Below, one piece after another: positions 1-40,222 of a stretch of 40,222 bases of DNA. The notes beneath the pieces are model-generated. The model searched no databases. It saw only the letters and a program-made list of their open reading frames with translations, and was not told the origin of the DNA. Made by a program: the position numbers and the translations under genes. Source of the stretch: an uncultured Truepera sp. (GTDB taxonomy: Bacteria > Deinococcota > Deinococci > Deinococcales > Trueperaceae); the NCBI GenBank assembly GCA_902806425.1, contig CADCWP010000046.1, positions 1-40,222 of the forward strand, given 5' to 3'. The first letter of the stretch is position 1. The number at the start of each line of letters is the position of its first letter.

Positions 1-37
1 ACCAACCGCCAGACCGCAGAGGCACCCGCGTACGCCG

Positions 38-1087
38 TCAATGAGTGTGTGAGCCATGTGTCCTTTCCCCGGCACGTTTCGACAGTTGCTCGAGCTTTTC
101 TGATAGCTTTGTTCCCGCCAAAAAAGGTAGGGCGACGCCCCGGAGCGGGGCGTTTAGGTTGGCTAGAGCGTCGTTGGGAGGCCGTCCCAGCGCGCCACAG
201 AGCGCGCCGACGAGAGGCGCGAGCCCGACGACGCGGGGCAGGGCCAGCGCGATAAAAAGTGAGCGTTGGGGGTCGCCGCGTGTGGTCTTGATAATCGAGA
301 GCGCGGCGGGCACTGTTTCGGCGGCGGCGTCTCCGTAGCTGTAGGCTCTGTTGGTAACGATCTCGTTGAGCTGTGCGATGAAGCCGAACGTTCCCTGATC
401 CTCTCTCACGCACCCCAGTGCGCGACGCGCCGCCTCAAAAATCCAGCTCCCTTCGGGCAGGCACCGAACCGCGGCGTCTACACAGTCGTTCGGGTCGGCT
501 CCTTGCAGCGCCATCACTAGCGCCGCCGTCACGGCCTGCGCGCCCCACACGCCGTCCTCGGCGTTGGTGATGCCCGCGTCTTGCCGCGTAGCCTCGAGCG
601 CCGCGTTCGCGTCGGCGACCACACAGGCCGTGGCGAGCGCCCGAAAACAGGCGGTGTCGTCGAAATAGTGCGGGTTGTCGTACCCCGTAACGGGCGGCAC
701 CTTCCCGTGTCGCAAGTTTGTAAGGGCGGCAAGCTGAGAGATCGTCAACTTCAATGACGCTTCGGCCGCGAGTTTTTGCCAGGCCGCCGTAGCACGCTCG
801 AGTGAATAGTTACCGCCCTCACCTGTAAGCACCTGGAGCTGAAAGATAAACCACTCGGCGCGGGGGCCGGGACCGGGTTTGAGGGCTTCGGTCGGCTGGT
901 TCAGCGCGAACGGCAAGTTGACCTCGAGGAGACCGTCCGCCTCACTCTGCACGTCAAGTTCGCGCCGCTTTCGCCGCGTCCAGAAGGGCAGCAGAAAACT
1001 GCGCTCATATAGGCTCGTCCAGGAGAGCTGCTCGCCTAAGACCAGTCCGCTGAGCACGGGCGCTGTACGGCCCTCTACGCTTCGCAC
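38..1087 (-). CDS. ADP-ribosylglycohydrolase-family paralog, probable pseudoenzyme
   Basis: Adjacent to and collinear with the canonical ADP-ribosylglycohydrolase-like ORF upstream. Ends with a GALCGALG-type helix, but the DDTE and GxDxDT metal-ligand motifs are not recognisable. Confidence 0.6.
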   Translation of the reverse strand: MRSVEGRTAPVLSGLVLGEQLSWTSLYERSFLLPFWTRRKRRELDVQSEADGLLEVNLPFALNQPTEALKPGPGPRAEWFIFQLQVLTGEGGNYSLERATAAWQKLAAEASLKLTISQLAALTNLRHGKVPPVTGYDNPHYFDDTACFRALATACVVADANAALEATRQDAGITNAEDGVWGAQAVTAALVMALQGADPNDCVDAAVRCLPEGSWIFEAARRALGCVREDQGTFGFIAQLNEIVTNRAYSYGDAAAETVPAALSIIKTTRGDPQRSLFIALALPRVVGLAPLVGALCGALGRPPNDALANLNAPLRGVALPFLAGTKLSEKLEQLSKRAGERTHGSHTH

Positions 1088-2055
1088 GGTGCAGCCTCAT
1101 CCGCGAGGACGGCGAGTTCATCGGCGACTGTGTACGGATTTAAGCCGCGGACGCTTCCCAGGCAGCGTCCGGTCGCCTCCCCGACCTTATTGCGCCATTC
1201 CGAGGGAAGCCCGCTGTACCCCACCTTAGCGCCCAAAACGGCTCCGGCGATGGCGGCTACGGTGTCGGCGTCACGACCTAGGTTCACGGCGGCGAGGACG
1301 GTCTCCCTAAAATCCCCACGACCCGCAGCGAGCAGCCCGAAGGCCAACCCGACGGCTTCCGGCGCGAGGTCCGCCCACGGGTAGTAGGTCACGGCCAGCG
1401 CGTCGTGTAGAGGCTGCACAGCGTCTCGAGCACTGTCAAGAGGCTCCGCAAGGTCCAGCGCGCGGCGAATCTCCCGAGAGGTCCAGCTATCCGATGGAAC
1501 AGCTTGCAACGCTGAGCCGACGATCTGCTCGAGCGGCGCGCCGCCCATCGCCACGCTTACGGCGGCGGCCACCGCCAGACCGCCGTAGAGACCTTCACCC
1601 GCGTGGCTCACGACCCCATCTTCGGCGGCGAGCCGACACGCGGCCACCGGACGTCCAGGACAGACGACGCCGTAAGGCGCGGCGCGCATGGCGAAGCCGT
1701 CGCTCCAGCTGTGGTAGTGCCTGCCTGAAAGGGGCGGGCGGAGACCACGCCGGAGGTTTTCAATCGCGGCCATCTCGCTGAACCCTGCTCCTTTAAAGGG
1801 ACCGGGGGACGGAACGATGTGGGTAAGCCACGCCTCGGCGAAATGGCTGCTTGTGACTTTGTAACCGTGCTCGAGCAGCACCTTGGCGGAGAAGAGGGTG
1901 TATTCGGTGTCGTCGCTGACCGCCGCGTCGCCTATAAAGCCCCCTATGTAGCCCCATCTGGCCCGGATAGCCTCCGGCGTCCAGCCTTCGGTGGGCTGAC
2001 CGAGCGCGTCGCCTACGGCCAGCCCCACCAGACAGCCCCTCGCCGCGTCGCTCAC
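1075..2055 (-). CDS. ADP-ribosylglycohydrolase family protein
   Basis: N-terminal GCLVGLAVGDALGQPTEG, SDDTEYTL and C-terminal GRDADTVAAIAGAVLGAKVG motifs. Confidence 0.9.
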   Translation of the reverse strand: MSDAARGCLVGLAVGDALGQPTEGWTPEAIRARWGYIGGFIGDAAVSDDTEYTLFSAKVLLEHGYKVTSSHFAEAWLTHIVPSPGPFKGAGFSEMAAIENLRRGLRPPLSGRHYHSWSDGFAMRAAPYGVVCPGRPVAACRLAAEDGVVSHAGEGLYGGLAVAAAVSVAMGGAPLEQIVGSALQAVPSDSWTSREIRRALDLAEPLDSARDAVQPLHDALAVTYYPWADLAPEAVGLAFGLLAAGRGDFRETVLAAVNLGRDADTVAAIAGAVLGAKVGYSGLPSEWRNKVGEATGRCLGSVRGLNPYTVADELAVLADEAAPCEA

Positions 2056-2059
2056 TTCC

Positions 2060-3337
2060 TCAGCGGCCCAGCACGCGGGTTCCCTCGCGCTCGAGGCGCT
2101 CCGCCGCTTCGTCGACCGTGATGCGGTTCGCGAACAGCTCCTGGAAAATGGGCTGCGCGACCCGGCTCGAGAACTCCTCGAAGTTGGGAACGCGTTGCCA
2201 GTTCGCCATCGTGAGGTATTTTGCAGACTCAGTAGCGACGTTCCAACCCGCCTCCTGGGTCTGAAACTCGGGGCGCTCGAACGAGGTGGTGCGGGTGGGG
2301 AAGAGCCAGTCGCCCTGCGCGAGCGTCGCCATGTTTTGGCTGTTCAGGAAGAACTCTACGAACTGCGCGGCGGCCTCCTGGTTGGGTGAAGCCGCGGGAA
2401 TGCTCAGCGTCTGCGTCGACGACCCCTGATTCTGCGTTTCGGCCTTAAGCGGCGGCAACACGCCCCAGTTGAAGTCCTGGGGTCCGCTCTCGACAATCTG
2501 CTGGCGCGCCCACACCCCGATGCCCGGCAACATGGCGTAGCGGCCCTCGAAAAATCCCGGGAAGAGTTCCGGCCCGGAGAGGCCGACGCCGTCTTGGGCG
2601 ATGCTCGGATTCTCGTACAGCATGTCCGTCATCAGGTGGAGAAACGCTTTTTCGGCGTCCCCGACCCGGACGACCCACCTACCGTCTTCTTCGTAAAAAT
2701 ACTGACCGCCGAAGCCGATGCTCAGGTTCAGCACGAAGTTGACGGGTGAACTCAGCCCGACCGCGGAGCCCCACTGGTCGATCTTCCCGTCTCCGTCGGT
2801 GTCTTTGGTGAGCTGCAAGGAGGCGTCGCGGTACTCTTCCCAGGTCCAGGGGTCGTCGACAGTGGGCGGCTCTATGCCCTCTTCCTCGAGCAGGTCTCGG
2901 TTATACAAAACGATGCGAGACTCCCACAAAAAGGGCACGCCCCAGAGCTCGCCGTTCTCGCCTTCGACGGTAGCCCAGGCACCCTCGACCACGTCGTTTG
3001 CAAGGTCGCCTGAGATCAGCGGCGCGAGGTCGGTGAGGTAGCCGCGCGCCCCAAAATCTTTGATCTGGGTGGACTCGTAGTGGAACACATCAGGCACGGC
3101 TTGCGTCTCGAACGAGGTGATGAGGTAGTCGTTGATCGAACCCCAATCGACCTGCTGATACTCGACTTGGATGTCCGGGTTGGCCTCGTTCCACGCCGCC
3201 ACGATCACTTTGACCGAGGCGATAGCCTGCTCCTGCCAGGCGAGGCTGACAAACCTCAGTTGGGTAGGTTCCTGAGCGAACGCGGAGGCCGAGCTGATGA
3301 TCAGGCCTGCTAAAACGGTGCGGAAAGTTGCTCTCAT
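2060..3337 (-). CDS. Extracellular solute-binding protein (family 1) of a sugar-type ABC transporter
   Basis: Signal peptide MRATFRTVLAGLIISSASAFAQ; SBP fold motifs (WNEANPDIQVEYQQVDWG, DVFHYES, GVPFLWESRIVLYNRDLLEEEGIE); adjacent permeases. Confidence 0.92.
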   Translation of the reverse strand: MRATFRTVLAGLIISSASAFAQEPTQLRFVSLAWQEQAIASVKVIVAAWNEANPDIQVEYQQVDWGSINDYLITSFETQAVPDVFHYESTQIKDFGARGYLTDLAPLISGDLANDVVEGAWATVEGENGELWGVPFLWESRIVLYNRDLLEEEGIEPPTVDDPWTWEEYRDASLQLTKDTDGDGKIDQWGSAVGLSSPVNFVLNLSIGFGGQYFYEEDGRWVVRVGDAEKAFLHLMTDMLYENPSIAQDGVGLSGPELFPGFFEGRYAMLPGIGVWARQQIVESGPQDFNWGVLPPLKAETQNQGSSTQTLSIPAASPNQEAAAQFVEFFLNSQNMATLAQGDWLFPTRTTSFERPEFQTQEAGWNVATESAKYLTMANWQRVPNFEEFSSRVAQPIFQELFANRITVDEAAERLEREGTRVLGR

Positions 3338-3395
3338 GGGTTGGCCCTCCTAGGCGACATTTTGGGTGATTTTCGGCGGTCGGGTCGGCGCTACG

Positions 3396-4244
3396 TCATT
3401 GCTTGACACCCCCTGATAAAAGGCCCGAAACCAGGCCCCTTTGAATAAAGCCGAACAGGATAAGGGTGGGGATGGTAGCGATCACGCTGCCCGCCGCGAG
3501 CGGACCCCAACGCGCCAGCCCCTCGATGCCCCGAAAGCGGGCGAGATTGATCTGAATCGTCTGCAACTCGGGCGATTTAAGGAGCACGAGCGCGAAGAAA
3601 AATTCGTTCCAAGCATTTATAAAGGCGTATAACCCGGTGGCGACGAGACCGGGCAGAATCAGTGGAATCAAAATCTGAGTGATGATCCGCAGGTGGTTCG
3701 CGCCGTCGATGGCCGCCGCGAGTTCGATCTCTACGGGGATGTTTTGAACGTAGCCGCGGAGCATCCAGATCACGAAGGGCAAGCTCCACACCACATAGAC
3801 GAGCACGAGCCCGAGATGGGTATTGCCTAAAGAGAGGCGGTTGAGAATCAGGAATAGCGGGATGATGATCAAAATCAGCGGGAATGCTTGGGAGACGAGA
3901 ATCCAGCCGATGACGGGCTGGTTGATGCCCTTCGGCCTGCGCGCGAGCACGTAGGCCGCGGGCGTAGCGATAAGGAGCGTGAGCAGCGCCGAGGCGACGC
4001 TGACCTTGAGCGTGTTGAGCGCCGACCCCACGATGCGCTCCTCCCTCACGGCGGTGAGGTAGTTTTCAAACGTCACCTGCTGCGGCAACAGGCTTCCGCC
4101 CCGCATCATGATCTCGCTGCTCGACTTAAGCGAGGTAAAGATCAGCCATAAAAAGGGGAACGCCAAAAAGAACACGAAGGCGTATAAAAGGACCGTCATA
4201 AACAGTCTGGGGACAACCTTACGCTCTCCAACCACCCTACGCAC
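3396..4244 (-). CDS. Carbohydrate ABC transporter permease (MalG-like)
   Basis: Hydrophobic; EAA-loop motif EIELAAAIDGANHLRIITQILIPLILPGL; C-terminal QRGLVSGLLSGGVKQ. Confidence 0.92.
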   Translation of the reverse strand: MRRVVGERKVVPRLFMTVLLYAFVFFLAFPFLWLIFTSLKSSSEIMMRGGSLLPQQVTFENYLTAVREERIVGSALNTLKVSVASALLTLLIATPAAYVLARRPKGINQPVIGWILVSQAFPLILIIIPLFLILNRLSLGNTHLGLVLVYVVWSLPFVIWMLRGYVQNIPVEIELAAAIDGANHLRIITQILIPLILPGLVATGLYAFINAWNEFFFALVLLKSPELQTIQINLARFRGIEGLARWGPLAAGSVIATIPTLILFGFIQRGLVSGLLSGGVKQ

Positions 4245-5124
4245 CTCCGTCGGAGCTGTACTGACTACGGAGGTACAAGACGAGCACGATCCCGACCACC
4301 AAGGTCATCGCTGTGCCGAGCGCGGACGCGTACGCCAGGTTGCCGAACTGAAACGCCTCTTCATAGGCGAACAGCATCGGAAGCCGGGTCGACCCCGACG
4401 GACCACCCTCGGTGAGAACGAATACCAGCCCGAACGAGTTGAAATTCCACATAAATTGCAGCGCCGAAATGGAGATTAAAACGGGTTTCATGAGCGGCAG
4501 TGTGACGTTGCGGAACTGAGCCCGACTCGCCGCGCCGTCTATGGCCGCGGCCTCCCTCAACTCCTGCGGGATCGACTGTAGACCTGCTAGGAGCACGATG
4601 GTGGTCGTCGGCAGGGACGACCAGATGCCCACTAAGATAACGGCGGGTAGCGCCCAGACAAACGAGTTGAGCCAGTTCACCGGCTGGCTCAGGACGCCCA
4701 GCTGCTGAAGCGTGGTGTTGAGCAGCCCCGCCTCCGGGTGGTAGATAAGACGCCACATCAGCCCCTTGATCACAGGCGGGATGGCCCAGGGAGCCAGCAC
4801 CAGAACCCGCGCGAGCGTCTGTCCGGGCAGCCGCGCGTTTAACAGCGACGCCAGGATAAACCCCAGTACCACCTCGCCGACGGTGACCAGAACCGTCCAG
4901 ATGGCCCCGATGCGAAACGATTGCCAGAAGAGGTAGTCGGTGAGCAGAAAGCGGAAGTTGTCGAACCATACGAAGGTGGTGACGCTATTGCCGAGTTCGT
5001 AGTCCGTAAAACCCAGGTAGATGCCCTGCAAAAGCGGCGCGACCGAGAAGATGAGGATGGGCACGAATGCGGGCAGGAGCAGCCACAGCGGGATGCCGAG
5101 GCCTTTACCTTTAGATCGCAGCAC
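4237..5124 (-). CDS. Sugar ABC transporter permease (MalF/UgpA-like)
   Basis: EAA-loop motif ELREAAAIDGAASRAQFRNVTLPLMKPVL; overlaps the downstream permease by 8 nt. Confidence 0.92.
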   Translation of the reverse strand: MLRSKGKGLGIPLWLLLPAFVPILIFSVAPLLQGIYLGFTDYELGNSVTTFVWFDNFRFLLTDYLFWQSFRIGAIWTVLVTVGEVVLGFILASLLNARLPGQTLARVLVLAPWAIPPVIKGLMWRLIYHPEAGLLNTTLQQLGVLSQPVNWLNSFVWALPAVILVGIWSSLPTTTIVLLAGLQSIPQELREAAAIDGAASRAQFRNVTLPLMKPVLISISALQFMWNFNSFGLVFVLTEGGPSGSTRLPMLFAYEEAFQFGNLAYASALGTAMTLVVGIVLVLYLRSQYSSDGGA

Positions 5125-5860
5125 GGATCAACCCTTTGGGCTCGAGTATCCTGTCCTCTACCTCCTGCACGGCAGCGGCGGCGATGAAACGTCGTGGCAT
5201 ACGGGCATAGGGGTGCTCGATACGCTTATAAAAGCGGGCAAGGTACCGCCTGCTATCGCCGTAGCACCGCGCGCCGCGCACTGGTGGGTGGACACGGTAG
5301 AACCGTTTGAACGCGCCTTTATAATTGAGCTCATCCCGTTCGTCGACACGGCGTACCGGACGATCTCCTTGCGGGAAGGGAGAGCCGTTGCTGGCTTTTC
5401 GATGGGTGGCTACGGCGCGTTGCGGTACGCTCTGGCGTACCCGGAGTGGTTCGCCGCCGCCATTTTGCTGAGCCCGGCGCTGTATAACGCTCTGCCGCCG
5501 CCGGGCTCGAGTGCGCTGACCGGAGCGTTCGGTACCCCCTTCGACCCGGCGCTATGGTCTCGGCTCAACTATCCTGAAACGCTGAAAAGCTACGTCGAAA
5601 AAGGCTTCGAGGTGCCGATCTTTATCGCCGTTGGTGATGACGAGTGGAACGAGCCCGCGGGGTGGCAGTACAACGTCGAGTATCAAGCGGTGCTTCTTTT
5701 TGAACGTCTGTGTAAGGAATTGGGCCGTGCGGCAACACTCCGTATCGCGAGCGGAGGCCATGATTGGGAGCTGTGGGCACCGATGTTCGGCGCAGGGCTA
5801 GCGTACATCACCCGATTTCTCGCGCTTCCACACCATCGTCCTGAACCTAAGTCTGTTTAG
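5125..5860 (+). pseudogene. 5'-truncated esterase (PF00756-type), probable pseudogene
   Basis: Esterase core PVLYLLHGSGGDETSW...VAGFSMGGYGALRYAL. The ORF N-terminus is only antisense of the permease start, so the usual N-terminal segment and start/RBS are absent. Confidence 0.65.
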
Positions 5861-6065
5861 CCTCGAGCCTCGCCGAGACGGCGTATCGGTAACGGGTAAC
5901 GTGCTCGGCGAGCAGGTTGCACTCGGCATAACAACCATCGCCAAGTCCGCGCCAAGCTTTAACAAATATGGCGGCTTTACGGTCGGGGGCTGAGGTGCGA
6001 CAAGCGCCCCGTTCGTTCATAACAAGAAGCTTCACCGTGAGCGACCGACGGGTCACCCGACGCGC

Positions 6066-6941
6066 TCAGGTACCCTCGGGCTTGAGCTTTTTGAAGACTT
6101 CACCACGAGCAAATTCGCCTCCGTACTGCGGAAAGGTAACACGGCTGTCGCGCAGATTCTTCAAGCTTTGCGTCATCCCCAGGGTGCCGAGTTCGCGCGT
6201 CCGCGTAACCCGGTCGAGGTCGAGTATCTCGGTGACGACCGTTTCCTGTCCTGAGGCGCGCTGAACAACGCGTCCGTCGGGGTCGATGATCTGCGAATAG
6301 CCGCCGCCCCAGGGGCCGACGCCGTTGATATCGACGAAGTAACACTGGTTCGTGATCGCGTGGGACTGACCCAAGACGAGCTCGAGCTCGCGGTCCCCGG
6401 AGGTCGTCAGCGTCGGATGCAAGACCACTTCGGCCCCCAGCCAAGCGAGCGTCCGAACCGTTTCGGGAAACCACATGTCGTAACAGATTGACAAGCCGAA
6501 CCTGCCGATGCCCGGAATATCGAACACACAAAATTCGTCTCCGGCGGTAAATTCTGCCTCGAATGGGTACCAAGGGAACAGCTTGCGGTACTTGGCGACG
6601 ATCTCGCCCGCGGGCGAGATCACAATAGCCGTGTTGAAAAGTTTCCCGTCCTCGAGTTCATAGAGGCTGCCTGGTAACAACCAGCGCTTTTCCTTGCGGG
6701 CTAAGGCGCAGAGCCGGTCGCTCAGCGGGCCGGGGATCGACTGTTGTACACCGGCCAGAACCTGTGGCGAGGGTGGTGTGCTGAACTGCATCACGCCGGG
6801 GGCGGCCAGCTCGTGAAATACCACCAGCTCGACCCAGGGGACGCTGCGCGCCAGGTCACGAACAAAACCGGCCATCTTCTCGACGGTAGCGTCGACGTCC
6901 CAAGGGACGACCGACATCTGCACGCCTGCGAGTCCGAACAA
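6066..6941 (-). CDS. Carbon-nitrogen hydrolase (nitrilase superfamily amidohydrolase)
   Basis: Candidate Glu-Lys-Cys triad: FHELAAPG, KYRKLFPW, SICYDMWFPE. Confidence 0.9.
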   Translation of the reverse strand: MFGLAGVQMSVVPWDVDATVEKMAGFVRDLARSVPWVELVVFHELAAPGVMQFSTPPSPQVLAGVQQSIPGPLSDRLCALARKEKRWLLPGSLYELEDGKLFNTAIVISPAGEIVAKYRKLFPWYPFEAEFTAGDEFCVFDIPGIGRFGLSICYDMWFPETVRTLAWLGAEVVLHPTLTTSGDRELELVLGQSHAITNQCYFVDINGVGPWGGGYSQIIDPDGRVVQRASGQETVVTEILDLDRVTRTRELGTLGMTQSLKNLRDSRVTFPQYGGEFARGEVFKKLKPEGT

Positions 6942-6968
6942 TCTGGCTATGGGGTCACCTTCCTCACT

Positions 6969-7009
6969 GTGTCTTAAGCTCAGTGTTTTAAGTTCAGTGT
7001 CCTAAGTCA
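6969..7009. repeat. Three imperfect 13-14 bp tandem repeats (GTGTyTTAAGyTCA)
   Basis: GTGTCTTAAGCTCA / GTGTTTTAAGTTCA / GTGTCCTAAGTCA read directly. The third copy contains the SDR stop codon. Confidence 0.85.
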
Positions 7010-7759
7010 GCCGTTGCCGAGCGGACGACCGCCGTCTACTGGGATGATGCAACCCGTTGAAAAGCTCAGCGCGGCGGCGACGGCGTAGACCGCTGCGGCT
7101 ACGTCGTCGGCAGTGGCGAGGCGTCCCAGCGGGGTGTTCGCCGCCTGCGCCTGCGCCCATGCGGGCTCGAGCCGCTGTGAATAAGCTCCCTGTACGAGTC
7201 CGGGAGCGACCGACATCACCCGTATAGCGGGCGCGAGCGCCCGTGCCAGGGATTTGGTCATCGCGTCGAGCGCAGCCTTCGACGCGCAGTAGGCCACGTT
7301 CGACCCCTCTCCTGTGGTCCCGGCGACCGACGAGATGTTGACGACGACGCCCGCGCCGCTCGCGCGCAGAAGGGGCTCGAAGGCGCGCACCGCCGAGAAA
7401 GCGCCGCGCCAGTTGACGCGGAAAATCTCGTCGATAAGCCCATCGTCAAGTGTATGGAGGTCGTCGTGGGCGACGTAGCGGGTAAAGCCCGCGTTGTTGA
7501 CCAACACGTCCAAGCGACCATAGGCATCCCCGACCTCCAGGGCGAGGCGACCTAGCGAAGGGGTGTCCGTGACGTCGGCCTGCCCCAGCCAGTGTCCGTC
7601 ACCGGGCAACGCCGCGAGCAGTGCTCTCGCCTCATCCGCGCTGCGGCGGTACGTTACGACGACGTGGTACCCCTCAGCGGCTAGGCGGCGGCAGATGGCC
7701 GAGCCGATCTCTCCCGCGGCTCCGGTGACGAGGGCGACGCGGCCCGCTGGTTCGGTCAC
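7007..7759 (-). CDS. SDR family oxidoreductase
   Basis: VALVTGAAGEIGSAI, NNAGFTRY, SSVAGTTGEGSNVAYCASKAALDAMTKSLA, C-terminal VDGGRPLGNG. Confidence 0.93.
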   Translation of the reverse strand: MTEPAGRVALVTGAAGEIGSAICRRLAAEGYHVVVTYRRSADEARALLAALPGDGHWLGQADVTDTPSLGRLALEVGDAYGRLDVLVNNAGFTRYVAHDDLHTLDDGLIDEIFRVNWRGAFSAVRAFEPLLRASGAGVVVNISSVAGTTGEGSNVAYCASKAALDAMTKSLARALAPAIRVMSVAPGLVQGAYSQRLEPAWAQAQAANTPLGRLATADDVAAAVYAVAAALSFSTGCIIPVDGGRPLGNG

Positions 7760-7762
7760 TGC

Positions 7763-9055
7763 CTACTTGGCGACCGGCGTGCGGTCCCCGTAGCGGCGCA
7801 CCCGCAGCGCGGCCTGTTCGCGGTGGGCGGCGAAGCCCTCTAAGTCGCACACCTTGACGCAGTTTTCACCGATCACGACGCTCGCCTCGGGGGTGCAGCG
7901 CTGGTAAGTCACGGTTTTAAGAAACTTCCCGGCCCACAGCCCCCCGGTATAGCGCGCGGCGCGGTTTGTCGGCAGGATGTGGTTCGTGCCGATGGTCTTG
8001 TCGCCGTAAGCCACGTTCGTTTCCGGCCCCAAAAAGAGCGAGCCATAGTTGGTCAAGTGCTCGAGAAAGTAATCGGGGTCTTCGGTCAGGATTTCGACGT
8101 GCTCGGAGGCGATGCGGTCTGTTTCGGTGACGAGTTCCTCACGCGAGTCGACCAGCAAGACTTGACCGCAGTCGCGCCACGCTTGACCGGCGACGTCGGC
8201 GGTGGCGAGCACGCTGAGTTGCCGTTCGATCTCAGCCTCCAGGCTGTTCGCCAGCCGTTCGCTCGAGGTCAGCAAGACAGCTACCGAGGTCGGCCCGTGC
8301 TCGGCTTGTCCCAGGAGGTCGGTCGCCACCATTTCTACGTCGGCGGTGTCGTCGGCGACGACCAAAATCTCGGTGGGGCCGGCGAGCAGGTCGATGCCCA
8401 CGGTACCGAACAGCTGCCGTTTGGCCTCGGCGACGTAGGCGTTTCCGGGGCCGACCAGAAAGTCGACCGGCTCTAAATCCTCGGTCCCGTAGGCCATCGC
8501 CGCAAGCGCCTGAACGCCACCCAAGACAAGAATTTCGTCGGCCCCCGCGAGCGCCATCGTCGCGACCGTGGCCGGGTGCGGCTGGCCGTTCCTAGGCGGG
8601 GTGCAGGCGACGACCCGGCGCACGCCCGCCGCTTTCGCGGTAGCGACGCTCATAAAGGGCGAAATGACCATCGGGTAGCGGCCCCCCGGCGCGTAACAGC
8701 CGACCGAGTCGATGGGGATGTGGCGGTGCCCCAAGGTCACACCGGGCAGGGTTTCGATCTCGACGTCGTGCATACTCGAGCGCTGCGCCTCGGCGAAACG
8801 GGTGATCTGCTCGAGCGAAAACTGGAGCGCGCTCAGCTCGTCCGGGGCGAGCGAGGCGACCGCCGCGTCGATCTCCTCTTGGCTCAAGCGAAAGCTCTCG
8901 GGGTTGTAGCGGTCGAACGTTTCCGAGTACCGCCTTACCGCCGCGTCGCCCTCACGCCGCACGTCTGTAAGGATCGACTTGACGGTCTCCTCGACCTGCG
9001 CGGTGAGGGTCTCCAAAATCTCGACTTCGGTACCGGACTTGATGGTTTTCAGCAT
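7763..9055 (-). CDS. HisD-family (histidinol dehydrogenase-like) NAD-dependent dehydrogenase in a catabolic context
   Basis: SVGCYAPGGRYPMVISPFMSVATAKAAGV, GPGNAYVAEAKRQLFGTVGIDLLAGPTE, SEHVEI, GTNHILPT. Start moved from 9073 to ATG at 9055 preceded by GAAGGAG. Confidence 0.88.
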   Translation of the reverse strand: MLKTIKSGTEVEILETLTAQVEETVKSILTDVRREGDAAVRRYSETFDRYNPESFRLSQEEIDAAVASLAPDELSALQFSLEQITRFAEAQRSSMHDVEIETLPGVTLGHRHIPIDSVGCYAPGGRYPMVISPFMSVATAKAAGVRRVVACTPPRNGQPHPATVATMALAGADEILVLGGVQALAAMAYGTEDLEPVDFLVGPGNAYVAEAKRQLFGTVGIDLLAGPTEILVVADDTADVEMVATDLLGQAEHGPTSVAVLLTSSERLANSLEAEIERQLSVLATADVAGQAWRDCGQVLLVDSREELVTETDRIASEHVEILTEDPDYFLEHLTNYGSLFLGPETNVAYGDKTIGTNHILPTNRAARYTGGLWAGKFLKTVTYQRCTPEASVVIGENCVKVCDLEGFAAHREQAALRVRRYGDRTPVAK

Positions 9056-9188
9056 TATGCTCCTTCGGGCCACGAGGCTGGGACGCTCCTGCCCACACAG
9101 CGGACAGGGGAAGTAAGACGCCGCAACCTGCGTGTGCGGGCCGCGCCGGGTAAAGCTTTAAGAAAGACAGGTGTTTGGGGCCGTTCTA

Positions 9189-10235
9189 TCACAGCGCTAC
9201 GACCTCGCCTGAAGGCACCCGGGGTCTCGTGGTGCCGCGCTCGACGAAGGTGACCGGCACCGTGACGCGTTTGGGTTGCGAGTCCTTATGGAGAATAACG
9301 GCCAGCGTTTCGGCGAGCATGAGGTCGACGGGCTGCTGCACCGTCGTAAGCGCGTAGCTTTGCCACGAGGCCGCCTCAATATCGTCGAAGCCGACTATAG
9401 CGACGTCTTCGGGAACCCGCAGACCGCACTCGGCGCGGGCGGTGTCGAGTGCGCCGAGCGCGATAAGATCGCTTGCACAAAAAAGTGCGTCGGGCGGCCC
9501 CTTTTGGCTGAGCAGATGGTGGGCCGCGTTTCGGCCCCAGTCGTAGCTGTAGTCTTTTTCGAGCGCGTACGAAAGCGCCGCGCCGCGCTCCTTTAAGCGG
9601 GTCATAAAACCGCCCTTGCGGTCGTGGTTGGTCGAGGTGTCGGGGTGGCCGCCGATAAAGGCGAACCGCGTGTGTCCGGCGTCTAAAAAGGCGTCTGCGA
9701 CCATCCGGCCACCCGCGACGTTGTCGCACGAGACGGCGTGGACGTTGGGATCGTCCAGGTAGCGGTTAAAGAGCACGACCGGGATGCCCGCGTCGCAAAA
9801 AACTTCGGCCATGTGCGACGACAGCGTGATCGAGGCGACGACCATCGCCTCGACGCGGTACTGTAGCGCCGTCCGCAGCACCTTGTCGATGTCCCCCCCG
9901 TCATCGACGTTGAAATACATGACCTGCCGCCCGGCCGCCCAGAGCTGCGCGGTAAACGCGTCTAACACCTTTGGATAAAGGTGGTTGTCAAGCCGCGCGA
10001 TCAGTACGCCGACGATCCGGGTGCGCTGCTGAACCAGGCTGCGCGCAAAGGCGTTCGGATGGTAGCCGAGGTCCTGGGCGACGCCGAGCACCCGTTTGCG
10101 CGTCTCGGGTGCGATCTTCCCGTTTGCGCTAAAAGCCCGCGAGACGACCGACTGCGAGACGCCCGCCGCCTTAGCGACGTCGTGCGAGGTGACGTTTGCC
10201 GGAGCTTTAGAGGGTTTTTTTCGTTGCTGGGTCAC
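9189..10235 (-). CDS. LacI family transcriptional regulator
   Basis: VTSHDVAKAAGVSQSVVSRAFSANGKIAPETRKRVLGVAQDLGYHPNAFARSL HTH plus periplasmic-binding-like domain. Likely GTG start at 10235 rather than 10286. Confidence 0.92.
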   Translation of the reverse strand: MTQQRKKPSKAPANVTSHDVAKAAGVSQSVVSRAFSANGKIAPETRKRVLGVAQDLGYHPNAFARSLVQQRTRIVGVLIARLDNHLYPKVLDAFTAQLWAAGRQVMYFNVDDGGDIDKVLRTALQYRVEAMVVASITLSSHMAEVFCDAGIPVVLFNRYLDDPNVHAVSCDNVAGGRMVADAFLDAGHTRFAFIGGHPDTSTNHDRKGGFMTRLKERGAALSYALEKDYSYDWGRNAAHHLLSQKGPPDALFCASDLIALGALDTARAECGLRVPEDVAIVGFDDIEAASWQSYALTTVQQPVDLMLAETLAVILHKDSQPKRVTVPVTFVERGTTRPRVPSGEVVAL

Positions 10236-10239
10236 GGTT

Positions 10240-11025
10240 CTAGGGTGACGCCGGCGTCGCCTGAGATGGCTCGCCGAACGCCGCAACGGTCGCCTTCGCT
10301 CCGGCTACGAGATAGTTGAGGTCCGACTGCACGGTGACGAAGCGGTAGCCGAGTGAGAGCATCCGCTTGGCGTAGGCCGCCGACATGGTGTGGACCCCGG
10401 CGATAAGCCCGTGTTCTTGAGCAGCCTCGAGAATTTGTCCCAGCGCCGCGACCACCGGACCCTCACCCCAATCGGCCCCCGGTGCGCCGCCGAGCGCCTG
10501 ACTGAGGTCGGCGGGACCGACGTAGACGGCGTCTAAGCCAGGGACGGACATGATTTCAGCGAGGTTTTCGAGTGCCTGGGCGGTTTCGATCATGGCGAAC
10601 GTCAGCACCTCATCGTTGGCACCCTGCGCGTAGTCGTCACCCGCGTAGAGGCGGACACGGGTGGGGCCGAACGAGCGGTAGCCGTGGGGTGGATAGCGGC
10701 AGGCCCCCACGAACGCCTCGCACTGCGCGCGGGTACTGATCATCGGGCAGATGACGCCGTAGCAGCCCGCGTCGAGCAGCTTCATCAGGACTCCGGGTTC
10801 GTTCCACGGCGCGCGGGCGAGCGGCACGGTAGTCGTGCTCGAGATCGCTTGGAGCATCGGCAAGGCGGCCTCGAATCCGAAGGGGCCGTGTTGGAGGTCA
10901 ATCGTCAGGGTGTCGAACCCCTGATGGGCCATCGCTTCGGCGCTGAGCGATGAAGGGATATGAAGCCAGCCGTTGAGTACGGGTTCCCCGGCCTTTAGTT
11001 TTTGCTTCGCCACGTTTTTTAACAT
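10240..11025 (-). CDS. HpcH/HpaI aldolase family protein
   Basis: GFDTLTIDLQHGPFGFE, GCYGVICPMISTRAQCEAFVGACRYPPHGYRSFGP, MIETAQALENL, GLDAVYVGPADLSQALG. Confidence 0.93.
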   Translation of the reverse strand: MLKNVAKQKLKAGEPVLNGWLHIPSSLSAEAMAHQGFDTLTIDLQHGPFGFEAALPMLQAISSTTTVPLARAPWNEPGVLMKLLDAGCYGVICPMISTRAQCEAFVGACRYPPHGYRSFGPTRVRLYAGDDYAQGANDEVLTFAMIETAQALENLAEIMSVPGLDAVYVGPADLSQALGGAPGADWGEGPVVAALGQILEAAQEHGLIAGVHTMSAAYAKRMLSLGYRFVTVQSDLNYLVAGAKATVAAFGEPSQATPASP

Positions 11026-11086
11026 GGGGTTGGGTCGTGGTGCATGACCCGCCTTTCTTTCGAGGTTTTACGCTCGCGGCTGTGTG

Positions 11087-11778
11087 TCACGCTCGCAGCC
11101 AGTCGTGCATAAGGGCGGACACCGCTTCGGGTTGCTCGAGCGGCGCGTAGTGACCGCACGCCGCGAGCGGCTCGAGACGCGCGCTCGGGATGAGGTCGCG
11201 CATCTCGTGGTGCAACTCCAGCGGCGTCACCCGGTCCTGACGTCCGGCGATAAGCAGCGTCGGGCAGGCGATAGTGTGCAGCGACGGGCGGCTGTCGGCG
11301 CGACTTTCCAAAAGCCCTAACTGCACCAAAAAGGTCTCGACGCCGACCGCGAACGCCATCGCTTCTACAACCTCTCGGACCCTCGCCGCTGCGCTCGTCT
11401 CACCGTAAACCCCCTCGGTATGGCTGCGGACGATGTCGGGGAAGCGGCCTCCTAGTGCCCCCTGCCGCCAGCGCGCCCAAGTCTCGTGGTTGTAGGGCGT
11501 ACTGCCCCGCGGGTTGGTGCTTAAAAGGCAGAGTTTGACCGCGCGCTCCGGTGCCTGCCGCATGATCTCGAGAGCCACGAGTCCTCCGAGTGAAAAGCCG
11601 ACGAGCGCAAAACGTTCAGGTGCTCTTCGCAAGGTCGCTGCGGCGCACCCAACGATGTCGCGTCCCTCAGTAGCCAAAAGCACGAACGGCTCGGCCACGT
11701 CGCTGAGCGCGTCCACCTGAGCTGCAAAGACCGTCTCGGTACAGAGCGTTCCGGGTAGCAGACGAGCGGTACCTTCAT
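11087..11778 (-). pseudogene. Alpha/beta hydrolase, apparently frameshifted near its N-terminus
   Basis: ORF 11087..11716 has FALVGFSLGGLVALEIM. The same frame continues upstream as LLPGTLCTETVFAAQVDALSDV, while ATG at 11778 gives MKVPLV in another frame. A one-base shift near 11757-11762 would restore MKVPLVLLPGTLCTETVFAAQ. Confidence 0.65.
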
Positions 11779-11883
11779 GCCTAAGACGTGGGGACCAGAT
11801 AGGGCTGTGTAGCCGTTTCGGACACCACCCAAGTCACCTGAGACGCCGAGAGGTGTACCCGGGCTACGTGGCGGCACGGTGGC

Positions 11884-12543
11884 TTATTCATGGCTGCCGA
11901 TACGCTCCAGCACCTCTCGTTCACGGTCCTCATGGTCGTCCGGCACTCGGACCATCTTGCCCGTTTCGTCGGCTTCGTACCCCATCTTCTCAGCGGCCCT
12001 GGTGACGTACGGCGACCAGTAGGGGTCCTTAAAGGTAAAAACGTCGTGAGGATCGAGCACCGCGGACATCCAGGCCGTACCTGCTTCGCCCGGCAAGACC
12101 TCGAAACCGCGCCAGAGCTTGGGCGGCAAGCTGATAAAGTCCCACTTTTCCAGCACCGTTTCGCCGTCGACCCTATCTTCGTTTTCGCCCCAGTAAAACC
12201 GCCATCTGTGTTCGGTCAGCGGCATAAAGCACTCCACGTAGTCGTGGGTATGGTAGGCGGGACCGTTGCCGGGTTCAGCCTTGACCATCCCGATCTGAAA
12301 CCGGTGCGGCAGACCGATCATCGGGGCGAAGCTCGGGTTTTCGCTCGCGGTGTCGCCGATCACGGCGTAATTGAGGCGCTGGTGGTGGGGTAGGGGAGAG
12401 TCGATAAACATCATCGGGCTGGGCTGTGCGAGCATCTCTTTAAAACGGCTGATACGGCCCGTCATGGCACCGAGTTCCCGGTTTGCGGGCGTGTGGTCTC
12501 GAGGGTCTACGGGTACGTCTACCGCCATTACAACCCCTTTCAT
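11884..12543 (-). CDS. Cupin-domain protein
   Basis: GNGPAYHTHDYVECFMPLTEHRWRFYWG and WDFISLPPKLWRGFEVLPGE suggest cupin motifs 1 and 2. Alternative ATG at 12528. Confidence 0.7.
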   Translation of the reverse strand: MKGVVMAVDVPVDPRDHTPANRELGAMTGRISRFKEMLAQPSPMMFIDSPLPHHQRLNYAVIGDTASENPSFAPMIGLPHRFQIGMVKAEPGNGPAYHTHDYVECFMPLTEHRWRFYWGENEDRVDGETVLEKWDFISLPPKLWRGFEVLPGEAGTAWMSAVLDPHDVFTFKDPYWSPYVTRAAEKMGYEADETGKMVRVPDDHEDREREVLERIGSHE

Positions 12544-12566
12544 CTTTCCCTGGATAGCTGCTTGTA

Positions 12567-12584
12567 TGTGACTACGTAATCACA
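12567..12584. promoter_or_regulatory. Near-perfect 18-bp palindrome, candidate LacI-family operator (site 1)
   Basis: TGTGACTACGTAATCACA, one mismatched pair, just downstream of the leftward promoter. Confidence 0.65.
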
Positions 12585-12599
12585 CAGAGAGCACTAAGC

Positions 12600-12628
12600 A
12601 CTATAGATTTTGCAGACACGGCTGTCAA
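12600..12628 (-). promoter_or_regulatory. Sigma70-like promoter for the leftward operon
   Basis: Minus strand TTGACA (12628-12623), 17-nt spacer, TATAGT (12605-12600). Confidence 0.7.
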
Positions 12629-12699
12629 CAGTGTCTAAATCTACACTTTTTAGCTTAATAAGCTAAAGACTATGCACAAAGAAGTCCTGCTCTATGGAG

Positions 12700-12728
12700 T
12701 TGACAATTTTTGTGAATACGTAGTACGG
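12700..12728 (+). promoter_or_regulatory. Candidate promoter overlapped by operator-like site 2
   Basis: TTGACA at 12700-12705, weak -10 region near 12721-12729. TGTGAATACGTAGTACGG at 12711-12728 shares the left arm and TACGTA core with site 1. Confidence 0.5.
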
Positions 12729-12799
12729 TGCAGTTCTCAGAACAGTCCGGCTCCGGAACGGGCGGTCGGTGAGGTAATCACAAAATCAGGAGGCATTAG

Positions 12800-14119
12800 A
12801 TGAAACGGTTTTGGTCGCTTCTTCTCGTCTTGGCGCTGTCTATCGCAGGCGCGCAAACCCCCACCGCCGCCGATTACAACCTACAAGAAGGCAAACCCTA
12901 TGACGGCACTGAACTCAATTTTTTAATCTGCTGCACGGCGGTCGCGCAGTTTGCCGCGCTGATTGAGCGCACGCAGGAATTCACCGAACTTACCGGCATC
13001 ACCGTCAACTGGTCGAACACGCCGTACGAATCGTACAAAGACGAAATCTTGGTCGAAGCCTCCGCAGGGACCGGCAGTTACGACCTCGTGGCCTGGGTCG
13101 ACGCTTGGGGGCCGCAGCTCGAGCCCTTCCTCCTCCCCATCGACGACCGCGCCGCCGCCGACGGCGTCGATCTGAGCGACTACCCCGAGGTCTACTTGGA
13201 CGCCGCGCGGCTCGGCACCGACACGCTCTACGGCCTGCCCTTGCGGGGTCACGCTTTTATGCTCTGGTACCGCCAAGACTTATTGGAGGAAGCCGGGCTC
13301 GAGGTGCCGACCACTTGGCAAGAGGTCGCGGCAGCGGCCCAGACGATCCGAGAACAAACCGACATGGAGGGCGTGTCGCTCTACTACAACGTCGGTACGG
13401 GCCAGAATCTGTTTCCCTGGTTGTCGATGCTGTGGGGCGCGGGCGGCGACGTTTTCGACGAGAACAACCGGCCTATTTTTAACAACGAGACGGGCCTCGA
13501 AGTAACCGAGTTCTACGCGAACTTTATCCGCGAAGGGCTGACCGCGCCCGACGCTGTGACCAAGGGCGAACAAGAAGGCTGGCAGGCGGTCGCCCAGGGG
13601 CGCGCGGCGATGTTTCCCGGCTGGTCGTGGATCTACGAAAGTCTGGCAAATCCGGAGTTCTCCGAGCCGGAGGTGATCGACAACCTGGGATTTGTCGCCG
13701 CGCCGGGTTGGGAGGGTGGTGAGCGCACCTCGTACGGCTATATCTGGCCGGTCGGGATTTTTAGCGGCAGCCGCAACCAAGACGCTGCCTGGGAATACCT
13801 CAAGTTTTTAACGAACGACCAGGTAAACCTCGAGCTGGTCCTCGACAAGAGCGTTCCCGAACTCTCGACGGTGGTGGCGACGCGCTACTCGGCGCTGCGG
13901 TCGCCCGAGGTCAACGAAACGACCGGCGGTTTGCAGGAGGCGATGGCGGACTCTTTGGAACAGGCCCGTACGGAACCGCTCGTACCGGAGTGGCTCGAGG
14001 TCCAGTCGGTTTTAGAGGTCGCCATCAACGAGATCGCCAACGGGGCCGACGTAAAGGGCACGCTCGATACTGCCGCCGCCGACGTCGAAGAGATCATGTC
14101 GCGAGCGGGGTACTACTAA
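12800..14119 (+). CDS. Extracellular solute-binding protein of a sugar-type ABC transporter
   Basis: Signal peptide MKRFWSLLLVLALSIAGAQ; WYRQDLLEEAGLEVPTTWQEV; AAWEYLKFLTND; followed by two permeases. RBS-like AGGAGG upstream. Confidence 0.93.
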   Translation: MKRFWSLLLVLALSIAGAQTPTAADYNLQEGKPYDGTELNFLICCTAVAQFAALIERTQEFTELTGITVNWSNTPYESYKDEILVEASAGTGSYDLVAWVDAWGPQLEPFLLPIDDRAAADGVDLSDYPEVYLDAARLGTDTLYGLPLRGHAFMLWYRQDLLEEAGLEVPTTWQEVAAAAQTIREQTDMEGVSLYYNVGTGQNLFPWLSMLWGAGGDVFDENNRPIFNNETGLEVTEFYANFIREGLTAPDAVTKGEQEGWQAVAQGRAAMFPGWSWIYESLANPEFSEPEVIDNLGFVAAPGWEGGERTSYGYIWPVGIFSGSRNQDAAWEYLKFLTNDQVNLELVLDKSVPELSTVVATRYSALRSPEVNETTGGLQEAMADSLEQARTEPLVPEWLEVQSVLEVAINEIANGADVKGTLDTAAADVEEIMSRAGYY

Positions 14120-14129
14120 GGCACATTGA

Positions 14130-14159
14130 GTCGGGGACGTCTCAACGGGCGTCCCCGAC
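14130..14159. promoter_or_regulatory. Intercistronic stem-loop (10-bp perfect stem, 10-nt loop) without T-tract
   Basis: GTCGGGGACG-TCTCAACGGG-CGTCCCCGAC, 11 nt after the SBP stop codon. Confidence 0.75.
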
Positions 14160-14264
14160 CGGCTATACCCTGCGCGGGGGTCCCCCAGGTAAACCCTTAT
14201 AACCCCGCCGAGCCCTGGACTGTAGCCGTGTACGGTCGGGTCCCCCTGTACAAGTTGCTGACGC

Positions 14265-15278
14265 GTGGTGGCCTTAGCGCCACCGGGAGAGGAGACGCTT
14301 ATCCATAGCCGCCGCACCCTTTTCTGGCTTTTAACGCCCGCCGTCGCCCTTCTCCTGCTGACGACGACCTACCCGCTCGTCTACGCGCTCGCCAATTCGT
14401 TTCGCTACTGGGTTTTGAGCCGCCCCGGACAGGAGCGCTGGGTCGGATTTGAAAACTACACCCGCGCGTTTGGCGACAGCGACTTTCTCAACAGCCTGCT
14501 CGTATCAGTCAATTACACAGCTTTGGCCGTCGTTTTCGCGGTGTCGCTTGGGCTCGGCATCGCGCTGCTGCTACAAAAAGCGAGCCGCCTACACACCTTC
14601 GTCAAGGTTCTGCTGATCTTCCCGTTCGCGGTCTCGCCCGCGCTCAAGGGGTTTTCGTTTCGGTTTATGCTCGACAGCCATTCCGGCGTGTTCGACGCGA
14701 TTGCCGATGTGATCGTGCGTTCGGTCGGTTGGGTGCTGACCTTGGGCGGGCTCGTTCACTACCCGGCGTTTCAGATCGGGGGGCTTGAAGCCGGACGCCT
14801 GACGCTGCTCCCGGCGCTGAAGTTTCCCGTCACCGCGGACACCATCTGGCTCGCCGACGGTTTTTGGGCGCTTTTTTGGATGGCGATGAGTGAGGTGTGG
14901 GGGTGGGCGCCCCTGTTCGCGCTGATGTTTTTGGGGGCGCTCGGCTCGATTGACACCGACATCTTTAACGCCGCGCGAATCGACGGGGCGACCTCGGGGC
15001 GCATCTTCTGGCACATCACGCTGCCTCTCTTGCGCCCGGTCATCCTTATCGTCACACTCCTTAAGATCATCTCGTCCCTCCGGATGTTCGACCAAGTGGT
15101 GACAATGACCGGAGGCGGGCCGGGGCGCGCGACCGAGACGATCAATCACCTTATCTATCAGGTCGGTTTCGGGCGGGGCCTCGACATGGGGTACGCCTCG
15201 GCGATGGCCTACATCCTGGTTGTCGCGTTATCGCTATTCGCATTTCTTTACGTCCGCGTGCTTTTCCGGAGGGCGTAG
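14265..15278 (+). CDS. Sugar ABC transporter permease (MalF-like)
   Basis: Multiple TM segments; EAA-like DIFNAARIDGATSGRIFWHITLPLLRPVI. Exact start uncertain. Confidence 0.9.
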   Translation: MVALAPPGEETLIHSRRTLFWLLTPAVALLLLTTTYPLVYALANSFRYWVLSRPGQERWVGFENYTRAFGDSDFLNSLLVSVNYTALAVVFAVSLGLGIALLLQKASRLHTFVKVLLIFPFAVSPALKGFSFRFMLDSHSGVFDAIADVIVRSVGWVLTLGGLVHYPAFQIGGLEAGRLTLLPALKFPVTADTIWLADGFWALFWMAMSEVWGWAPLFALMFLGALGSIDTDIFNAARIDGATSGRIFWHITLPLLRPVILIVTLLKIISSLRMFDQVVTMTGGGPGRATETINHLIYQVGFGRGLDMGYASAMAYILVVALSLFAFLYVRVLFRRA

Positions 15279-15285
15279 GAGGATT

Positions 15286-16209
15286 ATGACCGTCACCCGA
15301 GCCCGCACCCCCGCTATGACCGGACGCCCGCGCCCACGCCTCCGGTGGGGCAACCTCATGGACACCTTCGCTTCGCTTCTCGTTGTCGTGTTCGTGCTGC
15401 TGCCCATCTTCTGGCTTACCCTGACCGCCTTCAAGGGGCAGCGCGACGCCTTTTCACTCCGGCTCTTTTTCGAGCCTACGTTGGCGAACTTTCGGACGAT
15501 CTTTTCCGACACCTACCGTGCGGGCGACATGCTGGTCGACAGTCTGGTTGTCTCGAGCATCACCATCCTCATCACCCTGCCGGTCGCTATCGTCGCGGCC
15601 TACGCGTTTTCGCGGTTCCGGTTCCGCGGCAGCGACCTGCTCTTGGTCTGGGTCTTAGCAACGCAGTTTTTACCGCCGGTTGTGGTCTTGCTGCCCTTTT
15701 ACAACCTTTTCCGGCGACCGTTCGGTTGGCTTCCCGAGAGCTGGCTTGACGTGTCCTTTTTCGATAATCTTTCCCGCTTCACCCTGCTCGACACCTACGC
15801 GGCGCTCATCATCCTGAACTTGTCGTTTACGCTGCCCTACGCGATCTGGCTCCTAAAAGGTTTTGTCGACGCCCTGCCGGGGGAACTCGAGGAGGCCGCC
15901 TACGTCGACGGCAGCACCACCTTCGGCGTCCTGCGCCACATCACCTTCCCGCTCATCTTGCCGGGCATCATCGTATCGGCGGCGTTTGCGTTTATCTCTA
16001 CTTGGAACGAGTTCATCTTCGCGCTCGTCGTCGGCGGGCAGCGGGTGACGACCGTGCAAGTCGGTCTCAACCTGATGAACAGCGCCACCGGCGTGATCTG
16101 GGGGCAGATGTCGGCGGTGGGCGTGCTCATCATGGTGCCGCTGATCGCCCTGTCGTTCTTGATCCGCCGTCACTTCGTCAGCGGCATCACCTCGGGAGCG
16201 GTAAAATAA
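15286..16209 (+). CDS. Carbohydrate ABC transporter permease (MalG-like)
   Basis: ELEEAAYVDGSTTFGVLRHITFPLILPGI; C-terminal RRHFVSGITSGAVK. Start placed at ATG 15286 after AGGAGG rather than at 15220. Confidence 0.9.
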   Translation: MTVTRARTPAMTGRPRPRLRWGNLMDTFASLLVVVFVLLPIFWLTLTAFKGQRDAFSLRLFFEPTLANFRTIFSDTYRAGDMLVDSLVVSSITILITLPVAIVAAYAFSRFRFRGSDLLLVWVLATQFLPPVVVLLPFYNLFRRPFGWLPESWLDVSFFDNLSRFTLLDTYAALIILNLSFTLPYAIWLLKGFVDALPGELEEAAYVDGSTTFGVLRHITFPLILPGIIVSAAFAFISTWNEFIFALVVGGQRVTTVQVGLNLMNSATGVIWGQMSAVGVLIMVPLIALSFLIRRHFVSGITSGAVK

Positions 16210-16210
16210 C

Positions 16211-17311
16211 ATGTCTGAACAAAAACACCCCTCAAAAGCTAAGGCGACCGCTCAGCCGGTTCTCGACGTGCCTTACCGTGACGTTCACGAGCTGCTCTAC
16301 CCGGAAGGTGAGCAGCGGCAGCCCATGCGCGGCTTCCGGGACGATTACGTCGATATCGTGCACTACATCGTCCGCTGCACGCACGACATCTGGGAGGGCG
16401 GCGACGTCGGGCTGATTTACAGCCACTATTCGCATAACGCAAGGGTCCACACGCCGGAAGGGATGATCTACGGGCGCGACAAGGTCGCCGAGAACACCCT
16501 GCAAAACCGGGCCGCCTTCCCGAACCTGCGCGCGTTCGCCGATGACGTGATCTGGTCGGGCGACGAAGAGACGGGTTTTTACTCGTCGCACCGGGTTTAC
16601 GATATCGCGCAGCACACGGGCCACTCGGTCTACGGCCCCCCTACCGGGCGCTGGATGCGCCACTACACGATAGCCGACTGCTTGGTGCTGGAAAACCGCA
16701 TCGTCGAAGAGTGGTTGGTGTCCGACAACCTCGCCATCATGCAGGGCTTGGGCCTGGACCCCCACGCTTACGCAAGGCGTTTGGCCGAGCGCGACGCCGA
16801 CGCGGGCTTCGCTCCCCGCGACAGCTTCGGCGACGTGGACCACCACCGCGGCCAAGAGCCCCCTCCGCTGGAGCCCGACGAGCTGGGGACGGTCGAACCT
16901 GAAACGCTGATGCGCCGCAGCCTGCACGAGATTTGGAACTGGCGGATGTTGGGGCAGTTAGAACACTATTACGCCCCAAATTTGGTCTGTTACACGACCG
17001 GCAACCGTATCCTCTATGGCCGCGGCGACTACCGCCACAACCTGCTGGCTTTACTCGCCGCCCTACCCGACGCCCTACTTTTGGTCGATCACGCGGCTTC
17101 GGTGCCGAACGGCGAAACCGGCTACCGGGTCGCCGTGCGCTGGACGCTGCTCGGCACGCATACCGGGCCGGGGTGGTACGGCGCGCCGACGGGCAAACGG
17201 GTGCGGCTTATGGGGGTCACGCACAGTGAAATCCGGGACAACCGGGTCGTCAGAGAGTGGCTTATGTACGACGAAATCGCTCTGCTTAAACAGCTCGAGT
17301 GGCCCTCTTGA
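16211..17311 (+). CDS. Two-domain SnoaL/NTF2-like protein, copy 1
   Basis: Two SnoaL-like modules (VHYIVRCTHDIWEGGDVGLIYSHYSHNARVHT... and LHEIWNWRMLGQLEHYYAPNLVCYTTGNRILYGRGDY...). Strongly similar to the 18434 ORF. Confidence 0.82.
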   Translation: MSEQKHPSKAKATAQPVLDVPYRDVHELLYPEGEQRQPMRGFRDDYVDIVHYIVRCTHDIWEGGDVGLIYSHYSHNARVHTPEGMIYGRDKVAENTLQNRAAFPNLRAFADDVIWSGDEETGFYSSHRVYDIAQHTGHSVYGPPTGRWMRHYTIADCLVLENRIVEEWLVSDNLAIMQGLGLDPHAYARRLAERDADAGFAPRDSFGDVDHHRGQEPPPLEPDELGTVEPETLMRRSLHEIWNWRMLGQLEHYYAPNLVCYTTGNRILYGRGDYRHNLLALLAALPDALLLVDHAASVPNGETGYRVAVRWTLLGTHTGPGWYGAPTGKRVRLMGVTHSEIRDNRVVREWLMYDEIALLKQLEWPS

Positions 17312-17361
17312 GGTGCCGCGACCCCTACTCCTACCGCGTAGTGCTGAGGCTCAGCTAACGG

Positions 17362-18429
17362 ATGGACAGCTCCCCGGACGCTCTTACTTCCGTCCGTGAC
17401 CCCTCGGGTGAGGCTACCGAGCACGTCGTTCAGGGTGTGCGCCGCGTGTGGGAGGAGAAGGCTGTCGGGCTCATCTATGACCACTATCAGCATAATGTCC
17501 ACATTCATACCGCCTTTGGGGACTGTTACGGTCGGGATGACCTGGTGACGGACGCCGTGGCGCAACTCGCCGCCTTTCCCGACCTCCGGCTCTATGGAGA
17601 GGACGTGATTTGGGATGGGGCGCGCGGGTATGTCTCGCACCACGCCACCAGAGTAGCGCACAATACGGGCTACAGCGCCTTCGGTAGGCCGACCGGCAAG
17701 CGGGTCCGCTACCGCACCGTCACCGATTACCTCGTGCGTGGTGGGCGTATCGCCGAGACTTGGGTCGTACACGATGGGCTGGCGGTCGTTCGGCAACTCG
17801 GCCTCGGCGTCGCTGAGGCGGTCGGGGCGGTCACCGGGGTTCACCCCGCCCCACTGCCCCCGCATGGTGTCGGGGAGCCCCAGCGCCTGCGTGGTCAAAA
17901 CCCACCCGACAGCCCGCCCCGGCCCCTACTGAGTGACGGCGCTCCGGGAGACGGTATTAAAGCCTTTGTGGCCTGGGTTTGGCACGAGCTTTGGAACCGT
18001 CGCCGTTTCGACCGCGTCGCCGAGCTGTACGCCCCCGACTACCGCTTCTTCGGCCCCTCCGGAACCCGCCTGGGTACCCGCGACGGTTTTACGGCCTACG
18101 CGCTCGCTCTACTCGCGGCCTTTCCCGACGCGACCGTGCAGCTCGAGCGTCTGTCTTGCGTGGGCAGCGGTGCCGACTGGCGCGTCGCCGTACGCTGGCG
18201 GCTTTTCGGCACGCATGACGGCCCCAGCCGTTACGGTGCGCCCACCGGTCGCCGGGTCAACGTCCTCGGCATCACCCATCACCGCCTGCACGGTGGAGTG
18301 TTCCTTGAGGAATGGACTGTGTTCGACGAGCTGGCGCTGCTGGCACAGCTTTACGCCCCGGACGGCTCCGGTGCATCCCCGCCGCCCTCCGCAGAGCAGC
18401 CTGGCGGCTCAGAGACAGGAGTGAACTAA
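17362..18429 (+). CDS. Two-domain SnoaL/NTF2-like protein, divergent copy 2
   Basis: VQGVRRVWEEKAVGLIYDHYQHNVHIHTAFGDCYGRD and WHELWNRRRFDRVAELYAPDYRFFGPSGTRLGTRDG align with both modules of the neighbours. Confidence 0.78.
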   Translation: MDSSPDALTSVRDPSGEATEHVVQGVRRVWEEKAVGLIYDHYQHNVHIHTAFGDCYGRDDLVTDAVAQLAAFPDLRLYGEDVIWDGARGYVSHHATRVAHNTGYSAFGRPTGKRVRYRTVTDYLVRGGRIAETWVVHDGLAVVRQLGLGVAEAVGAVTGVHPAPLPPHGVGEPQRLRGQNPPDSPPRPLLSDGAPGDGIKAFVAWVWHELWNRRRFDRVAELYAPDYRFFGPSGTRLGTRDGFTAYALALLAAFPDATVQLERLSCVGSGADWRVAVRWRLFGTHDGPSRYGAPTGRRVNVLGITHHRLHGGVFLEEWTVFDELALLAQLYAPDGSGASPPPSAEQPGGSETGVN

Positions 18430-18433
18430 GCTT

Positions 18434-19561
18434 ATGTCCGACAGCGTAGACAACCGTATAGACGAGCAGGCCGCGAAACCCGATGAGGTGACCGGACGCA
18501 CGCTCGCACCCTTGGACGTCCCCTACCACGACATCGGCGAACTCCTTGAACCTGAAGGCGGCAGAAGGCAACCCTTGCGTGGTTTTCAAGACGAGTACGT
18601 CGACATCGTCCACTACATCGTCAAATGCACCCACGACATCTGGGAGGGTGGGGACGTCGGCCTCATCTATACCCACTACACCCATAACGCCCGCGTCCAC
18701 ACCTCCGGCGTGATGCTTTACGGGCGCGACCAGATGGTGGAAAATACCCTTCAGCGTCAAGCTGGGTTTCCCAACGCTCGAGCCTACGCCGACGACGTGA
18801 TCTGGTCGGGTGATGAGACGACGGGCTTTCACTCATCGCATCGCGTCTTAAATATCGCCCGCAACACCGGGTATTCGATCTATGGTCCACCCACGGGACG
18901 GTGGATCAGGCGCTACGGGGTCGCGCACTGCCTCGTTTTGGAGAACAAGATCGTTGAGGAGTGGCTCGTTCAAGACACCTTGGCTATCGTTCGCGGGTTG
19001 GGTCTAGACCCTCACATCTATGCCAAACGTTTAGCACAGCAAGACCACGACGCAGGTTTCATCCCTAGCGACAGCTTTGGCGACGTTGACCACCATCGGG
19101 GTCAGGAACCGCCGCCACCTGAACCGAGTGAGAGAGGGGAGTCCGACCCGGAGCGTATGATGCGCCGCAGTATCCACGAGATTTGGAACCGACGACTGCT
19201 CGGTCAGATCGAGCGTTACTACGCCCCCAACGTGGTCTGTTACACCACCGGCAACCGCGTGCTCTACGGTCGTGGTGACTACCGCTATAACGTGCTGGCC
19301 CTGCTCGCCGCCCTACCCGACGCACTGATTCAGGTCGATCACATCTGTTCGCTGCCTAACGGCGACAACAGTTACCGCGTAGCGACGCGCTGGACGCTGC
19401 TTGGTACCCACACTGGCCCCGGCTGGTATGGGCCACCGAGCGGCAAGCGGGTACGGTTGCTGGGCGTGACGCACAGCGAGATCGAGAACGACCGCATCGT
19501 TAGAGAATGGCTCGTGTACGACGAGATCGCTCTGTTAAGACAGGTATACGGCCCGTCTTGA
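18434..19561 (+). CDS. Two-domain SnoaL/NTF2-like protein, copy 3
   Basis: Long identical blocks shared with the 16211 ORF (e.g. DSFGDVDHHRGQEPPP, THTGPGWYG, GLGLDPH). Confidence 0.82.
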   Translation: MSDSVDNRIDEQAAKPDEVTGRTLAPLDVPYHDIGELLEPEGGRRQPLRGFQDEYVDIVHYIVKCTHDIWEGGDVGLIYTHYTHNARVHTSGVMLYGRDQMVENTLQRQAGFPNARAYADDVIWSGDETTGFHSSHRVLNIARNTGYSIYGPPTGRWIRRYGVAHCLVLENKIVEEWLVQDTLAIVRGLGLDPHIYAKRLAQQDHDAGFIPSDSFGDVDHHRGQEPPPPEPSERGESDPERMMRRSIHEIWNRRLLGQIERYYAPNVVCYTTGNRVLYGRGDYRYNVLALLAALPDALIQVDHICSLPNGDNSYRVATRWTLLGTHTGPGWYGPPSGKRVRLLGVTHSEIENDRIVREWLVYDEIALLRQVYGPS

Positions 19562-19659
19562 GTCAGTTAGAGAGCACGCACTACTGGAGCTGAGCAGCTT
19601 CATAAGCTATACGCGCATCGGATAGGGTGGTCTGGCGGCACCTCTAAAGGCGCACAGCG

Positions 19660-19801
19660 CTGAGCCCTGCGATCTGCCGTCACACCTGTATCACGCTGCT
19701 TTTGCTGCTAGGGGTGCTTCAAGGTGGTGAGTGACCGCTTAGGCCACTCGAGCATCTCCGAGACGACAGACACCTACGGCCACGTCATACCGGGTATGTA
19801 A
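19660..19801 (+). pseudogene. Tyrosine recombinase (integrase) C-terminal remnant
   Basis: Frame A ALSPAICRHTCITLLLLLGV, then after a frameshift KVVSDRLGHSSISETTDTYGHVIPGM*, carrying RHT, LGHSS and catalytic-Tyr (TYGHV) motifs. Confidence 0.82.
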
Positions 19802-19935
19802 AAAGCTTCTGATAAGCGCGACACCAAGCTGTTCAGAACGCCGGTAGAGCTTCAGCCGTTGGTGCTCCACTAAGCTTTTGTGGCGTTGGCCCACTATAGA
19901 CACAAACATAAGAAAAGTTCCCTGCTTGGTTAGAA

Positions 19936-19972
19936 TGCAGGGACTCGAGCCCCAATTAACGGAACCAAAATC
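19936..19972 (-). repeat. tRNA-Gln 3'-half fragment, candidate att-site duplicate
   Basis: 37 nt matching 21816-21852 of the tRNA-Gln(TTG) gene with 2 mismatches by eye; no 5' half. Confidence 0.8.
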
Positions 19973-20122
19973 TAAGCCAAGCGTTTCGGCTGAGTTTAGC
20001 TGAGTGCGGTAAGCGTGTCAGAGACGGCATTCTGCTATTATGTGAGGTAGGTTGAGTATGTCGGAAACGGCCAGTATCGCAGAGTTGGTACACTGGCGGC
20101 AAACGGGAACGGACAGAGTGAA

Positions 20123-20905
20123 GTGCGTTTAGGTTGGGGCGGTAGTTACACTACTCGCAAACAAGAAGCGTTACATGCTCAACGCGAGTTCCTTTCTGCC
20201 GTTGAGACGCACGCGCCCCATGTTGTGCGAGAACTCGCTCAAAAGCCTTTTGGGGCCTACAAACTCTTATACGACAGTTTGCCGGACGAATCTACCGAGT
20301 TCGGCGCGTCGAAACGCTACGGGTTTATTGGCGGGTGGGAAAACTTCAAGTATGCGGATGAGTACACGCTGCCATCCCGCCGCAATGTGCGAGACGCCCT
20401 ACTGGTGTGGGCTGGCACCTATCACCTTGAGGCCCGGTGGGTTTTTGACGATGCGCTAAGCACACTCCACATGTGGTGTCAATTCCGCTACGACGGTCGC
20501 TTCTTTCCTGTTGGAGAGATGGCAAAAATCCCCTATGAGCCAGATTTCACGCTGACGATCCGCTACGCCGACTTGAAGATCAAGACGATTGAAGAAGAAA
20601 TGAAGCGGTTTGACGATGAATACAAACGTGCTCGAAATACCTACTTTGCAGAGGCTGAAGCGCGTTATAAGCAGTGGGGGAAAGAAGCTGAAGTGCGCCT
20701 CGAGTTGAAAAGGCATCTTGAATTGTTTGTTTTATACCGTTGTTGTGGAATCCCTGTATCTGAGCCGGTGGGGGGCGGTGACTCACTCGAAGGTAGGTAT
20801 GGGCTACGCTCCAAGACGATCTACGGAGCCCTCAAAGAAGTATGTGAGCTGCTAGCGTTGCCCTATTGGAAGCGCCCAGCGGGGCGGCCACCAAAAATAG
20901 TCTGA
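20123..20905 (+). CDS. Hypothetical protein (island cargo)
   Basis: 260-aa ORF with a charged mid-region and C-terminal GLRSKTIYGALKEVCELLALPYWKRPAGRPPKIV. No family recognised. Confidence 0.6.
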   Translation: MRLGWGGSYTTRKQEALHAQREFLSAVETHAPHVVRELAQKPFGAYKLLYDSLPDESTEFGASKRYGFIGGWENFKYADEYTLPSRRNVRDALLVWAGTYHLEARWVFDDALSTLHMWCQFRYDGRFFPVGEMAKIPYEPDFTLTIRYADLKIKTIEEEMKRFDDEYKRARNTYFAEAEARYKQWGKEAEVRLELKRHLELFVLYRCCGIPVSEPVGGGDSLEGRYGLRSKTIYGALKEVCELLALPYWKRPAGRPPKIV

Positions 20906-21111
20906 TTGACGACAGAACAACCCGCCCGGACTTTTTAGGTTCGGGCGCTTCCATTTACAGTGCGACTAGAGGAGGTGAGTACAAACAAGCCCGCTAAGTT
21001 TGAAACTGAGAACCCGAAGTGCGCTCCTGCTTCCCGGCACAAAGCGCACTCCGAGCCGGTCACAATTGCCCCGAAACACAAAGCCCTTAGACCTTTTGAA
21101 AGGACAATCGC

Positions 21112-21381
21112 ATGTCAAGACTAGCAAGAGATGTACGAGAGCACCGAGTCCACCTCGCTGGGCGTATCAACGCCTACCACGTCGCCGCCCGAAAGCACCC
21201 TGAAAAACTGACCAACGCCCTTGTCGCCGCACGTTCGGACGCACCCAAACTTGAATGCGCTTCAGGTAGAGCGTCTATACTGTGGATGTGCCGTCGCATC
21301 AGGAGATCACAGTTCTGGCCCTTTGGGATGACGAGGCGGGTGTATGGGTTGCCGAGAGCGAACAGGTTCCCGGCCTCGTGA
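21112..21381 (+). CDS. Small hypothetical ORF
   Basis: ATG preceded by GAAAGGA. Overlaps the start of the HicB-like ORF, so the 3' part is doubtful. Confidence 0.25.
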   Translation: MSRLARDVREHRVHLAGRINAYHVAARKHPEKLTNALVAARSDAPKLECASGRASILWMCRRIRRSQFWPFGMTRRVYGLPRANRFPAS

Positions 21382-21518
21382 CGGAAGCTGAAACTGTAGA
21401 GCAGTTGGCTACCAAGCTTTCTGAGCTTATCCCGGAGCTGCTCGAGCTTAACTCACCTGACTTCAAAGGGGTGTCCATCATCAACCTGAAGGCTGAACGC
21501 ACCTTACACACGGTGTAA
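21282..21518 (+). CDS. hicB: HicB-like / DUF1902-type antitoxin
   Basis: ITVLALWDDEAGVWVAESEQVPGLVTEAETVEQLATKLSELIPELLELN; overlaps the downstream HicA start (TAATG). Confidence 0.82.
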   Translation: MDVPSHQEITVLALWDDEAGVWVAESEQVPGLVTEAETVEQLATKLSELIPELLELNSPDFKGVSIINLKAERTLHTV

Positions 21519-21712
21519 TGGCGGATTATGCACCGCAGCTCAAAAGACTTCTTGAAGAAGCGGGTTGCACCTTCCATAGACAGGGTAGGGGGGATCGCGA
21601 GCTGTGGTACAGCCCGCACACAAATAGGCATTTCCCCGTCGACGGTAAGATCAAATCGCGCCACACGGCCAACGGCGTGCTTAAGCAAGCAGGTTTGGCT
21701 AAAGCATTTTAG
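21518..21712 (+). CDS. hicA: HicA-type toxin (mRNA interferase family)
   Basis: Small basic protein LKRLLEEAGCTFHRQGRGDRELWYSPHTNRHFPVDGKIKSRHTANGVLKQAGL, typical of HicA. Confidence 0.87.
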   Translation: MADYAPQLKRLLEEAGCTFHRQGRGDRELWYSPHTNRHFPVDGKIKSRHTANGVLKQAGLAKAF

Positions 21713-21806
21713 TGGGAGAGGTGCAGCTGCCTGCGACTACGAGAAAGGCAGCTGAGAAGATTTCAGCTGCCTCTGCCTCTTTGTTGTCCCTAACAGCGTT
21801 TTTCTC

Positions 21807-21880
21807 TGGCTGGGGTGCAGGGACTCGAACCCCGATTAACGGAACCAAAATCCGCGGTCCTGCCGTTAGACGACACCCCA
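21807..21880 (-). tRNA. tRNA-Gln (anticodon TTG)
   Basis: Minus strand TGGGGTG...CGGATTTTGGTTCCG...GGGTTCGAGTCCCTGCACCCCAGCCA; acceptor, anticodon and T arms pair; CCA encoded. Confidence 0.93.
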
Positions 21881-21893
21881 TTAAGGGTTAGGT

Positions 21894-21967
21894 TGGCTGG
21901 GGTGCAGGGATTCGAACCCCGATTAACGGAACCAGAATCCGCGGTCCTGCCGTTAGACGACACCCCA
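21894..21967 (-). tRNA. tRNA-Gln (anticodon CTG)
   Basis: Near-identical to the neighbouring tRNA-Gln, with anticodon loop TTCTGGT; CCA encoded. Confidence 0.93.
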
Positions 21968-22007
21968 ACAAACGCAAAAGAAATTGTATAAAGCCTGCGG
22001 GGGGCTG

Positions 22008-22703
22008 TCAACCCTGCTCGACCTCGAGTTCGACCTTGACGTTGCCCTTGCGCGTCTCGCCCTGCACCTCCAGCACCGTAAAGCGGCCCAGGCCCTCGGC
22101 GTAAACTTCGTCGCCCGCCTCGGCATTACTCGCTTTGCCTGCGACGCTACCGTTTAGGCTGACCCGCCCGCCCGCGACGCCCTTGGCGAAGTACGCCCTC
22201 GAGACCCGGAACGCTTTGGCCCCTAGCACGTCGACGCGCAGGGACGGCACGATCACCTGTTGCCGCCGCCGCCGCCCACGCGCAAGCCGGGACAAGTCGG
22301 TTTCCTGCACGCTAACGGGCCGCCCGCCGACGTGAGAAAGCCTCAAAACCGCGTCTTTAGCCCGGGGCAGCACGATCACGCTGAGGCCGTCCTGATGCGG
22401 GACGACGTCGCCGATGTCTTCTTTGTCGACGCCCGCCGCGTTAAGCGCCGCGAGCAGGTCGCCTTCGCTCACGGCACCGCCCACGTAAAGCGCCGCCAGC
22501 GTCGTGCTGGCTCCTGGAATGTGCTCGGGATAGGCCGTCAGCACGCGGCGTCTGGCTCCGGTGACGCCGCCCTCAGCGTCCACACTCACGCCCGCGCCCT
22601 TCAGACGCGCGGACAGGCTCGCCGCGTCGTCGGGTTCTAAAAAGCCGGTGTGCGCCACCCGGCCCCCGCGCGCCGCCGCCTCGAGCCGCCTGAATTCATC
22701 CAT
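22008..22703 (-). CDS. YlmH-like S4-domain RNA-binding protein
   Basis: S4-like SLRVDVLGAKAFRVSRAYFAKGVAGGRVSLNGSVAGKASNAEAGDEV; preceding DIGDVVPHQDGLSVIV block typical of YlmH. Confidence 0.85.
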   Translation of the reverse strand: MDEFRRLEAAARGGRVAHTGFLEPDDAASLSARLKGAGVSVDAEGGVTGARRRVLTAYPEHIPGASTTLAALYVGGAVSEGDLLAALNAAGVDKEDIGDVVPHQDGLSVIVLPRAKDAVLRLSHVGGRPVSVQETDLSRLARGRRRRQQVIVPSLRVDVLGAKAFRVSRAYFAKGVAGGRVSLNGSVAGKASNAEAGDEVYAEGLGRFTVLEVQGETRKGNVKVELEVEQG

Positions 22704-23404
22704 CAGCGGATGTCCTTGACCTGTATGCCCGCAGCTCTCAAACGCTCGGGAAACTCGGCGGCCGCCTCACCGACAACACGCAAGACCAGTTCTCGGTGCC
22801 CCCCGACATGCCCTGCGGCCTGCTCCCCGGCGGTCACGACTGCGATGATGTTCGACGGGGTCGCCGCGCTCGCTGCCCGCCCGAGCGCCCCCGGCTCATC
22901 GGGTAAGCTGACCGTCACACGGGTGCCGCCGTCACGGAGGCCGAGCATGGCGACAAAGGCGCGCAGCATATCGCTGATCGTGAGCATCCCCTCGAGCGTT
23001 CCTCCCGACACGACCGGCAAGCCCGAAATTTTGTGCTCTTCCATAAGTAGCGACGCCTGCTCGACCGGGTCCTCTGGCGACACGGTGATCACGGGGGCGC
23101 TCATCACCTCGCGGACGGTAAGCTTGCTCAGCAGGTAGTTGAGTTCGTACACCGAGAGCGTGTTGACCGCGGACGGGGTCGCGTCTTTAAGATCGCGGTC
23201 GGTGACGATCCCGACCAAACGGCCCCCGTCAACGACCGGCAGGCGGCGGTAACCACCCCTACGCAGGAGCTGCATCGCCTCCATCACCGGCGTTTTGCTG
23301 CTGACGCGCTGCGGTTTGCGGGTCATCCACTGGGCTACGAACATGCGGTCACCTTCCCGGCTGGTAGAGTCATCAACCTCACACTCTACCGAAAAAACGC
23401 CCAT
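22703..23404 (-). CDS. Tandem CBS-domain protein with C-terminal ACT-like region (AcuB-like)
   Basis: VAQWMTRKPQRVSSKTPVMEAMQLLRRGGYRRLPVVDGGRLVGIVTDRDL and VREVMSAPVITVSPEDPVEQASLLMEEHKISGLPVV. Confidence 0.88.
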   Translation of the reverse strand: MGVFSVECEVDDSTSREGDRMFVAQWMTRKPQRVSSKTPVMEAMQLLRRGGYRRLPVVDGGRLVGIVTDRDLKDATPSAVNTLSVYELNYLLSKLTVREVMSAPVITVSPEDPVEQASLLMEEHKISGLPVVSGGTLEGMLTISDMLRAFVAMLGLRDGGTRVTVSLPDEPGALGRAASAATPSNIIAVVTAGEQAAGHVGGHRELVLRVVGEAAAEFPERLRAAGIQVKDIR

Positions 23405-23734
23405 CGACGTGCCACTCGAGCGTAGGGTTCCTGTAGGTGGAGAAGCGGCGTAAGTAAAGCCCCATCCCGCGTTTAGGCCGTGAAGCTGCGTGAAGGCCGC
23501 GGCACTTTTTTAGGTATAACATTTGCTTTACCTCTCGCACCGCCAATCTTGTGCAAGCTGAGTAAGGTGTTGAGCATCCAGCATAAACGTTGGTTCTACT
23601 ACGGTTTCATCGAGACTCACGCTTCCATGACCGCGACGGGATGTCGCCGCCGAACGCGTCAGCGAGCGCGAAAACGCTGACGGATTCTCCCCAAAAAGCT
23701 CTCGTTAGTGACGAGTATAGCTGTTAGAAGCGTA

Positions 23735-24227
23735 GGTAGTGCTAATGAGGTAATGATCTGTTGTAATGATGGCTAAAGAGCCAGATGGCAGCGATATGGT
23801 TCTCTAACTTTTGGGGAACGACAAGGTCTTGCGAACAAGTCGGCCTACCCGCTGCTCCACACAGGCATACTTCTGGTTCACATACCCCTGGAGCCAAGTT
23901 TCGGATACGTCGAGCAGCCAGGCGATGCCTGCCAGTGACAGCTTCTCCAGCAGGAGCTTGTCCACCCGAGCTTTTGTCTCCTCGCTGATGCGCTTGTTCG
24001 TCGCTCCATAGACGAACCGCCGCCCGCAGCTCTTGCACCGATACCGCTGTTTACCGTTGCGTACAGGCCCGGGAGCGGCCAAGCCCGTGAGGTGCTGCTT
24101 TAAGGCAAAGACAGGTGCCGTTTTGTCCAAGACATGGATGTGTCCGTTCTTAGTGACCTGCTTACCTCTACAGGCAACGCATCTCAGCGTTCATGAAGCT
24201 TAAACCATTACTACAGGGGCACTACCC
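23735..24227 (-). mobile_element. Internally deleted IS1-family element with both terminal inverted repeats
   Basis: Ends GGTAGTGC (23735, and inverted at 24220-24227). InsA-like ORF (RCVACRGK..., RYRCKSCGRRFVYG) plus InsB C-terminal tail NHIAAIWLFSHHYNRSLPH*; no InsB catalytic core. Confidence 0.8.
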
Positions 24228-24236
24228 ATTTCATAG

Positions 24237-24505
24237 GTATCGCCGAGGTCTGCGTCGCGCCCTCCCACCGGGGACGCGGGTTTGTCAGGGCCATGTTGAG
24301 GGAGGCCGAACGGCACTTCCGCGTGGTTCCGTTTGCCATCTTGTTGGGAGACCCTGAGGTATACGGCTCGAGCGGCTACCGCCCGGTGGGTAACATTTAT
24401 CTTCCTTTTAAGAACGCCGAACCGAACCCGGTTGTACTGGTCAAACCGCTGGGCTCGAGGCTATGGCCTCAGAGCGCGGTCGTCATCGAAGGCCCACCGT
24501 TTTAG
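24237..24505 (+). pseudogene. 5'-truncated GNAT N-acetyltransferase
   Basis: IAEVCVAPSHRGRGFVRAMLREAERHF...VYGSSGYRPVGN; starts directly at the IS boundary with no N-terminal half. Confidence 0.75.
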
Positions 24506-24531
24506 GGCGTTCTCCGCAGGCCGCTGCAACC

Positions 24532-26700
24532 TTACTGCACCGTGACCTGCGCCGCCTCCGGCGCGAACAAGATCCAGTGCTTAAACGGCGTCAGATCAAC
24601 CTCAAGCCCCGTCGGCGCGAAAAACGAAAAGCCACCCTCGGGTGTCCAGGTTCCGAGGACGGCCTTGCCGCGCAGGTAGAGCGTCGCCGCCCCGCCGCTG
24701 TAGGGCAGGTAGAGCCGCCCCTCCGGGTCGCCCGAGTAGGGGAACGCGACGACGCGGGCTACGACTACGGCGTCGGCGGCGACCGCTGTGCCCGCCGCAT
24801 CGACCGCGTCCGCGCCGCTACGGAGCCAGCGGTATTGGTCGAGGTCTGAAAGGTAACGAAAGCCGCTCGTGTACTCCGCCGAGTAACCTACCGTGAGCGA
24901 CGAAACGTCCTCCGCGTCGGCAGGGGGCGCGTAGAGTGTGCCGCTGACCTGACTTGGAATACGGCCGACCGCGTCGCGCAGTGTGGTCCCCGTGGAGAAG
25001 GTGCTGTGCGGCGCGCTGCGGTCCTGCGCCTGGGCGAAGAGGGTGCTCTGCTCGAGGGCGTCTACGGTCGCCAGACCCTCGGTAGCGATGCGGTTGACCG
25101 TGCTGGGCGCGCCGCCGACGTGAACCAGGGTGCCGTTCATTTGGAGAACAGCCTCCAAAAAATAGTCCCGGGCACTGCGAATCGGCCCGACCTGAGCAGG
25201 GTCGTCTTTTGTATAGACGCTCATCAGGCGGGTCATCCCTCCCTCTACGGGCATCTCAAAGACGCCCGCCGCCTCCACTAACCCCCCCTGCGGATAGGCG
25301 GCGTCGGCGTTGTCGATAAGGACGGCCAGGGGATTCTCGAGGGTCGCCTCAAAGCTCTGAACTTCTGCGACGCCCGCCGCCGCGCCGCCAAGGCCGTCCG
25401 ACGCCGCGCCCTGCCCGGTGGGGCTCGCCCGGGGGCCAGCTTCAACCTGCGCGTTGCGCGGGCCACTACCGGCGTCGGCAGCCGCTTGCGGCGCTACCGT
25501 CGCCGACGCGCGCGGCGTGACGATGGAGACTGCCTCGCTGAGGGCCACACCGGGCGTCACGGTAAGCGGTCGCGCTTGGGTTACGACCACGCCGACCTCG
25601 GGCTGTGGCACGTCCTCGCCGGGCGAAGCGGAACCGCTCACCACAGGCTGCGGAACCCTTTGCGCTTCGCGCACGACTACCCCAACCTGCGGCTCGGGAA
25701 CGTCCGCCGAGGCAACCGCCGCCGTGACGCCCGGCTGCGGCACGGCCTGAGTTTGGGCGACGACCGCGCCGACCTGCGGCTCCGGTACCGCACTTGCAAC
25801 CTCCGCCTGCACTTCCGGTTGCGGGACAGGCTGCGCCTGAGAGACGGCCGCGTCAACCTGCGGCTCGGGTACCACGCGGGAGACGACCTCAGTGCTCACG
25901 TCCGGCCTCGGGATAGCGTCCCCTTCGGCAACCACGGTCTGAACCCGGGGCAGCGCGACAGGTCGGGTGACGATGCTTGCGGTGACCTCGGGCGTCGGCA
26001 GCGCCTGGGCTTCGGTGACTGCGACCTCCGGGATGACGCTCACGCGGCGAGGCGGCGTCACGTCGGCCTCCGGGTTGGGCGTCGGCAGCGCGAGGGCGTC
26101 ATCCAAGGGTTGCGGCGCGACCACGGCGGCTTGGATTTCCGGCAGCGTGCTGGCCGGGGCCTGGACGGGTAGGTCGGGAAAGGTGGCAGCTGTCTGCGTG
26201 GGTAGCCGGGCCTGCGGCGGGTTCTCGCTCGGCGGCAACGGTTCGCTCTGGGCTGTTTCGGGGCGGACGGGTGCTTCGGGCGCGTCTTCTAGACCTGTAG
26301 CCTCGGGCGCGGCGAGGACCTCCTCAGCTGCGTTTCCGGCGGCTTGGGCGTCGGCCCCCGCTGGGGCCGGTTCGTTTGTGGCCGCGGCGACGCGCGCTTG
26401 TGCGCCGCTCTCTGGCGGGGCAAGCTCGAGAACGATCAGCTCCTCCGGCTCCCTTTCGGGCGCGGTGCTAGGTACGGTGGACAACCACACGACGCTGAGA
26501 AGCGCCGCCGCGTGCAGCAGGAGCGACAGCAGGAGCGCCCGCCGCCGGTCCCGGTCGCCCCAAAAGGTCGCCAGCGGGCGGCGTTCACGGCGGACCCAGA
26601 CTGCTCTAGCCGCGCCGCGTAGCGATGCACGCGACACCCGCCGTGACCCCTCACGTCTCGGACGGAGGGTGCGGAAGAAGACGCGGCGTTTGCGGGCCAA
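24532..26700 (-). CDS. TonB-like N-terminal TM plus repetitive linker plus DUF3048-like C-terminal domain
   Basis: ALLLSLLLHAAALLSVVWLSTVP TM; ~30-aa periodic VPQPEVxAxVxxA linker; C-terminal NPLAVLIDNADAAYPQGGLVEAAGVFEMPVEGGMTRLMSVY...VGPIRSARDYFLE as in DUF3048/YerB. Confidence 0.8.
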   Translation of the reverse strand: MARKRRVFFRTLRPRREGSRRVSRASLRGAARAVWVRRERRPLATFWGDRDRRRALLLSLLLHAAALLSVVWLSTVPSTAPEREPEELIVLELAPPESGAQARVAAATNEPAPAGADAQAAGNAAEEVLAAPEATGLEDAPEAPVRPETAQSEPLPPSENPPQARLPTQTAATFPDLPVQAPASTLPEIQAAVVAPQPLDDALALPTPNPEADVTPPRRVSVIPEVAVTEAQALPTPEVTASIVTRPVALPRVQTVVAEGDAIPRPDVSTEVVSRVVPEPQVDAAVSQAQPVPQPEVQAEVASAVPEPQVGAVVAQTQAVPQPGVTAAVASADVPEPQVGVVVREAQRVPQPVVSGSASPGEDVPQPEVGVVVTQARPLTVTPGVALSEAVSIVTPRASATVAPQAAADAGSGPRNAQVEAGPRASPTGQGAASDGLGGAAAGVAEVQSFEATLENPLAVLIDNADAAYPQGGLVEAAGVFEMPVEGGMTRLMSVYTKDDPAQVGPIRSARDYFLEAVLQMNGTLVHVGGAPSTVNRIATEGLATVDALEQSTLFAQAQDRSAPHSTFSTGTTLRDAVGRIPSQVSGTLYAPPADAEDVSSLTVGYSAEYTSGFRYLSDLDQYRWLRSGADAVDAAGTAVAADAVVVARVVAFPYSGDPEGRLYLPYSGGAATLYLRGKAVLGTWTPEGGFSFFAPTGLEVDLTPFKHWILFAPEAAQVTVQ

Positions 26701-27114
26701 CTAGTTCCCTCCGGTAGCGATGGCGACGCGCTCGGCTCCAGCCCGTTTAAGAAGGTCCATCACGCGCACCGGCAGGCCGTACTCGATGCTCTGGTCGGCG
26801 CGCATGACCACAGTTTTCGTCTCGCGCCCGCTAAGCAGCGGGCGGAGCGCGGCGACAAGTGACGCCTCCGTAACCTCGGCACCGGCCAAGTAGATGCGGC
26901 CCTCACCCGTAATCGTCACCGTCGGCAGGTCTGTAGCTTGAGCTTCGGTGCTCTGCGCCTGCGGCAGGTCGATGGGGAGACCCGACTCGAGCGAGATAAA
27001 GGTCGTCGAGACCATGAAAAAGATCACCAGGGTGAAAATCACATCAACCATCGGCGCGAGGTCTAAAAGCGGCCCCGTCTGCATCGGGGTGCGGCTGCGC
27101 CGGGTGCGCCTCAT
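26701..27114 (-). CDS. exbD: ExbD/TolR family biopolymer transport protein
   Basis: LDLAPMVDVIFTLVIFFMVSTTFISLESGLPIDLPQA. Confidence 0.93.
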   Translation of the reverse strand: MRRTRRSRTPMQTGPLLDLAPMVDVIFTLVIFFMVSTTFISLESGLPIDLPQAQSTEAQATDLPTVTITGEGRIYLAGAEVTEASLVAALRPLLSGRETKTVVMRADQSIEYGLPVRVMDLLKRAGAERVAIATGGN

Positions 27115-27797
27115 ACGCCCGACCCGAAGGTTTCGGCTTGGGTCGCTTCGGTTCGGGCCGCGCGGGGCTCCTCACGGCTTTTAAGTGATACCGCCTGGGC
27201 AACGTTGCCCATCAGTTCCTCGCGGCGGCGCTCGAGTTCGACCAGGATGTTCTCGACCCGGCTCGCTAGGTACGAGTGCCCAAGAATGGTTGGTATCGCT
27301 ACGAAAAGTCCGGCGGCGGTGTTGACGAGCGCCTGCCCGATGCCTCCGGCGAGGACCGACGGGTTCCCGGCACCCTGCTGCGAAATCTCGGCAAACGCCG
27401 TAATCATCCCCGTGACCGTTCCCAAAAGCCCCAGCAGCGTAGCGACCTGTGCAATGGTAGCGAGCGGGCGGAGACCCCGGGTGAGGCTCTGCTCTTCACT
27501 CAAGTACGCCTCTTGAAACGCCGCCTCGACCGCCGGACGGCCGTAGGGAATCCGCGCCAGGGCCGCCTTTAATACACGCGCGACCGGCCCGCCGTGATGG
27601 TCGCAGGCGATCATCGCCATCTCGAGGTTGCGGCCCAGCACGGCGGCGTTGACCCGGGCCATCAGCCGGTCCGAGTCGGGCCGCTCACGAGCGAGTTGGA
27701 ACAGGCGGGTAAAAAAGAGGTAGAGGGCGTACAGCGACAGCAGCACGATCATCACCAAGACCGGGCCACCACTTAAAAGCAGGTCCATAATCCTCAC
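27111..27797 (-). CDS. exbB: MotA/TolQ/ExbB proton channel family protein
   Basis: LRPLATIAQVATLLGLLGTVTGMITAFAEIS...GIGQALVNTAAGLFVAIPTILGH. Confidence 0.93.
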   Translation of the reverse strand: MRIMDLLLSGGPVLVMIVLLSLYALYLFFTRLFQLARERPDSDRLMARVNAAVLGRNLEMAMIACDHHGGPVARVLKAALARIPYGRPAVEAAFQEAYLSEEQSLTRGLRPLATIAQVATLLGLLGTVTGMITAFAEISQQGAGNPSVLAGGIGQALVNTAAGLFVAIPTILGHSYLASRVENILVELERRREELMGNVAQAVSLKSREEPRAARTEATQAETFGSGV

Positions 27798-27945
27798 TAT
27801 CCTAGCTGCGTGCCTGTGCCGCGTGAGAAGCGCGGACGGCGCGCCCCCACGCAGCCGAGGCAGAACTCCTTATCAGTGTACCCCGAACCAGCCTGAGAAC
27901 GCCCGCAACTGAAGCTGTCGAGAGCGCCTTACGTGACCGTGCGCC

Positions 27946-30681
27946 CTAACCCGTACTGCGAAGTCCGGCGGCGACGCCGAGCAGGCTCATCATCACGGCC
28001 TCCTCGAGGGGCTCTCTCTCCGCGCTCCCTTCGGGCAGCCTCCGAATACGGCAGAGAAGCTCGACTTGTAGGTACGAGATCGGGTCGACGTAAGGATTTC
28101 TGAGTTCGATACTGCGAACCAGCGTCGGGTCGCTCCCCAACAGTTCCTGCCTGGTTATCTGCGTCACCTGCGCTACCGACGCCCGGTATTCGCGCTCGAT
28201 AAGCCCTTGGAAACGGTCTTTTAAGGAGTCGGCGACGAGACCCAAATAGGCTGTGAAGACGCCCATGTCGGCTTGGGCGAGGCTCACCTGGGCAAAGTCT
28301 ATGATCGTCCGAAAAAACGGCCACGAGGCGTACATCTCGCGGAGCAGCTCGGGTTCGACTACGCTCAGACCCGAGCCGAGCCCGTACCAGCCCGGCAGGT
28401 TGGCGCGGGTCTGCGTCCACGAAAAAACCCAGGGGATCGCGCGCAGGTTCGACAAGGAGCGTTCCCCTTTGCGCCGCGCCGGACGCGAACCGATATTCAG
28501 GCGGCTGATCTCGTCGATGGGCGTCACAGAATGGTAAAAGTCCAGAAAACCGGGCTCGGTGAGTAGCGCCCGGTACTGCGCTTTGGCAGCGGCGGCGGCC
28601 CCTGTGAGCGCCTCCCGGTAGGTGGCAGGCAGCTCGGGGAGGTCGCCGCGCGCGTCCCGCGCCGACGAGAGGATAAACGCGTGAGCGAGCTGCTCGAGGT
28701 GCCGGTGCGCCAAGTCGGGGTCGGTGTAGCGCTCCGAGAGGGCTTCCCCCTGCTCGGTCAGGCGCATCCGGCCCCCCAGCGAACCGGGCGGCTGCGCCAG
28801 GATAGCCCGCCCCGCCGGACCCCCGCCACGCCCGATAGAGGTGCCGCGCCCGTGAAAAAGCCGCAGCGCAATCCCCGCCTCCTTGCAGACCGCGGCGACC
28901 CGCTCCTGCGCCTCGTAGAGCGCCCAGTTGGCCGCCAAAAAGCCCGCGTCCTTATTCGAGTCGCTGTAACCGATCATCACCTCCTGCACGCCGCGCCGCG
29001 CTACGTGGTCGTGGTAGCTGGGCTGCGCGAAAAGCTTACGGAGGATGTCGGGAGCCGCTTCTAGGTCGCTGACGGTTTCAAAAAGTGGCGTCACGTCGAT
29101 TTCGGAAACGCCCGCCTGTTTGGCGAGAACTAACGGCTCCAAAATGTCCGACACGCCGTCTGTCATCGACACCACGTAGGAGCCGGTCGCGCCCGCGCCG
29201 AAGCGCCGCTGTAGCCGCCGGAAAACCGCCAGAAAGCCCAGCGCGCGTTTTGTCTCGGGCTCGAGCGGGGCGTCGTAGGGGGCGAGCGGGCGCTTGGTGG
29301 TGAGTTCAGCCGACAACAGCTCGATACGCCCCTCTTCACCGAGTGCGGCGTAGTCGTCGCAGACCCCTGCGTAGCGTAAAAGGTCGCTCAGCACGCCTTC
29401 ATGCAGCGCCGAGTGCTCGCGTAGGTCCAGAGCCGCCAGATGCAGCCCGAAGGCGGCGGCGCGGTAGCGCACGGGCCGAACAAAGGCGTCCGCGACCCGG
29501 CCCTCGCCCCCGGCCTCCAGGCTACTTTCGATCAGCGCCAGCCCGTCCAGATACCCCTGCACGGCACCCGGCGGCAACTCGCCTCCCGGCAGCGCAGCCT
29601 GCACCTTTGAGAGCGTGTTGTGCAGCACCGCCAGCTTGCGGCGGTACGGCTCTCCGGCGAAGCGGCTGGGCGTCGCCAGCGCGTTCGGACCCAAGTTCGC
29701 AAGGTCGTCGGCGAGTTCAGCGCTCAGCTTCGTGCGGCCGCCCCACTGCGACAGGCGCTGCACCAGCAGGTCCAAGTCGGCGAGGTGCCGGGTCAGCGCG
29801 ACGTCGGCCTGAAGCGCAACCGCCCCTTCGGCGATCTCGGGCGTGACGAAGGGGTTGCCGTCGCGGTCACCACCGATCCACGAACGAAAGCGCACGACCG
29901 GCGGCAGCGGCGCGCGGGTCGCGGCTTCAGGCCCGTAAAAGCGCCCCAGCGCGTCCTCCATGTCCTCCATAAGCTGCGGCACGGCCTCTAACAGCGAGCG
30001 CTGAAAGTAGTACAGGGCCGTCTTGACCTCGTCGGTAACGCTCGGTTTTTCAGTGAACAGCTCGCGGGTACGCCACAACGAGGCGATTTCGGCCAAGATT
30101 TCGCCCTCCAAACGGCGCTGATTTTGCGGCGACAGCTCCCTTTCGCCTAAAGTACGCAGCCGCGAGGCGACGCGCTCGAGCTTGAGCCGCACGGTGTAGC
30201 GCTTGACCTCGGTCGGGTGCGCGGTCAGCGTCGGCTGAATGTCGAGCCCTTCGATAAACCTGCGCGCCTCGGCGTACGTCCACCCCTGATCTTTAAGGGC
30301 TTTGACCGCCGCCGCCACCGATTCGCGGCGCGGCGTCGTCACCGTCGCTTGGGCTTCGCGGAGCCGGTTGACGCGGACCCGGTGAATCTCCTCGGCGAGG
30401 TTGATGAGCTGAAAGTAGACCGAGAAAGCGCGCAGCAGCCGTTCGGCCTCGGGCGTCTCCAGGCCCGCGAGCAGGTCCCCTAGCTCGCCCTGGAGAGCGG
30501 TCCGGTCCGGGGTCTGGCGGACGGCCTTGGTAAGCGCGCGCACCCGCTCGACGAGGCCGAAAAACGCTTCGCCCTCGAGTTCGCGCAAAACCTCACCTAG
30601 GGCGCGCCCCAAAAAGTCCACATCGGCCCGGAGCGCGGCGAACGCATCTTCGTCGGGCACCCGCCTCAGCACCTCACTCAT
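27946..30681 (-). CDS. ppc: Phosphoenolpyruvate carboxylase
   Basis: LTAHPTEVKR, SWIGGDRDGNPFVT, MIGYSDSNKDAGFLAANWALYEAQE, FHGRGTSIGRGGGPAGRAILAQPPGSLGGRMRLTEQGE. Confidence 0.98.
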   Translation of the reverse strand: MSEVLRRVPDEDAFAALRADVDFLGRALGEVLRELEGEAFFGLVERVRALTKAVRQTPDRTALQGELGDLLAGLETPEAERLLRAFSVYFQLINLAEEIHRVRVNRLREAQATVTTPRRESVAAAVKALKDQGWTYAEARRFIEGLDIQPTLTAHPTEVKRYTVRLKLERVASRLRTLGERELSPQNQRRLEGEILAEIASLWRTRELFTEKPSVTDEVKTALYYFQRSLLEAVPQLMEDMEDALGRFYGPEAATRAPLPPVVRFRSWIGGDRDGNPFVTPEIAEGAVALQADVALTRHLADLDLLVQRLSQWGGRTKLSAELADDLANLGPNALATPSRFAGEPYRRKLAVLHNTLSKVQAALPGGELPPGAVQGYLDGLALIESSLEAGGEGRVADAFVRPVRYRAAAFGLHLAALDLREHSALHEGVLSDLLRYAGVCDDYAALGEEGRIELLSAELTTKRPLAPYDAPLEPETKRALGFLAVFRRLQRRFGAGATGSYVVSMTDGVSDILEPLVLAKQAGVSEIDVTPLFETVSDLEAAPDILRKLFAQPSYHDHVARRGVQEVMIGYSDSNKDAGFLAANWALYEAQERVAAVCKEAGIALRLFHGRGTSIGRGGGPAGRAILAQPPGSLGGRMRLTEQGEALSERYTDPDLAHRHLEQLAHAFILSSARDARGDLPELPATYREALTGAAAAAKAQYRALLTEPGFLDFYHSVTPIDEISRLNIGSRPARRKGERSLSNLRAIPWVFSWTQTRANLPGWYGLGSGLSVVEPELLREMYASWPFFRTIIDFAQVSLAQADMGVFTAYLGLVADSLKDRFQGLIEREYRASVAQVTQITRQELLGSDPTLVRSIELRNPYVDPISYLQVELLCRIRRLPEGSAEREPLEEAVMMSLLGVAAGLRSTG

Positions 30682-30768
30682 GTCATCACTCCCGTCAGGA
30701 CACCGTACATAAACCGCTGTACCTAAACCTCAGTTTAGGGCTTCGGCGGCCCCAAGTCGTCAGATAGC

Positions 30769-31539
30769 TCAGTCGGCCTCGGGCGCGCGCCACTGGACGC
30801 GCTCGATCCGGGTCGCAGAAGCGCCGGAGAGCGTCAGCGCCACCGCGCATACCGTCCCCGGCGCGTCGGCGGGTTTGTAGCGCCGCGGCAGCCCCGTCGT
30901 AAAGCGGTACACCACCTCGTCGAAGCGCATCCCGATAGCCGAGTCCTGCACGCCGGTCATGCCCACGTCGGTGATATAAGCAGTGCCCCGCTTGACGAGT
31001 TCGTCGGCGGTCTGCACGTGGGTATGGGTCCCGATAACCGCCGCCACACGTCCGGCTAGGTGCTCGCCCATCGCCTTTTTTTCAGAGGTCGCCTCGGCGT
31101 GAAAATCGACGATGACCGGCGTTTGGGGGTGCGTCTCTAAAAGGGCGTCGAGCGCCCGGAAGGGGCAGTCGAGCGCCGGGAGAAAAATACGGCCCATCGC
31201 CTGCACCACCGTCACGCGCTCCCCGGTGCGGGCTTCCAGGGTCGTGTAGCCGAGCCCCGGCGCACCCGGCGGGTAGTTGAGGGGGCGGATCAAGCGGGGC
31301 GACGCCTCGAGCAGCGCGTAAGCGTCCTGCGCGTCCCAGGTGTGGTTGCCGAGCGTCACCACGTCGGCCCCGGCGTCTAAAAACGCCTCGAAGTGCTTGC
31401 GGGTGACCCCGAAGCCACCCGCGACGTTCTCACCGTTGACGATGATGAAATCAAAGTCGTCCCGGACTTCCGCCAGATAGCTTTTCGTCACGTTGAGGCC
31501 GGGGGTGCTGAAAACATCGCCGATAAAAAGTACACGCAC
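30769..31539 (-). CDS. TIGR00282/YmdB-like metallophosphoesterase
   Basis: MRVLFIGDVFSTPGLN, NGENVAGGFGVT, VVTLGNHTWD, VDFHAEATSEKKAMG, VIGTHTHVQTAD. Confidence 0.92.
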   Translation of the reverse strand: MRVLFIGDVFSTPGLNVTKSYLAEVRDDFDFIIVNGENVAGGFGVTRKHFEAFLDAGADVVTLGNHTWDAQDAYALLEASPRLIRPLNYPPGAPGLGYTTLEARTGERVTVVQAMGRIFLPALDCPFRALDALLETHPQTPVIVDFHAEATSEKKAMGEHLAGRVAAVIGTHTHVQTADELVKRGTAYITDVGMTGVQDSAIGMRFDEVVYRFTTGLPRRYKPADAPGTVCAVALTLSGASATRIERVQWRAPEAD

Positions 31540-31557
31540 CCGCTACGCTACCACGCG

Positions 31558-31917
31558 CTAAGCGCCCTTAGAGGCCGCGTAGAGGTCCTTCCAGAGCGCC
31601 TCGTCCCAACCGACCGTAGCGGTCGCGCCGCTCCTGATAAGCGGCTGTTTGAGCAGCGCCGGGGTCTCCAAAAGGCGCTCTAAAAGCGCGTCGTCGGAGA
31701 TTCTTAAATACTCGAGCCCCGACGCCTCGTACGCTCTACCGTCCTTTTCGATCAGCCCCGAGAGCCCAGCCTTTTGCACGAAGCGTTTCAGCTCGCCCGG
31801 AGCCGTTTTCCCGCCACTCAAGTCGACGAACTGCGGTTTCACGCCGCGCTCCTTAAAGAAACGGAGGGCTTTTTTGGTGTCTTGCGACTTCTGCGTGCCA
31901 AAAATCTGGACGTTCAT
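31558..31917 (-). CDS. ArsC/Spx family (arsenate reductase-like) protein
   Basis: MNVQIFGTQKSQDTKKALRFFKERGVKPQFVDL...LLETPALLKQPLIRSG. The usual active-site Cys appears absent (GTQKSQDT). Confidence 0.8.
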   Translation of the reverse strand: MNVQIFGTQKSQDTKKALRFFKERGVKPQFVDLSGGKTAPGELKRFVQKAGLSGLIEKDGRAYEASGLEYLRISDDALLERLLETPALLKQPLIRSGATATVGWDEALWKDLYAASKGA

Positions 31918-32010
31918 AGCCCTATGGTAGCCGTTCGGATGGCCGATGCGGAGTCCGGGCGGATTTGCTACACTTTTGCCAGCAGGACATTTCAGTACGG
32001 GGAGAACGAG

Positions 32011-32643
32011 ATGAAGCTGACGCGGATGGTTCTAACGGGCGGTCTCTTACTGGTTTTGGCGGGGTGCGGCAACGACAGCCCGGTTGTGACGCCGCCGACT
32101 CCAACACCGACACCGACTCCAACGCCTACACCAATCCCAACGCCTACACCGACTCCAATCCCAACGCCGACTCCGCCGACTCCAACGCCTACACCGACTC
32201 CGGGGGCCGGGAGCCTTGCAGGAACCGTAACCGCACCCACAACCGACGGCGACGTAAGCAATACCGTTGTGTTCGCTTGCTATAACAACGCTTTACCCGC
32301 CTGCGTTGAAATCTCAGGTGGGGTGTTCACTGATGGTTACTCGAGTGCGGCCCTTGTCAGCCAGTCGGGCAGCACCGGAGCTTATTCCATCGACAACTTG
32401 CAAGCTGTCCAGTTCTCGCTTATAGCGGCTAAAGATTCAGACGGTAACGGCTCCCTTGAGGATGCTGGCGACTACTTTGGCATCTACCTTGCAAGCGGCG
32501 CGACAGACATCTCTCTTGTAACGCCGCCGCAGACTGGGCTGACTATCCCACTAGTTGATGTAGTCAACCTTCAGAGCACAGCGACAAATGATGGTATTAC
32601 TGCCAAAGCGCTGCGTGCGGCAGAGTCACTTTTGAAGCGGTAG
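32011..32643 (+). CDS. Lipoprotein with Pro-Thr repeat linker
   Basis: ATG at 32011: MKLTRMVLTGGLLLVLAGCGNDSP lipobox, then (PT)n/PTPI repeats. Confidence 0.8.
   Translation: MKLTRMVLTGGLLLVLAGCGNDSPVVTPPTPTPTPTPTPTPIPTPTPTPIPTPTPPTPTPTPTPGAGSLAGTVTAPTTDGDVSNTVVFACYNNALPACVEISGGVFTDGYSSAALVSQSGSTGAYSIDNLQAVQFSLIAAKDSDGNGSLEDAGDYFGIYLASGATDISLVTPPQTGLTIPLVDVVNLQSTATNDGITAKALRAAESLLKR
32091..32202 (+). repeat. Low-complexity Pro-Thr coding repeat
   Basis: Repeated CCGACTCCAACGCCTACACC-type hexamers. Confidence 0.85.
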
Positions 32644-32666
32644 CGTACCGAAACCCAAACCTACAG

Positions 32667-32690
32667 AGGAGGCCACAAGCCTCCTTTTTT
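32667..32690 (+). terminator. Rho-independent terminator
   Basis: AGGAGGC-CACAA-GCCTCCT followed by T-run. Confidence 0.88.
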
Positions 32691-32704
32691 ACCTGCCTTA
32701 CCTT

Positions 32705-34861
32705 GTGAAGTATCCTAGCGACGCCGCTTTAGGTGCGCTGTTAGCATCTCGAGGTGGGAGCGGACAGCCGAACCAGAGGACGCGGGTGAGGCGGCGCATC
32801 GTTTTCGGCTTTATGGTCCCGCTCGGGCTCGCGCTCCTTACCGGGCTCGTGGTCTACCGAATCATAAGAACCCACAACGAGGACTTTAATCGCGTCACCA
32901 CCACCAGCCGCACCTCCGGACAACTTAACAAGCTCATACGGACCGTGGTGGACGCTGAGACCGGCCAGCGCGGTTTTGCCATCACCGGCGACGAGGCGTT
33001 TTTAGAGCCGTATTACGCCAGCGCGACCGAGTTCGGCGTCACCCTCTCAGAGCTGCGCCGCTCGTTGCCGGACGACGCCAGCAGCGAGACGCTGAGCGAG
33101 ATCGACACGCTCTTTGAGCGCTGGCACCGCGAGGCCGCGGAGGTCGTGATCGGGTCCAGGGAAAAAGCGCCGGTCGACCTTGATGGCGCGCTGCGCGGAG
33201 CGAGCACCGCCTTTACAAGAGCCCGCGCCGCCGAACTACGCTACGGGCTGACAGGCGACGCGGCGCTGCTCAGCCGCTGGGGTGCGCTCATAAGCGAAGC
33301 GCAGCGGCAGTTGGGGCGGGCGCAGAGCCTGGGCTTGAGCGGGGCGCAGCTTGTAGACGTGCGCGCCGCCGCCGCGCAGGTCGAATCGTACAGGCGCGCG
33401 CGAAGTGGCCTCGGTCGTCAGAGCGTGCCGGACGCCGCGCAAGGGCTCGACGACACACTTTTCCAACTGGCCGCCGACGCCGAGGTCGCCGAGGCGAAGG
33501 TCACGGCTATCATCAAAGTGGGTACAGGCAGACGGCTGATCGACGCGATTCGCGTACGCGTCGACGAGCTTTCAAGCCGCGTCAACGCGACCCTCGAACG
33601 CACCTTGGCCGCCAGCGACGCCGACGCGCGGCGGACGCAGTGGGTAGCCTTTGTAGGGCCGCTTTTCGCCGCGATGGTCAGCTTACTGACCATCGTGCAG
33701 GCGCAGCGGCAGCTTAACCGCTCCCTTCGCAAGCTCGCGGTGGTCGCCAAAGGGATCGCGGCGGGGCAGCTCGAGCGCCGCCTCAACCTGGCTCAAGACG
33801 ACGAACTGCGCCCCTTGGCCGAAGACTTTAACCGGATGGCGGACAGGCTGAGCGAACGCGAACGGCAAAACGCGCAGTTAGAACAGTTCGGCAGCACCTT
33901 GCAGACGTGCGTTACGACCGCCGAAGCGTACGGGGTCGCCGAACGCTTTGGGCCGCAGCTTTTCGGTGCGCTCTCGGGGACGCTCTACCTCATCAACCCC
34001 TCGCGCAACCTTTTGGAAACGGCCTCGAGCTGGGGTCAAGGTCACCATGCGGCAGCGGAGACGCCCGTAGTGCACGCACCGTCCGACTGCTGGGCGCTGC
34101 GCCGCAACAGGCGGTTACGGGTCGACGGGAAAGCGGGTATTGTGTGCCCACACGCGCCGACCCCGGCACCCGCCAAAAGCCTCTGCGTCCCGCTGGGCAG
34201 TCAGGACGAGACGCTGGGTCTGCTCTACTTGTTTAGCCACGACGCTAGCGCGACCCTGACCGACGCTACCGAGCGCTTCGCGGTGACGGTCGCCGAACAG
34301 CTGTCGCTGGCCCTGTCAAACCTGCGGCTGCGCGAAAGTTTAAAGCAGCAGTCGATCCGTGACCCGCTGACCGGGCTTTTTAACCGGCGGCACCTCGAGG
34401 AGACGCTGGCCCTCGAGCTGCACCGGGCAGCGCGGCGAGATGAGCCCCTGAGCCTGATGATGTTCGACGTCGATCACTTCAAGACCTACAACGACCGCTT
34501 CGGCCACGACGCCGGGGACGCGGTTTTGCGCCTGATCAGTGGGCTTGTGCAGAGGCACATTCGCGCGGGCGACGTGGCCTGCCGCTACGGTGGCGAGGAG
34601 TTCGTGCTGCTGCAAACGGGCATGTCCGCCGGGGACGCCTTTAGACGCGCCGAAGCACTGCGGGGGGCGGTCGCCGAGCTTTCCCCCGAGCACCACGGCA
34701 CCGCACTCGGGACCCTGACCATCTCGCTGGGCGTCGCCACCTACCCCGAGCACGCCCAAACCGGAGAGGACCTTCTCAAGCGGGCCGACGAGGCGCTCTA
34801 CCGGGCCAAACGCGGGGGACGCAACCTGACGGTAGTCGCCGCCGAGGTCCAGTCGGCTTGA
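32705..34861 (+). CDS. Diguanylate cyclase: CHASE3-like sensor, HAMP, GAF-like, GGDEF
   Basis: TVVDAETGQRGFAITGDEAFLEPY (CHASE3); C-terminal RDPLTGLFNRRHLEE, MFDVDHFKTYND, RYGGEEF with RAGD (RxxD) five residues upstream. Confidence 0.92.
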   Translation: MKYPSDAALGALLASRGGSGQPNQRTRVRRRIVFGFMVPLGLALLTGLVVYRIIRTHNEDFNRVTTTSRTSGQLNKLIRTVVDAETGQRGFAITGDEAFLEPYYASATEFGVTLSELRRSLPDDASSETLSEIDTLFERWHREAAEVVIGSREKAPVDLDGALRGASTAFTRARAAELRYGLTGDAALLSRWGALISEAQRQLGRAQSLGLSGAQLVDVRAAAAQVESYRRARSGLGRQSVPDAAQGLDDTLFQLAADAEVAEAKVTAIIKVGTGRRLIDAIRVRVDELSSRVNATLERTLAASDADARRTQWVAFVGPLFAAMVSLLTIVQAQRQLNRSLRKLAVVAKGIAAGQLERRLNLAQDDELRPLAEDFNRMADRLSERERQNAQLEQFGSTLQTCVTTAEAYGVAERFGPQLFGALSGTLYLINPSRNLLETASSWGQGHHAAAETPVVHAPSDCWALRRNRRLRVDGKAGIVCPHAPTPAPAKSLCVPLGSQDETLGLLYLFSHDASATLTDATERFAVTVAEQLSLALSNLRLRESLKQQSIRDPLTGLFNRRHLEETLALELHRAARRDEPLSLMMFDVDHFKTYNDRFGHDAGDAVLRLISGLVQRHIRAGDVACRYGGEEFVLLQTGMSAGDAFRRAEALRGAVAELSPEHHGTALGTLTISLGVATYPEHAQTGEDLLKRADEALYRAKRGGRNLTVVAAEVQSA

Positions 34862-34901
34862 GGGTGCCTGGCTGAGCCAGCACGCCTGCTATAGTCAGCA
34901 C

Positions 34902-35363
34902 GTGACCTTCGACGCGGTAGACCGGCGCATCTTAGAGGTTTTACGCAATCAGGGGCGCGCCCCGCACGCCCTGATCGCCAAAGAGGTTGGCTTGTCGGCC
35001 CCGGCGGTAGGTGAGCGCATCCGCAAGCTCGAGCACGCCGGGGTCATCTCCGGCTACCGGGCGACCTTTCACCCCGAGGCTCTAGGTTTAGGTATCTGCG
35101 CCTTCGTCTCCATCGCCCCACAACCGAGAAATCCCGGCGCGAACCTTGTCGAGAACCTGCGCGCCATGCCCGAGGTCGAGGAGTTGCACGCGGTTGCCGG
35201 ACCGTACGGCTACATTGCCAAAGTGCGGGTGACGACCCCTGAAGCACTCGACGCCTTTTTAGACCGGTTATGGGTCCTGGAGGGCGTCGAGCGCACGGAG
35301 ACGACGATGGTGCTCAGGACGAGCGTCGAGCGGCCCATGTACCTGCCCTTCACCGAACCGTGA
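34902..35363 (+). CDS. Lrp/AsnC family transcriptional regulator
   Basis: DAVDRRILEVLRNQGRAPHALIAKEVGLSAPAVGERIRKLEHAGVISGYRA. Confidence 0.93.
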   Translation: MTFDAVDRRILEVLRNQGRAPHALIAKEVGLSAPAVGERIRKLEHAGVISGYRATFHPEALGLGICAFVSIAPQPRNPGANLVENLRAMPEVEELHAVAGPYGYIAKVRVTTPEALDAFLDRLWVLEGVERTETTMVLRTSVERPMYLPFTEP

Positions 35364-36529
35364 GCGTCCGCCCGCTCACTGAAGCCGACCTGGAGCAGCT
35401 CTTCGCGCTTCGGCAGATCAGCTTTTTAGACCGTTCGGACTTCTCCGACGAGTCGGTGCGGGCAAGGCATCTGGCACGGCTGCCCTACACCTTCGGACAC
35501 TTTCTGGGCGGCAAGCTTACGAGCGCGGCGGTGTGGTTTCCGTTCGAGATGTTTTTGGCGGGGCAGCGCGTCAGGGTCGGCGGTCTCGCGTCGGTGCTGA
35601 GCGCCCCGGAGACGCGGCGGCGCGGTTTCGTCCGGGACTTGCTCAAAGCCAGCTTGGAACGGCTTCATGAGGGCAGGGTGGGTTGGGCGCTCGAGTACCC
35701 CTTCGACCCAAGCTTCTACGCCCGCTTCGGTTTCGTGACGGTGCCGACCGGCTACGAGGTCACGGCACCGTCCCACAAGCTCTTCGTCGGCGCGGCGGGG
35801 GACGCCGAACGCTTCACGGGCGACGCGGCCCGGACGCTGGAGCCCATCTACAACGCCTGGGCCGATCACTACTCGCTGACGCTGCGGCGCGACACCCACG
35901 CCCGCCCTACCTGGGCCCGCATTCTCACAGGCGACCGCTTCTGTTACCTATTGGGGGACGCCTACGCGGTGATGGAACTTACCGAGGCCCCAGCGCAGAC
36001 CACAGCCCAGACCCCGGCGCAAACGCTGATCGTTCACGACTACGCGTTCAGCTCCCCCGCCGGACGCGCGCGAGTATTCAGGTTTATCGGCGCATTTCAC
36101 GGTCAGGTGGCCCGAATAAGCCTGCATCTACCGAACGATGAACCCCTAGCCTTCGACCTACAAAACCACCACACCAATCAGTTACCCATCTTGCAGGCGC
36201 GCGTCGTCGATGTGCACGCTGCGCTGAAACCGCTTGTCAGCGCAGAAGAGAAAAACTTCACTTTGCGCGTAAGCGACCCGTTCTGTGGGTGGAACGACGG
36301 GACGTTTAGGGTGTCGCTCGGGCCGTCCGGCAGCACCGTGACGCCGTCGCAAAAACCTCCTGAGCTGAGCTTGGAAATCGGCACCCTGACGGGGCTCGTG
36401 AGCGGTGCGCTGACCCCTGAGGCGGCCTACCGGGCCGGGTTGATAGAGGGTGACGTGAGCGTAGGGGCGGCGCTGGCGGCGCTCGGCGGCGGGCGCGTGT
36501 CCTTTATGCCGAGTTCGGACTACTTTTAG
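35360..36529 (+). CDS. Eis-like GNAT acetyltransferase
   Basis: VRPLTEADLEQLFALRQISF, GGLASVLSAPETRRRGFVRDLL, YPFDPSFYARFGF. GTG start overlaps the preceding TGA (GTGA). Confidence 0.85.
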   Translation: MSVRPLTEADLEQLFALRQISFLDRSDFSDESVRARHLARLPYTFGHFLGGKLTSAAVWFPFEMFLAGQRVRVGGLASVLSAPETRRRGFVRDLLKASLERLHEGRVGWALEYPFDPSFYARFGFVTVPTGYEVTAPSHKLFVGAAGDAERFTGDAARTLEPIYNAWADHYSLTLRRDTHARPTWARILTGDRFCYLLGDAYAVMELTEAPAQTTAQTPAQTLIVHDYAFSSPAGRARVFRFIGAFHGQVARISLHLPNDEPLAFDLQNHHTNQLPILQARVVDVHAALKPLVSAEEKNFTLRVSDPFCGWNDGTFRVSLGPSGSTVTPSQKPPELSLEIGTLTGLVSGALTPEAAYRAGLIEGDVSVGAALAALGGGRVSFMPSSDYF

Positions 36530-36581
36530 CTACAGGACTTTTGCACACGGGCCACCGCACCCGAGCCTCTAGGGTACTTTT

Positions 36582-37655
36582 ATGTCTCGCACCACGTACC
36601 GCACAGCCCTCTTAACCCTCATCCTATTAGCAGCGTGCAGCCAAACGGCCACCGTTCCCGAAGCCACACCTAAACCGGTTCCAGAGACGGCCCCCGACGC
36701 GGCACCCGAACCCGCGCCGCGAAGGACCGGCGTCCCCATCATCTTTGACACCGACCTCGGTTACGACTGCGACGACGCGGGCGCGCTCGCTGTACTTCAC
36801 GCCCTCGCCGACCGCGGCGAAGCAAATATTCTAGCCACTATGACGGTCGTAGGCGACCCGCACTCGGCGGGCGCGCTAGACGTCATCAACACCTATTACG
36901 GTCGCCCCGATATACCCGTCGGAGCCTATCAGGGCGAGCGCTGGGCTGACGCCAGACCCTACTGGTACGGGTCGGCAACCGACTTTTTGACCCCGCTGGT
37001 CGAGGGCTACCCGAGCAGCATCAAACATAAGGACAGTGCGCCGGACGCCGTGCAGCTCTACCGCAAGCTGCTCGCCGCGCAGCCCGACAACAGCGTGACG
37101 GTCGTAGCTGTCGGATTCTCCCTCAACCTAGCCAACTTGCTCGCCTCAGCCCCCGACGCCCTCAGCCCGCTGGACGGTCGGGCCTTGGTCGGGCGCAAGG
37201 TCAAGCGGCTCGTCTACATGGGCGGTATGGTGCAGGGGACCCGACCCGACTTCAACCTCGGCGACGGCCCCTATCGGAACGGCAGCACCGCGCGGCGGGT
37301 GCTTGCAGGCTGGCCCACCGAGATCGTCTTCGCGGGTGCCGAGATCGGCAGGAGCATCATGACCGGCTCGAGTTTGCAGGCGCACCTCCCGGACAACCCG
37401 GTCGCCCGAGCCTACGACCTCTACCCCGGCACCAATAGGGGCGGCGAACGTCCGTCGTGGGACCTGACGGCGGTGCTCTACGCGGTACGCGGCGGTGGGG
37501 ACTTCTGGCGCGTTGTCAGGGACGAACACCTCACTATCAGCGCGGACGGCACCACCCGCTGGCAAGCCGGAGCGGTCAGCCCGGCCAGGCACCGCCTCGA
37601 GCAGACCAGTAGGAGCCGCGATGTTGAGGGTGCGCTCGAGGGCCTGCTCAACTAG
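36582..37655 (+). CDS. Exported lipoprotein, nucleoside hydrolase-like
   Basis: Lipobox LLAACS; IIFDTDLGYDCDDAGALAVLHAL typical of nucleoside hydrolase N-terminus; KRLVYMGGM. Confidence 0.85.
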   Translation: MSRTTYRTALLTLILLAACSQTATVPEATPKPVPETAPDAAPEPAPRRTGVPIIFDTDLGYDCDDAGALAVLHALADRGEANILATMTVVGDPHSAGALDVINTYYGRPDIPVGAYQGERWADARPYWYGSATDFLTPLVEGYPSSIKHKDSAPDAVQLYRKLLAAQPDNSVTVVAVGFSLNLANLLASAPDALSPLDGRALVGRKVKRLVYMGGMVQGTRPDFNLGDGPYRNGSTARRVLAGWPTEIVFAGAEIGRSIMTGSSLQAHLPDNPVARAYDLYPGTNRGGERPSWDLTAVLYAVRGGGDFWRVVRDEHLTISADGTTRWQAGAVSPARHRLEQTSRSRDVEGALEGLLN

Positions 37656-37684
37656 CCGCCATAGCGGGTATATAGGTCGGAAGG

Positions 37685-38092
37685 CTAGGGCAGCGGGCGG
37701 TACATCAGCACGTCAGTTCTGGGATCGGCGTGTATAAAGCCGAACTGCTTGTATAGACCCTGAACACCGCCCGCCGAAATCAACATGAGGTTAAACCCTT
37801 CGGCCTCGGCAAACGACACCAGACGCGAGACGACCCCGCTCGCTACCCCCCGGCGGCGGTGCTCGGGATGCGTCATCACGTCCAGAATCTGCGCCGAGTA
37901 CACGTCAGCTAAGATACGACCAAATCCGACGAGTTCATCGTCACGCCACGCCGCTACGAAGCAGGCGGCGCGTTCCAGAACAAGCTTCGTCTTCTCCGTG
38001 GTGCGCTCATCACCTTCATTCCAACCGACTTGGGTGTAGAGGTCGTTAAGCGTCTCCGGCTCGAGCGCGGGGTCGTCCACGACGAACCTCAC
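37685..38092 (-). CDS. GNAT N-acetyltransferase
   Basis: ILDVMTHPEHRRRGVASGVVSRLVSFAEAEG, LYKQFGF. GTG start overlaps helicase TGA. Confidence 0.88.
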   Translation of the reverse strand: MRFVVDDPALEPETLNDLYTQVGWNEGDERTTEKTKLVLERAACFVAAWRDDELVGFGRILADVYSAQILDVMTHPEHRRRGVASGVVSRLVSFAEAEGFNLMLISAGGVQGLYKQFGFIHADPRTDVLMYRPLP

Positions 38093-39627
38093 TCCTGCAC
38101 CGCCTCCAAAAACCACCCCGGCAGCCGCCCCCTTTGCCGCTTCACGAACGCGCTGAAGTCCGCGTCTAAAACGTACGTCACCGCGAAGTCGTCGGCGCTC
38201 CGCACGCTGCGTCCGTAGGCCTGCACGACGCTCAAGCAGGTGCGCCAGTCGTACCAAGTCGGGTCGAGTTCGCGCCGCCGCGCCACCTGCGGGTCGCCCA
38301 GGTACGGGTACGGCAGCTTGCACAGGACCTGCCACCGGGAGAGGTCGCCGGGGAGGTCGATGCCTTCGGTCATGCTCGGGGTCAGGAGCACGGTCGGTTT
38401 CCGACTCTTGAGGTGCTGCTCCAGCGCCGCGTCGCGCCCGTCCGGGCCGTAGTGCGTGACGATGCGGTCGCGGTGGCGTTTGGGCAACCCTTTAACGATG
38501 GCGGCGGCGATCTTGTAGGTGTGGGTGTGGATCAGGCCCTTGTCACTCGGATGCGACTCGAGGAGTTCGGTGATCTCGGCGACCACTTTGGGCAGGTCGC
38601 GCTCGAGGTAGTGCCGCGTCATCCGGGCGGTATTTCGTGGATAGATAGGACGGTTTTCGGGCGGGAACTCGGAGGCGACGGCGATCACTTCAGCGTCTTC
38701 GGGTTCGACGCCCAAACTCCGAAGATACGTCGGCGGGTCGAGGATGGTCGCGGAGAGCATCAGCACGCGCTCGCCAAAACGGAACATCAAAGGTTCGGCA
38801 AACGACGCTACGCGCACGGGCTTAAAGGTTAGGCGCTGCCCGTCCGCGCCGGTGGTGCGCTCGACGACCCATTCGACGTTCTCCTCGTCGCGGCTGTATG
38901 AGAGCAGCTCGAGGCGTGAGAGCTGCGTGTCGAGCCACTGTTTATGTGTGAGAAGCTCGAGGGCGATATCCGGCGGTAATTTGGCCCCTTTAAGCTGCGC
39001 TTCCAACTCGCGGCGGCGCTTCGTCAGCACCGGCACCACGTCCTCAGCGAAGTCGAAAAACTCGCCGTCGTCGAAGGCCGTCGGAATCGTCTCCTCCACC
39101 CCGACGCGCCGGAGCTGCATGTCCGAGAGCGTCACCTCGATAAAGCCCATCAGCGCGCCCTCAGCGTTATGCGCTTCGTCAAGCACCAACAGCTCGCGCG
39201 GCCCGAAACCACCCTGGTAATTGAGTTCGGTCAGGTAGTAGGCGTAGTTCATGAGGGCGCTGTTCGCCGCCATCGCCTCGTCCTTGGCGCAGAAGTACGG
39301 GCAATCGTCGCACTCGGGAAACTTGCGCCCGGTGATGCAGGGGGCGGCGGCGGCGTGCGTCGGCGCGACCAGGCAGCGATAGTTGGCGCGGCCTTTCATG
39401 AGGGCGAGGTCGGGGAAATCGCGCCCGTACTGGTCTTGCAGCAGCTTTTGCGCGGTCAGCAGGTAGGCGCTTCCGGCTTCACGGGCCATGGTCACGGCGA
39501 TGGCGGACTTGCCCGAGCCGGTCGGCGCTTCGATGATGACGAACCGTTTGCCCCGTCCGAAGGCGGCGCGGGCGGCGTCAATGGCCTCGAGCTGCCCCTT
39601 GCGGTAGGTTTTGAAGGGAAACGGCAC
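38089..39627 (-). CDS. DinG/XPD-type ATP-dependent DNA helicase
   Basis: EAPTGSGKSAIAVTMA (Walker A), DEAHNAEGALMGF, four-Cys cluster YRCLVAP...PCITGRKFPECDDCPYFC, LTPSMTEGIDLPG, QAYGRSVRSADD. Confidence 0.92.
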   Translation of the reverse strand: MPFPFKTYRKGQLEAIDAARAAFGRGKRFVIIEAPTGSGKSAIAVTMAREAGSAYLLTAQKLLQDQYGRDFPDLALMKGRANYRCLVAPTHAAAAPCITGRKFPECDDCPYFCAKDEAMAANSALMNYAYYLTELNYQGGFGPRELLVLDEAHNAEGALMGFIEVTLSDMQLRRVGVEETIPTAFDDGEFFDFAEDVVPVLTKRRRELEAQLKGAKLPPDIALELLTHKQWLDTQLSRLELLSYSRDEENVEWVVERTTGADGQRLTFKPVRVASFAEPLMFRFGERVLMLSATILDPPTYLRSLGVEPEDAEVIAVASEFPPENRPIYPRNTARMTRHYLERDLPKVVAEITELLESHPSDKGLIHTHTYKIAAAIVKGLPKRHRDRIVTHYGPDGRDAALEQHLKSRKPTVLLTPSMTEGIDLPGDLSRWQVLCKLPYPYLGDPQVARRRELDPTWYDWRTCLSVVQAYGRSVRSADDFAVTYVLDADFSAFVKRQRGRLPGWFLEAVQE

Positions 39628-39790
39628 CCGTCAAGGCTATCATCTCAGCCGTTCGGCGAGTACCCGGAGTAAGCTGTACCACCGACCGAGCACGTCGGCA
39701 AGAAGTAGCGACCGTTCATACACTCAGAAACACCGCTACAGGTAGTTACAAATGTCTCCGCTAGTTAGAGTCTTGAGCTTTTGAGTTAAG

Positions 39791-40213
39791 GTGAACTGTA
39801 TGTTCGGACGTGTGTTGAGTATCATGGCTACTTTTTTAGTTATTACCGTACTTCTCTTGTTTAGCTTAGAAATCCCAGTTATGGTTGACAACAGGGCAGA
39901 ACTCGCACAGGTCAACTTGGGCTACCCGCTTCATTTTGTCGTGCAGGATAACTCGAGACTAGCGATAGGTGAACCCGACAGCCCTCCGTTTCCCTATCCT
40001 GTTGATCTGATGAATCCCCTCAATAGTTCGGCAAGGATGCTGGTAGCACCCTTACTCGTCAACTACCTCATTCTATATGGAACGCTCTCTCTGCTGGGGC
40101 GCGCTTTTCGTCACCGTAATTCCAGCAAAAGGGGTTGGTTATCCACTCACCATGCGCGCGGCGACGCAGTAACGGGCTTTGAAGGTGAGAATCCGCTACC
40201 GGAATCTAAATAA
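39791..40213 (+). CDS. Hypothetical membrane protein
   Basis: Two predicted hydrophobic segments (VLSIMATFLVITVLLLFSLEIPV; LVAPLLVNYLILYGTLSLLG). Confidence 0.5.
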   Translation: MNCMFGRVLSIMATFLVITVLLLFSLEIPVMVDNRAELAQVNLGYPLHFVVQDNSRLAIGEPDSPPFPYPVDLMNPLNSSARMLVAPLLVNYLILYGTLSLLGRAFRHRNSSKRGWLSTHHARGDAVTGFEGENPLPESK

Positions 40214-40222
40214 TTAAGCTTT

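Follow-up and report, generated by a model that had tools for sequence, protein, structure and literature searches.

An ExbB-ExbD operon encoding a DUF3048-tipped, TonB-like transducer in Trueperaceae: a candidate powered cell-envelope machine

The exbB-exbD-DUF3048 operon and its products

The window analysed here, a 40,222-nucleotide stretch from an uncultured Truepera sp. (Trueperaceae, Deinococcota), carries three minus-strand open reading frames between 27797 and 24532, exbB, exbD and a 722-aa gene, which make up one tight operon. The first of these, exbB (27111..27797, minus strand), encodes a 228-aa member of the MotA/TolQ/ExbB proton-channel family (PF01618 MotA_ExbB, E=7.7e-30; TolQ in the PDB, E=2e-13), for which a GTG at 27797 is a possible start codon and the ATG at 27788 the more likely one. 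Its end overlaps, through ATGA, the start of exbD (26701..27114, minus strand; 137 aa), whose product matches PF02472 (E=6.9e-30) and E. coli ExbD (6tyi_Y, E=5.8e-13) and retains the transmembrane aspartate, with PMVDV in the window protein aligning to PFIDV of E. coli ExbD; homologues of both components of an ExbB/ExbD motor are therefore present. The third gene, which encodes the DUF3048-tipped TonB-like transducer (24532..26700, minus strand), begins with a TTG that abuts the exbD stop codon and has GGAGGG a few nucleotides upstream, and it looks intact, its C-terminal end aligning with the ends of its relatives. Between 24200 and 28300 no promoter-like site was found, and the terminator-like sites there lay on the opposite strand only and were no more numerous than expected by chance.

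The transducer carries a transmembrane anchor, ALLLSLLLHAAALLSVVWLSTV (aa 55-76; 26473..26538, minus strand), which contains S59-x3-H63, a motif of the SHLS type found in TonB and TolA. In those proteins the SHLS motif docks the anchor on the motor, and S-x3-H forms its core (PMC12204202). The S-x3-H arrangement is kept in 31/31 Trueperaceae, in agreement with the original prediction of a TonB-type N-terminal anchor on the third gene. The corresponding residues read S-x3-N in 10/10 Atribacterota, and S-x3-H is not kept in the transducers of a related Deinococcota family (f4), where the His is missing; because of these changes, motor docking in f4 and in Atribacterota may differ from that in Trueperaceae.

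Beyond the anchor, 22-33 residues past H63 and with spacing as in TonB, lies a D-box-like strand, PEELIVLELAPP (aa 85-96; 26413..26448, minus strand). The D-box of TonB is a proline-flanked strand of alternating hydrophobic residues just past the anchor, which is captured by the ExbD dimer (PMC10907165); the strand in the window protein resembles it. An alternating, D-box-like pattern was found 21-27 residues past the anchor in 47/47 transducers versus 6% of linker windows of equal length, a comparison in which the pattern was set after inspecting the sequences and the 47 transducers are relatives rather than independent cases; it is supportive of motor coupling, short of proof. On the motor side, L132 of E. 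coli ExbD contacts the D-box, and the L132Q substitution leads to loss of D-box binding (PMC10907165); the window ExbD has Ile at this position, which keeps its hydrophobic character.

The anchor and D-box-like strand are kept while the remaining linker (~aa 97-446; 25363..26412, minus strand) diverges. The original prediction had described a periodic linker of about 350 residues. The length (~350 aa) stands and the composition is rich in Pro, Ala and Val (15% Pro, 20% Ala, 15% Val), but the regular VPQPEV-type repeat, with a spacing of 13-15 aa, is confined to ~aa 263-378 (25567..25914, minus strand).

The C-terminal tip consists of a DUF3048 N-terminal domain (aa 454-578; 24967..25341, minus strand; Pfam E=5.7e-34) and DUF3048_C (aa 603-710; 24571..24894, minus strand; PF17479, E=6.5e-07), the latter also present in the AlphaFold model. 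The DUF3048 region matches PDB 2psb, Bacillus subtilis YerB, by sequence (E=3.1e-17), and an AlphaFold model based on a 50-sequence alignment (mean pLDDT 96.8) found YerB 2psb as its sole PDB match below E=0.001 (E=1e-23, TM-score 0.84), so that both DUF3048 domains and the YerB fold are present in the transducer. When the model was searched for an enzyme or binding relative, the PDB returned only YerB and a set of viral models returned nothing. Nine polar residues are invariant across 50 sequences from several phyla (N19, E37, E41, R46, R63, S64, R66, Y68 and H82, domain numbering), all of them in the N-terminal subdomain, and, going by this conservation, they may form a site of ligand binding or catalysis. 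In the window genome no DUF3048 was found other than that of the transducer. Elsewhere the domain usually occurs in lipoproteins or TM-anchored proteins with no exbBD nearby; since it works there without a motor, its own function need not depend on force. The open-access literature on DUF3048 gives no function for it and yielded no link to ExbBD, while C. perfringens yerB appears in a list of putative sporulation genes.

Several other features of the motor and the window were observed. The third transmembrane segment of ExbB bears a motif (TM3; GI-x-E-AL in TolQ) whose Glu is replaced by Gln in 29/29 Trueperaceae read; this Glu is retained in most motors of f4, other Deinococcota and Atribacterota, with Val in some Atribacterota. 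Just downstream of the operon, two short overlapping frames (23742-24130, minus strand) resemble, by eye, IS1-type InsA/InsB ends; the 108-aa frame has no Pfam match. Further away, three genes in a row with two SnoaL-like domains apiece (16211-19561, plus strand) sit behind an ABC transporter set (12800-16209).

Distribution in Deinococcota and Atribacterota

A domain search across Deinococcota, suggested alongside the original prediction, recovered further anchor-linker-DUF3048 transducers, with DUF3048 in 47/112 genomes (36/39 Trueperaceae and 11/14 of family f4). In all 37 loci with sufficient upstream sequence on the contig (31 from Trueperaceae, 6 from f4), exbD lies directly before the DUF3048 gene. 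This synteny rules out chance or an annotation artefact as the source of the arrangement and, with the overlapping or abutting frames described above, confirms the operon that had been predicted. ExbD is single-copy per Deinococcota genome, and because exbD is also directly upstream of the DUF3048 gene, the sole ExbBD motor found in Trueperaceae-type genomes would appear to serve the DUF3048 protein. TonB_C was detected in 1/112 and Plug in 2/112 Deinococcota genomes, all fragmented drafts, and a profile search found the Plug domain of TonB-dependent receptors to be absent from the window genome. Omp85 is present in 37/39 Trueperaceae, so an outer membrane is expected in this family; Pal-type OmpA (PF00691) is absent from the window genome and present in 6/39 Trueperaceae.

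The genes upstream of the operon in Trueperaceae are chiefly YmdB-like and PEP carboxylase genes, seen at between roughly one half and two thirds of compared loci; these were judged to be housekeeping genes and set aside as a functional clue, and no gene for an outer-membrane protein recurs next to the operon at these loci. One Trueperaceae genome (G081) has, in addition to its ExbBD-linked copy, a second DUF3048 in a gene that fuses it to a trypsin-like protease domain (L065:3089-5038, minus strand). This was considered as a counter-example and rejected, as it is a different protein, protease plus DUF3048, with no exbBD.

In other Deinococcota families, Thermus-like ones among them, the gene after exbD shares the RR-anchored S/T-x3-H helix, has a linker of low complexity, and ends in a different domain of ~110 aa (VDARGLNPPL...VWPD...), with a secreted-protein gene next. 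This alternative tip, read in L071, L075, L080 and L089, plus L074 with an assembly gap, matched nothing significantly in Pfam and nothing in the PDB, and no DUF3048 was found in the genomes that bear it.

Beyond Deinococcota, the best ExbBD-carrying DUF3048 matches among the best 80 loci of a genome scan were in Atribacterota, a scope that makes further phyla with the exbD-DUF3048 arrangement possible. DUF3048 occurs in 46/50 Atribacterota genomes and has exbD directly before it in 39/50; for the long-form DUF3048 genes ExbD is directly upstream in 37/43, and in two more genomes it precedes shorter frames. A large TPR gene (~1,200 aa) lies just upstream of exbB in 15/16 Atribacterota loci read, L102, L132, L180 and L184 among them, the TPR assignment having been made by Pfam in L180 and L184. 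The TPR protein of L180 opens with an export-signal-like stretch. In L184 (G133:C14), an ExbB-ExbD pair with the same opening residues occurs twice (2283-3465 and 7104-8157), flanking the TPR gene; the two copies may reflect either a recent duplication or a repeat in the assembly. Several Atribacterota genomes have an additional short DUF3048 gene (~315 aa), and the one that was read, in L173, has no exbBD alongside.

Atribacterota also bear on the predicted substitution of DUF3048/YerB for TonB_C, since the DUF3048 protein stands in for TonB in Trueperaceae, where TonB_C is all but absent, but in at least two Atribacterota genomes sits beside a true TonB system. In L171, a separate receptor-TonB-ExbB-ExbD operon (TonB_C, E=9e-21; Plug, E=8e-24) is present in a genome with the DUF3048 system, and the same gene order is found in L170. 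The DUF3048 transducer is therefore a separate entity from TonB, and the two can coexist in one genome.

A DUF3048 tree recovered a single clade (100/100) for the domains from Deinococcota and placed those from Atribacterota with Bacillota, and a forced clade of Deinococcota plus Atribacterota was rejected (AU p=0.012, in a test chosen after the tree was seen). This rejection suggests that DUF3048 may have been recruited to an ExbBD motor twice. A motor tree with one clade of all DUF3048-linked motors gave AU p=0.048, which is not decisive. The record labels of L099 (Polyangiaceae), L119 (Lutibacter), L125 (Calditrichales) and L162 (Planctomycetota) disagree with their placement in the DUF3048 tree, and these genomes are possibly misbinned or mislabelled.

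Proposed coupling to the motor and rival explanations

Evidence from the sequences points to a motor-coupled transducer of the Ton/Tol type that has DUF3048 as its output, a reading to which we assign a probability of roughly 0.7. In this proposal, whose motor docking and force are drawn from homology, motifs and synteny, ExbB and ExbD would form a proton-driven inner-membrane stator, the transducer TM helix would dock on ExbB via S59/H63, and the periplasmic ExbD dimer would grip the D-box-like strand at aa 85-96. The Pro-rich linker would then span the periplasm, so that a pull or cyclic loading derived from the proton-motive force would be delivered to DUF3048, which would bind a wall or outer-membrane component. 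That the load is the cell wall or outer membrane, in a role more like that of Tol than nutrient uptake, is a tentative suggestion held at less than even odds; it is favoured because DUF3048 is anchored outside the membrane where no exbBD adjoins, and because receptors are absent here.

The other explanations differ mainly in what the motor would do for DUF3048. The protein could be an equivalent of TonB for uptake or export, in which DUF3048 engages an outer-membrane transporter unseen by the Plug model and the motor opens that transporter; the anchor, motor and overall layout are the same as in TonB, and these Deinococcota genomes have no other ExbBD system. However, the plug of TonB-dependent receptors is missing from nearly all genomes, no conserved outer-membrane protein gene adjoins the operon, Atribacterota have the DUF3048 system next to a real TonB-receptor operon, and such a role would be an unlikely use for the DUF3048 lipoproteins and TM-anchored proteins that have no exbBD nearby, which together make this explanation unlikely. 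Alternatively, the nine invariant polar residues of the N-terminal subdomain, conserved in 50 sequences from several phyla, could belong to an enzyme whose substrate is peptidoglycan or a different polymer of the wall, with the motor moving or gating DUF3048 instead of pulling a tether; as the searches gave no structural relative of known activity and the invariant pattern would also fit a binding site, we regard this as quite unlikely. The anatomy would also fit a sensor working in the reverse direction, with wall status sensed by DUF3048 and the rod controlling the passage of protons through ExbBD, but the relatives TonB and TolA send force outward, and such a direction is very improbable.

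The original prediction named, as a ground for refutation, an ordinary anchor helix in a gene not co-transcribed with exbBD. The related explanation, that this is an ordinary anchored YerB-like protein whose gene lies behind exbBD by accident, draws on the fact that DUF3048 proteins usually are plain anchored lipoproteins or TM proteins, but it is contradicted by S-x3-H in 31/31, by a D-box-like strand in 47/47 that is conserved, like the TonB-type anchor, against an otherwise diverging linker, and by synteny across two families and again in a second phylum, and is barely credible.

Returning to the motor-coupled transducer, a broader claim would be that DUF3048 proteins are a separate class of proton-motive-force transducers that arose at least twice (in Deinococcota and in Atribacterota), that they power outer-membrane or wall coupling in diderms without Tol-Pal, and that tips have been swapped on one ancestral motor. 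Taken as a whole, this is a possibility that we consider less likely than not.

Significance and relation to known systems

With a DUF3048 tip on the sole ExbBD motor of Truepera-like bacteria and the same arrangement recurring in a second phylum, the DUF3048-tipped ExbBD transducer is a candidate for a new kind of powered cell-envelope machine. If this is correct, it would provide such a machine for diderms outside the lineages that bear Tol-Pal, a new output domain for the Ton/Tol transducer family, and the first functional lead for DUF3048/YerB, which is spread over Bacillota, Chloroflexota, Patescibacteria and others. How the envelope is energised in bacteria that lack both TonB receptors and Tol-Pal would become a directly testable question.

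Compared with YerB (PDB 2psb), the tip shares a two-part fold (TM-score 0.84), whereas proteins of the YerB type are either lipoproteins or held by a plain anchor, away from exbBD. The system shares with TonB-ExbB-ExbD the two motor proteins, the S-x3-H anchor, the D-box-like strand and a Pro-rich linker, but differs in that TonB_C is absent and TonB-dependent receptors are missing from nearly all Deinococcota genomes. With TolQ-TolR-TolA-Pal it shares the motor family, and the large TPR gene by the motor in Atribacterota recalls CpoB; unlike that system, it has no TolA C-terminal domain, and Pal-type OmpA is absent in the window genome and rare in the family.

The closest precedent, in which a TonB-like transducer likewise bears a different tip, comes from the vWA-tipped force transducers described in 2025, which have an SHLS TM helix, a motor box, a disordered or Pro-rich linker and a globular tip that is neither TonB nor TolA, and whose motor genes adjoin, often with a TPR gene as a further neighbour (Williams-Jones et al., 2025; PMC12204202). 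Shared with these are the anchor logic, the linker, an unrelated globular tip and adjoining motor genes, as well as the TPR neighbour in Atribacterota, while the system described here differs in its DUF3048 tip, in its occurrence in Deinococcota and Atribacterota, and in having one exbD instead of a pair.
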